DNA from: Burkholderiales bacterium
GTDB lineage: Bacteria; Pseudomonadota; Gammaproteobacteria; Burkholderiales; WYBJ01
Direction: 5' to 3'
Assembly: GCA_022841915.1 (NCBI GenBank)
Contig: JALHQN010000021.1
Span: 1-64,000, forward strand
Length of the DNA stretch: 64,000 nt
Shown: piece after piece, positions 1 through 64,000 of the stretch
How the letters are laid out: every line of letters begins with the position of its first letter
Position numbering within the stretch: position 1 is the first letter of the stretch
Notes under the pieces: generated by a model
Databases searched by the model: none
What the model was told of the DNA's origin: nothing
Seen by the model: the letters and a program-made list of their open reading frames with translations, nothing else
Made by a program: the position numbers and the translations under genes

Positions 1-362
1 AGCGCGACGCACTGCGCCTCGGTGATCTTGTAGGTGGCGATGATGTCTTCGAACTTGAAGCCTTGCATCGTGCATACGGCAACGATGAACAGGCGCACGT
101 TCTCGACGATCTCCTGCTCTTGCTCGCGCTTCAGTTCGTTGATGAGCTTCGACTGCCGGGCCGTTCCGCGCGCGAGTTCGCCCAGATCGACCTGGATCAC
201 CGCGCAGATCTGCGCCAGGCGGCTCAGCGAGCAGTCGCGCTTGGCGAACATCTTCTTGACGGCGGACTCGGACATCTTCAACGCCGCCGCGAGATCCTGA
301 TACGTGATGCCGCGCGCTCGCAGATGTGCCCGCAAGGCTTCGAACAAGGTGTTGGTGATCAT
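1..362 (-). CDS. XRE-family helix-turn-helix regulator (3' end outside window)
   Basis: The gene starts at an ATG on the complement at 362, with GGAG eight bases upstream, and runs off the left edge after 120 visible codons. The first ~65 residues form a Cro/C1-type helix-turn-helix: a short N-terminal helix, then the helix pair around YQDLAAALKMSESAVKKMF, then SLSRLAQICAVIQVDLGELA. The rest is a charged helix (KREQEQEIVENV) leading into a second helical segment. It is divergent from the fused hydrolase at 565, and the shared upstream region carries repeated GGTACTT elements, so auto-regulation and control of the neighbour are plausible. The ligand or signal cannot be read from the visible part. 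Confidence 0.8.
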   Translation of the reverse strand, partial: MITNTLFEALRAHLRARGITYQDLAAALKMSESAVKKMFAKRDCSLSRLAQICAVIQVDLGELARGTARQSKLINELKREQEQEIVENVRLFIVAVCTMQGFKFEDIIATYKITEAQCVA

Positions 363-396
363 GCCGACGTCTCCTGCCGTTTGGCCACCCTGCGGA

Positions 397-438
397 AAGT
401 ACCACTTCTCGGTACTTCGAAGGAGTCTACCGGTACTT
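397..438. promoter_or_regulatory. Repeated GGTACTT operator-like elements
   Basis: AAGTACC at 397-403 and GGTACTT at 411-417 form an inverted repeat with a 7-bp spacer. GGTACTT occurs again at 432-438, 21 bp (two helical turns) after the second copy. The cluster lies between the divergent start codons of the XRE regulator (362) and the fused hydrolase (565). This is what a repressor dimer site plus an extra half-site would look like. Assignment to the XRE protein is inference. Confidence 0.45.
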
Positions 439-564
439 CAGAATCGTTTCTTGCACCCGATTTTGCCGAGCGGCACACTGCGCTCGCACTGAACTTCGTG
501 CGCAATCTCGGATGGCCTGAAAGTTCTCGATATGCCGACGCAGCACCCCGCCCAGGAGATCACC

Positions 565-2358
565 ATGCACGTTGCGGCAGCCAACCCCCATCCCAGCCCC
601 GTCCCGCTCCGTGCCGGCCGCAGCCTCGCCAAGCACAGCTTTGCCAGCCATGACGGCGTGGCACTGTTCTACCGCCACTGGAGCAGCTCGAGCCGCGGAT
701 CGCGGGGCGCAATCGTCCTTCTGCATCGCGACCACGAGCACTCCGGACGCATCGAGCACCTCGTCGACGAGATGGCCTTGGACGAATTCGATTTCTTCGT
801 CTGGGATGCGCGCGGTCACGGGTGCTCTCCGGGTACACGGGGCGACGCGTCCAGCGCAGCATCGCTAGTGAAGGATATCGACGCCTTCGTGCGGCACATC
901 GAGGATCGGCATGACGTTCCACCTCGACGCGTCCATGTGGTTGCCCAGGGGCGCAGCGCCTTGCTGGCCGCCGCTTGGGTCCACGACTACGGGCCGCCGA
1001 TCGCATCGGTCGTACTGGCCGCAGCGGCCTTCGGCAGCAAGGATCTCGCTTCCCTGGCGCCCTCCGCGCTGCGTGCGCTGCATGCCAGGCGCGGGAACTT
1101 CTTCCTGCGCACCTATGCGAAGGGTGTCGACCTCACTCGGGACCTGGCACGCAGCACATCGTATGAGAAAGACCCGCTCATCGCCCATTCGACGTCCTCG
1201 CGTCTGCTGATCGGCCTGCAGGAACTCGCCAAACGCGTTCTTGCCGGTGCTCACGCGATCGAGGTGCCCATCCAGATCTTGATCGCTGGCGACGACCGAG
1301 TCGTCCAGCGTCGGCCGCAACTCGAGTTCTACAACGCGCTTGGATCGACCGACAAATCATTCCACACCTTCGACGCCTTCCGGCACGACATCCTCGGCGA
1401 GCGGGACAGGCATCTGGCGCTCGACATCGTGCGTCGCTTCATAGAACGGCGCGCCGAACAGGACCTCGCTTCGCCGCATACGAACGATCGGACCGAGCGC
1501 AGCAAGCGCTTGACCTGGCCGGATGACCGCTCCGCCACGTCCTTGCAGCGAGCACGCCTGGCCGCCGCGCGCGCCTCGATGCGCACAATGGGTCGTCTGT
1601 CCGATGGCGCGCGTCTGGGCCTGTCAACGGGCTTCGATTCGACGCAATTTCTGGATTACGTCTGTCGCAACCGAGCGCAAGGCACCACCCTGCTGGGCCG
1701 CATGCTCGATCGCCGCTTCCTGGATGACAGCCAGGCGCAGAGTCTGCGCATGCGCAAGCTGCACATCGAGCACGCAATTCGCATGGCCGCAGATCGCATG
1801 CGCCGCGCCGGCTTGCCTGTAAAGATCGTGGATCTCTCGGCGAGCGGCGGTCGCGTCGTGCTCGACGCCGTCCAGGGCTTGCCGGTACTGCCCGATTCCG
1901 TGCTGCTCCACGATACCAGCCCGGCGAACGCCGCCCAATGCAACGCGATCATCGCCGAACGAAATCTGAAGACCATCGCGCGCTGCGTGCTGTCGCCGTC
2001 GCTGAACGAGCAATGGCTCGCATCGCTCGCGCCTTACAGCACGATCGCGATCGCCCCGCTGCACGATGGATCGTCGATGACGGCGCTATCCCTCGAGCGG
2101 CTGCTCCCGGGGCTGGCTCGAGCCATCCCCCGAGACGGATTCCTGATCTATACGAGCGGCCCTCACCGCACCGATTGGCTCTGGACCGTTGCAGGCAGCG
2201 GACCGGACGACTCGCCCAAGCAGGCGCTGCCGCGTTCGCCGACGCAGGCTCAACTGCACCGTCAAGTCGCTGCGGCGGGCTTCCGCAAAATCGATCAATG
2301 GACCGACGAGTGGGGCGGATTCAGCGTCGCACTCGCAGTGCGCACTCAGGCGTCATAG
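565..2358 (+). CDS. Fused alpha/beta hydrolase and class I methyltransferase, both sites apparently degraded
   Basis: 597 aa. The start is the ATG at 565 because AGGAGA lies six bases upstream; an in-frame ATG at 532 has no ribosome site. Residues ~25-300 are an alpha/beta hydrolase (LLHRDHEHSGR, WDARGHGCSPGTRGD, AAWVHDYGPPI). Residues ~340-595 are a class I SAM methyltransferase-like domain (FDSTQFLDYV, SVLLHDTSPAN, AGFRKIDQWTDEWG). This matches the known bifunctional hydrolase/methyltransferase family. From recall of that family, the nucleophile elbow should read AQSVG but here reads AQGRS, the oxyanion HRG reads HRD, and the SAM loop AAGHGR reads SASGGR. It may therefore be a non-catalytic paralogue. 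The family's usual lipid-metabolism neighbours are absent. Confidence 0.8.
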   Translation: MHVAAANPHPSPVPLRAGRSLAKHSFASHDGVALFYRHWSSSSRGSRGAIVLLHRDHEHSGRIEHLVDEMALDEFDFFVWDARGHGCSPGTRGDASSAASLVKDIDAFVRHIEDRHDVPPRRVHVVAQGRSALLAAAWVHDYGPPIASVVLAAAAFGSKDLASLAPSALRALHARRGNFFLRTYAKGVDLTRDLARSTSYEKDPLIAHSTSSRLLIGLQELAKRVLAGAHAIEVPIQILIAGDDRVVQRRPQLEFYNALGSTDKSFHTFDAFRHDILGERDRHLALDIVRRFIERRAEQDLASPHTNDRTERSKRLTWPDDRSATSLQRARLAAARASMRTMGRLSDGARLGLSTGFDSTQFLDYVCRNRAQGTTLLGRMLDRRFLDDSQAQSLRMRKLHIEHAIRMAADRMRRAGLPVKIVDLSASGGRVVLDAVQGLPVLPDSVLLHDTSPANAAQCNAIIAERNLKTIARCVLSPSLNEQWLASLAPYSTIAIAPLHDGSSMTALSLERLLPGLARAIPRDGFLIYTSGPHRTDWLWTVAGSGPDDSPKQALPRSPTQAQLHRQVAAAGFRKIDQWTDEWGGFSVALAVRTQAS

Positions 2359-2416
2359 TCCCGGATGCCGGCAGCCGCGGGATTCGCCCTCCGCGAGAAG
2401 CCGTACCGCTCGGCCC

Positions 2417-3397
2417 CTACTGCGCCAGCTTCGCCCCGGTGTCCTGCGCCACCTTGCGCCAGCGAGCCGATTCGGACGCGATCCGCTGCCGAAACTCCTC
2501 GACGGTGCTGCCCACGATCACGGTGCCGTCCCCCTCGAGCCTGGTGAAGATTTCCGGTGTCTTCGCGGCGCGCACGAACTCGGCATTGAGCCGCTGGATC
2601 AACTCCGGCGGCGTGGCGGCTGCGACGCCCACGCCTATCCATTGTTCGTAGTTGAAGCCCGGCGCCCCTTGTTCGGCCATCGTCGGCACATCGGGGAGCG
2701 CTTTGGAGCGCTCGGCCGTCGTCACGGCCAGGAGGCGCACCTTGCCTGCCTTGATGGTCGGCATCATCTGCGAGATGCCGCTCAGCGCGATCTGGACTTC
2801 ATTGGCCATCAGGGCCGTGCTCGCCGGCCCACCACCCTTGTAGTTGATGATCTGGACGTTGATGCCGACGATGCTGTTGTACCACTGCCAGCCGAGTTCG
2901 GCGAAGCTGCCCGCCCCCGAGGTTCCCACATTCACCTTGCCGGGATGGGCCTTGGCGTAGGCGATGTACTCCTTCATCGACTTGACCGGAAACGAAGGAT
3001 GCACGATCACGATGCTCGGGCGCCGGCTCAGCAACGAGACCGGCGCAATGTCCTTCAGCGGATCGTAGGGCAGATTGGGATACGACAGATTGCTGAACGT
3101 GAATGTCGGCGTGAGCATGATCGCAGTATGGCCATCGGGTGCGGACTTCACGACATAGTGCGTGCCGATGGTGGAACCGGCCCCGGGCTTGTATTCCACC
3201 ACCACCGGGCGCCCGAGATGCTCGCTCATCTTCTGCGTGTACATCCGAGTTTCGATGTCCACGGCCGCGCCCGGCTGCAATCCGACAACGACGGTCACAG
3301 GCTTGGTCGGCCAGGCACTCGCGGCTTGCCCGAAGGCAGCAGCGTGGGTCGCGAGGGCAGCCATGGCTGCCGCCAAGCGCAGAACATTGCTCTTCAT
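2417..3397 (-). CDS. Bug (TctC-type) periplasmic substrate-binding protein
   Basis: 326 aa, the usual family length. The ATG at 3397 follows a GGAGGAG ribosome site, and the product starts with a Sec signal peptide (MKSNVLRLAAAMAALATHA, cleavage near AFGQ). Bug landmarks are present: PGAGSTIGTHYVVKSAPDGH, YDPLKDIAPVS, GTSGAGS, YKGGGPA, LLAVTTAERSKALPDVPT. The first ligand loop reads GLQPGAAVD rather than the common PFxPGGxxD, so the ligand may be unusual. Bug proteins bind carboxylated solutes in the periplasm. It lies 86 bp downstream of the M20 peptidase in the same direction, so the two probably form an operon. No TctA/TctB genes are nearby. Confidence 0.9.
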   Translation of the reverse strand: MKSNVLRLAAAMAALATHAAAFGQAASAWPTKPVTVVVGLQPGAAVDIETRMYTQKMSEHLGRPVVVEYKPGAGSTIGTHYVVKSAPDGHTAIMLTPTFTFSNLSYPNLPYDPLKDIAPVSLLSRRPSIVIVHPSFPVKSMKEYIAYAKAHPGKVNVGTSGAGSFAELGWQWYNSIVGINVQIINYKGGGPASTALMANEVQIALSGISQMMPTIKAGKVRLLAVTTAERSKALPDVPTMAEQGAPGFNYEQWIGVGVAAATPPELIQRLNAEFVRAAKTPEIFTRLEGDGTVIVGSTVEEFRQRIASESARWRKVAQDTGAKLAQ

Positions 3398-3483
3398 GAT
3401 TTCTCCTCCGGAGGTCGTTATGGGAAACCCGCGCCTGCCCGCCACCGCATACTGCAGTCCGGCCAGCCGCTGGCGACTGCCGG

Positions 3484-4713
3484 TTACCGGCGTCGAGGCA
3501 ACTGCGGCTGCGTCGCACCCTCGATGCCAGCGAGGGTGAGAACCGTCAAGAAAGCATTCTGCGGCCCGAGATGACCGAGGGTCGGATCGAACCATTCAGT
3601 CAGCGAGTGATTGCCGCCGCTCTTGCCGCCGCCGGGAATCGCGATCGCCGGGATGCCCAGGCTGATCGGAATATTGCAGTCGGTGGAACTCGCACCGAAC
3701 TGCAGTTGTTCGATGCCCAGCGAGCGAACCGCGGCCACCGCGGCACGCACGATGGGCTGATCGCGCGGCTGCGTCCCCGCAGGGCGCGCGCCGAGATCCT
3801 CGATCGCCACGCTCAATTCGGAGGAATTCCAGCGGGCGTTCTCGTCCCGTGCCGAAGCTTCGATGATGGCGATGACCTCGGCGGCCGTTCTCTCGAGTTC
3901 ATCGGCGGCGTTCGAGCGCACGTCGACGTCCATCACCGCGTCCTCGGCGATCGCCGTCGCGCCGGTACCGCCTCGGACCCGGCCGACGTTGAACGTCGTC
4001 TTGGGATCCGCGGGCGTGCGCAGGTCCGCGATCCGGGCGATCGCGCGCCCCATCGCATGAACGGCGCTCGGCAAGCCGAAAGCCGCGAAACTGTGCCCGC
4101 CCGGCCCCTTGTAGGTGACTCGAAAGCGCCGGCTGCCAGTCGCGGCCAGGGTGATTCGCCCCATGTCGCCGCCATCGATGGAGATGAAGCCGTCGATCCC
4201 CGCATGCTCGCGAAAGAGCGCGCGCACGCCGCGCAGATTGCCCAAGCCTTCTTCACCGACGGTGCCGACGAACCAGACGTCGCCCACGGTGCGCAGTCCG
4301 GTCGCATCGAATGCCCGCGCAACGGAGAGCACGGCCGCCAGACCGCGGCTGTCGTCGCGGATCCCAGGCGCGATGTAGCGGCCGTCCTTCTGCGTGATCG
4401 TGAGATCGGTACCCTCGGGAAAGACCGTGTCGATATGCGCCGAGAGCACCAGCGCCGGTCCGCCGCAGCCTTTGCGCGTGCCGATCACATTGCCTTCGGC
4501 GTCGATGCGTGCATCGCTTACACCCGCTTCCGCGAGACGGTCGCGAAAGTACGCTGCACGAGCCTGCTCCTTGAAAGGCGCAGCGGGGATCGCCGTCATC
4601 GCCAGCTGCTCCTGCAACGTCTTGTTCGCATCGCTTTCCAGGAACGCGATCCCCCGCTGCACCAGGGGATGCGCCTTCACGGCGGCAAATTGCTGCTCGA
4701 GCGTATCGGACAT
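3484..4713 (-). CDS. M20-family zinc aminopeptidase/deacylase (peptidase T-like)
   Basis: 409 aa, cytoplasmic (no signal peptide). The ATG at 4713 follows AGGAGGAG. Metal-site signatures of clan MH are complete: SAHIDTVFPEG (H93, D95), GIRDDSRG (D120), and VGEEGLG (E154/E155, with the general base Glu first), then SIDGGDMG, GGHSF in the lid region, and GGNHS near the C terminus as the last ligand. The family hydrolyses peptides or N-acyl amino acids with two zinc ions. The likely job is to process a compound delivered by the downstream Bug protein. Peptidase T versus acylase/carboxypeptidase cannot be decided from sequence alone. Confidence 0.88.
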   Translation of the reverse strand: MSDTLEQQFAAVKAHPLVQRGIAFLESDANKTLQEQLAMTAIPAAPFKEQARAAYFRDRLAEAGVSDARIDAEGNVIGTRKGCGGPALVLSAHIDTVFPEGTDLTITQKDGRYIAPGIRDDSRGLAAVLSVARAFDATGLRTVGDVWFVGTVGEEGLGNLRGVRALFREHAGIDGFISIDGGDMGRITLAATGSRRFRVTYKGPGGHSFAAFGLPSAVHAMGRAIARIADLRTPADPKTTFNVGRVRGGTGATAIAEDAVMDVDVRSNAADELERTAAEVIAIIEASARDENARWNSSELSVAIEDLGARPAGTQPRDQPIVRAAVAAVRSLGIEQLQFGASSTDCNIPISLGIPAIAIPGGGKSGGNHSLTEWFDPTLGHLGPQNAFLTVLTLAGIEGATQPQLPRRR

Positions 4714-5261
4714 GGCTCCTCCTCATGAATGATTGACCGGTGCCGACGAGATCCCACGGAGCCCACGCCTCGTCCGGTTCATCGCTTTTGTTCGAGCACG
4801 CGCTACCCTGATCGGCCCTCGCCGCCGACAACCGCGTCTTGCCTCCCATGCCGGCACTGTCGAACTCGTGAGCATGCTGGCCGCAAGTAGTGTACCGATT
4901 CGGTTCGGGTGCATCCAGTCAGACGCCGACTCACGCGACACGTATGCGCCGACCTGCCAGGGCACCCGGAACCGAGTCCGGGGCCCTGCCTGTCCTGACC
5001 CCGCCTCAGCCGCAGCCGCAGCACGTCGCTTCGATGCCGCCGGGCGACGAAGCCCAGCGGCATCGCCGGAAAGAACGCTGTCCTGTCTGTGGGCTGAGGC
5101 CCGGGTCTCGGTTCGTCGCAAATCCTCGCCAAATTTCCAACCCGGCAAGGATACAATCCGACCTGCCATCGTATCTCGGCGACTTTCTTGCAGCTCGTGG
5201 CTGCGCCACGACACGATCAATAACGGCCCGCGCACCGCAGACGAATCACGAGACTTGCCCC
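4714..5261. other. Intergenic region between divergent peptidase and MFS genes
   Basis: 548 bp carrying both divergent promoters. Open frames read through it on both strands, but their translations have no recognisable domain and are Arg/Ala/Pro-rich, as expected for GC-rich non-coding DNA. TACAAT at 5152-5157 is a reasonable -10 hexamer for the MFS gene, although no convincing -35 element sits 16-18 bp upstream. No repeats or RNA gene were recognised. Confidence 0.5.
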
Positions 5262-6500
5262 ATGGAGGAGACCCCCGGCGCGGGCGATCACCCGCACTGG
5301 CGACGCAACACGCGCTCGCTTGCCCTCGGCAACGTGCTGATCAATATCGGCTGGAACGCCGCCTTCGCCTTCCTGCCCCTGATCGTCAAGAGCATGGGCG
5401 TCGAACAGAACCTGGCCCTCTGGGTCGGCGTAATGATGTTCGGCTACTACACCGTGAGCTGCATCTGTACGCCGATCTGGGGGGTGCTGGCCGACTACTA
5501 TGGTCGCAAGACCATGATCCTGCGCGCGGGCTTCGGCATGGCCACGGGTTTCACGGTGCTCGCATTGACCTCCAATCCGGTGGCCTTCGTGGTGGTCCTG
5601 ATCATCACGGGTTTCGCCAACGGCTACGTGCCCGCCGGCCAGGCGCTGATCGCCACCACCACGCCACGCCGCCACGTGGGCGGCGCGCTCGCCCTGACGC
5701 AAGCCGGCGCATCGACCGGAACGCTGCTCGGACCGATGTTCGGCGCGGCCTTGATCGGCGTGCTGCCCTCCATGCACTCGCTGTTCTCGTTCACCGGCAT
5801 CGCGATGTACGCGGCGGGCTTCATCGCGCTTTTTCTGGTGCGCGAGCACCATGTGCGTCCGTCGCATCCGTTGCGCATCGATCTGCGCGCCGACATGGCG
5901 CGCCTGCTGCAGGTGTCGGAGTTGAAGCTGCTCTACTTCCTGCAGGTGCTGTTCGCCTTCACCGTCTACGGGGCAGTGGCTATCGTCACCTTGTTCACGC
6001 TCGAGCTGCTCGAGCGCAAACCGGGCTTCGGCGCAATGAGCGTGGAGAGCTGGGTCGCTCTGATGGCGATCGGCTTCACCCTGGTCAGCATTCTCGTGCT
6101 GCCGTTCTGGGGCACAGTCCTGAATCGGCTGCCGGCCACACGCGTGCTCTCCATACTGCTGACGGGCACCTTGCTGACGAGCCTGCTGGTGCCCGTGGTC
6201 CGAGATCCCCTGGAGCTGCTGCTTGCACGCGTGGCGTTCGCGCTGTTCGTCTCCGGCCTGCCGCCGACGCTGATCCGCATGATCCGGGATCGCGCACCAC
6301 AGGGCATGGAAGCGCGGACCTTATCCTACGGGACGGCGGTCCAGCAGATCGGCAGCGCCACGGCACCCCTGATCGCCGGATTGCTCGCACCGTATCTCGG
6401 ACTGCGCGGCTATTTCGGGCTGGCGAGCATCCTGATCTTCATCGGCTGGATCCTATGGCGCAAGGTCGAGCGTCAGAGAGCCCCGGGCTCGCACGATTGA
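5262..6500 (+). CDS. MFS transporter
   Basis: 412 aa with about 12 hydrophobic segments, the standard major facilitator size. The frame is open for 124 codons upstream, but that part is Arg/Pro-rich with no membrane segments, and homology-like sequence starts at the ATG at 5262, so I place the start there despite a weak ribosome site. The MFS inter-helix 2-3 motif is visible as GVLADYYGRKTM, followed by PAGQALIATTTPRRHVGGA. It is probably a proton-driven exporter or small-molecule transporter in the inner membrane. It converges on the LLM oxidoreductase with 27 bp between stops. Substrate unknown. Confidence 0.85.
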   Translation: MEETPGAGDHPHWRRNTRSLALGNVLINIGWNAAFAFLPLIVKSMGVEQNLALWVGVMMFGYYTVSCICTPIWGVLADYYGRKTMILRAGFGMATGFTVLALTSNPVAFVVVLIITGFANGYVPAGQALIATTTPRRHVGGALALTQAGASTGTLLGPMFGAALIGVLPSMHSLFSFTGIAMYAAGFIALFLVREHHVRPSHPLRIDLRADMARLLQVSELKLLYFLQVLFAFTVYGAVAIVTLFTLELLERKPGFGAMSVESWVALMAIGFTLVSILVLPFWGTVLNRLPATRVLSILLTGTLLTSLLVPVVRDPLELLLARVAFALFVSGLPPTLIRMIRDRAPQGMEARTLSYGTAVQQIGSATAPLIAGLLAPYLGLRGYFGLASILIFIGWILWRKVERQRAPGSHD

Positions 6501-6527
6501 GCGCGGGGCGCGTTGCCGCCGAATCAA

Positions 6528-7466
6528 TCAGACCTTGAGCGATTCGCGAATCTTGGCGAACACTTCCAGCTGCTTGTCGTGCTCTCCGGCGAACCGCAGC
6601 ACCAGGGTACGCGCGCCTTCCTGCACGTACCCCGCGAGGAAATCCGCCGCCGCCGAGGCGGAACCGGAAAAACATGCCTGACGCTTCTTCAGCACGTCGG
6701 GGCGCTGGCCATAGTAGCCCGCCAGAAACTCGTTGATGCGCTGTTCGGCCTTGGCGGCATCGTCGTCGACCGCGATGGTGAGATATACAGCCGCCTCGAC
6801 ATCGTCGGGCTGACGCCCCGCTTCCTTCGCGACCGCCTGCACCTGGCGCCAGTGCTCGCCCCAGCGCTTCGCATCCGGCCCGGTGGGAAACCAGCCGTTG
6901 AAATGCTTGCCCGCCCGCTCCAGCGCTGCCGGGGCCGAACCGCCGCCCCAAATGGGCGGCCCACCCGCCTGATGAGGGATCGGCCCCAAGACGCCCTGCT
7001 CGACGTGCCAGCGTCCCTCCCAATCGACCGGTTTGCCTGTCCAAAGCGCACGGCATAGACGGATGCCTTCCATCAGGGTGCCGACCCGCTTCTCGAACGG
7101 CACGCCGGCCGCACGAAACTCGGCCCGCACGTTCGGCACGTCGCTGGCGATGCCTACCCCGATGATCACGCGCCCTGAACTTACCTGATCGAGCGTAGCG
7201 ATCTGGTGGGCAAGCAGCACCGGGTTGCGCAACATGGGCAGGAGAACTGCGGTGCCGAGCTTGACTCGCTTCGTGCGCCCTGCCACACCCGCCAGCAGGG
7301 TGATCGGCTCGTGCCGTGGGCGCGCAAGCAGCGAATCGCCGACCCAGACGGAATCGTAGCCCATGCTCTCCGCGCGCTCGGCCAGGCGCAGCAACGGCTC
7401 GCCCTCGGGACGCCCTTCCATGATCGATTCCCGGGTGGGCAACAAATAACCGATGCGCAGTGTCAT
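6528..7466 (-). CDS. LLM-class (luciferase-like) flavin-dependent oxidoreductase
   Basis: 312 aa. The ATG at 7466 follows AAGGAGAC. It reads as a bacterial luciferase-like TIM barrel: IGYLLPTRES at the N terminus, AERAESMGYDSVWVGDS, LGTAVLLPMLRNP, GRVIIGVGIASD, PPIWGGGSAPAALERAG and NGWFPTGPD. The family uses reduced FMN or F420 for monooxygenation or hydride transfer. No dedicated flavin reductase is adjacent. It is divergent from the radical SAM operon, with 207 bp between start codons, so shared regulation is possible but unproven. Substrate unknown. Confidence 0.87.
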   Translation of the reverse strand: MTLRIGYLLPTRESIMEGRPEGEPLLRLAERAESMGYDSVWVGDSLLARPRHEPITLLAGVAGRTKRVKLGTAVLLPMLRNPVLLAHQIATLDQVSSGRVIIGVGIASDVPNVRAEFRAAGVPFEKRVGTLMEGIRLCRALWTGKPVDWEGRWHVEQGVLGPIPHQAGGPPIWGGGSAPAALERAGKHFNGWFPTGPDAKRWGEHWRQVQAVAKEAGRQPDDVEAAVYLTIAVDDDAAKAEQRINEFLAGYYGQRPDVLKKRQACFSGSASAAADFLAGYVQEGARTLVLRFAGEHDKQLEVFAKIRESLKV

Positions 7467-7673
7467 GCTTGTCTCCTTGTCCGTCGAGCCCGATGCCGTG
7501 TTCCCGATTTTTACACCAGAACCCGAACGCCGGGTTGCCCTGGAAGACCGCTCGTCGGGTATGAAGTCCCGCGCGCCCGCGCAAAGTGGGCGAGATCATT
7601 GCGCGCACTGTAACCTCACGCGCGCTCGTATCGAATAGCATTGCAACACCCCTTTCGAACAGAGAACAAGCGC

Positions 7674-8669
7674 ATGCACCCGACCCTGCCTTTGCTGGCC
7701 CGCACCGACTTCCCGCCGATTCGGCGCCTGCGGCTCGACACCCTGCAGGTCAACTTGGGCTACAAGTGCAATCAGTCCTGCCTGCACTGTCATGTCAACG
7801 CCGGCCCCAACCGTACCGAGATGATGGATGCCGAAACGGCCGCGATCGTGCTCGAGGTCGTTCGTCGTCGCGGCGTCAAGACCCTCGACCTGACGGGAGG
7901 CGCCCCGGAATTGAGCCCGCATTTCCGCGCGCTGGTTCGGCAGGCACGTGCGAACGGGGTCAAGGTCATCGATCGCTGCAACCTCACCATTCTCTCCGAG
8001 CCCGGCCAGGAGGACCTCGCGGCCTTTCTCGCCGAACAAGGGGTCGAGGTCGTCGCGTCGCTGCCGTGCTACTCGGCCGCCAACGTCGACCGGCAGCGCG
8101 GTGACGGGGTGTTCGAGCGCAGCATCGACGGGCTTCGCGCCCTCAACGCCCTGGGCTACGGCCAAGGCGGCGCGCTGGTGCTCAATCTCGTCTACAACCC
8201 GCAGGGCCCTTCGCTGCCGCCCGCCCAAGGCCCCCTGCAGGCCGACTACAAGCGCGAATTGCTGACGCACTTCGGCATCCGCTTCGATCATCTGTTCGCC
8301 CTGACCAACATGCCGATCCAACGCTTCGGCAGCACGCTCGTGAGCAAAGGCACCTTCGCCGGCTACATGAAGCTACTGCGCGAGGCCTACCGCGAGGAGA
8401 ACCTCGAGGCGGTGATGTGCCGCACGCTCGTCAGCGTCGACTGGCAGGGCGATCTCTACGACTGCGACTTCAACCAGATGCTGGGGCTGCGCGCAAGGCT
8501 GCCCGAAACCTCGCGGCCTCACGTGCGCGATCTGCTGGTGGCCGATGCCGCCGGCGTGCCGATCCGCATCGCCGATCACTGCTACGGCTGCACCGCCGGG
8601 CAAGGCAGCAGTTGCGGCGGCGCACTCGAATCGGATGCCGTCGTCCATGCCGCTTCGGGAACCGCGTGA
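7674..8669 (+). CDS. arsS: ArsS-type radical SAM/Cys-rich protein
   Basis: 331 aa from the ATG at 7674; an in-frame TTG at 7641 is less likely. C32-x3-C36-x2-C39 (KCNQSCLHCH) is the radical SAM iron-sulfur motif, followed by LDLTGGAPEL. The C terminus has the Cys-rich signature of this family (CYGCTAGQGSSCGG) that in some members contains selenocysteine; here it is cysteine. Family members are called ArsS because a characterised homologue adds a 5'-deoxyadenosyl group to dimethylated arsenic in arsenosugar synthesis. No arsM methyltransferase is in this window, so the substrate here is open. It is the first gene of a tightly coupled operon and overlaps the next start by one base (TGATG). Confidence 0.85.
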   Translation: MHPTLPLLARTDFPPIRRLRLDTLQVNLGYKCNQSCLHCHVNAGPNRTEMMDAETAAIVLEVVRRRGVKTLDLTGGAPELSPHFRALVRQARANGVKVIDRCNLTILSEPGQEDLAAFLAEQGVEVVASLPCYSAANVDRQRGDGVFERSIDGLRALNALGYGQGGALVLNLVYNPQGPSLPPAQGPLQADYKRELLTHFGIRFDHLFALTNMPIQRFGSTLVSKGTFAGYMKLLREAYREENLEAVMCRTLVSVDWQGDLYDCDFNQMLGLRARLPETSRPHVRDLLVADAAGVPIRIADHCYGCTAGQGSSCGGALESDAVVHAASGTA

Positions 8670-10834
8670 TGGCTGCCTCCTCGCGCAAGACCTTGTGGAT
8701 CGTCGTCGTTCTGGCTGTCATTGCGGCGATCGCGCTCTATCAGCACTATGACCTGGGCCGGCTGCTCACCCTCGACAGCCTCAAGGCCAGTCGCGACGCG
8801 TTGGCCGATGCGGTTCAGGCGCGCCCCCTGGCGACAGCACTCCTCTTCTTCTCGGTCTACGTGCTCGCGACGGCGATCTCGATACCGGGCGCGGTGATCC
8901 TGACGCTGGCCGCCGGGGCGATGTTCGGCCTGGGCCTGGGATTGCTGATCGTCTCCTTCGCCAGCAGCATCGGCGCCTTGCTCGCCTTTCTCGCCGCGCG
9001 CTATCTGCTTCGGGATGCGATCCAGTCACGCTTCGGCAAGCGGCTCGCTCCGATCAACGAGGGCATGAAACGAGACGGCACCTTCTATCTGCTGACTCTG
9101 CGCCTGGTGCCGGTGTTTCCGTTCTGGCTGATCAACCTGCTCTCGGGCCTGACGCCCATCGGCGCGCTGCGCTTCTACATCGTGAGCCAACTCGGCATGC
9201 TGCCCGGCACGCTGGTCTACGTGAACGCAGGCACGCAGCTCGCCAGCATCCAATCGCCGGGCGACATCCTCTCGCCCCTGCTGCTGGGCAGCTTCGTGCT
9301 GCTCGGCATCTTCCCGCTGATCGCCAAGGCGATCGTCGGCGTGTTGCAGCGACGCAAGGTCTACGCGCGCTGGTCCAAGCCGGCCAACTTCGATCGCAAT
9401 CTCGTCGTGATAGGGGCCGGCGCCGGCGGTCTGGTCTCGTCTTACATCGCGGCCGCGGTCAAGGCGAAGGTCACGTTGATCGAAGGCCACAAGATGGGCG
9501 GCGACTGCCTGAACTACGGCTGCGTGCCGAGCAAGGCGCTGATCCGCTCGGCCAAGATGGCGAAACAACTGCGCAAGGCCGAGGGCCTCGGCATGGCCGA
9601 CGTGCAAGGGCGCGTCGACTTCCCCGCCGTGATGGCCCGCATACACGACGTGATCGGCGCCATCGAGCCGCACGACTCCGTCGAGCGCTACACGCAGCTC
9701 GGCGTGGAGGTACTCACGGGGCACGCCCGCATCGTCACGCCCTGGAGCGTGGAAGTGAGCCTCGCCGACGGCACGCGGCAGACCTTGACCACCCGCAGCA
9801 TCGTGATCGCCGCCGGGGCGAGTCCCTTCGTGCCGCCGATTCCGGGCCTCGAGGCGGCGGGCTATCTCACGAGCGACACCGTGTGGGGCCTGAAGCAACT
9901 GCCCGAACGCCTGGTCGTGCTGGGTGGCGGCCCGATCGGCTGCGAACTCGCGCAGAGCTTCGCGCGTCTCGGTGCCGCGGTCACGCAAGTCGAGATGGGG
10001 CCACGCGTGATGGCACGAGAGGACGCAGAAGTGTCGACCCTGGTCGAAGCCTCCCTGCGCGCCGACGGCGTCACGATCCTCGCAGGGCACGAAGCCGTGC
10101 GCGTGGTGACCAACGGCGACGTCAAACAGATCGTGGTCAAGCACGAGGGCCGCGAAATCACCATCGAGTTCGACGAGCTGATTTGCGCCGTCGGACGCCG
10201 CCCGCGCGTAACCGGCTACGGTCTGGAAGAACTCGGCATCCCGCTCACGCCGCGCCAGACGATCGAAACCAACGAGTATCTGCAAACGCTCTACCCCAAC
10301 ATCTATGCCGTCGGGGATGTCGCCGGCCCGTATCAGTTCACCCACACCGCCGCGCACCAAGCGTGGTACGGCGCGGTCAACGCCCTCTTCGGCCGCTTCA
10401 AGCGCTTCAAGGCGGACTACGGCGTCATTCCCTGGACGACCTTCACCGATCCCGAAGTCGCGCGCGTCGGCTTGTCCGAGAATGAAGCCAAGGCTCAGGG
10501 CATCGACTACGAGCTGACGAAGTACGGCATCGACGATCTGGATCGTGCGATCGCCGACGGCACGGCCCACGGCTTCGTCAAGGTGCTCACCGTGCCCGGC
10601 AAAGACAAGATCCTGGGCGTCACCATCGTCGGAGAACACGCGGGCGATCTGCTGGCCGAGTTCGTCCTCGCCATGAAGCACGGCCTGGGTCTCAACAAGA
10701 TCCTCGGCACCATCCATACCTACCCCACCCTCTCGGAAGCGAACAAATACGCGGCCGGCGAGTGGAAGCGGGCCCATGCGCCGCAAAAGCTGCTGCAATG
10801 GGTCGAGCGCTATCACGCCTGGGAGCGCGCATGA
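8669..10834 (+). CDS. TVP38/TMEM64 membrane domain fused to FAD/NAD disulfide oxidoreductase
   Basis: 721 aa from the ATG at 8669, which shares a base with the arsS stop. Residues ~1-225 are a TVP38/TMEM64 (DedA-like, SNARE-associated) membrane domain with LAAGAMFGLGLGL, LRLVPVFPFWLINLLSGLT and several transmembrane segments. Residues ~240-721 are a class I pyridine nucleotide-disulfide oxidoreductase: VVIGAGAGGLVSSY (FAD), redox-active pair in GGDCLNYGCVPSK, VVLGGGPIGCELAQ (NAD), NIYAVGDVAG, and the C-terminal HTYPTLSEA with the catalytic His. It resembles MerA/lipoamide dehydrogenase without the N-terminal metal-binding domain. The reductase domain should face the cytoplasm. It would reduce a disulfide or a thiol-bound oxyanion, but this role is inferred. 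Confidence 0.9.
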   Translation: MAASSRKTLWIVVVLAVIAAIALYQHYDLGRLLTLDSLKASRDALADAVQARPLATALLFFSVYVLATAISIPGAVILTLAAGAMFGLGLGLLIVSFASSIGALLAFLAARYLLRDAIQSRFGKRLAPINEGMKRDGTFYLLTLRLVPVFPFWLINLLSGLTPIGALRFYIVSQLGMLPGTLVYVNAGTQLASIQSPGDILSPLLLGSFVLLGIFPLIAKAIVGVLQRRKVYARWSKPANFDRNLVVIGAGAGGLVSSYIAAAVKAKVTLIEGHKMGGDCLNYGCVPSKALIRSAKMAKQLRKAEGLGMADVQGRVDFPAVMARIHDVIGAIEPHDSVERYTQLGVEVLTGHARIVTPWSVEVSLADGTRQTLTTRSIVIAAGASPFVPPIPGLEAAGYLTSDTVWGLKQLPERLVVLGGGPIGCELAQSFARLGAAVTQVEMGPRVMAREDAEVSTLVEASLRADGVTILAGHEAVRVVTNGDVKQIVVKHEGREITIEFDELICAVGRRPRVTGYGLEELGIPLTPRQTIETNEYLQTLYPNIYAVGDVAGPYQFTHTAAHQAWYGAVNALFGRFKRFKADYGVIPWTTFTDPEVARVGLSENEAKAQGIDYELTKYGIDDLDRAIADGTAHGFVKVLTVPGKDKILGVTIVGEHAGDLLAEFVLAMKHGLGLNKILGTIHTYPTLSEANKYAAGEWKRAHAPQKLLQWVERYHAWERA

Positions 10835-11658
10835 CCATGAACACACGACGCCGCAATCTGCTCTTCGCCCTCGCGGCCCTGCCGCTCGCACGCGGGCTGC
10901 ATGCCCAGACGGGTTTCGACCATACGCACAGCGCCTGGTCGGCCCTGCTCAAGAAGCATGTCGTCGTCCTGCGCGGCGGTCAGGCCTCGCAGGTGCGCTA
11001 TGCCGGCTTTGCAGCCGAACGACCAGCGCTCAAGGCCTATCTCGACAGCCTGTCCGGTGTGAGCGCCGCTGCGTTCAAAGGCTTCAGCAAGGTGCAGCAA
11101 CAGGCCTTCCTGACCAACGCCTACAACGCCTTCACCGTCGAACTCATCCTGACCAAATACCCCGATCTGAAGTCGATCCGGGATCTCGGCGGGCTGCTGA
11201 AGAACCCATGGCGCCCGAAGTGGGTACCCTTGCTCGGCAGCAAGGTGTCGCTCGACGATATCGAGCACGAGATGCTGCGCGAGCGCGGACGCTACGACGA
11301 ACCCCGGGTACACTTCGCCGTCAACTGCGCAAGCATCGGCTGCCCCGCCTTGCGCGAAGAGGCCTTCGTCGCCGAGCGCCTGGAGGCGCAGCTCGAGCAG
11401 CAGACGGTCCGGTTCCTTTCCGACCGCACGCGCAACCGTTACAACCCGCAACGCAGTCGCCTGGAGGTCTCGAAGATTTTCGACTGGTACGGCGAAGACT
11501 TCCGCCTCGGCCATCGCGGCATCGTCTCGCTGCCGGCCTTTTTCGCGCGCTATGCCGATCAGCTCGCCGATGCACCCGCCGATCGCGAACGCATACGTGC
11601 TCAGCAAGCGGAGATCGCCTTTCTCGACTACGACTGGGCGCTCAACGACCCGCGATGA
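10831..11658 (+). CDS. DUF547 exported protein
   Basis: 275 aa; the ATG at 10831 overlaps the upstream stop as ATGA. The N terminus (TRRRNLLFALAALPLARGLHAQ) is an export signal with a twin-arginine flavour, so it is probably periplasmic. The DUF547 core is recognisable: AYLDSLSGVS, FLTNAYNAFTVELILTKYP, VSLDDIEHEMLRE, RVHFAVNCASIGCPALREEAF, and FDWYGEDFRLGHRGI. The invariant Asn/Cys-containing segment suggests a papain-like enzyme fold, but no activity is established. DUF547 proteins recur beside radical-SAM-associated glycosyltransferases, as here. Confidence 0.87.
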   Translation: MTMNTRRRNLLFALAALPLARGLHAQTGFDHTHSAWSALLKKHVVVLRGGQASQVRYAGFAAERPALKAYLDSLSGVSAAAFKGFSKVQQQAFLTNAYNAFTVELILTKYPDLKSIRDLGGLLKNPWRPKWVPLLGSKVSLDDIEHEMLRERGRYDEPRVHFAVNCASIGCPALREEAFVAERLEAQLEQQTVRFLSDRTRNRYNPQRSRLEVSKIFDWYGEDFRLGHRGIVSLPAFFARYADQLADAPADRERIRAQQAEIAFLDYDWALNDPR

Positions 11659-12332
11659 CGCCGGCGCTCTCCATCATCGTGCCTATGCTCGACGAAGCGT
11701 CAGGCATCACCGCTGCACTGAGCGCACTGGCGCCGCTGCGTATGCGGGGCGCAGAGGTGATCGCCGTCGACGGGGGCAGCACGGACGGCACGCTCGAACT
11801 CGCACGCCCTCATGCGGATACGGCATTGCGTTCTCCTCGAGGCCGAGCGCGGCAAATGAATGCAGGCGCTGCGGCGGCCCGCGGCGAAACGATGCTGTTC
11901 CTCCACGCAGACACGCGTCTGCCCGAGGCCGCCGATCGCCTCATCGATGAAGCCCTCGCGCGCGGCGCGCACTGGGGCCGTTTCGACGTGCATATCGAAG
12001 GGCGCGCTGCCATGCTGCGAACGATCGCCGCCATGATGAACCTGCGCTCGCGCATCACCGGCATCGCCACCGGCGATCAGGCGATGTTCGTGCGCCGCTT
12101 CGCCTTCGAGCGCGTCGGCGGCTTTCCCGATCAGCCCCTGATGGAAGATATCGAGCTCTCGCGCCGGTTGGGCGCGCTCGGGTCGCCCGCATGTCTGCGC
12201 GCGCGCGTCACGACCTCCGGTCGGCGCTGGGAAGCGCGCGGTGTCTGGCCCACGATCTTCCTCATGTGGCGGCTGCGCTGGCGGTACTGGCGCGGCGCCT
12301 CGCCGCACGAACTCGCGCGGGCGTACAGGTGA
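11655..12332 (+). CDS. TIGR04283-type GT2 glycosyltransferase (radical-SAM-associated transferase 2)
   Basis: 225 aa, ATGA overlap with the DUF547 gene. A GT-A fold is indicated by LSIIVPMLDEA, VDGGSTDGT and the metal-binding FLHADTRLP. GRARQMNAGAAAA is characteristic of the TIGR04283 subgroup. The C terminus RWRYWRGASPHELARAYR matches the family's amphipathic tail. It would transfer a sugar from a nucleotide donor at the cytoplasmic face. TIGR04283 and TIGR04282 (next gene) usually occur together with ArsS-type radical SAM proteins. The acceptor is unknown. Confidence 0.87.
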   Translation: MTPALSIIVPMLDEASGITAALSALAPLRMRGAEVIAVDGGSTDGTLELARPHADTALRSPRGRARQMNAGAAAARGETMLFLHADTRLPEAADRLIDEALARGAHWGRFDVHIEGRAAMLRTIAAMMNLRSRITGIATGDQAMFVRRFAFERVGGFPDQPLMEDIELSRRLGALGSPACLRARVTTSGRRWEARGVWPTIFLMWRLRWRYWRGASPHELARAYR

Positions 12333-12979
12333 GTACCGCGCTGATCGTCTTCGCGAAGGCGCCTGTGGCCGGCGCGGCCAAGACACGGCTCGCACCCGCA
12401 CTCGGCGCCGACGGGGCGGCTGTCCTCGCTCAGCGCATGCTCGACCACATCGTCAGCGTCGGCTGCAGCGCAGGCTTCAGCCGGGTCGAAGTGTGCGCGA
12501 CGCCGAACGCCGATCATCCGGCTTTCCATCGTCTCGCATCCCGCCATGCCGTCGCGCTCGATTCGCAGGGCGACGGCGATCTCGGCGCACGGATGAATCG
12601 CGCGTTGACTCGCGCATTGCTGGCGCACGAGCGCGCCTTGCTGGTCGGCACCGATGCACCGGCGATCACCGCGCACATGCTGCACAACGCCGCCGTCGCA
12701 TTGCACGAAAACGATGCCGTTTTCATCCCCGCGCTCGACGGCGGCTACGTGCTGGTCGGTTTGCGCCGCGCCGCCCCGGCGCTGTTCGCCGACATGACCT
12801 GGAGCACGAGCGACGTGATGCAAGCGACCCGCAGCCGCGCCCGGTCGCAGGACCTGCGCTGGGTCGAACTCGATCCGGTCGCCGATGTCGACGAGCCGGC
12901 CGATCTGATCCATGTGCCGGCGAACTGGTTCTCCCATGCGCCCGCGCGCCTCCTCAACGTTGAAGCGAGCACTCCATGA
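12329..12979 (+). CDS. TIGR04282/DUF2064 nucleotidyl-/glycosyltransferase-like protein (transferase 1)
   Basis: 216 aa. The start is the GTG at 12329 overlapping the previous stop (GTGA); the frame extends upstream but that part is non-homologous. FAKAPVAGAAKTRLAPALG is the DUF2064 signature, resembling the NTP-binding loop of MobA-type nucleotidyltransferases. LLVGTDAPAI and FIPALDGGYVLVGL follow the family pattern for metal and base contacts. It could activate a sugar or other phosphate for the GT2 partner. Short overlaps on both sides indicate translational coupling. Confidence 0.85.
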   Translation: MSTALIVFAKAPVAGAAKTRLAPALGADGAAVLAQRMLDHIVSVGCSAGFSRVEVCATPNADHPAFHRLASRHAVALDSQGDGDLGARMNRALTRALLAHERALLVGTDAPAITAHMLHNAAVALHENDAVFIPALDGGYVLVGLRRAAPALFADMTWSTSDVMQATRSRARSQDLRWVELDPVADVDEPADLIHVPANWFSHAPARLLNVEASTP

Positions 12980-13875
12980 AGTCACTGCGTTCCCTCACCG
13001 CCTGCTTGTGCGCGCTCGGCGCCCTCGTGCTGGGAATGGCGAATGTGCCCAGTGCCCACGCCCAAGGCGCGCCCCTCCGATTCGGCGTCGGGATGTTCCA
13101 GCCCGACCGCGAGCGCAACGACGCGACTTACCGCCCGCTCGCGCGACATCTGTCGCAACGCCTGGGCCGTCCGGTCGAACTGCGCACCGTCGACTCCTGG
13201 GAAGGACTGGCACAGTCGCTGGCGAGCGGCGAAACGGACATCGCCCTGATGGGCCCGTGGGGCTACGTGCTTGCCAATCATCGTGCCGGCGCACAAGCGA
13301 TTTCGACCATCCTGTACGAAGGCAAGCCGGAATACTTCGCGCTGATCGTCACGCACCCGGATTCGGGCCTAGCCACCGTCGAGGATCTCCTCACGAAAGG
13401 AAAGGGCAAGACGTTCGCCTTCGGCGACAAGGGATCCACCTCGGGCTATCTCATCCCCCTGCACTTCTTCATGCAAAAGGGCATCGAGCCCGAGAAGCAC
13501 TTCGCCCGCGTGTTGCACACGAAGCACCAGGCCATCCAGATGCAAGTCACCGCCGGGCAGATCGACGCGGGTGCCGACTACAACCGCAACCGCAACGCGA
13601 TGATCGAGCAGGGCATGATCAAGGCCGATCGCAGCAAGATCATTTGGCAATCCGCGCCGCTGCCCAACGACGCCTTCGCTGTCGGCGCGCAACTGCACAA
13701 GGACAAGGTGCTCGTCGCTCGCCTGCAGTCGGCGCTTGCCGAAGTCGGCGGGCTGCTCAAGGCTCAGCCCCGGTTGCTTCCGACCCACTACACGGGCTTC
13801 GTGAACAGCGACAATCGCCTCTACAAGCCCATCCGCGACGCCGGGCTTGCCACCGGCAAACTGACCGTACGATAG
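12976..13875 (+). CDS. PhnD-like periplasmic phosph(on)ate/oxyanion-binding protein
   Basis: 299 aa, ATGA overlap with the transferase gene. A Sec signal peptide ends near PSAHAQ (residue ~30). The PhnD-family pattern follows: LRFGVGMFQPDRER, TDIALMGPWGYVLANH, and the oxyanion-contact loop FAFGDKGSTSGYLIP (~residues 151-165), then HQAIQMQVTAGQIDAGADYN. Relatives bind phosphonate, phosphite or phosphate; AioX, which binds arsenite, is from a related group. The position inside an arsS operon makes arsenate or an organo-arsenical a candidate ligand (inference). Confidence 0.88.
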   Translation: MKSLRSLTACLCALGALVLGMANVPSAHAQGAPLRFGVGMFQPDRERNDATYRPLARHLSQRLGRPVELRTVDSWEGLAQSLASGETDIALMGPWGYVLANHRAGAQAISTILYEGKPEYFALIVTHPDSGLATVEDLLTKGKGKTFAFGDKGSTSGYLIPLHFFMQKGIEPEKHFARVLHTKHQAIQMQVTAGQIDAGADYNRNRNAMIEQGMIKADRSKIIWQSAPLPNDAFAVGAQLHKDKVLVARLQSALAEVGGLLKAQPRLLPTHYTGFVNSDNRLYKPIRDAGLATGKLTVR

Positions 13876-13879
13876 CCCG

Positions 13880-14770
13880 ATGCCCGCAGCACTCGCTCAT
13901 CGTGATCCCGTGTTGCCGTCCGGCCGGCTGGGCTTTCTCGCGCTCGCCGCCGTGTACGCCGTGCTGATCGCGCTCTGCCTGGGTACATTGATCGCGGCCG
14001 GAGACCTGTCGTTCGGCCGCAACCCGTGGGAGAACCTGTTGAAGTCCGCGGGCGATTTCGCCCGCCCGAGCTTGCTCGACGTCTGGTTCGGGCCCGAGCG
14101 TCTGGAGTATCGCAGCGACGACGGCACGTTGCTGCGCGTCGAGAACCGCCGCGTGGTCGAAACGGAGTTTCTCGCGGCCCTGGGCCGCGCCACCTGGGTC
14201 ACCTTCCAGATCGCCACCTTGGGCTCGCTGCTCGCGGCGGCCCTCGCACTGCCCCTCGGGTTGCTTGCCGCTCGCAACATGAATGCGCCTCGTCCCATCG
14301 CGGTCGCTGCCAACGGCGTCCTCGGTGTAGCGCGCGCGGTGCATACGTTGGTGTTCGGCCTGGTCCTGGTCGGCATCGTCGGACTGGGCCCCACGGCGGG
14401 CATACTCGCGATCGCGCTGCATTCCATGGGCACCTACGGCAAGCTCTACGCCGAGAGCATAGAGACGCTCGACATGGCCGCCATCGACGCCGTGCGCGCG
14501 ACCGGGGCCACCCCGATGCAGGTCTTCTTCCACGGCGTCTGGCCCTCGGTCCTGCCCCAGTTCGTGAGCAGTCATCTCTATGTTTGGGAGTACAACATCC
14601 GCGACTCCACCATACTCGGGCTGATCGGCGCGGGCGGCCTCGGTTTGCTCATTTCAGAGGCCGTGAGCCTGTTCCAATGGGGGCGCCTATCGACCATCCT
14701 GATCGTCCTGGTGGCACTGGTCATGACCTTCGATGCGCTCTCCCGGCGCATACGCCAGGCGTTGCTATGA
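13880..14770 (+). CDS. PhnE-like ABC transporter permease
   Basis: 296 aa inner-membrane protein starting 5 bp after the PhnD-like gene. There is one N-terminal membrane segment, then a ~75-residue periplasmic stretch (ERLEYRSDDGTLL, VENRRVVETEF), then a five-helix permease core. The cytoplasmic coupling (EAA-type) loop is DAVRATGATPMQVFFHGVWP, followed by NIRDSTILGLIGAGGLG, typical of PhnE. It forms the channel for the neighbouring binding protein and ATPase, probably as a homodimer. Confidence 0.88.
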   Translation: MPAALAHRDPVLPSGRLGFLALAAVYAVLIALCLGTLIAAGDLSFGRNPWENLLKSAGDFARPSLLDVWFGPERLEYRSDDGTLLRVENRRVVETEFLAALGRATWVTFQIATLGSLLAAALALPLGLLAARNMNAPRPIAVAANGVLGVARAVHTLVFGLVLVGIVGLGPTAGILAIALHSMGTYGKLYAESIETLDMAAIDAVRATGATPMQVFFHGVWPSVLPQFVSSHLYVWEYNIRDSTILGLIGAGGLGLLISEAVSLFQWGRLSTILIVLVALVMTFDALSRRIRQALL

Positions 14771-15603
14771 CCACGACGCCCACGACAGCGGCGGTGCGCC
14801 TGAGCGACATCAGCGTCGCGGCCGGAGAACGCGTGCTGCTGGACGTCCCCCATCTGGAGATCGCCGCAGGCGAGCGCGTGGCTCTGGTCGGACCGAACGG
14901 CGCGGGGAAGAGCACGCTGCTGCGCACCCTTGCCGGCTTCGTCCGGCTCGCCCGAGGCGAGGTTCAGGTGATCGGTCGCACGTTCGGCCCTGAACACGCG
15001 GCGCTCTCCCGCGCGCAGTGGCGCAATCTTCGATCCGAACTCGGCCACGTCATGCAGGGTTTGCATCTCGTGCCGCGCCTGAGCGCACGCGAGAACGTGC
15101 TGATCGGCGCATCGGTGCGCATGCAGGCGTTGCCCGCCTGGCGCAACTGGGCGCGCATCTATCCCGCCAACCTGCGTGCGGAAGCCGATGCGGCCCTCGC
15201 GGACCTGGACATCCAGCACTTGGCCGACACGCGCGCCGATCGCCTCTCCGGCGGGGAGCGTCAGAAAGTCGCGATCGCGCGCCTGCTCCTGCAGCACCCG
15301 TCGCTGATCCTCGCCGACGAGCCCACAGCCGCCCTCGATCCGAGCGCCACGCTGCAAGCCTGCCAGGCGCTGCGCCGTGCAGCCCAGGGCAGGACGCTCA
15401 TCAGCGTCGTGCATCAGACCGAATTGCTACCGTTGCTTGCCCAGCGCGTGCTGGGACTCGCTCACGGCCGCATCGTCTGGGATCTGCCCGTCGGCGGCGT
15501 TGACGAAGCCGCGCTCAAGGCGCTCTACGGCGCGCCTCACCCGGAGTCGACCGATGCACGAGGCAGACAACCGGACTTGAGCCGCGCGATCCATGTCACC
15601 TGA
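14767..15603 (+). CDS. PhnC-like ABC transporter ATPase
   Basis: 278 aa from the ATG at 14767 (ATGA overlap with the permease stop). Walker A GPNGAGKST (~residues 43-51), Q-loop VMQGLHLVPRL, signature LSGGERQKVAIAR, Walker B LILADEP and switch His in SVVHQTEL are all present, so it should be active. It is a soluble subunit energising the PhnE-like permease. Gene order is D-E-C, unlike the C-D-E order of E. coli phn. The C-terminal ~20 residues are a low-complexity extension. Confidence 0.9.
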   Translation: MTTTPTTAAVRLSDISVAAGERVLLDVPHLEIAAGERVALVGPNGAGKSTLLRTLAGFVRLARGEVQVIGRTFGPEHAALSRAQWRNLRSELGHVMQGLHLVPRLSARENVLIGASVRMQALPAWRNWARIYPANLRAEADAALADLDIQHLADTRADRLSGGERQKVAIARLLLQHPSLILADEPTAALDPSATLQACQALRRAAQGRTLISVVHQTELLPLLAQRVLGLAHGRIVWDLPVGGVDEAALKALYGAPHPESTDARGRQPDLSRAIHVT

Positions 15604-15634
15604 ATCTCGTTCACCCACCACCCCCGGAGAATCC

Positions 15635-16099
15635 ATGTCATACACACGCGCTGGACTTGCCTTGATCTCGGCGATCGCCTTGAGCGGATGCGCCACGTTG
15701 CAGCCGAGCGACAACGGCATGATCACGCTGAAAAGCCCGCATAGCGCCGCTGAGACGCTCACGCGCCTCGAGGGCGAGGTGAAGAAGCGCGGTCTGGCGA
15801 TCGTCGCCCGCATCGATCATGCCGCGGGCGCGACCAAAGTCGGCAAGCGCCTGCGGCCGACCGAGCTCATGATCTTCGGCAATCCGCAGGCCGGAACACC
15901 GTTGATGGAGTGCGCGCAGGGGGTGGGGATCGACCTGCCGATGAAAGCCCTCGTATGGGTGGATGCCCAGTCCCAGGTGTGGCTGGCCTACAACGATCCG
16001 GTCTGGATGGTCCGCAGGCACGGCGGCGGCGACTGTCCCGCGGCCGACAACGTGCGCAAGGCCCTGGCGGCCATCGCTCAGTCGACGATCGCGCGATGA
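15635..16099 (+). CDS. DUF302 lipoprotein
   Basis: 154 aa. The ATG at 15635 has GGAGA upstream; the open frame begins earlier, inside the ATPase gene. The N terminus is a type II signal with lipobox LSGC (Cys ~19). The mature part has the DUF302 pattern: SAAETLTRLEGEVKKRGLAIVARIDHAAGA, LRPTELMIFGNPQAGTPLM, and ALVWVDAQSQVWLAYNDPVWM (strings shortened by residue position: ~34-60, ~70-90, ~102-124). DUF302 domains are small, often heme- or metal-linked folds of unclear function. It would be anchored to the periplasmic membrane face. Confidence 0.85.
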   Translation: MSYTRAGLALISAIALSGCATLQPSDNGMITLKSPHSAAETLTRLEGEVKKRGLAIVARIDHAAGATKVGKRLRPTELMIFGNPQAGTPLMECAQGVGIDLPMKALVWVDAQSQVWLAYNDPVWMVRRHGGGDCPAADNVRKALAAIAQSTIAR

Positions 16100-17085
16100 T
16101 CGGCGGCACTGCCGACAGCACAGCGGCGGGCAGAAGCTGCCCGCTGCACTATCGCTATCGGCCTGAAGTCTTCGCCTCGGCGGCCAGAGCGGATCTTCAG
16201 TCCCTCGAAGTGCTGTATGTCGTGGGGGGGCTCTACGGCAACGAACTCGCCCTGGAACGGGTGCTCGAACTGTTCGCGGCCGAGCGAGGCCGCAAGCGTC
16301 TGGTGTTCAATGGCGACTTTCACTGGTTCGACATCGATCCGGATGTATTCGCGCGCGTCCAATCCCAGGTGCTCGCCCATACCGCCACCCGAGGCAACGT
16401 CGAGACCGAGCTGGCCGCGCCACCGGCGGACGGCGCGATCGACGCCGGCTGCGGCTGCGCCTACCCGGCCTGGGTGAGCGACGACATCGTCATGCGCTCC
16501 AATCGCATCCTGGCTCGGCTTCGTCAGGCGACTGCGCCGATCCAGCGCTGCGAACTCGGATCGCTGCCGATGTGGATGCGCGCCGATGTCGGGGACATGC
16601 GTATCGGCATCGTGCATGGCGATGCCGAGTCCCTCGCCGGCTGGGGGTTCGCCCAGGAGCATCTGCACGATCCCGCGCAGCAGGATCGAGTTCGCGGCTG
16701 GCTGTCGAGAGCGAACGTGGATGCCTTCGCTTGCAGCCACACCTGCCTTCCCGTGTTCCAGTCGCTGCCGTTGGACTCGGGAGCGCACCGCGGATGGATA
16801 TTCAACAACGGAGCCGCAGGCATGCCGAACTTCGCGGGCGACAGCGCCGGACTGCTCACGAGAATCGCCGTGTCGCCCCCCCTGTCCGGCCACTCTCGGG
16901 CCAGCGTGAACCGGGGTGAGGTTTACGCGGATGCCTATGCGATCGAAATCGACGTGAGCGAGTCGCAGCGACGCTTCCTGCGCCAGTGGCCGCCGGGCAG
17001 CGACGCCTACGCTTCCTACTTCGAGCGCATGGCGAGGGGGCCCGACTATTCGGTCCAACGGATGGTTCGCCCCAACGCCGCGTAG
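16096..17085 (+). CDS. Divergent calcineurin-like metallophosphoesterase
   Basis: 329 aa, ATGA overlap with the lipoprotein stop; last gene of the operon. Metallophosphatase motifs appear in order: VVGGLYGNELAL in the motif I position, FNGDFHWFD (GD), ATRGNVE (GN-E in the GNHE position), IVHGDAES (GH-type) and CSHTCLP (GHTH-type). Motif I normally reads D-x-H-G-N; here Asp and His are replaced by Gly and Tyr, removing two metal ligands. Three cysteines in AGCGCAY add another odd feature. It may bind one metal or act on an unusual phosph(on)ate or arsenate ester. No signal peptide. Confidence 0.75.
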   Translation: MIGGTADSTAAGRSCPLHYRYRPEVFASAARADLQSLEVLYVVGGLYGNELALERVLELFAAERGRKRLVFNGDFHWFDIDPDVFARVQSQVLAHTATRGNVETELAAPPADGAIDAGCGCAYPAWVSDDIVMRSNRILARLRQATAPIQRCELGSLPMWMRADVGDMRIGIVHGDAESLAGWGFAQEHLHDPAQQDRVRGWLSRANVDAFACSHTCLPVFQSLPLDSGAHRGWIFNNGAAGMPNFAGDSAGLLTRIAVSPPLSGHSRASVNRGEVYADAYAIEIDVSESQRRFLRQWPPGSDAYASYFERMARGPDYSVQRMVRPNAA

Positions 17086-17225
17086 CCCGCGGGGCGTGCG
17101 TGTAGAAAAATTTACCGGCCCACGGCGCACGGCGCACGCTCCCGCCCACGGGCCCAGCTAGAGGAATTGCGCCAGGCACAGCACGTGCGTAGGGTCGGCA
17201 AACCCTGACTGCAAAGGTGGTCATT

Positions 17226-17678
17226 ATGGTGAGCGCGACCGGCTCAAACGCCCACGAGGCGTGGCTTGATCTCATTCGCTCTCGGACTGCTGCTTGGATA
17301 GCTTCATGGCGCCCGTCCACCAAGAGAAGCTCCGCTACCGCCGCCATTCACACTGAACCCAATGTCTGCCCGATCGACATCGTTCGCTTCATGCGGCTCG
17401 CGCGACTGAGGTACCCGATCGTTTCCTACACCGACACGGATCCCCTGACAGCGATCCTGCGCCGACTCGTTTCATCCCCGGATGTCGGCGGGAACCTGGC
17501 CTTGCGCAAAGCCTGCCGTGCAGTGCTCGCGGGCGAAGGCACGCTGACGAGCGCCGAATTGTGGCTGTTGGACGAAGAGGCCGTCGCGCTGCTCGACCGC
17601 CTGACGGACTTGCGCCGGTCAGGACGTTACGGCGCCGGCGTGCACCGCGCCGCCATTTCGTTACTCACTGAAGCCTAG
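17226..17678 (+). CDS. Hypothetical protein
   Basis: 150 aa from the ATG at 17226, with AAAGGTGG just upstream; a GTG nine bases earlier is also in frame. There is no signal peptide or membrane segment. The N-terminal third is rich in Ser, Thr and Arg, and the C-terminal two-thirds looks helical (TAILRRLVSSPDVGGNLALR, EEAVALLDRLTDLRRSGRYG). I do not recognise the family. It stands alone between the radical SAM operon and the histidine kinase. A short inverted repeat AGGGT/ACCCT (17191-17206) precedes it. Confidence 0.55.
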   Translation: MVSATGSNAHEAWLDLIRSRTAAWIASWRPSTKRSSATAAIHTEPNVCPIDIVRFMRLARLRYPIVSYTDTDPLTAILRRLVSSPDVGGNLALRKACRAVLAGEGTLTSAELWLLDEEAVALLDRLTDLRRSGRYGAGVHRAAISLLTEA

Positions 17679-18105
17679 ATTACCGCGGGACGCGGGAAAG
17701 ATACTGACGTTGCCCCATGCCTCGAAGCGCGCACGCGTCCTGCGCCGCACCCCGAAGCCTTTCACCTGCCCTGCGCGCGAGCCCGACTATGCGTATCGGG
17801 TAAAGAGCGTCGTGCCCGCACCTTTCTCTTCTTGCGAGACGGCCTTACGAGGGGGCGATGCTCGCCCTCCGCGCCTGCGCAACGCTCGCTGGCCTGATCC
17901 AGGCTCCTCCAGAGATTCGACGCGTACGTCGCCAGCCGCGGTGATCGGCCAGGCGGCATCCAGCCTGCCTCCATCGATACCCTCCTCGTTCGAATTTTCT
18001 CGATGACCGCGATCGAGCATCCATCGTGCCCGCCGAGGTGGCTTGCAGGAAGGAAATCCCCGTGATACTAGTTACCAAACAAATCAATACATCCGTGGGG
18101 GATGC
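17679..18105 (+). other. Intergenic region upstream of the histidine kinase
   Basis: 427 bp. Short open frames on both strands have no recognisable protein features. The last ~60 bp before the kinase become AT-richer (TACTAGTTACCAAACAAATCAATAC) and probably hold its promoter, but I cannot fix -10/-35 boxes with confidence. Nothing else is seen. Confidence 0.4.
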
Positions 18106-19587
18106 ATGTGCACGACGCAGGATATGCGAGTCCTCGGCGCGGTCGCGGAGGCCTCGCCTGTCATGATTTGGACCACCGATGCGACGAATCATGTCAACCA
18201 TGTCAACCGTGCTTGGCGGCAGTTTTTCGGCGTCGCAGAGGCCAACCTGAGTGAGATCGACTGGCGACAGTTCGTGCATCCCGAAGACTATGACATTTAT
18301 GTATCCGGGTTTGCGGCATGTGCCGCTCGACGCGAGGAGTTCCGGGCCCGCTGCCGCGCACGGCGCGCAGACGGCCAGTGGCGTTGGTTGAGTGCGCATG
18401 GCGCGCCCTACTTCGTCGGCGACGTCTGGTCCGGCATGGTGGGAAGCTCCATGGACATCACCGAGCAGGTCGAAGCAGAGGCGCTCGTCAGGGAGAGCGA
18501 GGCGCGCTTTCGGCATGTGCTCGAGCATTCCCCTGTCATTGTTTTCACGATGGACGACCAGCTCCGGTACACCTGGATACACAACGAGCACGCGACCTTC
18601 GATACGCAATGCGTCATCGGCCGCAGGGACGAAGAGTTGCTGCCGCCCGACGAGGCCGAAGCGCTGACGAAGATCAAGCGGTCGGTATTGACCAGCGGTG
18701 TCGGACTGCGTACCGAGCACGCGATGAGCGTCGCAGGTTTTCGGCACATCTATGATCTGAAGATCGATCCCATCCACGATCCTGACGGTGCCATCGTGGG
18801 GCTGCGCGCAGCCGCCGTCGACGTGACGGAGCGCAAGCGCCTGGAGGAAGCGCTACGCTCGGCCGATCGCCAGAAGGAAGAGCTGCTCGCCATCGTCGCC
18901 CACGAGATCCGCAACAGCCTCTCGCCCATGACGAACGCCGTTCAATTGCTCAAGCGCGCCGCGACGCTCGAGGATCGACGAATCGAGATCCTCGAGCGTC
19001 AGTTGTCGCACCTGAAGCGCATCGTCGACGATCTGCTCGACATTGCCCGCTCGAGTGCCGGCAAGATCGAACTGCGCAAGAAAACGATGCGCATCGATCT
19101 GGTTGCCCGAACGACGATCGAAACGGTATCGCCGCAAGTCCAAGCCAAACAGCACCGGCTCAAGCTGCATGTTCCCGAGCAGCCGGTCTTCGTGTTCGCC
19201 GATGAGGTCCGAATCTGCCAGGTGCTCGTAAATCTGCTTCACAATGCGGTGAAGTTCACCCCTGCAGGGGGCACGATCGAGGTCGAGGTTCGCACCGAAG
19301 GCAACGAAGCGGTCGTCAGCGTGCGCGACACGGGCATAGGCTTGGCGGCCGACAAGCAAATGCAGGTGTTCGCCATGTTCGGTCAGCTGACGACGCCGGC
19401 GGGGCAGGCCGGGCTCGGCATCGGACTCACCTTGTGCAAGCGGCTCGTCGAATTGCACGGCGGCAGCATCGCCGTCCGCAGCGAGGGACCCGGACACGGC
19501 AGCGAGTTTCTCGTCCGCCTTCCCCTCGCGAGGGCACCGAGTCGAAGCCAAGCCAGTGAACTGTCCGACGATGATGCCGGTGCCTAG
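18106..19587 (+). CDS. Soluble PAS-domain sensor histidine kinase
   Basis: 493 aa from the ATG at 18106, preceded by a GGGGG purine run; an in-frame TTG at 18043 is rejected. There are two PAS domains (residues ~10-125 with FVHPEDYDIY and GSSMDITEQ; ~130-245 with AVDVTERKRLEEAL), then HisKA with phospho-acceptor H266 in VAHEIRNSLSPM, then HATPase_c (NLLHNAVKFTP, DTGIGLA, GLGIGLTLCKRLVELHGG). No transmembrane segment is present, so it senses a cytoplasmic cue. No response regulator gene is adjacent, so it is an orphan kinase. Confidence 0.92.
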   Translation: MCTTQDMRVLGAVAEASPVMIWTTDATNHVNHVNRAWRQFFGVAEANLSEIDWRQFVHPEDYDIYVSGFAACAARREEFRARCRARRADGQWRWLSAHGAPYFVGDVWSGMVGSSMDITEQVEAEALVRESEARFRHVLEHSPVIVFTMDDQLRYTWIHNEHATFDTQCVIGRRDEELLPPDEAEALTKIKRSVLTSGVGLRTEHAMSVAGFRHIYDLKIDPIHDPDGAIVGLRAAAVDVTERKRLEEALRSADRQKEELLAIVAHEIRNSLSPMTNAVQLLKRAATLEDRRIEILERQLSHLKRIVDDLLDIARSSAGKIELRKKTMRIDLVARTTIETVSPQVQAKQHRLKLHVPEQPVFVFADEVRICQVLVNLLHNAVKFTPAGGTIEVEVRTEGNEAVVSVRDTGIGLAADKQMQVFAMFGQLTTPAGQAGLGIGLTLCKRLVELHGGSIAVRSEGPGHGSEFLVRLPLARAPSRSQASELSDDDAGA

Positions 19588-19822
19588 GAGAGGTTCACGG
19601 CATCGTCATATGTTCGCTTTCCTACAGACGAGCGCTTCGGCAAAGCGTATTTTGACGCAGCGAGTGCTTGTTCCGTCCCGGCTGGAACATCGCCCCGCCG
19701 CGGCCAAGGCCGACACTGAATTCGTCGCGTCTTGCACGCGCCCAGGCCGGTACTCCGGGAAACCATAGCCTCGACACCGTTCGGCGGCGATCCGCCGCGA
19801 CATTGCCGTAAGGAGCACTCCC

Positions 19823-19954
19823 ATGGCCAAAGGCCAACAGCGCAGCAATCGTGAAGCGAAGAAACCCAAGAAGGCCAAGGCACCCGCGCCGGTGCAGGTA
19901 GGCAGCAGCCGCGCGCCTGCCAAGAGTTCGGGTTTCAATCCGAAAGCCAAGTAG
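19823..19954 (+). CDS. Small Lys/Ala-rich basic protein (43 aa)
   Basis: The ATG at 19823 has a perfect AAGGAG at 19810-19815. The product is 43 aa and very basic: MAKGQQRSNREAKKPKK, an Ala/Pro/Val linker, and a Lys-containing C terminus ending FNPKAK. It looks intrinsically disordered and suited to binding nucleic acid. Short proteins with this kind of N terminus recur in betaproteobacteria without assigned function (recall, not searched). It stands alone, converging with the DUF2254 gene 18 bp away. Confidence 0.75.
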   Translation: MAKGQQRSNREAKKPKKAKAPAPVQVGSSRAPAKSSGFNPKAK

Positions 19955-19972
19955 AAGGATTTTTTCGTCCGC

Positions 19973-21307
19973 TCACGACTGTGCGCTCGCGAGTTCCAGG
20001 CCATCCGGCCCACCGAGCGGCGGATCGTGGGCAATACGCCTCAGGCGGTCGTGCCTTCGCCCCACGTCGGCAAGATCCGAAGCATTGCCGAGAGTTCGTT
20101 GGGCATCCGCCCAAACCAACTCCGCATGGCGCAGCACCGCGCGGCGTCGGTCGGGCTCGGTTTCGCACGATAGCACCGAGCTCATGACGTCCAGCATTCG
20201 GATCAATACAGGTGTATTGCCCTCGGAGTTCTGTCGGATCATGTGGAACATGATGTCGACCAGACTGGCGTAGTCGAGCGTCGGCACGAACAGTACGACA
20301 CTTGCGTTGCGCGCAGTGACCCCGCTCGGCAAGCGATGACCCGCCAGATCGCACAGCGCCTTGCCCAAGCGGTCGATCACGCCGAGCGCGGTATGAGGAT
20401 CGTTGATTCCCGACGACAAAGCGCGTACGGCGACTTCGACCAATTGTCGCACCGCATACGCGAGATCGGCCGAGCTGCCACGGGTGGAACCCAGGGCCAC
20501 GGCATTCCGGACCGCAGCTTCCGCACCAGGGACGGAAACGGTCATGACCGCGATGGGCGTCCCGGGAAACACGAAATCGCCGCGCATGACGAGCAGCCGG
20601 ATCGCCGTGCCGCGCTCGGCCGCCCAGTCCGCCAAGCCGGATTCGTCGAGTTCCTGCAGATAGCCGCACCGGGCCTCCAGGATGGGGCTCGCCCCACGCC
20701 AGAATGCCTCCGGTGGCGGTGCCGTCTGAACCGCTTCGACAACGAGCTCGTCCATGGCCTCACGAATGTCCTCAGTCACCAGTTCGAGCACCGTATCGAC
20801 GTTGATGCGGCTCGCCATGTGACCGACGAAGTAGACCAGAGTCGCCACGCACAGGCCGGCGAGCAGCATGGCGCAAGCGAGCGAGATGCTCGGAACGAAG
20901 GAGCCCTGGTCCTCCCCGCGAACGCTTCGCAGCACGATCAGGGCATAGGCGAACGTGCCCAGCAACGCACCCAGGGTGAATTGATTGCCCCGATCGCGCG
21001 TGAAGTTCCGCAGCAGGCGAGGACCCATCTGACCCGCCGCGAGAGAGAGCGCCGCGATGGTGATGGAGAACACCGTGCCGGCCACGCCGATGGTCGATGA
21101 AGCAATCGCGCCGAGCAGCGTGCGAGCTCCGGTGCCATCCCCGTCGTATAGCCACTGTGCATCGAGCAGCCACGCGGGGAGCATGTCGCTGCGATCGATA
21201 TGCAGCAGCACGAGCGCCCCGATCACGCCCATCAGGACCATCGCAGCCGGCAGCAGCCAGAAGGCTTCGCCGATTGCCGACATCAATTGACGTAGACGTG
21301 CGATCAC
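19973..21307 (-). CDS. DUF2254 membrane protein
   Basis: 444 aa. Four N-terminal transmembrane segments (around WLLPAAMVLMGVIGALVLL, ASSTIGVAGTVFSITIAALS, LGALLGTFAYALIVL and LACAMLLAGLCVATLVYFVG) are followed by a ~260-residue soluble domain. The segments SITIAALSLAAGQMGPRLLRNF, VRQLVEVAVRALSSGINDPHTA (~residues 85-105 and ~285-306) are typical of DUF2254. The function of the family is unknown; it is a widespread inner-membrane protein. The gene is monocistronic. Confidence 0.88.
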   Translation of the reverse strand: MIARLRQLMSAIGEAFWLLPAAMVLMGVIGALVLLHIDRSDMLPAWLLDAQWLYDGDGTGARTLLGAIASSTIGVAGTVFSITIAALSLAAGQMGPRLLRNFTRDRGNQFTLGALLGTFAYALIVLRSVRGEDQGSFVPSISLACAMLLAGLCVATLVYFVGHMASRINVDTVLELVTEDIREAMDELVVEAVQTAPPPEAFWRGASPILEARCGYLQELDESGLADWAAERGTAIRLLVMRGDFVFPGTPIAVMTVSVPGAEAAVRNAVALGSTRGSSADLAYAVRQLVEVAVRALSSGINDPHTALGVIDRLGKALCDLAGHRLPSGVTARNASVVLFVPTLDYASLVDIMFHMIRQNSEGNTPVLIRMLDVMSSVLSCETEPDRRRAVLRHAELVWADAQRTLGNASDLADVGRRHDRLRRIAHDPPLGGPDGLELASAQS

Positions 21308-21532
21308 GGCAGGAGGCTCGGCTCGAAAAAATTAGCGGGACGCTGCCTCGTCACTGGGTCAGCGCAAGCGACGACCGGGCTGCGACGACGCTTCCCCGGC
21401 CGCGCGCCGTACGCGACGTCACCGGCGAACGGAAGCTCGCGTATTCCGCAAAAATCAGGCCTGTCGGCGCACCACTCATGCCGCCTCGCGGCGAGAGGCC
21501 AGCGCCGATCGATCAGTCGCTGCGATGCGCCG

Positions 21533-22312
21533 TCAGCATAGCGAGCCGATCATGCCCCCTTCGACCTGGATGCTCGATCCGGTGATGAACCCCGCCTGCC
21601 GGGAGGCGAGGAAGGTCACCACGCCCGTCACTTCTTCCTGAGTGCCCATGCGTCCGAGCGGCGTCAATTTCTTGCGCGCGGCTGTTTCGGCCTCCGACCG
21701 CCCGGCCGGCGGCGGCCCCCGATGCGAAGTGTCGATCAGCGCGGGCGACACGCAGTTGACCGTGACCCCGCTGGCGCCGATCTCGTTGGCCAGATGCTTC
21801 ATGTAGGCGGTCACGCCCGCCCTGAACACGGTGGACAGGCTGTGGTGCGCCATGGGCTGCTTCACCGAAGCCGACGTGATCGCGATGATCCGCCCCCAGC
21901 CACGCCCCTGCATCAGGGGCACCATGCGCTTGGCGACCAGAATCGCCCCCCACAATTGCGTCTGGTAGGCTTCGTGCCAGCGGGCTTCGTCAGTCTCGTC
22001 GAGCGTCGCCCGAATCGGATTGGGCGCACGGCCGGTATTGAGTATCAGGATGTCCAGGCCGCCGAACTCGCGCGCCAGCGTCTGCGCCAGTTGCTCGACA
22101 TCGGCGGCCGATCGCATGTCGCCCGGCACCGCCAGCACGCGCGTGCCGTGTCGCTGCGCGATCTCGCGCGCCGCCGCGTCCAGTTTGTCGGCCGATCTGG
22201 CGAAGAGCACGACGTCGACGCCTTCGGCGGCGAGCGCATGCGCGATGTTCCTGCCCATGCCCGCGCTCGAGGCGGTCACGAGCGCGACTTTTCCAGCGAT
22301 TCCCAGATCCAC
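21533..22312 (-). CDS. Divergent SDR-family oxidoreductase lacking the Tyr-Lys pair
   Basis: 259 aa. The start is a GTG at 22312 preceded by a GGGGGG run, giving the usual family opening (DLGIAGKVALVTASS); a GTG at 22327 has no ribosome site. The Rossmann loop reads TASSAGMG, and LILNTG replaces NNAG. In the active site S is present (ITSAS) but the YxxxK pair aligns to S-T-V-F-R. This is the pattern of the BKR-like subgroup that lacks the complete SDR tetrad. It likely binds NAD(P) and may have altered or no reductase activity. It is divergent from the cupin-like gene at 22538. Confidence 0.85.
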   Translation of the reverse strand: MDLGIAGKVALVTASSAGMGRNIAHALAAEGVDVVLFARSADKLDAAAREIAQRHGTRVLAVPGDMRSAADVEQLAQTLAREFGGLDILILNTGRAPNPIRATLDETDEARWHEAYQTQLWGAILVAKRMVPLMQGRGWGRIIAITSASVKQPMAHHSLSTVFRAGVTAYMKHLANEIGASGVTVNCVSPALIDTSHRGPPPAGRSEAETAARKKLTPLGRMGTQEEVTGVVTFLASRQAGFITGSSIQVEGGMIGSLC

Positions 22313-22537
22313 GGCGCCGCCCCCCACGGTTGCTTGTATGGGCCCCGAGTTTAGCCGACCGTGCCGACCCGAGCGTTCGCGTTCGCCCTTGTGTTAGGCT
22401 TCGAGGCGACGATTTCTTGGGCGCCACGCGCCCTCCCCTGGCTGCAGCCGTCTGCCAGGACGGCGCGCAAGCGCGTTCGGCGCAGCCAGGGCACAGGCGG
22501 TCCCACAGCACAGGTATCGGTTAGGAGGAAGCACACA

Positions 22538-23290
22538 ATGATTCATGCCATGAGCAGCACCGAAGCGCTCGCCAGGCGGCGCATCATCAAATCCCCCGGC
22601 ACGGGCATCGAACACTGGGGTACGGAATTCTTCGGCCCCCGGTCGTCCACCAGCGTTGCCCCCGGCCCCCAAGCCACCATGTCCGACCTGAATCCGCACG
22701 AGACCGTCGTCGCGCACTTCCACGGCACGACGCAATTCCAGCTCTTCACGGCGGGCTCGGGAACACTCGGCAAGAACGCGTTGCAGCCGCTTGTCGTGCA
22801 GTACAAGGATCACCATACGGCGTATGGCCCGGTGGTGGCCGGCCCCTTCGGACTGAGCTTCATGGCGATTCGCATCAAGACGGGCGTCTCGGCGCCCGTC
22901 TACCTGCACGAGCCCGGATACAAGGATCATCTGAAGCCCAGCAAGCGACGCAATCTGCTGTCGGCACCGATCGGCCTGTCGACCGATCCTGTCATGCAAA
23001 GTCGCAAGGAAGCGAGCTGGGAGCCCCTCTACGACCCGGCCAAGATCGACGACGACATGGCCGCGCATGTGGTGCGGCTCGGTGCAGGCATGGCGGTCAT
23101 GGGCCCCGATCCGCGCAGATCCGGCGGCTATTACGTGTTCGTCGCCAATGGCAGCCTGGCCAAGGACGGCCAGGAACTGCCCCGGTGGTCCATGGTTGCC
23201 GTGGAATCGAACGAACCCGGCTTCGAGATCCGCGCCGGCAAGCAGGGGCTGGAGGCGCTGGTGCTGGAGTTTCCCACCGAAGAAGATTGA
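22538..23290 (+). CDS. Uncharacterised cupin-like protein
   Basis: 250 aa. The ATG at 22538 follows a strong TTAGGAGGAAGC. No signal peptide or membrane segment. Beta-rich spacing and HETVVAHFHGTTQFQLFTAGSG (~residues 51-72), TAYGPVVAGPFGLSFMAIR and a later YYVFVANGS ... PRWSMVAVES stretch suggest a double-stranded beta-helix (cupin) with His residues that could hold a metal, but I cannot name the family. It lies 165 bp upstream of a Bug gene and sulfatase in the same direction, so it may act in the same pathway. Confidence 0.65.
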   Translation: MIHAMSSTEALARRRIIKSPGTGIEHWGTEFFGPRSSTSVAPGPQATMSDLNPHETVVAHFHGTTQFQLFTAGSGTLGKNALQPLVVQYKDHHTAYGPVVAGPFGLSFMAIRIKTGVSAPVYLHEPGYKDHLKPSKRRNLLSAPIGLSTDPVMQSRKEASWEPLYDPAKIDDDMAAHVVRLGAGMAVMGPDPRRSGGYYVFVANGSLAKDGQELPRWSMVAVESNEPGFEIRAGKQGLEALVLEFPTEED

Positions 23291-23455
23291 TTGCGTTCCG
23301 CGCGAACTCTGCGAAAAACCGACGCGGAGCGATGCCGCTTCCCCCGTCGAGCGTGCAACCGGATCGGCGCGGCGACGGCTGACATGACGCAAGAGCCGGG
23401 CTGCCCTCACCCGAGGGTGTCCGGGCGGAACCTAGATCCAGGAGGAAGAAAAGAA

Positions 23456-24439
23456 ATGATGAAACGTCGTCTCGTCCACGGTTGCACCCGAACGCTGCTC
23501 GCGCTCGCCCTCGCCGCTGCAACGGCAGGTGCGTTCGCGCAGAACTACCCCTCGCGCAACGTGCGACTCGTCGTACCCTTCGCGCCCGGCGGCGGCAGCG
23601 ATCTGTTCGCGCGATCCCTGGGCAAAGCGCTGGGTGAAGTCTGGGGCCAGCCGCTGGTGATAGAAAACATGGGCGGCGCGGGCGGCGGCGTGGCTGCCGG
23701 ACATGTCGCGCGATCCGAAGCCGATGGCTACACGATCTTCTTCGCGACCCATCCCATCCTGGCCATCAATCCGGCCCTGTACACGAAACTCGCTTACGAC
23801 CCGGACAAGGACTTCGCGCCCGTCGTGAAACTGGGCGAGACGCCGCTCATGCTGCTCGTCAGCGCATCGTCCAGCGTCAACTCCGTGCCGGAACTCATCA
23901 AGTTGGCCAAGGCGAAGCCGGGCTCGCTCAACTTCGGCTCGGGTGGCCCGGGCACGACCCAGCATCTGAGCGCCGAGCTGTTCAAATCCATGGCCGACAT
24001 CGACCTTGTCCATATCCCGTTCAAAGGGGGCGCACTGGCGAGCGCCGCGCTGATGTCCGGCGAAATCCACTTGCAGTTCGATTCGGCCTACCCGGGAATG
24101 CGACACATGCAATCGGGCAAGATGCGCGGCCTGGCCGTCACGGGCAAGAACCGGTTGCCTTCGCTTCCGGACATGCCCACCATGGGCGAGACCTTGAAGG
24201 GCTATGAATCCGTGCTGGGCTACGGCATCTTGGTGCCGGCCGCGACGCCGGCCACGATCGTCGCTGCATTGAATCGCGACCTCAACAAGGTGCTCTCGGA
24301 TCCGGGCTACAAGAAAGAGATGGCCAGCCGCGCCATCTACCTCGACGGCGGCACACCGGCGCAATTCAGCGCCTGGCTCGCCGCCGAGCGCAAGAAATGG
24401 GGCGAGCTCATCCGCCGTCTCAACCTCAAGATCGGCTAA
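23456..24439 (+). CDS. Bug (TctC-type) periplasmic substrate-binding protein
   Basis: 327 aa from the first of two tandem ATGs; AGGAGG at 23440-23445 is the ribosome site. The signal peptide ends near AGAFAQ. The ligand loop PFAPGGGSDLFAR is canonical. Also present are NMGGAGGGVAAG, SEADGYTIFFATHP, YDPDKDFAPVV, FGSGGPGTTQH, IPFKGGALA and GKNRLPSLPDMPT. It lies between an unknown cupin-like gene and a sulfatase, so its ligand may be a carboxylated or sulfated compound (inference). Confidence 0.92.
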   Translation: MMKRRLVHGCTRTLLALALAAATAGAFAQNYPSRNVRLVVPFAPGGGSDLFARSLGKALGEVWGQPLVIENMGGAGGGVAAGHVARSEADGYTIFFATHPILAINPALYTKLAYDPDKDFAPVVKLGETPLMLLVSASSSVNSVPELIKLAKAKPGSLNFGSGGPGTTQHLSAELFKSMADIDLVHIPFKGGALASAALMSGEIHLQFDSAYPGMRHMQSGKMRGLAVTGKNRLPSLPDMPTMGETLKGYESVLGYGILVPAATPATIVAALNRDLNKVLSDPGYKKEMASRAIYLDGGTPAQFSAWLAAERKKWGELIRRLNLKIG

Positions 24440-24579
24440 TCTGCCGCTGCGGCGCCGAGCGGCGAAGCTCGTCCGGGTCGGCGGAACCGCCCACGGGTTC
24501 GGGTTCGTCCACCCACTGCCCGCCTCGGCCGACCCACCGCACCGGGGCCGTTCCAACTATTCACGAAGAGGGCTAGACG

Positions 24580-26019
24580 ATGCCTAAGAACGTTCTCATC
24601 ATCATGGCCGACGAGCATCAGCAAAAGGCCTCCGGATGCTATGGGCATCCCTTCGTCAAGACGCCGGCCATCGACCGACTCGCCGCAAGCGGAGCACGGT
24701 TCACCAACGCGTACACGAATTCGCCGATCTGCGTTCCGGCGCGTGCGAGCTTCGCAACCGGACGGGAAGTGCACGACATCGGCTACTGGGACAACGCACT
24801 CGCCTATGACGGCCGCGTGCAGGGCTGGGGCCATGCGATGCAAGAAGCCGGCATGCATTGCCTGTCGATCGGCAAGCTGCACTACCGCAGCGAGCAGGAT
24901 CCGACCGGCTTCGACAGGCAGATCGTCCCCTTGCACATCGTCGAGGGCAAGGGCGCGGTCGCCGCATCGGTCAAACGTCCGCTCGGACCGCCGATCAAGA
25001 AGAGCAAGCTCGCGAGCCAGATCGGCCCGGGCGATTCGGGATATATCCGCTACGACCAGTCGATCGCCGAGCACACTGTCGATTGGCTCAAGAACGAAGC
25101 GCCGAAACACAAAGAACGGCCATGGGCCCTGTTCTGCTCCTTCGTCTGCCCGCACTTTCCGCTGATCGCGCCGCCAGCCTTCTACGACCTCTACCCACAC
25201 AGCCTGCTCGAGCGCCCCAAGGGCAGCGCGCCGGACTACCCGCGGCATCCGTGGATCGAGAAGTTCCGCCAGATGCAGTGTCACGACGATTTCTTCACCG
25301 AAGAGACACGCAGGGTCGCCATCGCCTCCTACTACGCACTGTGTTCGTACATGGACTCGAACGTCGCCCGGGTGCTGCAGGCATTGGAGGACGCCGGGCT
25401 GCGCGACGACACACTGATCGTGTACACGGCCGACCATGGCGAGAACCTGGGCACGCGACGCCTATGGGGAAAGTCGAACATGTACGAGGAATCGGTCGCC
25501 ATCCCCATGATCGTCTCGGGGCCGGGCGTTCCTTCGGGTCAGGTCGTCGGCACACCCGTGACGCTCGCCGACGCTGCGGCGACCATCCTGGAGACGGTCG
25601 GACTCGCGGACCGGATCGTTCCAGGATACAAGTCGATGCGCACGCTCGCCAACGAACCGGACGACATCGAACGCGCCGTCCTGAGCCAGTATCATGCGAC
25701 CGGCGCCGATACCGCCGTCTTCATGATCCGCAAAGGCCGATACAAGTACATCCACTACGTCGAATACGCGCCCGAACTCTTCGACGAAGTGGCCGACCCG
25801 GAGGAGGAACGCAACCTCGCTGACGATCCGGCGTATGCGGATGTGCTCAAGTCGCTGGTAGCCGAACTGCATAGTCGCTTGGATCCCGTTGCCGTGAACG
25901 CTGCCGCCCAAGCCGCTCAGGCGGCGCTGGTCGAGGCTGCGGGCGGACGCGAGGCGGTGCTGGCCAAGGGCTCGTTTCAAGGCACTCCCGCACCCGGCGA
26001 GAAGATCGAATACACCTGA
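24580..26019 (+). CDS. Type I sulfatase (choline-sulfatase/arylsulfatase family)
   Basis: 479 aa, no signal peptide, so cytoplasmic. The formylglycine motif C51-V-P-A-R (ICVPARASFATGR) is intact, as are metal-site elements IIMADEH (D11), TADHGE and the later KSNMYEESVAIPMIV. The enzyme hydrolyses sulfate esters after conversion of C51 to formylglycine; no maturase gene is nearby. The C-terminal ~50 residues are an Ala-rich helix. The start has GAGGGCTAG upstream. It follows the Bug gene by 140 bp and is probably co-transcribed. Exact substrate unknown. Confidence 0.92.
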   Translation: MPKNVLIIMADEHQQKASGCYGHPFVKTPAIDRLAASGARFTNAYTNSPICVPARASFATGREVHDIGYWDNALAYDGRVQGWGHAMQEAGMHCLSIGKLHYRSEQDPTGFDRQIVPLHIVEGKGAVAASVKRPLGPPIKKSKLASQIGPGDSGYIRYDQSIAEHTVDWLKNEAPKHKERPWALFCSFVCPHFPLIAPPAFYDLYPHSLLERPKGSAPDYPRHPWIEKFRQMQCHDDFFTEETRRVAIASYYALCSYMDSNVARVLQALEDAGLRDDTLIVYTADHGENLGTRRLWGKSNMYEESVAIPMIVSGPGVPSGQVVGTPVTLADAAATILETVGLADRIVPGYKSMRTLANEPDDIERAVLSQYHATGADTAVFMIRKGRYKYIHYVEYAPELFDEVADPEEERNLADDPAYADVLKSLVAELHSRLDPVAVNAAAQAAQAALVEAAGGREAVLAKGSFQGTPAPGEKIEYT

Positions 26020-26060
26020 TCGGAACACCGCGCAGCGCGCCTCGGCATCATGCAAGCATC

Positions 26061-27542
26061 GTGAACGAATTCGCGGCCAGGCAAGTGTTGTTCGTTCGCG
26101 CCGTCGAGAGCGTGGACGCCCAGCACCGTCCGCTCACCGAAGACGACCTAGGCTACGCCAGCCGCGCCGCTGCCGAACTCGTTCGGTGGCAGGCGACCGA
26201 CCGCGGCGAACGAGCGAGCAGCGAGGCCTATGTCGCCAAACGGGCGCAGCTGCTGGCCGAGAAGCTGCAGGAGCGCTCCCCTAAACTCGTTCGGACACTC
26301 GACGCGCTGCGCTGGCGGCCATGGATCGGCGGCGTGGCGCCTGTGGTGGCCTTCATCTTCGGTATGACGCTCGAGCGCATTGCAGACCCCGGACGCGTCA
26401 ACATCCTCGCCTTCCCGCTGCTGGGCATCATCGCCTGGAACCTCGCCGCCTACGTGTGGCTCGCCGTGCGCGCAGCGCAAGCCGCGTGGGGGCGCAAGCC
26501 TGTGCGACCTTCCTGGCTGCACCGAGTGCTCGCCGGCGCGCGCAACCGCGCAGAGGCCGCGATGGAAGAACCGCTGGCTGCCGCCCTCGCCCACTTCGCA
26601 CTCGACTGGAGCAAGCGATGCGCGCCGCTCGTGGCGGCGCGCGCGGGCCGTATCCTGCACGCATGCGCGGCAGCTCTGGCGCTGGGCGCGGTCGCCGGAC
26701 TGTATCTGCGTGGGCTTGCATTCGAGTATCGCGCAGGCTGGGAGAGCACATTCCTCGATGCGGGCAGCGTGCATGCCCTGCTCGCGTTCTTTCTCGAGCC
26801 CGCTGCGCGCCTTGTGGGTACGCCGTTTCCGAGCGTCGAAGAGATCGCAGCCGTGCGCTGGAGTGCAACCGGGGGCGGAGAAAACGCCGGGCGCTGGATC
26901 GGACTGTACGCCGTTGCCGTCATGGCGGCGGTGGTCGGGCCGCGACTGCTGCTTGCCCTCGCAGCTGGGCTGCGAGAGTGGCGGCTGTCGACGCGCTTCC
27001 CGCTGTCGCTCGAGGAGGCGTACTTACGGCGCATGATCGCGGGTTGGCGCACCGCCCCCTCGCATGTCCGGGTACAGGCCTATGCCTATACGCCGGCGCA
27101 CGCGGCGGCCGCCGGTCTGCAGCAATGGGTCGGCAGCGTGCTGGGCGAGGACGTTCAGGTGCACTGGGCACCGCCGGTGGCCTTCGGCGACGAAGACGCG
27201 TGCTCGTTCGAGGATGCCGCGTCCCATGACGCCGATCTCGTCATCGCCCTGTTCAACCTGGGCGCCACACCGGAGACCGAAAATCACGGCGTGTTTCTCG
27301 ACCGGCTGAAGGCTCGGTTCCCCGCGAAGATTGCCATAGTCGTCGACGAAGGTCCCTACAGAGAGCGACTCGGCAACCAGGCCGGGGCGCCTGCCCGGAT
27401 CGCGGAACGACAGCGTGCATGGACCGGTTTCGGGACCACCCGAGATCTGCATGCCCTGTTCGTCGACCTGACCCAGCCCGGTTCCGCGGCGGCGCAAGCC
27501 GCGCTGGATGAATTCCTGGCAGGCCGCGCGGCCACAACCTGA
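26061..27542 (+). CDS. DUF2868 membrane protein
   Basis: 493 aa. The N terminus (residues 1-75) is soluble and charged. Hydrophobic segments follow around GGVAPVVAFIFGMTL, ILAFPLLGIIAWNLAAYVWLAV, ILHACAAALALGAVAGLYLRG and GLYAVAVMAAVVGPRLLLAL. The C-terminal ~170 residues are a cytoplasmic domain (VHWAPPVAFGDE, DADLVIALFNLGATPETEN). It precedes the DUF3482 GTPase with a one-base TGATG overlap, a pairing conserved in betaproteobacteria and some gammaproteobacteria. Function is unknown. The spacing argues for a membrane protein-GTPase complex. Confidence 0.87.
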   Translation: MNEFAARQVLFVRAVESVDAQHRPLTEDDLGYASRAAAELVRWQATDRGERASSEAYVAKRAQLLAEKLQERSPKLVRTLDALRWRPWIGGVAPVVAFIFGMTLERIADPGRVNILAFPLLGIIAWNLAAYVWLAVRAAQAAWGRKPVRPSWLHRVLAGARNRAEAAMEEPLAAALAHFALDWSKRCAPLVAARAGRILHACAAALALGAVAGLYLRGLAFEYRAGWESTFLDAGSVHALLAFFLEPAARLVGTPFPSVEEIAAVRWSATGGGENAGRWIGLYAVAVMAAVVGPRLLLALAAGLREWRLSTRFPLSLEEAYLRRMIAGWRTAPSHVRVQAYAYTPAHAAAAGLQQWVGSVLGEDVQVHWAPPVAFGDEDACSFEDAASHDADLVIALFNLGATPETENHGVFLDRLKARFPAKIAIVVDEGPYRERLGNQAGAPARIAERQRAWTGFGTTRDLHALFVDLTQPGSAAAQAALDEFLAGRAATT

Positions 27543-29062
27543 TGTCATCGTCGAACGCACCGGCCACGATCCAGCTGAGCCTCGTCTCGCACACCAACGC
27601 AGGCAAGACGACGCTGGCACGCACGCTGCTGGGACGCGATATCGGCGAAGTTCGCGATGCCCCTCACGTGACCGACATCTCGTCCTCCCATGTGCTGCTG
27701 CAGTCCCCCGAAGGCGACGTGCTGCGGTTATGGGATACGCCCGGCTTCGGCGATTCCGCACGGCTGGCCAAGCGCCTGCGCACCGCCGACAACCCGGTCG
27801 GCTGGCTGCTGCGCGAAGTCTGGGATCGCTACCGCAGCCGGCCCCTGTGGTGCAGTCAGCAGGCCGTGCGGACCGCGCGCGATGCGGCCGATGTGGTGCT
27901 CTATCTGGTCAACGCAGCCGAAGATCCTGCGGATGCCGGTTACGTCGGCCACGAGATGCAAATCCTCACCTGGGTCGGCAAGCCGGTCATCGTCCTGCTC
28001 AACCAGGCAGGCCCGCCCCGACCGACCGTCGACGAGATGGCCGAGGTGCAACGCTGGCGCACCGCCGTCGCGTCGTTCCGCGTCGTGCGCGACGTACTCC
28101 CGCTGGACGCTTTCGCTCGCTGCTGGGTCCAGGAGGGCCTGCTGTTCGAGCGCGTGCGCGCGGCGTTGCCCAGCGAGCGGCACCCCGCCATGGACCGTCT
28201 GACCTCGGTCTGGCGAGCGCGCAGCCTGGAGCGCTTCGCGCAGTCGATGGACACGCTGGTTCGCCAACTCAGTGCGGCGGTCCACGACCGAGAGCCGGTG
28301 CTGCCCGGGGCACCTTCGGAGCGCCCGCAGCGACTGCTGCAGGCGCTCGGTCTGGGCAAGAACGCCGCCGATCGAGAGCGCGACCAGGCCATGGCACGAC
28401 TGGCGCAGCGCGCCGACGAGCACATCCGCGCCGGAACCGATGCTTTGATCACATTGCATGGCCTGGAAGGCCACGCGGCGACTGTCGTGCTCGAGCGCCT
28501 GCGCACGAACTACAGCCTGACCGAACCCCTCAGCGCGGGCAAGGCAGCCGCCGCCGGGGGCATCGCCTCCGGCGCCCTGACCGGACTGATGGCCGATCTG
28601 GCCGCGGGCGGGCTCACCCTCGGCGCGGGCGTCGTCGCGGGAACGATACTCGGCGCGCTGGGCGGTGCCGGTGTGGCGCGCGCGCGCAACGCCTTGCACG
28701 GCGCCGACGAGCCCGCGGTGACATGGAGCCCCTCCTTCCTGGACGCCTCGGTGCGCTCGGCCCTGCTGCGCTACCTCGCCGTCGCTCATTTCGGGCGCGG
28801 CCGGGGCGCCTATGCGCAATCCGAAGCGCCCGTGTTCTGGCAGGACGTCGTGGCGCAGGCCGTCGAGTCGCGTGCAGCTACCTTCCATGCCCTCTGGATG
28901 GAAGCTCGCGCAACGCGGGACCGCACAGCGATCGTACCGGCGCTGCGCGCGCTGCTCCTCGAGACGGCGGCTGACGTTCTCGATCGCTTGTATCCGGGCG
29001 CATGCGCCTGGGATGACCCGGACTCGCCGCTGCAACGACCCGATCACGAACCTTCGACCTGA
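27542..29062 (+). CDS. DUF3482 GTPase (Era/YeeP-like)
   Basis: 506 aa; the start overlaps the DUF2868 stop. G1 is SHTNAGKTTLARTLLGR (~residues 16-32), G3 is LWDTPGFGDS, and the G4 position reads VLLNQAGPP rather than NKxD, as in other members of this family where guanine recognition is relaxed. A helical DUF3482 region follows, including a Gly/Ala-rich hydrophobic hairpin (LAAGGLTLGAGVVAGTILGA, ~residues 356-375) that may insert in or touch the membrane. Probably the regulatory or assembly partner of the DUF2868 membrane protein. Confidence 0.87.
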   Translation: MSSSNAPATIQLSLVSHTNAGKTTLARTLLGRDIGEVRDAPHVTDISSSHVLLQSPEGDVLRLWDTPGFGDSARLAKRLRTADNPVGWLLREVWDRYRSRPLWCSQQAVRTARDAADVVLYLVNAAEDPADAGYVGHEMQILTWVGKPVIVLLNQAGPPRPTVDEMAEVQRWRTAVASFRVVRDVLPLDAFARCWVQEGLLFERVRAALPSERHPAMDRLTSVWRARSLERFAQSMDTLVRQLSAAVHDREPVLPGAPSERPQRLLQALGLGKNAADRERDQAMARLAQRADEHIRAGTDALITLHGLEGHAATVVLERLRTNYSLTEPLSAGKAAAAGGIASGALTGLMADLAAGGLTLGAGVVAGTILGALGGAGVARARNALHGADEPAVTWSPSFLDASVRSALLRYLAVAHFGRGRGAYAQSEAPVFWQDVVAQAVESRAATFHALWMEARATRDRTAIVPALRALLLETAADVLDRLYPGACAWDDPDSPLQRPDHEPST

Positions 29063-29281
29063 GGCGGCGGCTCATCCAGAGAACTTGCGCAACGGCGCCC
29101 GCTGCATCGCACCATCACGACATCGAACTTGGCTGACCACGAGCGACGAATCGCTTTCGGACACGTCACGAGCGACATCGCAGCCGTCCTCGCGAAGGTC
29201 GGGTTTCGATCACCAATGGGCACTCAACCGTTTACACTTCGCAGGCTAGATCGATTCGCATAGACAGGAGGAGTACCCGCC

Positions 29282-30037
29282 ATGGCCGCCAACGCCCCCA
29301 CATCCCCCGTTCCATCCGCCGCAAAAGCGGAACTCACGCCCACCGGCAAGCTGCGCGCGGGCATCAACTTTCAGAACATGCTGCTCACGACCCGCGGCCC
29401 GAATGGCGAGCAAGGTGGCGTCGCGGTCGAATTCGCTCGTGAACTCGCCCGCAGGCTGGCGGTGCCGCTGGACATCATCGTCTACGAGTCGGCGGGTGGA
29501 TTGGCCGAATCGGTAAGCGCCAACGCTTGGGATATTTCGGTGCTCGGCATCGAGCCCAAGCGAGCCGAGGAAATCACGTTCGCGCCCCCGCTGACGGAAA
29601 TCGAATCGACCTATCTGGTGCCAGCGGGTTCGACGCTGCGCAGCGCCGACGAAGTCGACCGCCCCGGAATCCGCATCGCATCGGCGGCGAGAAGCGCCTA
29701 CGACCTCTTCTTGAGCCGCACCATCAAGCAAGCGCAGCTGGTGCAGATCGAAGGTCTGGATGCCGCGCAGGAACATTTCGCGCGCGAAAAGCTCGAAGTG
29801 CTGGCGGGATTGAAGCCGGCGCTGCTGGAATTCATGCCTACGCTGCCGGGATCGCGCCTGCTCGAGGGAAATTTCTACGTTGTCCGACACACCGTCGGGA
29901 CGCCCAAGGGGCGACCGGCAGCCGATGCCTATCTGCACGATCTGGTCGAAGAAGTGAAGGCGTCGGGACTCGTGGCTCAATGGATAGCGAAGAGTGGCGT
30001 AAAGGGTCTGGCGGTCGCGCCGCCGTGGGTGAAGTAG
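29282..30037 (+). CDS. SBP_bac_3-type solute-binding domain protein without evident signal peptide
   Basis: 251 aa, ATG at 29282 after AGGAGGAG. The fold is that of amino-acid-type extracellular binding proteins: GKLRAGINFQNMLL, GVAVEFARELARRLAVPLDI, WDISVLGIEPKRAEEITFAPP, DEVDRPGIRIASAARSAYD. The N terminus (MAANAPTSPVPSAAKAELTP) is not a convincing Sec or lipoprotein signal. Either it is cytoplasmic and senses or buffers a ligand, or export uses an unrecognised route. No ABC permease or ATPase is adjacent. The Bug gene lies 165 bp downstream. Confidence 0.8.
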   Translation: MAANAPTSPVPSAAKAELTPTGKLRAGINFQNMLLTTRGPNGEQGGVAVEFARELARRLAVPLDIIVYESAGGLAESVSANAWDISVLGIEPKRAEEITFAPPLTEIESTYLVPAGSTLRSADEVDRPGIRIASAARSAYDLFLSRTIKQAQLVQIEGLDAAQEHFAREKLEVLAGLKPALLEFMPTLPGSRLLEGNFYVVRHTVGTPKGRPAADAYLHDLVEEVKASGLVAQWIAKSGVKGLAVAPPWVK

Positions 30038-30202
30038 AGGCCGCCGCAATGAGACGAAAGCCAGCGTGTCTGCTGCACCGCAATGCAGGATAATTAAGCG
30101 GCGCCCCGCAAGTGCTCGGAAATAAACGTAAGGGGTTACCTCATCGACTGCCATCCCTCAGTCACGTATCGTTCTTTTTCTGAATTCCGCGAGGAGCGGT
30201 CA

Positions 30203-31228
30203 ATGTCATTGGATTCGAACATGTCTACTAAAAAGCAAGGGTTGTCATCGGGTTTGCGTCGTACGCTGATTGCCAGCGTCGTTTCGATTGCATGCGGGAT
30301 CACGCCCGCGGTTGCCCAAGCCGCAGCCGCAGACGACTTCCCCAACCGGCCCGTACGCATCATCACGCCGGCCAACCCGGGCGGCACCACCGATTTCCTG
30401 GCGCGCTTGCTGGCCGCCCACTTCACCGAAGCATGGAAGCAGCCTGTCATCGTCGACAATCGGGGCAGCGCCTCGGGCATCAACGCAGCCGAGATCACGA
30501 AAAACTCCGAGCCCAACGGTTACACGCTCTTCATCGTCTACCACCAGCACACGGTAAACGCGGCGATTCAACCCAAGCTGCCTTACCACGCGGTGAACGA
30601 TTTCACCCCCATCACCCAGATGACGGCTGCGGGCACCCTGCTGGTCGTGAATCCGGCTCACCCGGCGAAGAACTTGAAAGAGTTCCTCGAGTGGACCAAG
30701 ACCACGAAGGAGCCGATCAACTTCGGCTCGGCCGGCATAGGCAGCGGCGGCCATATGGCCGGTGAGCTCTACAAGCTGATGACGGGGGTGAAGGCCCAGC
30801 ATATTCCGTACAAGGGCACGGGCCCGGCCATCGTCGATCTGTTGGCCAATCGGTATCACTTCAATTTCGCCGGCCTCACGGCCGCCATCACGCAAGTGCA
30901 AGCGGGCAAGCTGCGCGCCATTGCGGTAAGCGCAGCCAAGCGCCTCCAATCCCTGCCGGACGTTCCCGCCGTCGCCGAGATCATTCCCGGCTTCGAGGTC
31001 GTCGGCTGGTATGGCGTGATGGCTCCTGCGAATCTGCCCAAGCCCTTGCTCACGAAGATCCATGCCGAGACCAACGTGCTGCTGAAGGATCCCGCATTCG
31101 TCAAGCGCATGACTTCACTGGGCTCCGAGATCGTGGGCAACGATCCCGAGACCTTTCGAAAATTCATGCTGGCCGACGTCAGCAAATGGGTCGATCTGGT
31201 CAAGCGCAGCGGGATGAAATTCAACTGA
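30203..31228 (+). CDS. Bug (TctC-type) periplasmic substrate-binding protein
   Basis: 341 aa. The ATG at 30203 follows GAGGAGCGG. A longer N region (MSLDSNMSTKKQGLSSGLRR) precedes the hydrophobic core, with cleavage near AVAQAAAA. The ligand loop TPANPGGTTDFLAR is a variant of PFxPGGxxD. Also present are DNRGSASGINAAEI, NGYTLFIVYHQHTVN, FGSAGIGSGGHMAGE, IPYKGTGPAIVDLL and AKRLQSLPDVPA. It is the end of its transcription unit: a strong intrinsic terminator follows 29 bp after the stop. Confidence 0.92.
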   Translation: MSLDSNMSTKKQGLSSGLRRTLIASVVSIACGITPAVAQAAAADDFPNRPVRIITPANPGGTTDFLARLLAAHFTEAWKQPVIVDNRGSASGINAAEITKNSEPNGYTLFIVYHQHTVNAAIQPKLPYHAVNDFTPITQMTAAGTLLVVNPAHPAKNLKEFLEWTKTTKEPINFGSAGIGSGGHMAGELYKLMTGVKAQHIPYKGTGPAIVDLLANRYHFNFAGLTAAITQVQAGKLRAIAVSAAKRLQSLPDVPAVAEIIPGFEVVGWYGVMAPANLPKPLLTKIHAETNVLLKDPAFVKRMTSLGSEIVGNDPETFRKFMLADVSKWVDLVKRSGMKFN

Positions 31229-31257
31229 TCGTGTGAGGCTTGCTGCAATCCCCCGAA

Positions 31258-31288
31258 GCCCTTCGCTGCCGGCGAAGGGCTTTTTTTT
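31258..31288 (+). terminator. Intrinsic terminator after the Bug gene
   Basis: A perfect 9-bp stem GCCCTTCGC (31258-31266) / GCGAAGGGC (31272-31280) with a 5-nt loop is followed directly by eight T residues (31281-31288). This is the clearest Rho-independent terminator in the window. Confidence 0.95.
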
Positions 31289-31499
31289 GCCCCGCAGACT
31301 TCGGCGCATGATTCCCGACTCACGGCCGATCGCCACCGTGCCGGCGACCCTGGCCGCAGCACTGGCAGCGTAGCGCGGTTTCCGGCGACCCTGCCCTGGT
31401 CCGAGCTCGTTGGGTGCGCATCCCGGTGGCGAGATGCGCAGTGGAAAGCGGCTTCGACCGCAGCGCTCGTGCTGCATGACCTGTTAAGCTCCGGGTCCG

Positions 31500-32903
31500 A
31501 TGACCCAAGACCTCAAAGCCAAACCCACCCGGGCGATTCTCGCCGCCGTACAACTGCCCGACGTGAGCGACGAGGCCCTCGACACCTCGCTGACCGAACT
31601 CGGACAACTCGCCAAGACCCTGGGATTCGAGGTCGTCGGCACGTTCAAGCAGCAACGGGCGCGCTTCGACCCAGCGGCTTACCTGGGCACCGGCAAGCGG
31701 CAGGAGATGCGCCGCTTCGTTCGTAACCAATCCGATGTCGACGCAGACTCGGACACCGTCGAGGACGCGCCAGACATCGAAGAAGATGCGCCGGATAGTC
31801 CGGCCGACCCGCAGACCCGCCGTGCCGACATCGTGCTCGTGGACCACGAAATCTCCCCCATGCAGGCCCGCAACCTAGAAAAGGAAGTCGGCTGCGAGGT
31901 CATGGACCGCACCATGGTCATCCTCGAGATCTTCCATCGCCACGCCCGCTCCCGTGCCGCTCGTGCGCAAGTCGAGATCGTTCGCCTGAGCTACATGGCG
32001 CCTCGACTGCGTGAGGCCGCCAAGCTCGCGGGTCCGCAAGGCAGGCAGCGCAGCGGGGTCGGCGGCCGCGGCGCCGGCGAATCTCGCGGCGAACTCGATC
32101 GACGCAAGATCCGCGAGCGCATCGCCGAGCTGCAGGAATCCCTGGTGGCGCTGGACGCGGAGCGCAAGACCCAGCGCGAGCGTCGGCAGGAACGCGAAGG
32201 ACTTGCCCGCGTCGCGCTGGTGGGCTACACCAATGCCGGCAAGTCGACCCTGATGCGTGCGCTCACCGGAAGCGAGGTGCTGGTCGCCGACAAGCTCTTT
32301 GCAACGCTCGACACCACCGTGCGCGCCCTGCATCCCGAGAGCATCCCGCGCGTACTGGTGAGCGATACGGTCGGCTTCATCGAGAACTTGCCGCACGGTC
32401 TCGTCGCATCGTTCAAGTCGACGCTCGACGAAGCGCTCGAGGCCTCCCTGCTGCTTCATGTCGTCGATGCAGCCGATGCCGGGCGAGAGCGGCAGTTGGC
32501 TGTCACCGAAAAGGTGCTCGCCGAGATCGGCGCGCAGGCAGTGCCGCGGATGCTGGTCTTCAACAAGATCGATCGCGTCGGCGACGAGGCCGCGCAAAGC
32601 GAACGCACGATGCAGCTGCGCGAGCAGCACCCCGATTGCATGGTCATCAGCGCGCGCAGCGACGCGAACGTCGCCGAGCTGCACGCGGCGATCGTCGCCT
32701 TCTTCCAGCGCGGGCTCGTGGAAGCCGAGTTCCTGTTGCCCTGGTCGGCGCAACACCTGCGCGGGACGATCTTCTCCAGCTGCGAAGTCCTCGAGGAACG
32801 AGCGCAGGACGACGGCGCGCACTTTCGCCTGCGCGGCGAACCTGAAGCCGTGAATCGGCTGCGGGAGCAGCTCGGCCTTCCGGTCGATACCAAGGCGCCA
32901 TAG
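31500..32903 (+). CDS. hflX: GTPase HflX
   Basis: 467 aa. The HflX N-terminal domain (YLGTGKRQEM; DHEISPMQARNLEKEVGCEV; HARSRAARAQVEI; LSYMAPRL) is followed by the Gly-rich and coiled-coil region (residues ~180-235) and the Era-like GTPase domain: G1 GYTNAGKSTL, G2 TLDTT, G3 DTVGFI, G4 FNKIDRV. HflX splits or rescues stalled ribosomes. Residues ~78-104 are an acidic insert (Asp/Glu/Pro) in the N-terminal domain. The gene is not next to hfq, its usual partner in proteobacteria, and lies behind a terminator, so it has its own promoter. Confidence 0.95.
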   Translation: MTQDLKAKPTRAILAAVQLPDVSDEALDTSLTELGQLAKTLGFEVVGTFKQQRARFDPAAYLGTGKRQEMRRFVRNQSDVDADSDTVEDAPDIEEDAPDSPADPQTRRADIVLVDHEISPMQARNLEKEVGCEVMDRTMVILEIFHRHARSRAARAQVEIVRLSYMAPRLREAAKLAGPQGRQRSGVGGRGAGESRGELDRRKIRERIAELQESLVALDAERKTQRERRQEREGLARVALVGYTNAGKSTLMRALTGSEVLVADKLFATLDTTVRALHPESIPRVLVSDTVGFIENLPHGLVASFKSTLDEALEASLLLHVVDAADAGRERQLAVTEKVLAEIGAQAVPRMLVFNKIDRVGDEAAQSERTMQLREQHPDCMVISARSDANVAELHAAIVAFFQRGLVEAEFLLPWSAQHLRGTIFSSCEVLEERAQDDGAHFRLRGEPEAVNRLREQLGLPVDTKAP

Positions 32904-32989
32904 ATCTCGCGCCGTTGGCGTTCCTGCTCACGTCCGGCCCGCACACCGTCCCATCATGAAAATTGCTGCGAACTGCAGAGCGTCAGCGG

Positions 32990-33700
32990 TCACGGCACGC
33001 TGTCGCTGGCAATCGAGCCAGCGAGAACCCGCGCGCGCAAGCTTTCCATGACGCGAGGGACAGCCACCGTGTTGGCCATGTTCACGGCGAACGAGGGGAG
33101 CGAACCGCCGGGATTCGTATGGATGAAGTACGTCACCCGCGTCGATGCGCCGCCCTCGAGCGGGTGCAAATCCCAGAAGCCCTCGTTGACGAGCATCGGC
33201 ACGCCCGCGCCCCGATTCGACGACTCGGCGTCGCGAGACAGCGACCAGCTGATTCGGGCGCCGTTGCCGGAGGCCGCGCCAGGCTCGCTGAAAACCCGGA
33301 TCGTGTAGTAGCGATCACTGATCGGAAACGGAAACGACAGCTGCTGGAAAACCCAGGCTGTGTTCCCTTCCCGCTTGAGCACCTTGCTCGCCTGGACGTA
33401 GGGCATGAACTCGGGGTAGCGCGCGTAATCGGAGATCACTTCCCGCAACGCGGCGGTGCTCGCAACGATGGTCGCGACGGCCAGGATCTCGTGCACGCCG
33501 GACGCCCGCGACTTGCGGGTATAGACACAAATGAGATCAGCTTCGGAGACGAGCCGCCATTCCCCGATTGCGCCGCTCGAGACCGCGCGCGTCTGCGGTC
33601 GAAGCGCGCATGTACCGTCTTGCGCGAGAGCCGCAGACGCTTGACAACAAACGATCGCGTACGCGAGCAGAGCCGCCGATGTCTGCGTCATGGCCCTCAT
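32990..33700 (-). CDS. START/SRPBCC-domain exported protein
   Basis: 236 aa. The ATG at 33700 has GGGAG upstream; a second ATG three codons later is possible. A Sec signal ends near ASAALAQ. The rest is a START-like lipid-binding fold: EWRLVSEADLICVYTRKS, ISDYARYPEFMPYVQASKVL, FPFPISDRYYTIRV, GFWDLHPLEGGASTRVTYFIHTNPGG (~residues 175-200), then a C-terminal helix. It probably binds a hydrophobic ligand in the periplasm. It is downstream of a Bug gene in the same direction with only 15 bp between them. Confidence 0.85.
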   Translation of the reverse strand: MRAMTQTSAALLAYAIVCCQASAALAQDGTCALRPQTRAVSSGAIGEWRLVSEADLICVYTRKSRASGVHEILAVATIVASTAALREVISDYARYPEFMPYVQASKVLKREGNTAWVFQQLSFPFPISDRYYTIRVFSEPGAASGNGARISWSLSRDAESSNRGAGVPMLVNEGFWDLHPLEGGASTRVTYFIHTNPGGSLPSFAVNMANTVAVPRVMESLRARVLAGSIASDSVP

Positions 33701-33715
33701 GCTCCCATTCGCGGC

Positions 33716-34732
33716 TCAGTCCGCCTTGGCGCCCGAAATCTTGACCAGTTCCGCCCACTTCTGAACCTCCGCCTTCATGAATGCGCCGAACTGCTCGGGC
33801 GTGCTGCCGATGATTTCGCCGCCTTGGGAGGCGAGGCTCTTGCGCACGTCGGGCTGCTGAAGGAAGCGGGCAGTGTCCCGATAGAGCCGCTGGATCAGGT
33901 CGGCAGGCGTGGCCGCAGCAGCGAACAAGCCCATCCAGACGCCGGCATCGAAACCGGGCAAGCCGGATTCGGCGACGGTCGGCAGATCGGGCAGGATGCT
34001 CACGCGCTTGGCCCCGGTGAAAGCAATCGCACGCAGCTTGCCTGCCTCGACTTGCCTCAATGCCGTGATGGGATTGGGCATGTACATTTCTACCCGGCCA
34101 GCCATGGTATCGATCAGCGCAGGCGCCGCGCCCTTGTAGGGAATATGGGTGATCTTCGTGCCCGCGATCTTGTTGAACAGCTCGCATGCGAGATGGTTGC
34201 CGCCGCCGATCCCGGAAGAAGCGCACCGCAACTCGCCCGGTTTCGACTTGGCCAGCGCAACCAGCTCCTGCACGGTTCGAAATGGCGCCGTCGCGGGCGC
34301 GACCAGGATGTAGGGCTGGGTCGTCAGTTGCGTAATGGGCGCAAGATCCTTCAACGTATCGAAAGGCATCTTCTCGTAGAGCGAAGGATTGATTGCGACC
34401 TGCGTCGGCATGATGAGCAGCGTATGGCCGTCGGGGTTGGACTTGACGACGATCTCGCAACCGATGATCCCGCCCGCGCCCGGCCTGTTGTCGACCACGA
34501 CCGGCCGACCGGTCGCTTCGCTGAACTTCTGGGCCAGCACGCGCGCCGTGATGTCGGTCGGCCCGCTGGCCGGATAGGGCACCACGATGCGCATCGGTTT
34601 GGTCGGAAAGCCCTGCGCCGCCGCGACCACGCTTGTCAACGTCAAGACGCCCGCGCCAAGCCATGCAGCGCCCGAGCGGACGACACGACACGAGACGGGG
34701 CCGACACCTCTACAGACAGATCGCAAAATCAT
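33716..34732 (-). CDS. Bug (TctC-type) periplasmic substrate-binding protein
   Basis: 338 aa from the ATG at 34732, preceded by GGAGGAGCTCAC. The signal peptide is somewhat long (hydrophobic GAAWLGAGVLTLTSVVAAAQ). The ligand loop reads PYPASGPTDITAR, lacking the usual double glycine. Other landmarks: DNRPGAGGIIG, NPDGHTLLIMPTQ, FDTLKDLAPITQ, CASSGIGGGNHLACE, IPYKGAAPALIDT, GAKRVSILPDLPT. It heads a two-gene unit with the START-domain protein and is divergent from another Bug gene at 34949, with 216 bp between them. Confidence 0.92.
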   Translation of the reverse strand: MILRSVCRGVGPVSCRVVRSGAAWLGAGVLTLTSVVAAAQGFPTKPMRIVVPYPASGPTDITARVLAQKFSEATGRPVVVDNRPGAGGIIGCEIVVKSNPDGHTLLIMPTQVAINPSLYEKMPFDTLKDLAPITQLTTQPYILVAPATAPFRTVQELVALAKSKPGELRCASSGIGGGNHLACELFNKIAGTKITHIPYKGAAPALIDTMAGRVEMYMPNPITALRQVEAGKLRAIAFTGAKRVSILPDLPTVAESGLPGFDAGVWMGLFAAAATPADLIQRLYRDTARFLQQPDVRKSLASQGGEIIGSTPEQFGAFMKAEVQKWAELVKISGAKAD

Positions 34733-34948
34733 GTGAGCTCCTCCGGGTGCATACCCGCACAGCCGCGGCCGAAACCGGTCGTGCAGCGCAAGCGTCCGAC
34801 TATACACGGCGTCGGTGCCGCCCCGGGAAACGGCATGCAGAGAGAGACGCCTCGCCGGGTGACCTTTGGTTTATCCTACCGCGCGCGTGAAGCACGCCCG
34901 TGGCTGCAGCACCCATCCAATCCAATCCAATCCGGGGGAGGTCCACCC

Positions 34949-35932
34949 ATGAATTTCAAGCGTCCGCTGTTGGCAACATCCGTCGTTTCCCTGCTCGGGG
35001 CTTCGCTGCTCGCCGCAGCGCCGGCCTGGAGCCAGCAACCCTTTCCATCCAGGACGATCCGGATCGTCGTGCCCTTCTCCCCCGGGGGTGGCGGAGACAC
35101 CATGGCGCGCAAGGTCGCTGCCCGCTTCATCGAGCGGACTGGCGCCTCGGTAATCGTCGAGAACCGTGCCGGCGCGAGCGGCAACATCGGCGCCGAAGCC
35201 GTCGTGCGCGCAGCGCCGGACGGCTATACCCTGCTCTCGACCTCCAGCACCTACGGCATCCAGGCCGCGATCGGCAAGACACCGTTCGATCCGCTGAACG
35301 ACATCACGCCCATCGTCGCGCTCGCCCGCCAGCCGGCCGTCGTGATCGTCAGCCCCACCTCGCCGTTCAAGACCATGGGCGATCTGATCAGTGCCGCGAA
35401 ACGGCGCCCCGGCGAAATGACGTTCGGGACCGCAGGCGTGGGCGCCATTGCGCACCTGAACCTGGAACACCTCGCGTCGGTCGCAGGCATCAGCATGGTC
35501 CACGTTCCCTACAAGGGTTCGTCGCAGGCGCTGATCGACATGCTCGCAGGCAACATCATGCTCACGACCGCGAATCCCACCGTCGCCGCACCGATCGTGA
35601 AATCGGGGCGCGTACGCGCCCTCGGCGTGGGTGGCAGCGCCCGAATGCCTTCCATGCCTAATGTACCGACCTTCGCCGAAGCCGGCCTGCCGGGTTACGA
35701 CCCTTATGACTGGAAAGCGATCCTCGGGCCCAAGGGCATGCCGCGGGAGATCGTGGCTCGCCTGAACGCCGAGATCGGTGCCATCGTGAGGGAAAAGGAG
35801 TTCGCAGCCACCCTGGAAGCCGACGGCTCCACGGCACTCGGCGGTACACCGGAAGATCTGCACGCGCTGATCAAATCGGACATGCAGCGCTGGCGCACCC
35901 TCATCAAGGACCGCAACCTCAAGTTGAATTGA
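34949..35932 (+). CDS. Bug (TctC-type) periplasmic substrate-binding protein
   Basis: 327 aa. The ATG at 34949 follows GGGGGAGG. The signal peptide ends near APAWSQQ. Canonical ligand loop PFSPGGGGDTMAR, then ENRAGASGNIGAEAVV, APDGYTLLSTSSTYG, FDPLNDITPIVA, FGTAGVGAIAHLN, VPYKGSSQALIDML, SARMPSMPNVPT. The reading frame stays open for 662 codons upstream, antisense to the two preceding genes; that is a GC-rich artefact, not an N-terminal extension. No enzyme gene follows it directly, so it seems monocistronic. Confidence 0.92.
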   Translation: MNFKRPLLATSVVSLLGASLLAAAPAWSQQPFPSRTIRIVVPFSPGGGGDTMARKVAARFIERTGASVIVENRAGASGNIGAEAVVRAAPDGYTLLSTSSTYGIQAAIGKTPFDPLNDITPIVALARQPAVVIVSPTSPFKTMGDLISAAKRRPGEMTFGTAGVGAIAHLNLEHLASVAGISMVHVPYKGSSQALIDMLAGNIMLTTANPTVAAPIVKSGRVRALGVGGSARMPSMPNVPTFAEAGLPGYDPYDWKAILGPKGMPREIVARLNAEIGAIVREKEFAATLEADGSTALGGTPEDLHALIKSDMQRWRTLIKDRNLKLN

Positions 35933-35943
35933 TCCCGTAGGCA

Positions 35944-35972
35944 GCCGGGACTGTTCCGAGGACGGTCCCGGC
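35944..35972 (+). terminator. Hairpin after the Bug gene, possible terminator
   Basis: GCCGGGAC (35944-35951) pairs perfectly with GTCCCGGC (35965-35972) across a 13-nt loop, 11 bp after the stop of the Bug gene. No T-run follows, so termination would be weak or Rho-assisted. The remaining ~230 bp to the next gene (convergent) show nothing recognisable. Confidence 0.4.
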
Positions 35973-36203
35973 CTCAGCCTTCCCTTGCGTGTCCCGAGTC
36001 AGGGATTCGTTGCTGAATTGCCAATCGCGTCGGACGGCCCCTTGATGAGCAAGGGCTGGACAACGAGGCCAGGGAAGATACGAACCGCATCCAGGTCGGG
36101 CACTGGGCGCAGATGAACGGCGATGCGTAGGGCCCGCGCTCGCCGGCTTTAGTCTAGAACAGCGAATGGCGAACTCGAGACCTCAGGCCGCGCGACCGCG
36201 AGT

Positions 36204-37166
36204 TCATTGCGCTTTCATTCCGGTCTGCTGCACGACCTTGCCCCAGCGCTCCGTTTCGGCGCGCAACTGAGCCGCGAATTCCGCCGGCGTGTTCCCGATC
36301 GGCTCTGCGCCTTCGGCCCGCAGGATCTTCGCCATTTCGGGCGAACGCAGAATCTTGACGATCTCTCTCTGCAGCCGTTCGGCGATTTGGGCCGGCAGTC
36401 CGGCCGGTGCCAGAATCCCGTACCACGGACCGGCCGAGTAACCGGGCAAAGTCTCAGCGACTGACGGCGTATCGGGCAGGACGGGCGAGCGCGCGGGTGT
36501 CGTGACGGCGACGGCTCGCAGGCGACCGGCTTTGACATAGGCCAGCGTCGACATGATGTTGCCGAAGCTCAGCGACACCTCCCCGCCCAGCACTGCCGTC
36601 GTTGCAGGCCCGGTGCCCTTGTAAGGAACGTGGACCATCTCGGTGCCGGCCATCATCTTGAGCATCTCCCCGGCCAGATGCCCGGTGCCGCCATTGCCCG
36701 AAGACGAAAAGGTCAGCTCCCCCGGGCGAGTCTTCGCCAAGACCACGAGATCCTTGACCGTCCGGACCGGCAACGAGGGATGCACGATCAGTACCGCCGG
36801 CACCACGGAGATCATCGTGATCGGCGCGAGATCTCGGAGCGGATCGTAGGGCAACTTCTTGTGCAGATGCGGCGCGACGACGATCGGCGAGGGTGACGCG
36901 ACCATGATGGTATAGCCGTCCGCCGGGGCTCTCGTCACGATCTCGGTGCCGATCGTGCCCCCTGCCCCGGGCCGGTTCTCCACCACGACCGGCTGGCCGA
37001 GCGCCTCGGAGAGCTTTTGTCCGATCAAGCGCGCCAGGATGTCGGTGCCCCCACCGGGCGCATAGGGCGAGACCAGTCGCAGTCCCTTGTTGGGATAGGC
37101 TTGCGCATGACTTGCCACGGGCAAGCAGAGCGCTCCCAGGGAAACACCGAGTACCGCTAGCCGCAT
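36204..37166 (-). CDS. Bug (TctC-type) periplasmic substrate-binding protein
   Basis: 320 aa from the ATG at 37166, with GGAGAG upstream. The signal peptide ends near ASHAQA. Ligand loop SPYAPGGGTDILAR, ENRPGAGGTIGTEIV, PADGYTIMVASPSP, YDPLRDLAPITM, FSSSGNGGTGHLAGE, VPYKGTGPATTAVL, TTPARSPVLPDTPS. It lies 38 bp downstream of the MmgE/PrpD gene on the same strand, so the bound solute may be a tricarboxylate-like substrate or product of that enzyme (inference). Confidence 0.92.
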   Translation of the reverse strand: MRLAVLGVSLGALCLPVASHAQAYPNKGLRLVSPYAPGGGTDILARLIGQKLSEALGQPVVVENRPGAGGTIGTEIVTRAPADGYTIMVASPSPIVVAPHLHKKLPYDPLRDLAPITMISVVPAVLIVHPSLPVRTVKDLVVLAKTRPGELTFSSSGNGGTGHLAGEMLKMMAGTEMVHVPYKGTGPATTAVLGGEVSLSFGNIMSTLAYVKAGRLRAVAVTTPARSPVLPDTPSVAETLPGYSAGPWYGILAPAGLPAQIAERLQREIVKILRSPEMAKILRAEGAEPIGNTPAEFAAQLRAETERWGKVVQQTGMKAQ

Positions 37167-37204
37167 TTGATTTCTCTCCGGAGGTATCGACACACGCCCC
37201 GCCT

Positions 37205-38578
37205 TCAGGGCAGCGTCTTGGTCGTCAACGCGGTCACGGTGCGCACGTCGCGTTCGTGTTCGAGATCGTCGATCGACGCATACAGTGCCTCGATCGCATC
37301 CTGCGTCAGCGTCCGCACACAACAGTTCACGAATTTCTCGCGCAACAGAACCGCAGGCAAAGGATCGTCGGACGTACGCCCTACCGCCTGTTCGACCTTC
37401 GCCCGCAAAATCTCGCCGCTTTTCAGCGTCACCTCCACCTCGCTGCCGAAATGATTGCTCTCGGCGAACTGCGCGCTGGTGTAGGGGTACGCCTCGATCG
37501 CGCCCAATAACGCCTGCGGCGCGGGCTCCCGGTAGGCGTCGTCCTCGAACTGGGCCATCACGATGCGGCGATCCGTCACCGCCCGCGCAATGCAGTACTG
37601 AACGCTGAACTTCGCATCGAGATTGCTGTTCGGCCACTGCCGGTTGGTGTGTTCCAGGCGGCGCGGATGCAGCCATGCCTTGATCTTGCCGATCTGCTCG
37701 GCCCGAAGATCGTGTTCGCGAACCAGGTGCAGCATCGCATCGAGCGCCGGATGCACGCTGCCGCAGCAGGGATACTGCTTGATCGCGATGCCCGGACTCA
37801 CGATGTCCAGCGGTGCCGCCCAGCGCTCGAAGATGCGCTCGACCTCGTAAGTGCCCGGACCGTTGTAGACATCCAGGAAGCCTTGCTTGTGCTCGAACAC
37901 ATCGGCGCTCGCCGTGAAACCCTTGGCCGCCATTTTGGCCGCGAACAGCCCCGCACGGGCGCACATGCCCACGTGCAAGGGCTTGGTCATGGTGCCGAAG
38001 TTGGCCTTGATGCCGGAAGACGACGACGCGGCGATCGCAATGGCCGTCGTGGTGTGCGCCTCATCCAGGCCGAGCATGTGCGCGCAAGCCACGGCCGCCC
38101 CGAACACGCCGAGCGTGGAGGTCGGATGCCAGCCCTTGGTGTAGTGATGGAAATGCACGCCGCGCGCAATCTTGGTCTCGACTTCGAAACCTGCGATATA
38201 GGCCGCGAGCAGATCGGCCCCCGCATAGGTGCCTTCATCGGCCAAGGCCAGCAGCGCGGAGAGCACCGGTGCGGACGGGTGGCCGCCCATGGTGTTGCTG
38301 ATGTCGTCGAAGTCGAGCGCGTGCGACGCCGTACCGTTGATGACGGCTGCATCGAGCGATGGCGCACGTTCCTTGCGGCCGAGCAAGGTGGCGGCACCCT
38401 TGCCTGCCTGCTCCAGCAGCACCTCGCATGCGATGCGCGCAGCCGGCTCCGTGGAACCGGCGATCGTGCAGCCGATGTAATCGAGCACCCCCACTTTGGC
38501 CCAACGCAGCGCCTCGGGCGGCAAGCTTTGGAAGGTGATCGCCAGGGCGCGTGCGGCGATTCGTTCGGCAATAGACAT
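37205..38578 (-). CDS. MmgE/PrpD-family protein
   Basis: 457 aa. The ATG at 38578 has GAGGAG ten bases upstream. The product shows the 2-methylcitrate dehydratase (PrpD)/immune-responsive gene 1 fold: VGVLDYIGCTIAGS, NGTASHALDFDDI, GGHPSAPVLSALLALAD, GWHPTSTLGVFGAA, GIKANFGTMTKPLHVG, IKQYPCCGSVHPALD. The family includes 2-methylcitrate dehydratase and cis-aconitate decarboxylase. No prpB/prpC neighbours are present, so this is probably a paralogue acting on another carboxylic acid supplied through the linked Bug protein. Cytoplasmic. Confidence 0.9.
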   Translation of the reverse strand: MSIAERIAARALAITFQSLPPEALRWAKVGVLDYIGCTIAGSTEPAARIACEVLLEQAGKGAATLLGRKERAPSLDAAVINGTASHALDFDDISNTMGGHPSAPVLSALLALADEGTYAGADLLAAYIAGFEVETKIARGVHFHHYTKGWHPTSTLGVFGAAVACAHMLGLDEAHTTTAIAIAASSSSGIKANFGTMTKPLHVGMCARAGLFAAKMAAKGFTASADVFEHKQGFLDVYNGPGTYEVERIFERWAAPLDIVSPGIAIKQYPCCGSVHPALDAMLHLVREHDLRAEQIGKIKAWLHPRRLEHTNRQWPNSNLDAKFSVQYCIARAVTDRRIVMAQFEDDAYREPAPQALLGAIEAYPYTSAQFAESNHFGSEVEVTLKSGEILRAKVEQAVGRTSDDPLPAVLLREKFVNCCVRTLTQDAIEALYASIDDLEHERDVRTVTALTTKTLP

Positions 38579-38833
38579 CGTTCCGGGTCTCCTCTGCGTG
38601 ATCTGCATGATAGCCCGGCATGGCCCCGACACTTCATGCACTGACCACGTTGTGGAACGCTACGCGCTTATGCGAGCGGATCAATGCAATAATCCGGCAT
38701 CTGATAATCGCAGCCTGTTCGTCAGGGAGGCCGGGCGCATGCGCGCGGTGCACCCGCGTTCCGTCATCATGTTCGCAGCATTTTTCGCAGCTCTGTCGAT
38801 CGATCCACCGGTCTTGCGCGGTGGGCGCTTGCA

Positions 38834-40183
38834 ATGGCCGTAGTCGCCGGCCCCAGTCACGTGCAGCCGCAAGGCCCATTGACGGTCCGAACAGCCGTCT
38901 GGTTCTTCCTGCCGCTCATCCTGACCACCGAACTGCATCAGCTGTCGCACTCGCTGGTCCACGCCTTTCTCGCCCGACTCGGCGATCCCACCACCACCTT
39001 GGCGGCTTTCAGCGTCGCCTTCGCATTCAACACCACCTTCAGCGGCATCGTCGGCGTAGAGACCCAGGCGGCGATGTCCTTCGTGACGGACAAGCGCTCG
39101 TTCTGGCGTGTCGCGCGGTTCTATCTGGGCGTCTCGCTGGTGCCGTTCCTGATCATCGAGTCGATCGCACTGACTTCCCTCGGCGATTGGCTGTTCGGCG
39201 AGATGATGGGCGCGAGCGACGAGGTGGTGCGTCTGGCCAAGGCCGCCTCGGCCGTGATGGGCTTGTGGATCTTTCCCAATCAGATCCGCAACATGACCAC
39301 GGCGTTGTGCATGATGCGCCGGCGCACGATGCTCATATCGCACTCGACCATGATCAGGCTCGGCTCACAGGCGCTGATGCTGCTGGTGCTGCCGTTCTGG
39401 ATGGAAGGGGCCGTGGCGGGGGCCGCATCGCTCGTGGGCTGCATGAGTGTCGAGGCCTTGTACATGTACTGGGTCAGCCGGAAGTTCTATGCCGAGCTGC
39501 CCGACAAGGGCGGCGAGCAGGCGCCCTATCGCCAGATGTGGGGCTTCTCGTGGCCCTTGATGATCACCCAGGTCACCGAGAACGGCGTCACCTTCCTGAT
39601 CAACTTCTTCCTCGGCCGGCTCGCCAATCCGGACTTGGCGCTGGCCGCGTTCGGGGTGGTGAATGCGCTCAAGTCCCTCGTCGCCTCGCCGCTGCGCAAC
39701 CTCGTGCAGACCGCGCAGGCCTTGGTGCGCAGCCGCTCCGACATGAGCGTCATGCTGCGATTCGCCCATCGCGTCACCATCGCCTATGTCCTGATCGTCG
39801 CCGGGCTGTTCTACACCCCCATGCGCGATGTCATCCTGACAGGCGTCATGGGCCTGCCCGCCGACCTCAACGCCTATGCCACCCCCGGAGTGCAGATGAT
39901 GATCGTGGTCGTGGTCTTCTGGGGCTATGCCTCGCTGTTCCGGGGACTGCTCTCGGCCATGCGCAGGACAAAGGCGATCGCCGGCAGCGCGGTGATCCGG
40001 TTGATCGTCGTGACCGCGGTCGGCAGCACTACGCTGATCGCGCCCGACTTGAACGGTGCGGCCGTCGGTGTCGCAGCCATCGGCGCTGCGTTCCTCGCCG
40101 AGACCATCGTCCTCGGCTGGCGCCTGCGCCAGTACAGCCGCTCGACGGGACCGATCTTTCCGGGAGAACGCTTGCCGCAGTGA
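38834..40183 (+). CDS. MATE/MOP-superfamily membrane transporter
   Basis: 449 aa with about 12 hydrophobic segments in two similar halves (for example FFLPLILTTELHQLSHSLVH in the first and FSWPLMITQVTENGVTFLIN in the second), typical of the multidrug/oligosaccharidyl-lipid/polysaccharide flippase superfamily. The repeated helix-1 motif supports a MATE-like fold. The ATG at 38834 has only GGTGGG upstream. It may export a drug or metabolite, or flip a lipid-linked compound. It is divergent from mmgE/prpD. The next Bug gene starts 94 bp after the stop. Exact subfamily uncertain. Confidence 0.78.
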   Translation: MAVVAGPSHVQPQGPLTVRTAVWFFLPLILTTELHQLSHSLVHAFLARLGDPTTTLAAFSVAFAFNTTFSGIVGVETQAAMSFVTDKRSFWRVARFYLGVSLVPFLIIESIALTSLGDWLFGEMMGASDEVVRLAKAASAVMGLWIFPNQIRNMTTALCMMRRRTMLISHSTMIRLGSQALMLLVLPFWMEGAVAGAASLVGCMSVEALYMYWVSRKFYAELPDKGGEQAPYRQMWGFSWPLMITQVTENGVTFLINFFLGRLANPDLALAAFGVVNALKSLVASPLRNLVQTAQALVRSRSDMSVMLRFAHRVTIAYVLIVAGLFYTPMRDVILTGVMGLPADLNAYATPGVQMMIVVVVFWGYASLFRGLLSAMRRTKAIAGSAVIRLIVVTAVGSTTLIAPDLNGAAVGVAAIGAAFLAETIVLGWRLRQYSRSTGPIFPGERLPQ

Positions 40184-40277
40184 ACGCCGGTTCTGCACCA
40201 GCGCTGGCACACGACTTGCACAACCGGTCCCGATGCGCGACATTCCGTCGTGCGCCCAGCCGAACGAAACGAACACC

Positions 40278-41270
40278 ATGCCCCGCTTTCACTTCCTCCC
40301 AGCCTACATTGCAGCGCCCGTGCTTGCCGTCTTGACAGTCTCGGGTTTGGCCCACGCGCAGCGCAGCGCAGACACCACTTTCCCCAATCGTCCCATACGC
40401 ATGCTCGTCGCGCAGGCCGCAGGCGGGCCGACCGATCTGGTCGCGCGGGTGTACGCCAGCCGTCTCTCGGAACTCCTAGGCCAGCAGATCGTGGTCGACA
40501 ACCGCCCCGGCGCAGGCGGCAGCATCGCCGGTGACATCACTGCGCGAGCGCCCGCAGAGGGTTATACCCTGATGGTCGCGGCCAACGGCACCCTCGCGGT
40601 CGCACCGCACATGATCAAGCTGAGCTACGATGCCCGCAAGGATCTCGCATCGGTGGCACTGATCGGCAACAGCGCGCTCGGCCTCATGGTCAACCCGCAG
40701 CTGCCCGCCAATTCGGTCAAGGAATTGCTCGCCCTGGCCAATGCGCGGCCGGGCAAGATCAATTTCGGCTCCTCCGGCCAGGGCGCCACCTCGCACCTCG
40801 CCGGCGAATACTTGAAGATGGTGACCGGCATCAACATCGTCCACGTGCCCTACAAAGGGGCGAGCCCGGCACTGATCGGGGTCATGTCCGGCCAGATCGA
40901 GATGCTGATCTCGGGGCTCTCGTCGGGCATGCCTTATGTCCGTGACAAGAAGCTGCGCCTGCTCGCCGTCAGCAGCGCGAAGCGCGCATCGGTCGTCCCC
41001 GACGTGCCCTCGATGTCGGAAACCATTCCGGGCTACGACGTCACGTCGTGGTACGCAGTGCTGGCGCCCGCGAGCACACCGCTCGCGATCATCGAGAAGC
41101 TCAACAAGGCATCCAATGACGCGGTCACGTCCCCCGAAACCAAGGCCAAGCTCGTCGCGTCCGGCATCGATATCGATCCGATCACGCCGCAGCAGATGTT
41201 CGCCAAGCTCAGCACCGACTACGAGCGCTGGGGCAAGGTGGTCAGGGCGGCCGGCATGAAGCCCAACTGA
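40278..41270 (+). CDS. Bug (TctC-type) periplasmic substrate-binding protein
   Basis: 330 aa. The ATG at 40278 gives a proper signal peptide (cleavage near LAHAQR); the ribosome site is weak, and the longer open frame upstream lies antisense-like inside the transporter gene. Ligand loop VAQAAGGPTDLVAR is a variant. Then DNRPGAGGSIAGDI, APAEGYTLMVAANG, YDARKDLASVAL, FGSSGQGATSHLAGE, VPYKGASPALIGVM, SAKRASVVPDVPS. It is the first gene of an operon with three dehydrogenase subunits and an acylase, only 7 bp before the next start. Confidence 0.92.
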   Translation: MPRFHFLPAYIAAPVLAVLTVSGLAHAQRSADTTFPNRPIRMLVAQAAGGPTDLVARVYASRLSELLGQQIVVDNRPGAGGSIAGDITARAPAEGYTLMVAANGTLAVAPHMIKLSYDARKDLASVALIGNSALGLMVNPQLPANSVKELLALANARPGKINFGSSGQGATSHLAGEYLKMVTGINIVHVPYKGASPALIGVMSGQIEMLISGLSSGMPYVRDKKLRLLAVSSAKRASVVPDVPSMSETIPGYDVTSWYAVLAPASTPLAIIEKLNKASNDAVTSPETKAKLVASGIDIDPITPQQMFAKLSTDYERWGKVVRAAGMKPN

Positions 41271-41277
41271 CGGAGGC

Positions 41278-42396
41278 ATGATGGCGGACTTCGACGCAAT
41301 CGTCATCGGCGGCGGGCTGGTCGGGACAGCGGTCGCCTACGGCATCGCCCGCCTGGGAAAGCGCCCCGTCCTGCTCGACGAAGGCGACATCGCACACCGC
41401 GCATCGCGCGGCAACTTCGGTCTGGTCTGGGTGCAGAGCAAGGGCTTCGGGGTGCCCGAGTATCAGCGCTGGACGCGGCGCTCGTCAGATACCTGGACGG
41501 AGTTCTCCCAGGAGTTGCTCGAAGAAACCGGCATCGGCACCGGTCACGAGCGCCCCGGCGGGGTGACGATCTGTCTGAGCGAAGAGGAATTGGACAAGCG
41601 TCGACGCCTGATGGAGCAACTGCATATCGAAGCCGGTGAAACCAACTTCGATTACGAGATCCTGACGCACGCCGAGTTGAAGAAGATGCTGCCCGCGATC
41701 GGGCCGGATGTCGTCGGCGCCTCCTACACGCGTTACGACGGTCACGCCAATCCGCTCTACACCATGCGCGCTTTGCATGCCGCGTTGCTCAAGCACGGTG
41801 GCACCTATGTCCCCAACGCGCGGGTGGAGAGCATACAGGCGGCGCCCAACCACTTCGTCATCAACGCGGGCGGCCGGAGCTTCGCCGCCCCCCGTCTGGT
41901 GCTCGGCGCGGGGCTGGGCAACAAGGCGCTGGGCGAGATGGTCGGGCTCAACGTGCCGGTGCGCCCTGTGCGCGGTCAGATCATCGTCACCGAACGCCTG
42001 CAGCCCGTGCTGCCGATGCCCACGCTGATGATGCGCCAGACCGTCGAAGGCACCATAATGATCGGCGAGTCGCGCGAGGAATCGGGTTTCGACGACACCA
42101 CCTCGCCCGAGATCATTCATACCCTGGCGCAGCGGGCGGTGAAGTCCTTCCCCTTCCTGCGCAACGTGCGCATCGTGCGCACCTGGGGCGCGCTGCGGGT
42201 GATGGCACCCGACGGTCTGCCCATTTACGAACAGTCGAGCGAGTTTCCGGGCGCGTTCGTCTGCACTTGCCACAGCGGCGTCACGCTCGCTGCGAGCCAC
42301 GCCCGCTACTACGCCCAGTACGTGATGGATGGCGCTCTGCCCGCCGAACTGGCGCGGTTTTCCACGAAACGATTCGATGTTCAAGCTGCTGCCTGA
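41278..42396 (+). CDS. DAO-type FAD-dependent dehydrogenase beta subunit (HcnC/opine-oxidase-like)
   Basis: 372 aa; ribosome site ACGGAGGC just before ATG. The Rossmann motif VIGGGLVGTAVAYG near residue 9 binds FAD. SRGNFGLVWVQSKG, DGHANPLYTMRAL, PVRPVRGQIIVTE and CTCHSGVTLAASHA are typical of the D-amino-acid-oxidase-like beta subunit of HcnC, OoxB/NoxB and the related hydroxyproline dehydrogenases. Together with the next two genes it should form a membrane-associated dye-linked dehydrogenase that passes electrons through iron-sulfur centres. Substrate probably an amine or imino acid. Confidence 0.87.
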   Translation: MMADFDAIVIGGGLVGTAVAYGIARLGKRPVLLDEGDIAHRASRGNFGLVWVQSKGFGVPEYQRWTRRSSDTWTEFSQELLEETGIGTGHERPGGVTICLSEEELDKRRRLMEQLHIEAGETNFDYEILTHAELKKMLPAIGPDVVGASYTRYDGHANPLYTMRALHAALLKHGGTYVPNARVESIQAAPNHFVINAGGRSFAAPRLVLGAGLGNKALGEMVGLNVPVRPVRGQIIVTERLQPVLPMPTLMMRQTVEGTIMIGESREESGFDDTTSPEIIHTLAQRAVKSFPFLRNVRIVRTWGALRVMAPDGLPIYEQSSEFPGAFVCTCHSGVTLAASHARYYAQYVMDGALPAELARFSTKRFDVQAAA

Positions 42397-42673
42397 CTCC
42401 CCTTCGGAACGTATCACCGTGCACGTCGACGGCCAGGCCGTCAGCGTACCGCCCGGCTTCACCGCTGCTGCCGCCATGCTGCTCCATGGCACCGGCTCGA
42501 CGCGCACGACGCCTGTCACGGGCGAGCCTCGCGCGCCCTACTGCATGATGGGCGTGTGCTTCGAATGCCTGCTGCAGATCGACGGCGAACCTAACCAGCA
42601 GGGCTGCCTCGTCACCGTCGCCGAGGGCATGCGCATCGAACGGCAACTGGGCAAGCGCAAGGTGGACGAATGA
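42377..42673 (+). CDS. [2Fe-2S] ferredoxin-like subunit (HcnA/gamma-type)
   Basis: 98 aa from the ATG at 42377, overlapping the end of the DAO gene by 20 bp. C56-x4-C61-x2-C64-x12-C77 (YCMMGVCFEC ... GC) is the plant-type [2Fe-2S] motif of HcnA and the small subunit of opine and hydroxyproline dehydrogenases. It carries electrons between the two flavoprotein subunits. The following gene overlaps by ATGA, so subunits are made in fixed ratio. Confidence 0.9.
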   Translation: MFKLLPDSPSERITVHVDGQAVSVPPGFTAAAAMLLHGTGSTRTTPVTGEPRAPYCMMGVCFECLLQIDGEPNQQGCLVTVAEGMRIERQLGKRKVDE

Positions 42674-44097
42674 GCGCCGAACAAGAACCCACATTCGATC
42701 TCGCAATCGTCGGTGCCGGTCCGGCCGGCATGGCTGCAGCGGCGATGGCCGCCGAGCTCAAGCTGAGCACGGTCGTCCTGGACGAGCAACCCGAGCCCGG
42801 GGGGCAGATCTATCGTGGCATAGAGCGGATGGCTGCAAGTCGGCCGCGCCATCTGGAAGTGCTCGGCCCCGATTATGCGGCTGGACTCGAGCTCACGCGC
42901 GCATTCCGCGCGAGCGCGATCGAATACCGGAACGGCACGCAAGTATGGCAGGCGGAGCCCGCCGGTCGCATCTTCTTCCGGCGCAACGGCGCAGCCGGCA
43001 TCGTGCGCGCGAAGAAGATTCTCATCGCTCCCGGTGCGATGGAGCGGCCCCTGCCCGTTCCAGGCTGGACTTTGCCCGGGGTACTCACGTGTGGCGCCGG
43101 TCAGACGGTCCTGAAGGCCCACGGCCTCGCCCCCAAGGGACGCTTCGTCCTGGCCGGCTGCGGCCCCTTGTTGCTGCTGCTCGCCGCGCAGCTCACGCGC
43201 TGCGGCATCAAGCCTGCCGCCATCCTGCAGACGACATTCAATCGGTGGGCCGCCGCACCGCATCTGCCGAGTTTCCTCGGCACCCCCGGCTATCTCATCA
43301 AGGGGCTGGGACTGCTACGCGAACTCAAGGCAGCCGGCATTCCCTTGTATGCGAATGTGAGCCAGATCGCGATTCAGGGCGAGACGCAGGCCCGCGCGGT
43401 CGAGTTCGTCTGCAACGGGACGACACGCACGATCGAGGCGGACACCGTCTTCCTGCATCAGGGCGTGATCCCGAACGGCAACCTTGCCTGGTCGATGAAC
43501 CTCGATCATCGATGGGACGACGTGCAGCGCTGCTACCATCCCAAGCTCGACGCCTGGGGTCGCAGTTCGAACGCCGCCGTGCTCGTCGCCGGTGATGCCG
43601 GCGGCATCGTCGGCGCCAAGGGGGCGGAATTGATGGGGCACATCGCCGCGGCGGCCGCCGCCGTCGATCTGGGCCGGCTAGGCGCCGAGCAGGCGAGCGA
43701 ACGCACGCGCGATGCACGCAGGGCGCTGAACAAGCAGCGGGCCGCGCGTCCCTTCCTGGACCACCTCTATCGGCCCGAGCAGCGCTGGATCGCGCCCCCC
43801 GATGCGGACACCATCGTCTGTCGCTGCGAGGAAGTGCGCGCGGGCGAGATCCGCAAGCTCGTCAGCGAGCAGAACTGTCCCGGCCCGAATCAGTTGAAGT
43901 CCTTCGTCCGCTGCGGCATGGGGCCGTGTCAGGGCCGTCTTTGCGGGCTGACGGCGATCGAACTGATCGCGGAAACTCGGGGCGTGCCGGTGAGCGAAGT
44001 TGGCTATTATCGAATTCGGCCGCCCATCAAGCCCGTCACCATCGGCGATCTCGCCACCCTGGACGTGCCCGAGCGCAACGACGCCGTGCACATGTAG
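42670..44097 (+). CDS. FAD/NAD-type dehydrogenase alpha subunit with BFD-like [2Fe-2S] domain (HcnB/OoxA-like)
   Basis: 475 aa. An N-terminal FAD motif VGAGPAGMAAAAMAAE, then PEPGGQIYRG, a second nucleotide domain (LAGCGPLLLLLAAQL) and DAGGIVGAKGAELMG. The C-terminal ~90 residues hold a BFD-type cluster: C384-x-C386 (CRCEEV) and C415-x4-C420 (RCGMGPCQGRLCG). This is the alpha subunit of HcnB/opine oxidase-like enzymes. It completes the three-subunit dehydrogenase with the two upstream genes. Confidence 0.9.
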   Translation: MSAEQEPTFDLAIVGAGPAGMAAAAMAAELKLSTVVLDEQPEPGGQIYRGIERMAASRPRHLEVLGPDYAAGLELTRAFRASAIEYRNGTQVWQAEPAGRIFFRRNGAAGIVRAKKILIAPGAMERPLPVPGWTLPGVLTCGAGQTVLKAHGLAPKGRFVLAGCGPLLLLLAAQLTRCGIKPAAILQTTFNRWAAAPHLPSFLGTPGYLIKGLGLLRELKAAGIPLYANVSQIAIQGETQARAVEFVCNGTTRTIEADTVFLHQGVIPNGNLAWSMNLDHRWDDVQRCYHPKLDAWGRSSNAAVLVAGDAGGIVGAKGAELMGHIAAAAAAVDLGRLGAEQASERTRDARRALNKQRAARPFLDHLYRPEQRWIAPPDADTIVCRCEEVRAGEIRKLVSEQNCPGPNQLKSFVRCGMGPCQGRLCGLTAIELIAETRGVPVSEVGYYRIRPPIKPVTIGDLATLDVPERNDAVHM

Positions 44098-44111
44098 ACC
44101 GGAGGAGCAGC

Positions 44112-45824
44112 ATGCCCACTTACCGTCCCACCATTACCGGTGCCCGCCACATGATCTCGGCCGGGCATTACTCGGCGACGCATGCCGGCTTCCAGATCCT
44201 CGAGGCGGGCGGCAATGCCGTCGACGCGGGCGTTGCCGCCGGCATCGCGTTGGGTGTCCTGCAGACCGACCGGGTGAACTTCGCCGGGGTCGCGCCGATC
44301 ATGATCTACCTCGCCGAAAAGGGCGAGATCGTCAACATCGACGGTCTGGGCACCTGGCCCAAGGCCGCCTCGCTCGACCACTTCCATGAGAAGTACGGCG
44401 GCAAGATGCCCCCGGGCATTCTTCGCACGGTCATGCCGGCCGCGCCGGCATCCTGGCTCACCGCACTCGAACGCCACGGCACCATGAGCTTCGGCGAAGT
44501 CGCCCGCGAGGCGACCCGACTGGCCCGCGAAGGCTTCGCCATGCACTGGTTCATGGCCGATTACATTCGCGATCACGAGGCGAGCTACCAGCGCTGGCCC
44601 GGCAGCGCGGCCGTGTTCCTGCCTCAGGGGCGTCCGCCGCAAGTCGGAGAGATCTTCAAGCAGACCGATCTTGCCGCGTCGATCCAGTACATGATCGACG
44701 AGGAAGCGGCCCACCGCAGCAAGGGCAGAGCCGCCGGATTGAAGGCGGCGCGCGACGCGTTCTACAAAGGCGACATCGCCCAGAAGATCGCGCGCTATCA
44801 CAGCGACAACGGCGGCTGGGTAACCCTCGAGGATCTTGCGAGTTACGAAGTCACCTTCGAGACGCCCGCGCATACCCGCTTTCATGGCATCGATGTCTAT
44901 GCCTGCGGGCCGTGGTCGCAAGGGCCGGTGCTGCCGCAAACGCTCAATCTGCTGAGCGGCTTCGATCTCAAGGCCATGGGCCACAACTCGCCCGAGTACA
45001 TCCACACCATCCTCGAAGCCCTCAAGCTCTCCTTCGCCGACCGTCATCGCTATTACGGCGATCCGAAGTTCGTCAAGGTACCGCTCGACACGCTGCTCTC
45101 CGAGGCCTATGCCGCCGAGCGCCGCAAGCTCATCCGCGCCGACGCAGCCTCCCCCGGATTGCCGCCCGCAGGCGATGTCCCGGGCTATCCGCCCGGGCCG
45201 AAGATTCCCGAGCCCGCCTCGGGCAATCCGAATCCGCCGGCGGACACCTCCTACGTCTGCGCAGTCGACCGTCACGGCAACGCGTTCTCTTCCACACCGA
45301 GCGACGGATCGAGCGCGATGCCGGTCATTCCCGGCACGGGACTGTGCCCGTCGTCGCGCGGCTCGCAGAACTGGACCGATCCGGCGATTCCCGCCGTCAT
45401 GGCTCCGGGCAAGCGGCCGCGCCTGACGCCGAATCCGGCGATGGCACTGAAGGACGGCAAGCTCTTCATGCCCTTCGGCTCGCCGGGCAACGACATCCAG
45501 CCTCAGGCCATGACACAGGTATTCCTCAACGTGGTGGTGTTCGGCATGGAGCCGCAAGCCGCCGTCGAAGCGCCGCGCTTCGCCACCTATAGCTTCCCGA
45601 GTTCATCCGAGCCGCACGCGTATCACCCTGGACGCGTGAACGTCGAATCGCGCGTCGATGCCTCGGTCGTCGCCAAGCTGACCAAGCTCGGCCACAAGGT
45701 CGGCCCCTGGGATCCGCTCGAATGGCGGGCAGGCGCTGTCTGCGCAATTCGCGTCAACACCGAGAACGGCTTGCTGGAAGGCGCCGCCGACCCGCGCCGG
45801 CTTTGCTACGCGATGGGTGTCTAG
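44112..45824 (+). CDS. Gamma-glutamyltransferase-like Ntn hydrolase
   Basis: 570 aa. ATG at 44112 after GGAGGAGCAG; no signal peptide, unlike classical periplasmic GGT. GGT-family segments: ISAGHYSATHAGFQILEAGGNAVDA (~residues 11-35), AGVAPIMIYLAEKGEI, SQGPVLPQTLNLLSGFDL, EALKLSFADRHRYYGD, RLTPNPAMALKDGK. The catalytic N-terminal threonine of the small subunit is probably T379 in PADTSYVCAVDRHGNAFSSTPSDG (~residues 376-399), where the usual T-T-H is D-T-S. It should self-cleave before T379. In this operon it could release an amino acid or amine from an N-acyl or gamma-glutamyl conjugate for the dehydrogenase. Confidence 0.87.
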   Translation: MPTYRPTITGARHMISAGHYSATHAGFQILEAGGNAVDAGVAAGIALGVLQTDRVNFAGVAPIMIYLAEKGEIVNIDGLGTWPKAASLDHFHEKYGGKMPPGILRTVMPAAPASWLTALERHGTMSFGEVAREATRLAREGFAMHWFMADYIRDHEASYQRWPGSAAVFLPQGRPPQVGEIFKQTDLAASIQYMIDEEAAHRSKGRAAGLKAARDAFYKGDIAQKIARYHSDNGGWVTLEDLASYEVTFETPAHTRFHGIDVYACGPWSQGPVLPQTLNLLSGFDLKAMGHNSPEYIHTILEALKLSFADRHRYYGDPKFVKVPLDTLLSEAYAAERRKLIRADAASPGLPPAGDVPGYPPGPKIPEPASGNPNPPADTSYVCAVDRHGNAFSSTPSDGSSAMPVIPGTGLCPSSRGSQNWTDPAIPAVMAPGKRPRLTPNPAMALKDGKLFMPFGSPGNDIQPQAMTQVFLNVVVFGMEPQAAVEAPRFATYSFPSSSEPHAYHPGRVNVESRVDASVVAKLTKLGHKVGPWDPLEWRAGAVCAIRVNTENGLLEGAADPRRLCYAMGV

Positions 45825-45973
45825 CGCTTCGGCGCGACGATCTACACCCTCCATCGTAGAAGAATGGAGTCCTGTGCCGAACTCCGACTGAGTGTGCCCA
45901 GAATGGGCCTCGACGCGGTGGTCCGGAAACGGCAAACGCTGCAAGTCACTGATTCCACCAACGCCATGTAGAT

Positions 45974-46028
45974 CCTGGACCGCCTACGAACCAGGGGGTC
46001 GTAGGTTCGCATTCTGCCGGGGGCACCA
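45974..46028 (+). pseudogene. Decayed 3' half of tRNA-Arg(ACG), possible attachment site
   Basis: CTACGAA (45984-45990) is the anticodon loop of tRNA-Arg(ACG). It is followed by stem CCAGG, a variable loop, a T-arm (GTAGG, TTCGCAT, TCTGC at 46001-46015), and an acceptor strand CGGGGGC-ACCA ending at 46028. The 5' stem strand CCTGG (45974-45978) is separated from the loop by five extra bases, no D-arm or 5' acceptor exists upstream, and the T-loop's invariant A58 is C. It is therefore not a working tRNA. A 3' tRNA fragment of this kind is the usual trace of integration at a tRNA gene. Confidence 0.65.
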
Positions 46029-46039
46029 AGCGATCAAGA

Positions 46040-46067
46040 GGTTACGAAAGTAACCCCTTTTCATTTT
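46040..46067 (+). terminator. Terminator hairpin after the tRNA fragment
   Basis: GGTTAC (46040-46045), tetraloop GAAA, GTAACC (46050-46055), then two T4 tracts separated by CA (46058-46067). Its position 12 bp after the tRNA 3' end is what a tRNA gene's own terminator would show, so the tRNA fragment and its native 3' flank may have been displaced together. Confidence 0.75.
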
Positions 46068-46091
46068 GGTCCCTGGTGCCGATCATATGGT

Positions 46092-46880
46092 TCATTCCCC
46101 GTACACTATACTTCTGTAGCACATAGCAGCCCTCTCGCCCGCCTCCCCTTCGCACGCAGTTCCGCACATAGCGTTGGCAGAAGCCTTCCTTCGTACGAGT
46201 TCTTCTCTCGAAATTCCGAGCCGCCTTGCATCCATCGCGTCTTGAACGTCTTGGGAAGCCGGATCCACATCCACAAGCCCAAAAGCATTCATTTCTGACA
46301 TCGTCAGCACCCTGACCGACTCGGGCGGAATCGCTGCCATAGCGTAAAAAAGAGAAGTGGCGACATTCATATCAGAGAAATACTTAATCAATTCGCCGCG
46401 AAGAGCCGCATACCGCTTCTGTGCCATCGTGGGATTAGTATTCAAGTCGATTGAATACGGTCTGTGAATCGCCACCGTGCCTGAGATCATTCTATGCGTG
46501 GCCCCAGCCAAAACGATCACACACGAGCTGATACATTGCGCATCCCGTGGCACAAGCGCCAACTTTTGCTTGCTACGTAGTAGCCTGCCGATCGCCATTG
46601 CTGCGCCAACGTCGCCTCCGTTGCTGTCGAGTATGAGGTACAGACCACTGCCCGGGCGAGAGTTGGGAGGCTCAGCGTGTAGCGCACTCGCGATGCGCGA
46701 ATAGTCCGTTGCCGTTATCGTGCCACTCAGACGCAGGCAGGCACGGTTGTTTGCGCAAGGTTCGACCGCTGCGACAGCGCTTTCGATTGATGCGCCAGAA
46801 AAGACAACGAAGCTAGCAACAATTCTCGCAAGGATGGACAACTGCATGGGTACTCGAAGTCTTTTGAATATCGTGAACAT
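46092..46880 (-). CDS. COG3904-type periplasmic ClpP/crotonase-fold protein
   Basis: 262 aa from the ATG at 46880 (GAGG upstream); an ATG at 46847 is an alternative. A signal peptide or membrane anchor covers residues ~12-38. The core LILDSNGGDVGAAMAIGRLL (residues ~82-101) provides the oxyanion glycines, CISSC (116-120) the probable nucleophile Ser, and AIHRPY (H139) the His, as in COG3904 proteins distantly related to ClpP. The C terminus is Cys-rich (CGTACEGEAGERAAMC). Base composition is visibly lower in GC than the flanks. It follows the small Cys-rich gene by 14 bp on the same strand. Confidence 0.75.
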   Translation of the reverse strand: MFTIFKRLRVPMQLSILARIVASFVVFSGASIESAVAAVEPCANNRACLRLSGTITATDYSRIASALHAEPPNSRPGSGLYLILDSNGGDVGAAMAIGRLLRSKQKLALVPRDAQCISSCVIVLAGATHRMISGTVAIHRPYSIDLNTNPTMAQKRYAALRGELIKYFSDMNVATSLFYAMAAIPPESVRVLTMSEMNAFGLVDVDPASQDVQDAMDARRLGISREELVRRKASANAMCGTACEGEAGERAAMCYRSIVYGE

Positions 46881-46894
46881 GCGGCCGTACCTCG

Positions 46895-47161
46895 TTATGT
46901 TCCAGTCGTTGTGTTAATTCCGCGCAAAGCTTCAATGATTTGGCAAGCTATTTTGCACCAAGATGCGCAGTTCAATCCTGCGAGCTTTTCTATAGTCAGG
47001 GCAAGCTTCTTAGCTTCATGATCACGGGACTGAGCCATTAACGCCTCGCACGCCTGCTTACAGTGGCAACTGTTCGTTCCATCACCTATATGCTTCTGCA
47101 TCAGATCTGCAATCTCTAACTTCGATCTGGCCCGGCGAATTGCCTTAAGTGTAGGGTTCAT
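46895..47161 (-). CDS. Small Cys-rich hypothetical protein
   Basis: 88 aa from the ATG at 47161; a TTG six codons upstream is also in frame, and neither has a strong ribosome site. Two cysteine clusters, CHCKQAC (in the first half) and CASWCKIAC (in the second), are separated by a charged helix (RDHEAKKLALTIEKLAG). The spacing suggests a helical hairpin with disulfides or metal. I do not recognise the family. Low GC and closeness to the COG3904-type gene suggest they travelled together. Confidence 0.5.
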   Translation of the reverse strand: MNPTLKAIRRARSKLEIADLMQKHIGDGTNSCHCKQACEALMAQSRDHEAKKLALTIEKLAGLNCASWCKIACQIIEALRGINTTTGT

Positions 47162-47497
47162 GGATTGGATCAACGTCAACGGGGGTACGCGTATCGAACT
47201 AGGATCTACTCAACCAGCGACACTGCATCGCATCATTCGGACGTATCACCGGCCATAATATCGCTGTCGTACGCCTGGGGAGGCCCACCGAAATGAGCTG
47301 CCTGTGTACAAAATGGGTTTATCGCGGCTTCGCGGTGTATGACCAAGCTCTAGAAATACCCACAGCCTCACATAACCCCGCTCTGCTGCGGGTATTGCCC
47401 CTCTAGGCTATGGCATGATGTCACCGCTCGCGCGCTGCTGCGCGGGTGCAGCCTGGCAGCTGCGAGGAACATCATTCACGACAACGAAGGAGGAGAT
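47162..47497 (+). other. AT-richer intergenic region upstream of Bug gene
   Basis: 336 bp between the low-GC genes and the next Bug gene. It holds a small hairpin CCCGC (47377-47381) / GCGGG (47388-47392) without a T-run. Composition returns to GC-rich over the last ~100 bp. No gene, direct repeat of the tRNA fragment, or other feature was recognised. Confidence 0.4.
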
Positions 47498-48463
47498 ATG
47501 CGTCCATTGCCCGTGGCAGCGGCGGCCTGCCTGTTGGCGAGCGTGTCGTCGGTCACTTGGAGTCAGGAGTACCCCAGCCGTACGATTCGCATCATCGTGC
47601 CGGTCGTGGCGGGAGGATCGAACGACGTTCTCGCCCGCGTCATCGGCGAAAGACTGAGAGAGCGCTTCGGGCAGCCGGTCGTGGTCGAGAATCGGCCGGG
47701 CGCGAGCCAGATGCTCGGCTCCGAACTCACGGCGAACGCGCCACCGGACGGCCATACACTGATGTTGCCCACGGCGACATTCGCGAGCAGCGTCGCCACC
47801 CGATCGAAGCTGCCGTTCGATCCTCTGACCGATCTGACCGGAGTCGCGATGGTGGGCGTGGGGCCGTTTCTCGTCGCGGTGCACCCATCGGTCCCGGTGC
47901 GCAACGTGAAGGAGCTGATCGCGCTCGCCCGCTCCAAGCCCGGCCAAATCCAATACGGATCGGCCGGACCGGGCAGCATCATTCATTTGGCGACCGAGGT
48001 GTTCGCCGCGTCGACCCAGCTCGATCTAGGCCACGTGCCCTACAAGAGCGGCGCGCCGGCCGTGACGGCGACCGTCGCGGGCGAGGTACCTTTGGTGTTC
48101 ATGAGCATGCCCTCGGTATGGGCGCAGGTGAAGAACAACCGTTTGCGTGCCATCGCCGTAACGACCGGTAAGCGGTCGCCTTTCGTACCCGATTTGCCGA
48201 CCATCGCCGAAGCCGGCGTCCCGGGCTACGAGGCGAGTCAGTGGTGGGGCTTTCTCGCTCCCGGCAAAGTGAACCGGGACAACATCGCCAAGCTCAACAC
48301 CGAGATCAATCGGATCCTCCTGCTCGAAGACATGAAGAAGCGCCTCGCCGCCGAGGGCGCCGAACCGGTCACCATGACGGCCGAGGCGTTCACGAACTTC
48401 GTCCACAGCGAGATCGCCAAGTGGCGCAAAGTCGTCAAGGAGCGCAACATCTCCTCGAGCTGA
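47498..48463 (+). CDS. Bug (TctC-type) periplasmic substrate-binding protein
   Basis: 321 aa. GAAGGAGGAGAT directly precedes the ATG at 47498. Signal peptide ends near SVTWSQE. The ligand loop is PVVAGGSNDVLAR. Also ENRPGASQMLGSEL, PPDGHTLMLPTATF, FDPLTDLTGVAM, YGSAGPGSIIHLATE, VPYKSGAPAVTATV (Ser in place of the usual Gly after YK), TGKRSPFVPDLPT. It stands alone, convergent with the Asp-box protein gene. Confidence 0.92.
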   Translation: MRPLPVAAAACLLASVSSVTWSQEYPSRTIRIIVPVVAGGSNDVLARVIGERLRERFGQPVVVENRPGASQMLGSELTANAPPDGHTLMLPTATFASSVATRSKLPFDPLTDLTGVAMVGVGPFLVAVHPSVPVRNVKELIALARSKPGQIQYGSAGPGSIIHLATEVFAASTQLDLGHVPYKSGAPAVTATVAGEVPLVFMSMPSVWAQVKNNRLRAIAVTTGKRSPFVPDLPTIAEAGVPGYEASQWWGFLAPGKVNRDNIAKLNTEINRILLLEDMKKRLAAEGAEPVTMTAEAFTNFVHSEIAKWRKVVKERNISSS

Positions 48464-48603
48464 TCGCACCACGGCCTTCGGGACATCCGCACCGAGCAGG
48501 ATGCGCCCGAAGGCAATGCGCCGCGGGTGCTCGGGATCGCCTCCCTTCCGCGCCCCGCTCCTTCCCGCCACCGCGAGACTACAGGCCCTGGGATGCCTGC
48601 CGC

Positions 48604-49683
48604 TCAGATGCAAGCAACCGCATAGACATCGTGCACCCCTGAAGGCAGGGGATGATCCGACCAGCTCGCACCGCCGTCTTCCGTCCCGATCACCTGGCCT
48701 TGACGAGTCACGCAGTAGATCCGCCGCGGATCGCCGGGATGCGCGCAAACGGCCATCACCGTCGATTCGGCGTTGACGCCATGATCGATGCGCTTCCACG
48801 TCTGGGCGAGATCTTCGCTGCGGTAGAGCGAGCCCGCGGTGCTGAAGGCCGCCTGCGACATCGCCGCGTACATGACATTCGGATCGTGCGGAGACACGAT
48901 CACATCACGGCAATACGTCAGCGGGGAGAATCGATCGATGTGAGTGTCGTACCAGGTCGCACCCCGGTTGTCGCTGCGGAACAGGCCCATGCGCACGGCG
49001 AGAAACGGCGTCCCGGGCAACGCGGGACTGATGGCGAGCGCGTGCGAATCGAGCATGCCTTCGCAATGCGCGCAATGACGACCACCGACGTTGCTGCGCA
49101 GGTGCGGCTGCTGGGCGAGTTCGAACAGCGACTCGGACATGTCGCTGAAGGTCTCTCCGCCGTCGGCACTGCGAATCACACCGCTGACTTCCAGCGCCAG
49201 GTACAGATCGTCGGGCCGGCTCGGATCGACGGTGATGCGGATCGTGCGGGTATCGAACCCTTCGCGCTCGCAGTGCGCCGGCGACTTGGCCGCCGCCACC
49301 TTGCGCCAATTGTCGCCGCCGTCCTCGCTGCGATAGAGCGCCACCGGCGCCGCACCGGCATAGACAATGTTGGGCCGGGTCGGATGCACGGACACAGTCC
49401 ATATGACCACGTTCTTGTCCGGAAACCCGAGGCGCTCCCAACGATCCCCGCCATCGATGCTGCGATACGGACCGTCCTGGGTGCCGACGAAAAGAATCTG
49501 AGGATTCTGCGGATGGACGGCGATGGTGCGCACCTCGCACCCTTCGGGAAGCCCGGCCGTCACCGCCTGCCACTGTGCCTCGCCTGCCAATCGCCTGTAC
49601 AAGCCGCCCTGATATCGATTCCTGCTGCTGCCCTCGCCCCGGCCTGCGCCAGCGAAAATGCGAGTCTGTCCGTTGCCAGCCAT
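48604..49683 (-). CDS. Asp-box (BNR) repeat beta-propeller protein
   Basis: 359 aa from the ATG at 49683, with AAGGAGGGC upstream. At least six S-x-D-x-G-x-x-W type Asp-boxes occur: RSIDGGDRW, RSEDGGDNW, RSADGGETF, RSDNRGATW, RSEDLAQTW, GTEDGGASW, spaced about 45-60 residues apart, so the whole protein is one propeller. No signal peptide. Such proteins resemble sialidases, photosystem assembly factor Ycf48 or VPS10-type propellers, but the sialidase Arg triad is not evident. It lies downstream of the TauD-like gene on the same strand (115 bp gap). Function unknown. Confidence 0.82.
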   Translation of the reverse strand: MAGNGQTRIFAGAGRGEGSSRNRYQGGLYRRLAGEAQWQAVTAGLPEGCEVRTIAVHPQNPQILFVGTQDGPYRSIDGGDRWERLGFPDKNVVIWTVSVHPTRPNIVYAGAAPVALYRSEDGGDNWRKVAAAKSPAHCEREGFDTRTIRITVDPSRPDDLYLALEVSGVIRSADGGETFSDMSESLFELAQQPHLRSNVGGRHCAHCEGMLDSHALAISPALPGTPFLAVRMGLFRSDNRGATWYDTHIDRFSPLTYCRDVIVSPHDPNVMYAAMSQAAFSTAGSLYRSEDLAQTWKRIDHGVNAESTVMAVCAHPGDPRRIYCVTRQGQVIGTEDGGASWSDHPLPSGVHDVYAVACI

Positions 49684-49798
49684 GCTTGCCCTCCTTGTCG
49701 CCGATCGAAAAACGTCTTGCCCGCAGCACGGACGCACGCGCGCCGACACGCGAAGACCGTGCTCGCACGCTCCGCGCTCCGGACAATGGAAGTGTTGA

Positions 49799-50677
49799 TC
49801 AGTAGGGCTTGTCGCCCCGTACCAGCATGCGGTAGAGCCGACGCTGCTGGCTGTGATCGAAGTCGAACCCCGCCTTGTGCAGCGAAGCGCGGTCGTCGAT
49901 GATCAGCAAATCGCCCTTCTGGTACTCGTGCGCATAGCAAAATTGCGGCTGGGTGATCCGGTCGGTGAGATCCTGCAGGAAATCCTGCGTCTCCTCCGGG
50001 GTCATGCCGATGACGCGCTCGGTCTTGCTTTTGTGGAACCACACCGCCTTGGTGCCCGTCTCCGGATGGGTGCGCACCAGCGGCTGGATCGTGGGCGGCT
50101 TCTTCGACTCGAGCTGCGCGCGCAGGATGTCGGGATTCGCGATCTTGAACCGTGCGCTGCTGAGCAGCGTGTTCTCCGTCTTCATGTCCGTGATTTTGCG
50201 CCGGTAGTCCTCGGGCAGCCCCTCGTACGCCGCGCGCGAGTTGCATACCGACGTGGCGCCGCCTTTGTCCGGCACCGCCACGGCATACAGCATGGTGAAC
50301 TTCGGCGGCATTTCCTGATTCGTGTGATCGGTATGCCAAGTGGCGTTGGTCCCGACCTTGGCGGGCTTGCCCTCGCTGTCCTTGTGGAAGTTGTCCAGGA
50401 CGCTGATCAACGGATGACCATCCACGAGATAGCGCCGGTTCTGATCTTCCATCAACTCGCCGAACAGTTCGGCGCCCGCCTGCAGCTGCGCAGGCGTCAG
50501 ATGAGCCTGGCCGCGAATGACGAGCACCACGTTCTCGACGACGGCGTCGTAGAGCTTCTTCCGGGTTGCGGCGTCGACAGGCTGGCTCAGATCGATGCCT
50601 GTCACGATGGCACCGATGTGTTCTTTGACTTTGGTGATCTGCAGGGTCGGGATGGTTGCCGGCAGGACTGCGCTCAT
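49799..50677 (-). CDS. TauD/TfdA-family 2-oxoglutarate-dependent dioxygenase
   Basis: 292 aa. ATG at 50677 after GGAGGAGCAAGG; a start seven codons earlier lacks a ribosome site. Iron ligands: H115-x-D117 in WHTDHT and the distal His in RASLHKAGFD (~267), with QQRRLYR supplying the 2-oxoglutarate-binding Arg. Also GIDLSQPVDA near the N terminus. The family hydroxylates taurine, 2,4-D, alkylsulfates and similar compounds. No sulfonate transporter is adjacent, so the substrate is open. Confidence 0.9.
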   Translation of the reverse strand: MSAVLPATIPTLQITKVKEHIGAIVTGIDLSQPVDAATRKKLYDAVVENVVLVIRGQAHLTPAQLQAGAELFGELMEDQNRRYLVDGHPLISVLDNFHKDSEGKPAKVGTNATWHTDHTNQEMPPKFTMLYAVAVPDKGGATSVCNSRAAYEGLPEDYRRKITDMKTENTLLSSARFKIANPDILRAQLESKKPPTIQPLVRTHPETGTKAVWFHKSKTERVIGMTPEETQDFLQDLTDRITQPQFCYAHEYQKGDLLIIDDRASLHKAGFDFDHSQQRRLYRMLVRGDKPY

Positions 50678-50871
50678 GGCCTTGCTCCTCCAATCCACAT
50701 GATGGTCTGATTCGTCTCAAGCTACGAACGATCATACGCGCAGGCGCGCCATCTTGTGAACTGCGCCGAACTGTACGCACTACAGCATTGCCGGCGATCG
50801 CATTACCCCACGCTCGCCGGTTGCCGCTCCCGTGTGCTGCGAACCTGCCCTCGCGCGCTCTCGGACGGCCG

Positions 50872-51543
50872 CTAGGCCCAGAGGGCATCCAAGGCGACGA
50901 GCACCCGCGGCCCCTCGTTCGCGCACAAGGGCGGCGAACGATGGATGGCGCCCCGAGCCTGATTGCCAGGCCACAGGCTACCCTTGAGCAAGACGACGTC
51001 GAAAGGCCTGGCCTGCTCGGAGGCGAGACGGTTGGGACGATCCTCGGCGCTGGCGACGGGTGGCTCGATGGCGTCGACATCACGGTCGGGGCGAGCGGCT
51101 GCGGCATCGTCCACCCATTCCGTTCCCGGGCCGCGATACGTCACCAGCAACCGCAACGCGACTCGATCGACGTGCAGGCGCGGACACATCGCGCGCTTGA
51201 GCACTTCCATGCGCAAGCCGACCACCGGACAGCCCACGAGATCGGCATAGAGTTCGATCAGAGCCGCGATGTCGGCACGAAGCGCTGATCCGACGCCGCC
51301 GGGAATGACCATGGCATTCCTCGGCTCTTCGACCGCATGCGTGCCGCTGAAACCGCTGCCGAGCGCGCCCGTTGCGACGGCATGCTCCAGTTCGCGCTCA
51401 ATGGCCGGCTGCGCATCCCGCGCCAGACAAGCCACCTGAACCTCCGGCTCGAAAATGCAGGCAAGATCGGCCAGCTCGCGCACGCGCCGGGTGGATGCCG
51501 CCAACACGGGCGGCACGACGGAAGCATCGAAGCAGCCGGTCAT
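50872..51543 (-). CDS. DUF1826 protein (zinc-cluster associated)
   Basis: 223 aa from the ATG at 51543, which overlaps the upstream COG0523 stop (ATGA). The DUF1826 core is CPRLHVDRVALRLLVTYRGPGTEW (~residues 121-144), with a His-Asp pair that could bind metal, then FDVVLLKGSLWPGN and AIHRSPP. Cytoplasmic. DUF1826 genes are recurrently linked to COG0523 GTPases and zinc uptake genes, as here. Last gene of the zinc operon. A role in zinc-limited growth is inference from context. Confidence 0.85.
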   Translation of the reverse strand: MTGCFDASVVPPVLAASTRRVRELADLACIFEPEVQVACLARDAQPAIERELEHAVATGALGSGFSGTHAVEEPRNAMVIPGGVGSALRADIAALIELYADLVGCPVVGLRMEVLKRAMCPRLHVDRVALRLLVTYRGPGTEWVDDAAAARPDRDVDAIEPPVASAEDRPNRLASEQARPFDVVLLKGSLWPGNQARGAIHRSPPLCANEGPRVLVALDALWA

Positions 51544-52626
51544 GGGCGCACGCCTCCTCTGGTCGCACCCACGGCCCACCCCGCATCGTCGACGATCTCG
51601 GCGCTGCATGAACGACGAATGAGGCACTCGACTCGCTCGCGCGGCAGATCGTGCAAGAAGAACACCAGGCGGGAGCGGCGATCTGCGAAGCTGCCGGTCG
51701 TCGGCCAGGCCGCCAAGCGTTCGATCGGATAGCGCACATGCCTGACACAATGAACGATGCTGGGCTGCGCCACACCGAGGATGTCGATCAAACCCTTGAT
51801 GCGCAGAATGCGATCACCGCAGGTCGACAGCAAGTCATCGAGCGCCTCGACGAACGCGAGGCCGTCCAAAGGCCGGTCGCATGCCAGGGCGAAGACGTCG
51901 ACCTTGGGTCGATGGCGCATCACGCTCGGCCTGGAAAGCCATGCCGGTGTTGCGTTGCCGTGCGCGAGATCCGGAGCGAGCCAGGCGGACAACTCGCGTT
52001 CGCCCGCGCCTGCCGGCGGCACACCGCCGCCCAGGAAGGCCGCTGCCGCCACCTCGCCTCGATGAACGCGAATTTGTGGCGCACCAGGATTGATCTCGAA
52101 CAACCGGGCAGCCACGGCATTCGCTTGGCTCTCCTCGGCAAGATCACACTTCGTGATCAGCAGACGATCGGCCGCAGCCACTTGACCGAGCGCCTCCGCA
52201 TGGCGCGCGAGTTGATCCCAACCCTGGGTCGCGTCCACCGCCGTCACCACGCTCTCGCTGCGAAAGCGCTGCGCAAGAAACGGATCCCGCGCCAGGCTCA
52301 ACGCAACCGGCGCGGGATCGGCCAAGCCGCTGGTTTCCACCACCACGCGCGACAGCGCGGGGATCTCGCGACTGAGCCTGCGCTTGAAGAGCGTCGTCAG
52401 TGCCCGCGAGAAGTCGCCGAGCATGGCGCAGCACAGACAACCCGAGCTCAACAAGACCAATTCCGAATCGAACCGCTCGACCAGCAAATGATCGACACCG
52501 ACCTCGCCCATTTCATTGATCAGCACGGCGGCACCGGCGAACTCGGGCTGTCGCACGAGTCGATTGAGCAGCGTCGTCTTGCCTGCCCCGAGAAACCCCG
52601 ACAAGACGGTGACGGGGATGCGGTAG

Positions 52627-52637
<11 letters not shown>
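51540..52637 (-). CDS. COG0523 (CobW/ZigA-like) GTPase, second copy
   Basis: 365 aa from the ATG at 52637, overlapping the upstream COG0523 gene by 11 bp. Walker [12 protein letters not shown] (13-23), the metal-binding GCLCC (66-70), [10 protein letters not shown] and TKCDL are present. COG0523 GTPases deliver metals, mostly zinc, to client proteins. Shorter and more divergent C-terminal CobW domain than the first copy. It is coupled to DUF1826 downstream. Confidence 0.9.
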
Positions 52638-53865
<1,228 letters not shown>

Positions 53866-53876
53866 GGAAAATCCGA

Positions 53877-54830
53877 TCAGGGCGCCAGCGCGGTGGCGAT
53901 CGTGCGCACGTTGTGGCGCATCATGTCGAGGTACGTCGCCGCCGGGCCGCCCGGCGCGGAGAGGGCATCCGAATACAGCGTACCGCCGAGCCGGGCACCG
54001 GACTCGATCCGCACGCGCTCGAGCAAGCGCGTGTCGGTAATGTTCTCGATGAACACCGCGGGCACGCGCTCGGCCTTGATCTGCCTGATGAGTGCGGCCA
54101 CCCCGGCGGCGGAGGGTTCGGCCTCGTTGCTCACCCCCCGAGCAGCGAAGAACTGCATGCCGTAGGCACGCGCGAAATACCCGAAAGCATCGTGCGAGGT
54201 CACCACGCGACGCCGCTCGGGAGGCAGGCTGCCGAGCGTGGCGCGGATTTCCGCATCGAGCGCCGCGAGTTGGGCGATGTATGCCGCCGCGTTGGCGCGA
54301 AACGCCGCCGCGCCCGCCGGATCGACGCGCGACAACCCCGCTTCGATGTTCGTCACGTAGCGCTTCACGTTCTCGATGTCCTGCCAGGCATGCGGATCGA
54401 TCCCACCGTGATGGTGGTGATGATGCGCGTGTCCTGCGCCCCCCTCGCTCTTCGTTGCCTTGAGGACGCGCACGCCGCGGCTCGCGACGACGATCTCGCC
54501 GCGATAACCTACCGCCGATACGAGCCTGTCCATCCAGCCCTCGAACCCCAGACCGTTCGTGACCACCAGGCGCGCCCGGCCGAGCAGCTTGGCATCGGCT
54601 GGCGTGGGCTGATAGACGTGGGCGTCGCCGTCCGGGCCCACCAAGGCATGCACGCGAATCCGCTCCTGGCCGACGGCACGCGTCAAGTCGGCCAGTATGC
54701 TGAAGGTCACCACCACCGGCACCGCATCGGCCGCCCGAGCAGGGTTCAGACCCAGCATGACGCTTGCGAACGCGATCGAAGCAACGATTCGACGGATAGA
54801 ACGAGGCATACCGACTCTCTTTGTATTCAT
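53877..54830 (-). CDS. znuA: Zinc ABC transporter substrate-binding protein ZnuA
   Basis: 317 aa from the ATG at 54830, which overlaps the znuB stop (ATGA); an ATG at 54809 is an alternative. Signal peptide ends near NPARAAD. Cluster A-I family metal ligands are H71 ([11 protein letters not shown]), H147 (DPHAWQD), H213 ([10 protein letters not shown]) and D288 (YSDALS). A His-rich loop (HAHHHHHH, 134-141) is typical of zinc rather than manganese binders. It captures Zn2+ in the periplasm and feeds ZnuB. Confidence 0.93.
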
Positions 54831-55696
54831 GAAGACCAGTGCCACTGCGGACCGAGGCGCCGAGCCAGCACCCCGTCGGTGCCGACCAGCAGGGAAACGA
54901 CGTAGAGGGCACCCAAGGTGAGAACGATGGCCGGTCCGGCCGGGAGTGAGGCGTGAAAAGACATCAACAAGCCGATCACCGAACCCAACACCGCAACGAG
55001 CATCGCCACCAGAATCAGCCGCGACACATCGCGCACCCAAAGGCGGGCTGCCGCTGCGGGCAGGATCATGATGCCCACCGCCATCAAGGTGCCGAGCGCA
55101 TGGAAGCCCGCGACGAGGTTCAGGACCACGAGTACCAGGAACATGAAATGCACCGGTGTGCTCGATCGACCGACGCTCTTGAGAAAAGCCGGGTCGCAGC
55201 ACTCCATCACCAGCGGGCGATAAACCAGCGCAACCGTGACCAGCGTGATGGATGCGATTGCGGCCAGGAGCGTCAGCGCGGCATCGTCGAGCGCGAGCAC
55301 GGTGCCGAAGAGCACATGCATCAGGTCGACGTTGCTGCCGCGCATGGACACGATCATCACGCCGCTGGCGAGCGAGATCAGATAGATGGTGGCGAGGCTC
55401 GCATCCTCGCGCAGCAAGGTGACGCGGGCAATGCCGCCTGCGATCAGCGCCACCGCCAGCCCAACCAGCATGCCCCCGGCCGTCATGGCGGGCAGCGACA
55501 ATCCCGCCACCAGATAGCCGATCGCCGCACCGGGCAGGATGGCGTGAGCGATCGCATCGCCCGCCAGACTCATGCGCCGCAAGATGAGGAATACGCCCAC
55601 CGGCGTCGCGCCCAACGACAAGGCAAGACAGCCGACCAGCGCCCGACGCATGAAGCCGAACTCGACGAACGGGGCAAACAACCAGTCGGCGATCAT
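54827..55696 (-). CDS. znuB: Zinc ABC transporter permease ZnuB
   Basis: 289 aa, start at 55696 overlapping the znuC stop (ATGA). Eight or so transmembrane helices of the ABC-3 type: [100 protein letters not shown]. It is the inner-membrane channel for zinc import. Confidence 0.93.
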
Positions 55697-56442
55697 GCGG
55701 CGGCTTTCCGCTCGCAGACCGGCGCGTTTTCGTCGAACGCCTCGCCCTGCTGGCGGGCGCGGAACAGATTCTCGGCTGTCAGCACCTGGGCCGTGGGCCC
55801 GCGAGCGATCGGCTCGCGCGCGAGCAGCAAGGCTTCCGGGTAGTGACCGCGCACGTGTTCGAGGTCGTGCAGCACTGCGATCACCGTACGACCCTCGCCG
55901 TGCCAACGCTCGATGAGCGCCGCGAGTTCCCCCACCGTCTTCAGATCGATGGCCGAATACGGCTCGTCGAGCAGAATCAGCTGAGCGTCCTGGAGCAGCA
56001 GCCGCGCGAAGCGGGTACGCTGCAATTGCCCCCCCGAAAGCGACCCGATCGGTCGATGCTCGAAACCGCTCAGACCGACCTCGGCGAGCGCCGCCGCGAC
56101 GCGCGTGCGTCCCGCCTTGCCGAGCCCGCGAAACGGCCCGATGCGGCGCCACAACCCCATCGCGACGAAGTCGAAGACCGTGATGGGAAACGTCGGGTCC
56201 AGCGTCGAATGCTGGGGCAGATAAGCGACGTCGTGGCGCGAGAAGCCACAGCGCTCGATCCGGCCGCCGAGCGGTGCGATCTCGCCCGCGATCGCCTTGA
56301 GCAAGGTGGACTTGCCGGCACCGTTGGGCCCGACCAACGCGAGCAGGCTGCCCGCCGCCACCTCGCCGCCGAGGTGATGCACGACCGGGTGGCGGTCGTA
56401 GCCCAGCGTGAGATCCTCGAATCGCAACAGTCGGCTGGCCAT
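55693..56442 (-). CDS. znuC: Zinc ABC transporter ATPase ZnuC
   Basis: 249 aa from the ATG at 56442; the longer open frame upstream encodes a different (small membrane) product in another frame. Walker A GPNGAGKST (~40-48), signature LSGGQLQRTRFARLL, Walker B LILLDEP and switch His LHDLEH are intact. It powers ZnuB. The ribosome site is weak; the start lies 5 bp after the stop of a small ORF, suggesting translational coupling. Confidence 0.92.
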   Translation of the reverse strand: MASRLLRFEDLTLGYDRHPVVHHLGGEVAAGSLLALVGPNGAGKSTLLKAIAGEIAPLGGRIERCGFSRHDVAYLPQHSTLDPTFPITVFDFVAMGLWRRIGPFRGLGKAGRTRVAAALAEVGLSGFEHRPIGSLSGGQLQRTRFARLLLQDAQLILLDEPYSAIDLKTVGELAALIERWHGEGRTVIAVLHDLEHVRGHYPEALLLAREPIARGPTAQVLTAENLFRARQQGEAFDENAPVCERKAAA

Positions 56443-56447
56443 GCGAA

Positions 56448-56579
56448 CTACAGAACAGCCCAGGCGTAGGCCGACCACAGGACGACGAGCAACGCCAAGG
56501 CAAAGGCAAGCCGCAGCGGGGCGCTCGCGCAGAGGACGGAATTGCCGGAATCTCTCGAAGAGTGGCGGGAGCGGAACAT
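56448..56579 (-). CDS. Possible 43-aa membrane peptide upstream of znuC
   Basis: From an ATG at 56579 the frame encodes 43 aa: a polar N-terminal half rich in Ser and Arg, then one strong hydrophobic segment (LAFALALLVVLWSAYAWAVL) ending at the stop. The stop lies 5 bp before the znuC ATG. No clear ribosome site precedes it, so the call rests on the membrane segment, the spacing and the position in the zinc operon. It may be a leader peptide or a small transporter subunit, or not expressed. Confidence 0.4.
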   Translation of the reverse strand: MFRSRHSSRDSGNSVLCASAPLRLAFALALLVVLWSAYAWAVL

Positions 56580-56620
56580 CGGCGCGCTGGGAGGGAGAAG
56601 GAGGAAAACGCGCCAATGAT

Positions 56621-56633
56621 GCAATTTAGTTGC
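56621..56633. promoter_or_regulatory. Palindromic AT-rich site upstream of the zinc operon (candidate Zur operator)
   Basis: GCAATTTAGTTGC (56621-56633) is a near-perfect palindrome within the only AT-rich patch (56616-56645) in this part of the window. TTGCAT repeats on the minus strand flank it and could supply a -35 box for the operon. Zur normally binds an AT-rich dyad upstream of znu genes; this site differs from the usual TTATA-centred consensus, so the assignment is tentative. Confidence 0.4.
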
Positions 56634-56844
56634 TTTTAATGCAAGCGCGAAACCGCTCCGCGAGACGCGGGCCACGGGCGCCGCCACCCGCGCTTGACGC
56701 ATCTGGCCTCGCTCCCGTCACGGACGCCGAGCGAATTCAATGCTGGTTTGGCGCGAAAGCGCCCTCACATACAACTGCCTTGCGCCTCCAGGCAGCGTCG
56801 CTCACTGCAATCGCGATCTGCCGCGAGATCGCAGCGCCACCGGG

Positions 56845-57258
56845 CTACGACGATACCGGGCCGAACACGGGCAGGTTGTACTCGCCGTACTTGTCCTGAC
56901 CATCGGTCCAGCGCAGCGACAGTGTCATGCCTTCGCGCAGATCGGCGACCTCCATGTCGACCGGATAGGCGACGAAGAGCGGCCCTTCGTCGAGTTCGAG
57001 CACGATCACCGTATGCGGCGCGGGGTACTCGGGAAAGTAGCCCCGCCGGAAGGTCGTCCACGACAACACCTTGCCTTGGCCGCCCATGGCGGCCCATTCG
57101 AACTCGTCGGAGAGACATTTGTCGCAGGTGGGTCCGGGCGGCCAGCGGAACTTCCCGCAGTCGCAACACTTCTGCAGCCGAAACTCCTTCTTTTGCGTGT
57201 AGGCCCAGAACTGCTCGGCATACGGATCCATGGAGCGGATCGGACGTGGCGTGGCCAT
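56845..57258 (-). CDS. DUF35 OB-fold/zinc-ribbon acyl-CoA-associated protein
   Basis: 137 aa. The N-terminal rubredoxin-like zinc ribbon has CCDCGKFRWPPGPTCDKC (C-x2-C ... C-x2-C, ~residues 31-48), followed by an OB fold (GKVLSWTTFRRGYFPEYPAPH, FVAYPVDM, GMTLSLRW). DUF35 proteins bind CoA esters and form complexes with thiolase-like partners, for example ChsH2-Ltp2 in steroid side-chain cleavage. The thiolase-like gene ends 3 bp upstream of it on the same strand, consistent with a complex. Confidence 0.88.
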   Translation of the reverse strand: MATPRPIRSMDPYAEQFWAYTQKKEFRLQKCCDCGKFRWPPGPTCDKCLSDEFEWAAMGGQGKVLSWTTFRRGYFPEYPAPHTVIVLELDEGPLFVAYPVDMEVADLREGMTLSLRWTDGQDKYGEYNLPVFGPVSS

Positions 57259-57261
57259 CGC

Positions 57262-58464
57262 TCAGCCTCCCTTCGTGTAGATGATGCTCTTGCACTTGCC
57301 CGCGACGTCGTGGACGTACTGAGCGACTTCCGCACCCTGCACCTGACGCTGCCCCAGCCCGCCGCGCAATTGGCGCACGAGTTCGGGCTGGTGATTCCAG
57401 CTCTGCATGTAGCTCTCCGAGAGCATGCCGCCGCTGGTATTGCAGGGCAGCTCGCCGCCGATTTCGATGCGTCCGTTCTGCACGAATGGGCCGCCCTCGC
57501 CCTCCTTGCAGAAACCGAAGCCTTCAAGAGAGGCCAGCAGGTGCACGCTGAAGCTGTCGTAGGTAGCGAACACGTCGATATCCTTGGGACCGACGCCCGC
57601 CATGGGATAGACCTGCGCGGCAACCTCCCGGTGCGCGGTATGGTAGAAGTCCTTCAGGCGCGGGCGCAGCTGCGTCGCATCGACGTTTTCTTCCGACCAG
57701 CCGAAGCCGCTCACCATGACCGGCGTCTGGCGGCAATCCTTCGCCATGTCGGCACGGCGCAAGATGATCGCCACCCCGCCGTCGTTGATCAGGCAATAGT
57801 CGAACAGCCGCAGCGGCTCGGCGACGTAAGGCGCCTTCATGTAATCCTCGATCGTGATCGGCTTTTGCATCACCGCATTCGGATTCATGCAGGCGTGCTT
57901 GCGAAACGCCACCGCGATCGCGCCCAGCTGCTCGTCCGTCGTGCCGTAGAGCAGCTTGTGGCGCTGGAACAAGAGCGCATAGAGTGCCCCCTGCGAGGTG
58001 AGGCCCCAGGGCGCATAGTAGAAATACGAGGTGATGCCCCCGCCGGTCACGCGCGAACCGCCGTAGGCGGTATCCATCGAGCGCTGCGCATTGCCGTAGA
58101 CGAGTGCCACGGTCGTGCAGAGGCCGCAATTGATGGCCATGGCCGCTTCGATGATGCACTGGGCCGCATCGCCGCTGCCGCTCCAGCGCGGGTTCATGCC
58201 CCAGAGCTCGCAGGCCCGCTCGCTGGACAACGTCGGCCCCGTGCACAGGCCGTCGATCTCGTCCTTCTTCAGCCCGGCATCGTCCAAGGCCCGCTTCAGC
58301 GCCCGCGAGGCGAGCGTATACGAATCGTAGCGCACCTCCCCCTTGGCCATCGCTTTGCCGCCTGCGCCGCGATAATCCGCACCGTAGTCGGTCTCCCCGA
58401 CGCCGACGACGGCGACGGTGTCCTTGAGCGGCCCGAGCCGTTCACGATCGAAGCTGACCGCCAT
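57262..58464 (-). CDS. Thiolase-like lipid-transfer protein (Ltp2/SCP2-thiolase type)
   Basis: 400 aa from the ATG at 58464 after TAGGAGAAGG. SCP2-thiolase fold: VAVVGVGETDYG, DAGLKKDEIDGLCTGPT, MDTAYGGSRVTGGG, IEDYMKAPYVAEPLRLFDYC, INDGGVAIIL, ATYDSFSVHLLASLEG, GGELPCNTSGGMLSESYMQ. The canonical nucleophile Cys position (C-x-x-G-S) reads S-G-S-G-D, as in lipid-transfer-type members that act as retro-aldolases with a DUF35 partner. It is paired with DUF35 here, so C-C bond cleavage of a CoA ester is more likely than classical thiolysis (inference). Confidence 0.83.
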   Translation of the reverse strand: MAVSFDRERLGPLKDTVAVVGVGETDYGADYRGAGGKAMAKGEVRYDSYTLASRALKRALDDAGLKKDEIDGLCTGPTLSSERACELWGMNPRWSGSGDAAQCIIEAAMAINCGLCTTVALVYGNAQRSMDTAYGGSRVTGGGITSYFYYAPWGLTSQGALYALLFQRHKLLYGTTDEQLGAIAVAFRKHACMNPNAVMQKPITIEDYMKAPYVAEPLRLFDYCLINDGGVAIILRRADMAKDCRQTPVMVSGFGWSEENVDATQLRPRLKDFYHTAHREVAAQVYPMAGVGPKDIDVFATYDSFSVHLLASLEGFGFCKEGEGGPFVQNGRIEIGGELPCNTSGGMLSESYMQSWNHQPELVRQLRGGLGQRQVQGAEVAQYVHDVAGKCKSIIYTKGG

Positions 58465-58474
58465 GTGCCTTCTC

Positions 58475-59848
58475 CTAGATGACGCCGCGCTCGCGCAGCG
58501 ATTGAATCTCCGCCTCGGACATGCCGAGCAGTTCCCCGTATACGTACCGATTGTGCTCGGCGAGCGCCGGTGCGCGATGGCGGTTGTTCGCCGGCGTGCG
58601 TGACATGCGCACCGGGTAACCCTCGAATGGAAACTCGCCGCCCACTTCCGGATGCTCGATGATCGGGAACATCTCGCGATGCTGGAGCTGCGGGTCGTAC
58701 TCGACACGATCCTCGGCACTCTGCACGACAGCTGCGACGATGCTCGCCGCCTGACACTTGCGCATGATGTCGTAGCGGCGCCGGGCGCGTGTCCACTGGC
58801 CGACGATCGCGTCGAGTTCGTCCTGATGCTGAACGCGAGCCTCGTTGGTCGCGAACTTCGGATCGGCGGCAAGCCCCGGCTTCTCCATCAATACGCACAA
58901 GGCCTCGAACTGCGTCTGCGTCTCGCAGGCGATGAACACCCACCAGTCTTGGCCGACGCGATCCTTGCCGGCGCAGCGATAGGTGTTGTGCGGAGCGAGC
59001 GCCGGAAAGACCGACCGGTTGCCCGGCGGGAAATCGGGCCGTCGGGTGCGACGCCCGTTCACCTGGTAATCGAGCATGTAGGTGCCGAGCATCGACATCG
59101 CGCCTTCGGTCACCGAATAGTCGATATAGCAGCCCTCGCCGGTCTTCTTCGCCTGCAGCAGCCCCTGGATGAGCGCAAGACCGCCCATCCAGCCGCCCAT
59201 GACGTCGAGGTACGAGAACCCCCAGCCTGCCGGCGGCTTTCCGGGCAGGCCCGACGCGAGAGAGAGTCCGGACTGCGCCGCAGCCGTCGGCCCGAAGCTG
59301 CGATAACCCTTCCAGTCCCCCGTATGGCCGAAGCCCGATGTGCTCATGTAGACGAGCCGCGGGTTGAGTTCGTGAATCCGCTCCCAGGTGAGCCCCCATT
59401 TCGGGAGGACTTCGGCACTGAAGTTCTCCACCAGCGCGTCGCACTTGCCGATCAGCCGCTCGACGATCTTGAGCCCTTCGGGACTGCGCGTGTTCAGGCT
59501 GATTGCGAGCTTGCCGTTGTGCAACGTGTTCCAGTACGGCGCGGCGTAGAGCTTGGGCCGCCCGGGTGCCGTCGCGACCGTGGACTCGTCCCGATGGGTG
59601 TTGAATTGAGGATCGGAATAGACCTTGTTCGTCCCCGGCAGTTCGGCCACCTTGGGCTCGTCGGTCAAGATGTGCGGCGTCGCGTTGAAGCGGTGATCGT
59701 CCCAGCCGCCCGCGCGTTCGACATGGATCACCTCGGCGCCGTAGTGGGTGAGCAGGCGCGGCGCCCACGGACCGACGGTCTTCCAGGTGAAGTCGAGTAC
59801 ACGGATGCCGCTGAGGACGCCGGAACCTGCGGTCGGTTTGGCATTCAT
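58475..59848 (-). CDS. CaiB/BaiF-family CoA-transferase (first of a pair)
   Basis: 457 aa from the ATG at 59848, which overlaps the upstream CoA-transferase stop (ATGA). Class III CoA-transferase features: GIRVLDFTWKTVGPWAPRLL, GAEVIHVER, LNTRSPEGLKIVERLIGKCD, ALVENFSAEVLPKWGLTW, YMSTSGFGHTGDWKGYRSFG, and the Asp-containing C-terminal lobe. It moves CoA from a donor acyl-CoA to a carboxylic acid. It is followed 10 bp downstream by the thiolase-like gene. Confidence 0.88.
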   Translation of the reverse strand: MNAKPTAGSGVLSGIRVLDFTWKTVGPWAPRLLTHYGAEVIHVERAGGWDDHRFNATPHILTDEPKVAELPGTNKVYSDPQFNTHRDESTVATAPGRPKLYAAPYWNTLHNGKLAISLNTRSPEGLKIVERLIGKCDALVENFSAEVLPKWGLTWERIHELNPRLVYMSTSGFGHTGDWKGYRSFGPTAAAQSGLSLASGLPGKPPAGWGFSYLDVMGGWMGGLALIQGLLQAKKTGEGCYIDYSVTEGAMSMLGTYMLDYQVNGRRTRRPDFPPGNRSVFPALAPHNTYRCAGKDRVGQDWWVFIACETQTQFEALCVLMEKPGLAADPKFATNEARVQHQDELDAIVGQWTRARRRYDIMRKCQAASIVAAVVQSAEDRVEYDPQLQHREMFPIIEHPEVGGEFPFEGYPVRMSRTPANNRHRAPALAEHNRYVYGELLGMSEAEIQSLRERGVI

Positions 59849-61083
59849 CGGATGGCTCCCGAGGCGCGCAGTGCGGCGATCCCTTCGGAGGAGAGACCCA
59901 GATCGTGCGCCAGAATGTGCTGCGTATGCTCGCCCAGATGCGGCGCGCGGCCACGCGCCTCGACGCCCAGGGCATCGCACGCGAACGGCCCGCGCGGAAA
60001 CGGAATCGAGCGACCGATCTGCGGCTGCTCGATCGAGCGCCAGTAGTCACGCTGTCGATAATGCGCGATATCGTAGTTCTCTTCGGCCGCGTGGACGAGC
60101 CCCCATGAGATGCCGTAGGACTGGGCACGATGAAAGCATTCTTCGCCGTTGCTGGCGGCGATGAGACGCGCGATGGCGTCGCGCACCACGGTCCCCGTCC
60201 GGTACTCCGAGGTGCGAAACGCCTCGTCCTGATACTTCGGATCGTGCAGTTCGCCCGCGACGCCCTTCTCGTCCATCCACTTGACGAGGTTCTCCCACAC
60301 GCGCGCACCGAAATTCTGCATCACGGCGATCATGTATTTGCCGTCAGCCGTGGGAAGCTGCAGCGGGGGCTGGCGTCGGGGATTGGCGTGCATCCCTGTC
60401 TGCCGATGCATCGTGGAACCGTAGTACATCCACTGCGGCACGGCCGCTTCGGTGCCGATCGCGCAGACGTCGTGGATCGAGACGTCGATGTACTGCCCCT
60501 GAGCCGAAGTCATGCGGTCGAACAACGCGACGGTGATGCCGTGCAGCAGGAACGCGCAGCCCATGTGCCAGGCATGATGCCCCTGGCCGCCGATGGGCGG
60601 CGCCTTCGGATCCGAGTAGCCTGAACTCGACATCTGCCCGCCGAGCGCGAGATGCGCATGGTCGTTCACGACGTAGTCGCGCCAGGGCCCGTCTTGACCG
60701 AAGTCGGTGAGCGAGGCGTAGATCAGACGCTCGTTCGAAGCGACCGAAGCGTAATCGAGCCCCAGCGCCGCAAGCGTGCCGGGTCGCGCGCTTTCGAGAA
60801 ACACGTCCGCCTTGAGGAGCAGATCCTTCAACAGACTGCCGGCTGCCGGCCGCGCGAGGTCGAGCGCGAGACTCTCCTTGCCGGTGTTGTTCCACCAGTA
60901 GTCGATGCAGCGATCGGGATCAGGCTTGTCGTCGACGAAGGGCCCGCACCAGCGGCCGGGACTCCCGTCGACGGGCTCGATCTGGATGACACGCGCACCG
61001 CCATCCGCCAGCAACTTGCCCGCCCATTGATTGCGGCGATCGGCAAGTTCGATCACCGTCAGGCCTTCGTACACCCCGCTCAT
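59845..61083 (-). CDS. CaiB/BaiF-family CoA-transferase (second of a pair)
   Basis: 412 aa; ATG at 61083 after AGGAGGAGACG. Family segments: GLTVIELADRRNQWAGKLLAD, GARVIQIEPVDGSPGR, NNTGKESLALDLARPAAG, DVFLESARPGTLAALGLDY, IYASLTDFGQDGPWRDY, SAQGQYIDVSIHDVCAIGTE. Two adjacent class III transferases may form a heteromeric enzyme, as in BbsEF-type succinyl-CoA:benzylsuccinate CoA-transferase, or act on consecutive acids. First gene of the four-gene CoA operon. It is divergent from the alcohol dehydrogenase, with ~200 bp between starts. Confidence 0.88.
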   Translation of the reverse strand: MSGVYEGLTVIELADRRNQWAGKLLADGGARVIQIEPVDGSPGRWCGPFVDDKPDPDRCIDYWWNNTGKESLALDLARPAAGSLLKDLLLKADVFLESARPGTLAALGLDYASVASNERLIYASLTDFGQDGPWRDYVVNDHAHLALGGQMSSSGYSDPKAPPIGGQGHHAWHMGCAFLLHGITVALFDRMTSAQGQYIDVSIHDVCAIGTEAAVPQWMYYGSTMHRQTGMHANPRRQPPLQLPTADGKYMIAVMQNFGARVWENLVKWMDEKGVAGELHDPKYQDEAFRTSEYRTGTVVRDAIARLIAASNGEECFHRAQSYGISWGLVHAAEENYDIAHYRQRDYWRSIEQPQIGRSIPFPRGPFACDALGVEARGRAPHLGEHTQHILAHDLGLSSEGIAALRASGAIR

Positions 61084-61287
61084 CGTCTCCTCCTGTCTGC
61101 GAGGCTTCGCGCTGCGACGAAAGCCCTCGGGACTGCCTCGAAGGATGGTAGCACAGCCTCCGGGCGCCCCATGAACGGCACACTTCGCCAAAACCTGGTT
61201 CGTGTCCAGACACCCCTCGCCGCCAACCGCGTTCGGTTCAACGACTTCCAGGGGGCTATCATGCAGCAACCTCTGAAGGAGCCTTGT

Positions 61288-62457
61288 ATGCGCGAGCGCA
61301 TCTTTGAATTTCCGGCCTTGGAGCGGCTGATCTACGGCAAGGCGGCGGCTACCGCGCTCGCAGCCGAAGCCGAGCGGCTCGATGCCAAACGCGTGTTCCT
61401 CGTCGTCAGCGGCACGATGAATCGCACCACCGACGAGGTGGACAAGGTGCGCGCCGCGCTCGGCTCGCGCTACGCGGGCAGCTACGACAAGATCCCGCCC
61501 TTCACGCCCCGCTCGGCCGTGCTGGAAGCGGCACAGCACGCCCGCTCGGCAGGGACCGACTTGGTCGTCACGTTCGGCGGCGGCTCGGTAACGGAGGCCG
61601 GCAAGCTCGTGCGTCTGTGCCTGCAGCAGGACATCACCGACGTCGACGGCTTCGATCGGTTCCGCGCCATCGTCAATCCCGACGGCACGCGCACCACGCC
61701 GCAGTACGAGGGCCCGCGCATGAACCAGATCGCGATCCCGACCACGCTTTCCGCCGGCGAACTGACGACCGGCGGCGGCGCCACCGACGAACGCATCAAG
61801 CGCAAGTTCAGCCACGCCAACGCGCAGATGATTCCACGGGTGGTGATCTTCGATCCGGCCCCGAGCCTGCATACGCCGCTCTGGGTGTGGCTCTCGACCG
61901 GCGTGCGCGCCATCGATCACGCCACCGAAGGCTTGTGCTCGCCGCTCGCCAATCCGGTGAGCGACGGCCTCTATCTGCAGGCCCTGCGCTTGCTGTGCTC
62001 GTCCCTGCGCCGGACCAAACGCGATCCGAGCGACCTGGACGCGCGCCTGGAGAGCTTCTACGGCATCTGGCTAGCGATCGCCGGGCGCCACGGCGGCGTG
62101 GAAATGGGTGCCAGCCATGCGATCGGTCATGTGCTCGGGGGCACCTGCGGGGTACCGCACGGCTACACCTCGTGCGTGATGCTGCCCCATGTGCTGCGCT
62201 ACAACCGCGCCGCGAATGCCGAGCGCCAGGGCATGGTGGCTGAAGCGCTCGGCCATCCCGGGGAGGATGCTGCCGACGTGCTGACTGCATTCATCGCCGA
62301 ACTCGGGTTGCCGCATCGGCTGGCGGATGTCGGCGTCGAACCGGATCAATTCGCCGTCATCGCGAACAACGCCATGCACGACAAATGGCTGCACACCAAT
62401 CCGGTCAAGATCTCCTCGCCCGAAGAGATCTTGAAGATCCTGGAGGCGGCCGCGTGA
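61288..62457 (+). CDS. Iron-type alcohol dehydrogenase / maleylacetate reductase family
   Basis: 389 aa. I choose the ATG at 61288 because AAGGAG lies seven bases upstream; an ATG at 61261 has none. Group III features: VVTFGGGSVTEAGK (NAD(P) binding), IPTTLSAGELTTGGG, the metal ligands in AIDHATEGL and GASHAIGHVLGGTCGVPHG. It oxidises an alcohol or reduces an enoate such as maleylacetate. It overlaps the next gene by 4 bp. Confidence 0.88.
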   Translation: MRERIFEFPALERLIYGKAAATALAAEAERLDAKRVFLVVSGTMNRTTDEVDKVRAALGSRYAGSYDKIPPFTPRSAVLEAAQHARSAGTDLVVTFGGGSVTEAGKLVRLCLQQDITDVDGFDRFRAIVNPDGTRTTPQYEGPRMNQIAIPTTLSAGELTTGGGATDERIKRKFSHANAQMIPRVVIFDPAPSLHTPLWVWLSTGVRAIDHATEGLCSPLANPVSDGLYLQALRLLCSSLRRTKRDPSDLDARLESFYGIWLAIAGRHGGVEMGASHAIGHVLGGTCGVPHGYTSCVMLPHVLRYNRAANAERQGMVAEALGHPGEDAADVLTAFIAELGLPHRLADVGVEPDQFAVIANNAMHDKWLHTNPVKISSPEEILKILEAAA

Positions 62458-63440
62458 AGATCGCCGTTCTGGACGACTACCTGCGCCTCGCCCTCGCCAG
62501 CGCCGACTGGTCGGGACTCACGCAAAGCTGCCAGATCACGGTGTTCGATCGTGCGCTGGCCCATGACCAGGACGCGGCCGAGCAACTCGCCCCGTTCGAC
62601 ATCATCTGCCTGCTGCGCGAGCGGATGCCGATCACCGACACCCTGCTCGCGCGCTTGCCGAAGCTGAAGATGATCGCGGTCACCGGGCCGTATTGCCGGC
62701 CGCTCGATGTGGCGGCAGCCACCCGGCGCGGCATCGTGGTCTCGCACACGGAACTGCGCGGCACCTATCGCAAGGCGACGTGCGAGCTCACCTGGGGCCT
62801 GATTCTCTCCGTCGCCCGCAACATTCCGAACGAGGTCGAGAGCATGCGCCGGGGCGGTTGGCAGACGAGCGCCGGCATCACGCTCGCCGGTCGCACGCTC
62901 GGGCTGCTCGGCCTGGGTCGCCAAGGCCGGCACATGGTGCCGATTGCCCAGGCCTTCGGCATGGAGGTCATCGCCTGGAGCCAGAATCTGACGCCCGATG
63001 ACGCCGCCCAAGCAGGGGTGCGCTACGTCTCCAAGGACGAACTGTTTTCGCGCAGCGATGTGTTGAGCGTGCACCTTGTGCTCGGCGAGCGCTCGCGCGG
63101 CCTGGTGGGCGCAGCTGAACTGGCGAGCATGAAGCCGACGGCCATCCTGATCAACGTGGCACGCGGCGCGATCGTCGACGAGGCGGCGCTCATCGAGGCG
63201 CTGAGCACGAACCGCATCGCCGGCGCCGGACTCGATGTCTATGCCCAGGAGCCGCTGCCCCCCGAGCATCCGCTGCGCTCGCTGCGCAACGTCGTCGTCA
63301 CGCCGCATCAGGGGCATAACGTGCAGGAGTTCTATCAAGTCGCGTATGCCGATACGGTGGAAAACATCACCGCGTTTGTGGCCGGTCAGCCGATTCGCAT
63401 TCTGCCCCCCGAGCGCAATGCGAGCCGGTTTGCGCCTTGA
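62454..63440 (+). CDS. D-2-hydroxyacid dehydrogenase
   Basis: 328 aa from the GTG at 62454 (GTGA overlap with the previous stop). NAD motif LGLLGLGRQG (~residues 149-158) and catalytic residues R in LINVARGAIVDE, E in DVYAQEPLP, H in TPHQGH are present. It interconverts a 2-oxo acid and a D-2-hydroxy acid. The next active gene, a transaldolase, starts 363 bp later. Confidence 0.9.
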   Translation: MKIAVLDDYLRLALASADWSGLTQSCQITVFDRALAHDQDAAEQLAPFDIICLLRERMPITDTLLARLPKLKMIAVTGPYCRPLDVAAATRRGIVVSHTELRGTYRKATCELTWGLILSVARNIPNEVESMRRGGWQTSAGITLAGRTLGLLGLGRQGRHMVPIAQAFGMEVIAWSQNLTPDDAAQAGVRYVSKDELFSRSDVLSVHLVLGERSRGLVGAAELASMKPTAILINVARGAIVDEAALIEALSTNRIAGAGLDVYAQEPLPPEHPLRSLRNVVVTPHQGHNVQEFYQVAYADTVENITAFVAGQPIRILPPERNASRFAP

Positions 63441-63802
63441 TTCCAGTGGCCGGGTCATGGATGCCACTCAGAAACCGATGCCATGGGCTTTGTGACTCGC
63501 TCGGGTGTGCCGCCACACGCAACGTTTCGATGCGCCGCTTCTGCATGCGCATGCGGGCACGATCGTCGCAAGCCACCGGCTGCGGCCCCACTCCGTTGAT
63601 CCCGGCCCATCCGTCAAGACTCGCCACCTGCAGCGGAACGCAAACCGGGTTTGACCCGCTTCGCCAAACCCTAGAAACTTCACCCATTGCGCACTGACCG
63701 CAACCAGATCCAGGCGACACTTGCCGCCTAGCTGGGCGGGATAGGGCGCGCCGACCGAACACAGCACGACCCCGCCGTACCGACTCACCTGAAGGACCAA
63801 CG
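63441..63802. other. Intergenic region upstream of transaldolase gene
   Basis: 362 bp with no supported gene. Short open frames on both strands are Arg/Ser-rich and featureless. The right part should carry the transaldolase promoter, but no clear boxes were seen. No repeat or RNA gene recognised. Confidence 0.4.
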
Positions 63803-64000
63803 ATGCCCAACCAACTCCAGGGCCTGAAACAGCATTCCGTGATCGTCGCCGACACAGGCGACATCGATGCCATCGCCCGCTTCCGACCACAGGACGCCAC
63901 CACCAATCCCAGCCTGATCTTCAAGGCGGCGCAAGAGGCACGCTACCGGCCGATCATCGACGAGGCGATCGCGGCCACCGCCGGACTGCCCGCGGCTGCC
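63803..64000 (+). CDS. tal: Transaldolase (3' end outside window)
   Basis: 66 codons visible from an ATG at 63803 with GAAGGA ten bases upstream. MPNQLQGLKQHSVIVADTG, then FRPQDATTNPSLIFKAAQE, is the N terminus of class I transaldolase (TalB type), including the first barrel strand and catalytic-Asp region (DTGD). It transfers dihydroxyacetone units in the non-oxidative pentose phosphate pathway. The Schiff-base Lys lies beyond the window. Confidence 0.93.
   Translation, partial: MPNQLQGLKQHSVIVADTGDIDAIARFRPQDATTNPSLIFKAAQEARYRPIIDEAIAATAGLPAAA

Follow-up and report, generated by a model that had tools for sequence, protein, structure and literature searches.

The 64,000-nucleotide window analysed here, from a Burkholderiales bacterium (contig JALHQN010000021.1), carries a ten-gene operon to which we give an even chance of representing an ArsM-free subtype of the arsenosugar-type operons, importing a methylated arsenical and routing it via a divergent metallophosphoesterase-fold protein (MPE) to ArsS. 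The gene set suggests salvage of methylated arsenic made by other microbes. To our knowledge, the way in which bacteria acquire methylated arsenic is largely an open question, and the source of the ArsS substrate is unexplained because many arsS genomes have no ArsM.

The operon itself, the absence of ArsM, the residue pattern of MPE, the association of MPE, importer and ArsS, and the constant pocket of the binding protein were computed; we infer, as follows, what the importer binds, which reaction MPE carries out, in what order the steps run and what they finally yield. The HtxB-like ABC importer would bring in a tetrahedral oxyanion of small size; a methylated arsenical from other microbes, such as dimethylarsinate or methylarsonate, is the likeliest candidate. 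MPE would be the first to act on this anion, most likely bound at the retained half of its metal site with the assistance of four invariant cysteines, and would deliver a thiol-bound or reduced As(III) form. Dimethylarsenic(III) would then be adenosylated by ArsS. Conversion of the product into a glycosylated arsenical would fall to three proteins: the TIGR04282 nucleotidyltransferase-like protein, the TIGR04283 glycosyltransferase and a nucleoside phosphorylase whose gene lies outside the operon. An MTAP-like phosphorylase is encoded in this genome.

Gene content of the operon

The ten open reading frames lie on one strand and none has an internal stop (Table 1). Their nine junctions comprise six 4-bp overlaps, one 1-bp overlap, one 11-bp overlap and one 4-bp gap, which confirms the same-strand operon with mostly 4-bp overlaps described in the initial annotation.

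Table 1. Genes of the operon at positions 7674-17085 of the window
Gene or product	Position	Strand	Family match and remarks
arsS	7674-8669	+	radical SAM, TIGR04167, DUF3641 C-terminal domain; CxxxCxxC = C32-C36-C39
VTT (TVP38-like) membrane domain fused to pyridine-nucleotide-disulfide oxidoreductase (dihydrolipoyl dehydrogenase/MerA-like)	8669-10834	+	VTT + Pyr_redox_2
DUF547 protein	10831-11658	+	DUF547 match; recurrent arsS neighbour
TIGR04283 arsenosugar-type glycosyltransferase 2	11655-12332	+	family profile above cut-off
TIGR04282 (DUF2064, CofC-like nucleotidyltransferase fold)	12329-12979	+	GTG start
phnD (PhnD-like substrate-binding protein, HtxB-like pocket signature)	12976-13875	+	
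phnE (PhnE-type ABC permease)	13880-14770	+	TIGR01097
phnC (PhnC-type ABC ATPase)	14767-15603	+	TIGR02315, below cut-off
DUF302 protein	15593-16099	+	LSGC lipobox-like (by eye); alternative start 15635
MPE (divergent metallophosphoesterase-fold protein)	16096-17085	+	fold model + structure comparison

The operon's member of the ArsS family, an enzyme reportedly characterised by Cheng et al. in 2021, scores 453.8 bits against TIGR04167 (cut-off 300) and has the CxxxCxxC motif, which identifies the cluster as ArsS-type. The TIGR04283 and TIGR04282 proteins also pass their NCBIfam cut-offs (279.6 bits against 182 and 196.7 against 134, respectively), and the VTT-reductase gene, like that of DUF547, is a companion of arsS at many related loci. 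In these respects the operon resembles the ArsM + ArsS arsenosugar clusters; unlike them, it has an importer and MPE instead of ArsM. None of its ten genes is arsM, and the search of the rest of the genome proposed in the initial annotation also found none at 1e-20 with NF008823 (best match to an ArsM query 24.9 bits; assembly 96% complete). The initial description therefore holds: the cluster is of ArsS type, has no arsM and incorporates a PhnDEC-type importer. Within the importer, PhnE is above the cut-off of TIGR01097 (228.3 bits against 216.7). PhnD reaches 157.1 bits with the broad model TIGR01098 (cut-off 112.05) but stays below the PhnD equivalog TIGR03431 (161.9 versus 261.1), and PhnC falls short of TIGR02315 (177.5 versus 266.1). 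An Rfam scan at gathering scores and a tRNA scan gave no matches in the window.

The importer and its probable ligand

The solved binding protein closest to the operon's PhnD is HtxB (E 3e-49; 171 bits, compared with 90 bits for the second-ranking distinct protein), with 36% identity over the aligned part. In HtxB numbering, the pocket comprises W52, Y97, S128-T129-S130, H158, Y176, R178 and D206. It shares the Trp cap, Tyr97, T129-S130 and the R178-D206 pair with HtxB, and N128S, F158H and M176Y/F with the HtxB-like proteins in which these substitutions are predicted to fit a third oxygen and favour phosphite (PMC6629693). All 19 distinct copies of the module compared, and another 9, carry this HtxB-like signature unchanged (L230 repeats L159 in this comparison); three more distant PhnDs lack it.

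By sequence, the ligand could be either an arsenical or phosphite, and phosphite is the main rival to a methylated arsenical. Both the closeness to HtxB and the signature would suit an importer of reduced phosphorus (phosphite or hypophosphite) placed in the operon by happenstance, with MPE serving phosphorus metabolism. We nevertheless consider this somewhat unlikely, since the binding protein is nearly confined to genomes with ArsS and MPE: a survey of 300 genomes of the order found it in 21, of which 20 have ArsS and 19 MPE, and in just one of the 208 ArsS-negative genomes. D-2-hydroxyacid dehydrogenases are the superfamily of PtxD, and a query from this superfamily (not PtxD itself) matched none of the 28 importer loci at E<=1e-4; neither htxA nor ptxD was noticed next to the binding-protein gene in the loci inspected.

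Unlike HtxB, the binding protein lies in a context of arsS and MPE, and in two genomes of ars genes, the latter speaking against reduced phosphorus. One genus has four importer genomes, and in two of these (G188 and G219) phnDE is divergent from arsR, arsC-like and aquaporin genes, accompanied in G188 by arsI. A general association with ars genes was rejected, as the G188 queries matched nothing beyond these two genomes except ArsC-like genes in L039 and L124. Against the arsenical reading, phnDE lacks an adjoining phnC at 7 of the 28 importer loci checked, including both with ars genes. A further point against reduced phosphorus is that the importer can apparently be replaced: an SSS sodium symporter occurs in 7 of the 300 genomes, always adjoining MPE and never together with an HtxB-like PhnD, and may be an alternative importer that can stand in the PhnD importer's place.

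A methylated arsenical as the ligand is consistent with two known systems. AioX and ArrX bind arsenic oxyanions as sensors of oxidase/reductase operons; they belong to the same SBP superfamily as the operon's PhnD (6esv, 6x6b), although at far lower similarity (53 and 42 bits), and arsenic-oxyanion binding therefore has precedent. In a SAR11 strain, for which cross-feeding of methylated arsenic is described, phnD expression rose about 2-fold when dimethylarsenate was added (P 0.050; PMC6426599). Unlike the route proposed here, SAR11 oxidises the methyl groups, and arsS and MPE are not mentioned in the accessible text of that paper. A literature search conducted largely outside subscription papers found no publication that brings together phnD and arsenosugar, or metallophosphoesterase and arsenosugar.

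A divergent family with a metallophosphoesterase fold

At E<=0.001, neither Pfam nor NCBIfam recognises MPE, the sole sub-threshold match being Pfam Metallophos (E=0.02), and a profile search of its alignment against solved structures returned one chance match (E=0.4). The AlphaFold2 model (pLDDT 91.8) aligns with 3qfm, the SapH asymmetric Ap4A hydrolase, over 240 residues (Z 20.8, rmsd 3.2), which supports assignment of MPE to a divergent family with a metallophosphoesterase fold. In all 67 distinct full-length members, D74, N101, H174 and H215 are retained and C15, C119, C121 and C217 are invariant. These members were left after dropping 8 of 119 MPE loci of incomplete or odd length and the copies with identical last 250 residues; two fragments (L010, L029) were left out of alignment A1. 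G45 and Y47 stand at what we take, from the family consensus, to be the D-x-H motif, and C217 replaces the last His of G-H-x-H, so that the complete two-metal ligand set with both motifs is absent from 67/67 and half of the expected metal-site residues are missing. MPE thus shares with the SapH/Spr1479 asymmetric Ap4A hydrolases the fold and half of the metal-site residues, but lacks the other half and possesses the four cysteines. Judging from these residues, MPE is not an ordinary metallophosphoesterase: the label given in the initial annotation is right as to the fold, while a normal phosphoesterase function is not supported.

The fold match and the four retained residues leave room for a true phosphoesterase acting late in the pathway on substrates such as a glycerophospho- or nucleotide-linked arsenosugar, with the importer recovering such phosphorylated products. 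This is improbable given the substituted motif positions; moreover, MPE accompanies the importer even where neither arsS nor the glycosyltransferases adjoin, and a pocket of the HtxB type offers little room (88 A3 in the published model, PMC6629693).

For the methylated-arsenical route we tentatively suggest, as a reading with a minor share of the probability, that MPE uses cysteines on a phosphatase fold to reduce or transfer pentavalent methylated arsenic and is served by dedicated importers (HtxB-like ABC or sodium symporter), by which ArsM-less bacteria would build arsenosugar-type compounds from the methylated arsenic of others. ArsC and Acr2 provide precedent for phosphatase folds in arsenic(V) reduction, and MPE would, if this is true, be a further fold recruited beside them. 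Direct assays could start from a defined binding protein, from either of two alternative transporters and from the uncharacterised phosphatase-fold family with its cysteines.

ArsS loci, ArsM and transporter linkage

MPE occurs in 48 of the 300 genomes of the order, 46 of which also have ArsS; a further 46 have ArsS without MPE and 206 have neither (Fisher p 7e-26, kinship not corrected). One match (G289, E=6e-4) was taken as spurious and left out of the counts based on 47 genomes. MPE without ArsS was found in G368, G433, G467 and G655. Among 170 distinct ArsS loci (175 before removal of those below 280 aa and of identical copies), MPE is present at 53 and ArsM at 32, and no locus has both. 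Counting ArsM-like genes without matches below about 160 bits, we found them absent from 67 of the 92 ArsS genomes: 38 of the 46 with MPE and 29 of the 46 without it (p 0.06). MPE by itself does not account for the missing ArsM, because eight MPE-positive ArsS genomes have an ArsM-like gene and those 29 lack it without having MPE. A tree-aware test of MPE/ArsM exclusion was not significant (0 same, 2.3 opposite and 10.7 undecided of 13 independent pairs). One genome (G132) carries two arsS copies, one adjoining ArsM and the other MPE, and two genomes of the same genus as the window (G005, G055) encode a full ArsM but no MPE and no HtxB-like PhnD. A portable module of importer and MPE, never beside a linked ArsM, would offer a testable answer, namely cross-fed methylated arsenic, for part of the ArsM-less arsS genomes.

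The 38 genomes without an ArsM-like gene could also be explained if the substrate of ArsS had changed to inorganic arsenite or to a phosphorus or selenium compound, so that ArsM is unneeded and it is the new substrate that enters through the importer. One genus includes three genomes that fit this idea, where another radical SAM gene adjoins the VTT-reductase, symporter and MPE genes and ArsS is not found. We hold it to be more improbable still than a late phosphoesterase, because ArsS keeps its 453.8 bits to the equivalog model, and because the ArsS tree interleaves sequences of MPE type and ArsM type, the MPE label requiring 29 changes, which favours one chemistry. The interleaving also rules out a separate ArsS clade for MPE-type operons.

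Ordinary phosphonate nutrition, in which PhnDEC feeds a C-P lyase and was joined to the arsS operon by chance, is highly improbable and was rejected despite the PhnE score, as PhnJ is absent from this genome and rare in importer genomes (5 of 21), PhnD is under its equivalog cut-off and the linkage recurs, with repeated gains or losses; of the anions suggested in the initial annotation, the arsenical-like one gains support and the phosphonate-like one is abandoned.

As to the methylated-arsenical route, a constant linkage of the importer to ArsS was not borne out (6 of 80 close ArsS loci), and its expected linkage to MPE elsewhere gave a mixed but mostly favourable picture: 14 of 47 MPE genomes have both in a single cluster, and in six more (G002, G113, G188, G219, G262, G279) the HtxB-like importer does not adjoin MPE. 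In eight of the 14, arsS is located elsewhere in the genome, and in one (G241) none was found; at L218 and L223 the contigs are so short that an assembly break may account for the apparent distance from arsS. G114 was scored importer-positive from PhnE and PhnC alone, since its contig ends before phnD. Neither importer is present in 20 of the 47 MPE genomes, and neither PhnD/E nor the symporter at 34 of 70 MPE loci.

Other transporter-like genes, one of which may be a third importer, were also observed. A TauE/SafE anion-transporter-like protein is encoded upstream of arsS at L036 and L180 (apparently one record) and at L176, and a different TauE/SafE protein follows MPE at L225, a locus already having PhnDEC. 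An EamA-type transporter occurs at L138 and L144, both MPE loci with neither importer.

The operon and its divergent last gene

The ten-gene operon proposed in the initial annotation is present as ten same-strand ORFs with zero internal stops (table), and the 4-bp overlaps said to prevail in it occur at six of its nine junctions. The assigned identities also hold: ArsS scores 453.8 bits with TIGR04167 (cut-off 300), the TIGR04283 and TIGR04282 proteins both exceed their curated cut-offs, the second gene encodes a VTT (TVP38-like) membrane domain fused to a pyridine-nucleotide-disulfide reductase (VTT-reductase), and the DUF547 and DUF302 genes are as described. The reported absence of arsM extends to the whole host assembly (6.21 Mb, 66 contigs, 96% complete), in which no ArsM was found: the matches to an ArsM query were short, lay in the methyltransferase domain and did not exceed 24.9 bits, and NF008823, the ArsM model, matched nothing at E ≤ 1e-20. 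ArsS above cut-off is single-copy in this genome. The operon is flanked by a luciferase-like monooxygenase gene on the opposite strand and by a PAS histidine kinase gene, and 45 kb downstream there is a D-2-hydroxyacid dehydrogenase-like gene; nothing indicates that any of these three belongs to the operon.

The product of the last gene, named "metallophosphoesterase" (MPE, used here for its whole family), matched no Pfam or NCBIfam model at E ≤ 0.001, and Pfam Metallophos was reached at E = 0.02 only. The AlphaFold2 model, built from a 22-sequence alignment, is confident (mean pLDDT 91.8, pTM 0.91), and its nearest solved structures are the asymmetric Ap4A hydrolase SapH and related proteins (Z 20.8, rmsd 3.2, 240 aligned residues). 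Judged from the 67 distinct full-length sequences, one half of the two-metal site appears to be kept and the other half lost, with four cysteines fixed, because D74, N101, H174 and H215 are invariant in 67/67, while the expected D-x-H positions are G45 and Y47 and the last motif histidine is replaced by C217, again in all 67. C15, C119 and C121 are likewise invariant throughout. The motif positions are assigned as metal ligands from the superfamily consensus. In three loci a HAD-family hydrolase directly adjoins MPE; that of L138 is HAD type II by NCBIfam, and the other two were assigned by similarity.

Coordinates of the operon, its surroundings and features of related loci
Feature	Locus	Position	Strand
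Ten-gene operon	window	7674-17085	
MPE gene (tenth)	window	16096-17085	
Luciferase-like monooxygenase	window	6528-7466	-
PAS histidine kinase	window	18043-19587	+
D-2-hydroxyacid dehydrogenase-like	window	62454-63428	+
HAD-family hydrolase	L138	6836-7531	
HAD-family hydrolase	L189	8147-8842	
HAD-family hydrolase	L227	7991-8779	
TauE/SafE-type protein, after MPE	L225	10559-11398	
TauE/SafE-type protein, upstream of arsS	L176	10663-11592	
TauE/SafE-type protein, upstream of arsS	L036	6172-6912	
Stand-alone oxidoreductase	L007	15437-16561	

The MPE-importer module and its relation to ArsS and ArsM

MPE and the importer form a portable module. In an even sample of 300 genomes of the order, MPE was found in 48 and ArsS in 92, and 46 of the MPE genomes carry ArsS (Fisher p 7e-26, kinship not corrected); the exceptions are G289, whose weak MPE match was treated as spurious, and G241, where the contig bearing MPE is just 6 kb long. 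phnD/phnE-type genes share a cluster with MPE in 14 of 47 MPE genomes, and in seven others of the 47 MPE is adjoined by a sodium:solute symporter, which was detected in 7/300 genomes and stands beside MPE in every one. The 47 genomes comprise 20 of PhnD type (G114 on PhnE and PhnC), seven with the symporter, 20 with neither importer and none with both (p 0.014 for the zero overlap, kinship not corrected). HtxB-like PhnD, counted at 389 bits or more, occurs in 21/300 genomes, 19 of them with MPE, 20 with ArsS and one among the 208 ArsS-negative genomes; MPE is missing from G073 (87% complete) and G143 (84%). PhnD stands apart from MPE in six MPE genomes (G002, G113, G188, G219, G262, G279), and a phnC match beside phnDE is absent in 7/28 importer loci checked (L030, L172, L174, L270-L273).

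The MPE-importer cluster lies apart from arsS in eight of the 14 genomes, and ArsS was not found in G241; of these nine loci (L214, L218, L220-L225, L229), L218 and L223 are short contigs, where a contig break may have caused the separation. MPE occurs in seven of 398 genomes sampled across the phylum. Two of these, the window's genome and G638, belong to the order, and the other five come from elsewhere in the class. ArsS accompanies MPE in G638 and G545 and was not found in G368, G433 and G467 (one genus) or in G655. The loci of the former three (L243, L242 and L244, respectively) hold the symporter and MPE together with VTT-reductase and a radical SAM protein other than ArsS, for which the best model in L243 is NF049973 (101.6 bits, cut-off 380). 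This radical SAM protein distantly resembles the Rv1681 family and occupies the place of ArsS; the three clusters adjoin apparent ectoine genes, assigned by eye. In G655 the symporter and MPE stand together with neither VTT-reductase nor radical SAM beside them. MPE accompanies an importer even in genomes lacking ArsS, although neither importer was found in 20 MPE genomes; an early role in handling the imported compound fits the data, which do not prove it.

Of the ArsS loci with named records, the closest 80 include 23 with MPE, six with both PhnD and PhnE, 20 with an ArsM-like gene and none with MPE and ArsM together. In a set of 170 distinct ArsS loci, MPE is present at 53 and linked ArsM at 32, 85 have neither and none has both (p 2.5e-6, kinship ignored); an independent-pair test on the ArsS tree was not significant (13 pairs: 0 same, 2.3 opposite, 10.7 undecided). 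MPE-type and ArsM-type ArsS are interleaved on this tree, and the MPE label requires 29 changes, therefore the module was frequently gained or lost. Genome-wide, ArsM-like genes, accepted from about 160 bits upward with NF008823, occur in 8/46 MPE-positive ArsS genomes, 17/46 MPE-negative ArsS genomes (no significant difference, p 0.06) and 11/208 ArsS-negative ones. G132 has two arsS copies, one adjoining ArsM (L194), the other MPE (L164). Two genomes of the window's genus, G005 and G055, combine ArsS with a full ArsM and lack MPE, and a third, G100, has ArsS with neither; on contig C29 of G005, ArsM and arsS are separated by about 45 kb, and HtxB-like PhnD is also absent from this genome.

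Several ArsM matches contain one in-frame TGA each (G272:C64, G242:C1 and C2, G181:C1, G270:C34, G083:C34, G010:C20), a codon that may encode selenocysteine, end the gene or reflect a frame error. L069, titled Halobacteria archaeon, holds an arsS-arsM cluster resembling those of Gammaproteobacteria, and its label is probably a binning error. A stand-alone oxidoreductase of a kind usually fused to SelD recurs in arsS clusters (L007, L008, L010, L025 and others); that of L007 reaches 295.7 bits with TIGR03169, just below the cut-off of 310.

The putative ligand and the proposed pathway

The nearest solved structure to the window PhnD is HtxB (E 3e-49, 171 bits; next different protein 90 bits). 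According to PMC5700983 and PMC6629693, HtxB binds hypophosphite under a W52 tryptophan cap with T129, S130 and Y97, in a pocket walled by P71, N128, F158, M176 and the R178-D206 salt bridge. The window PhnD and 18 other distinct module proteins keep W52, P71, Y97, T129, S130, R178 and D206, and all 19 have S128 and H158, with Y or F at position 176, in place of N128, F158 and M176, which corresponds to the "HtxB-like" set of PMC6629693, where a larger pocket was modelled and phosphite binding predicted. The same set occurs in nine further importer-type proteins, whereas three more distant PhnD proteins of MPE genomes (265-273 bits) have A158, W176, T178 and E206. Since this pocket is constant although some module proteins are only 38-40% identical to that of the window, the sequences point to a single class of ligand, namely a small oxyanion of tetrahedral shape beneath an aromatic cap.

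Phosphonate nutrition is unlikely, as PhnJ is absent from the host genome and present in just 5/21 importer genomes. The main rival to import of a methylated arsenical is import of phosphite or hypophosphite. At the 28 importer loci checked there was no match to a D-2-hydroxyacid dehydrogenase query, which belongs to the PtxD superfamily but is not PtxD itself. G219 and G188, which share a genus, have phnD-phnE divergent from ars genes that encode an ArsR-family regulator, an aquaporin and an ArsC-like reductase (72-74 bits, below its cut-off, 174), with ArsI in addition in G188 (132.5 bits, cut-off 116); this arrangement was not seen in the other two importer genomes of the genus, G113 and G279. 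In L275 (G262) HtxB-like phnDEC is followed by apparent modE and modABC molybdate uptake genes, assigned by eye.

ArsS adenosylates dimethylarsenic(III). Adenosylation of arsenic is cited in PMC12159101. The ArsS reaction requires dimethylarsenic, which some ArsS genomes can make via ArsM. Under the arsenical reading proposed here, the importer, for which the symporter can substitute elsewhere, would take up a methylated arsenical that other organisms have produced, MPE would bind it and convert it to a form usable by ArsS, and a phosphorylase with the TIGR04282 and TIGR04283 proteins would finish a glycosylated product. An MTAP-like phosphorylase gene lies elsewhere in the host genome (268.6 bits, just below cut-off), and similar genes stand near arsS in some related loci. 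This ArsS cluster carries an importer together with a cysteine-bearing protein of phosphatase fold that is uncharacterised, and it has no ArsM; no literature joining metallophosphoesterase or phnD with arsenosugar was found, within incomplete literature coverage.

This model leaves unexplained the ArsS genomes without ArsM and MPE (29/92), the MPE genomes without ArsS and those without a recognised importer, for which a TauE/SafE-type transporter near a few is a lead. Such membrane proteins follow MPE in one locus and lie upstream of arsS in two others, and they are possibly further anion transporters of the system.
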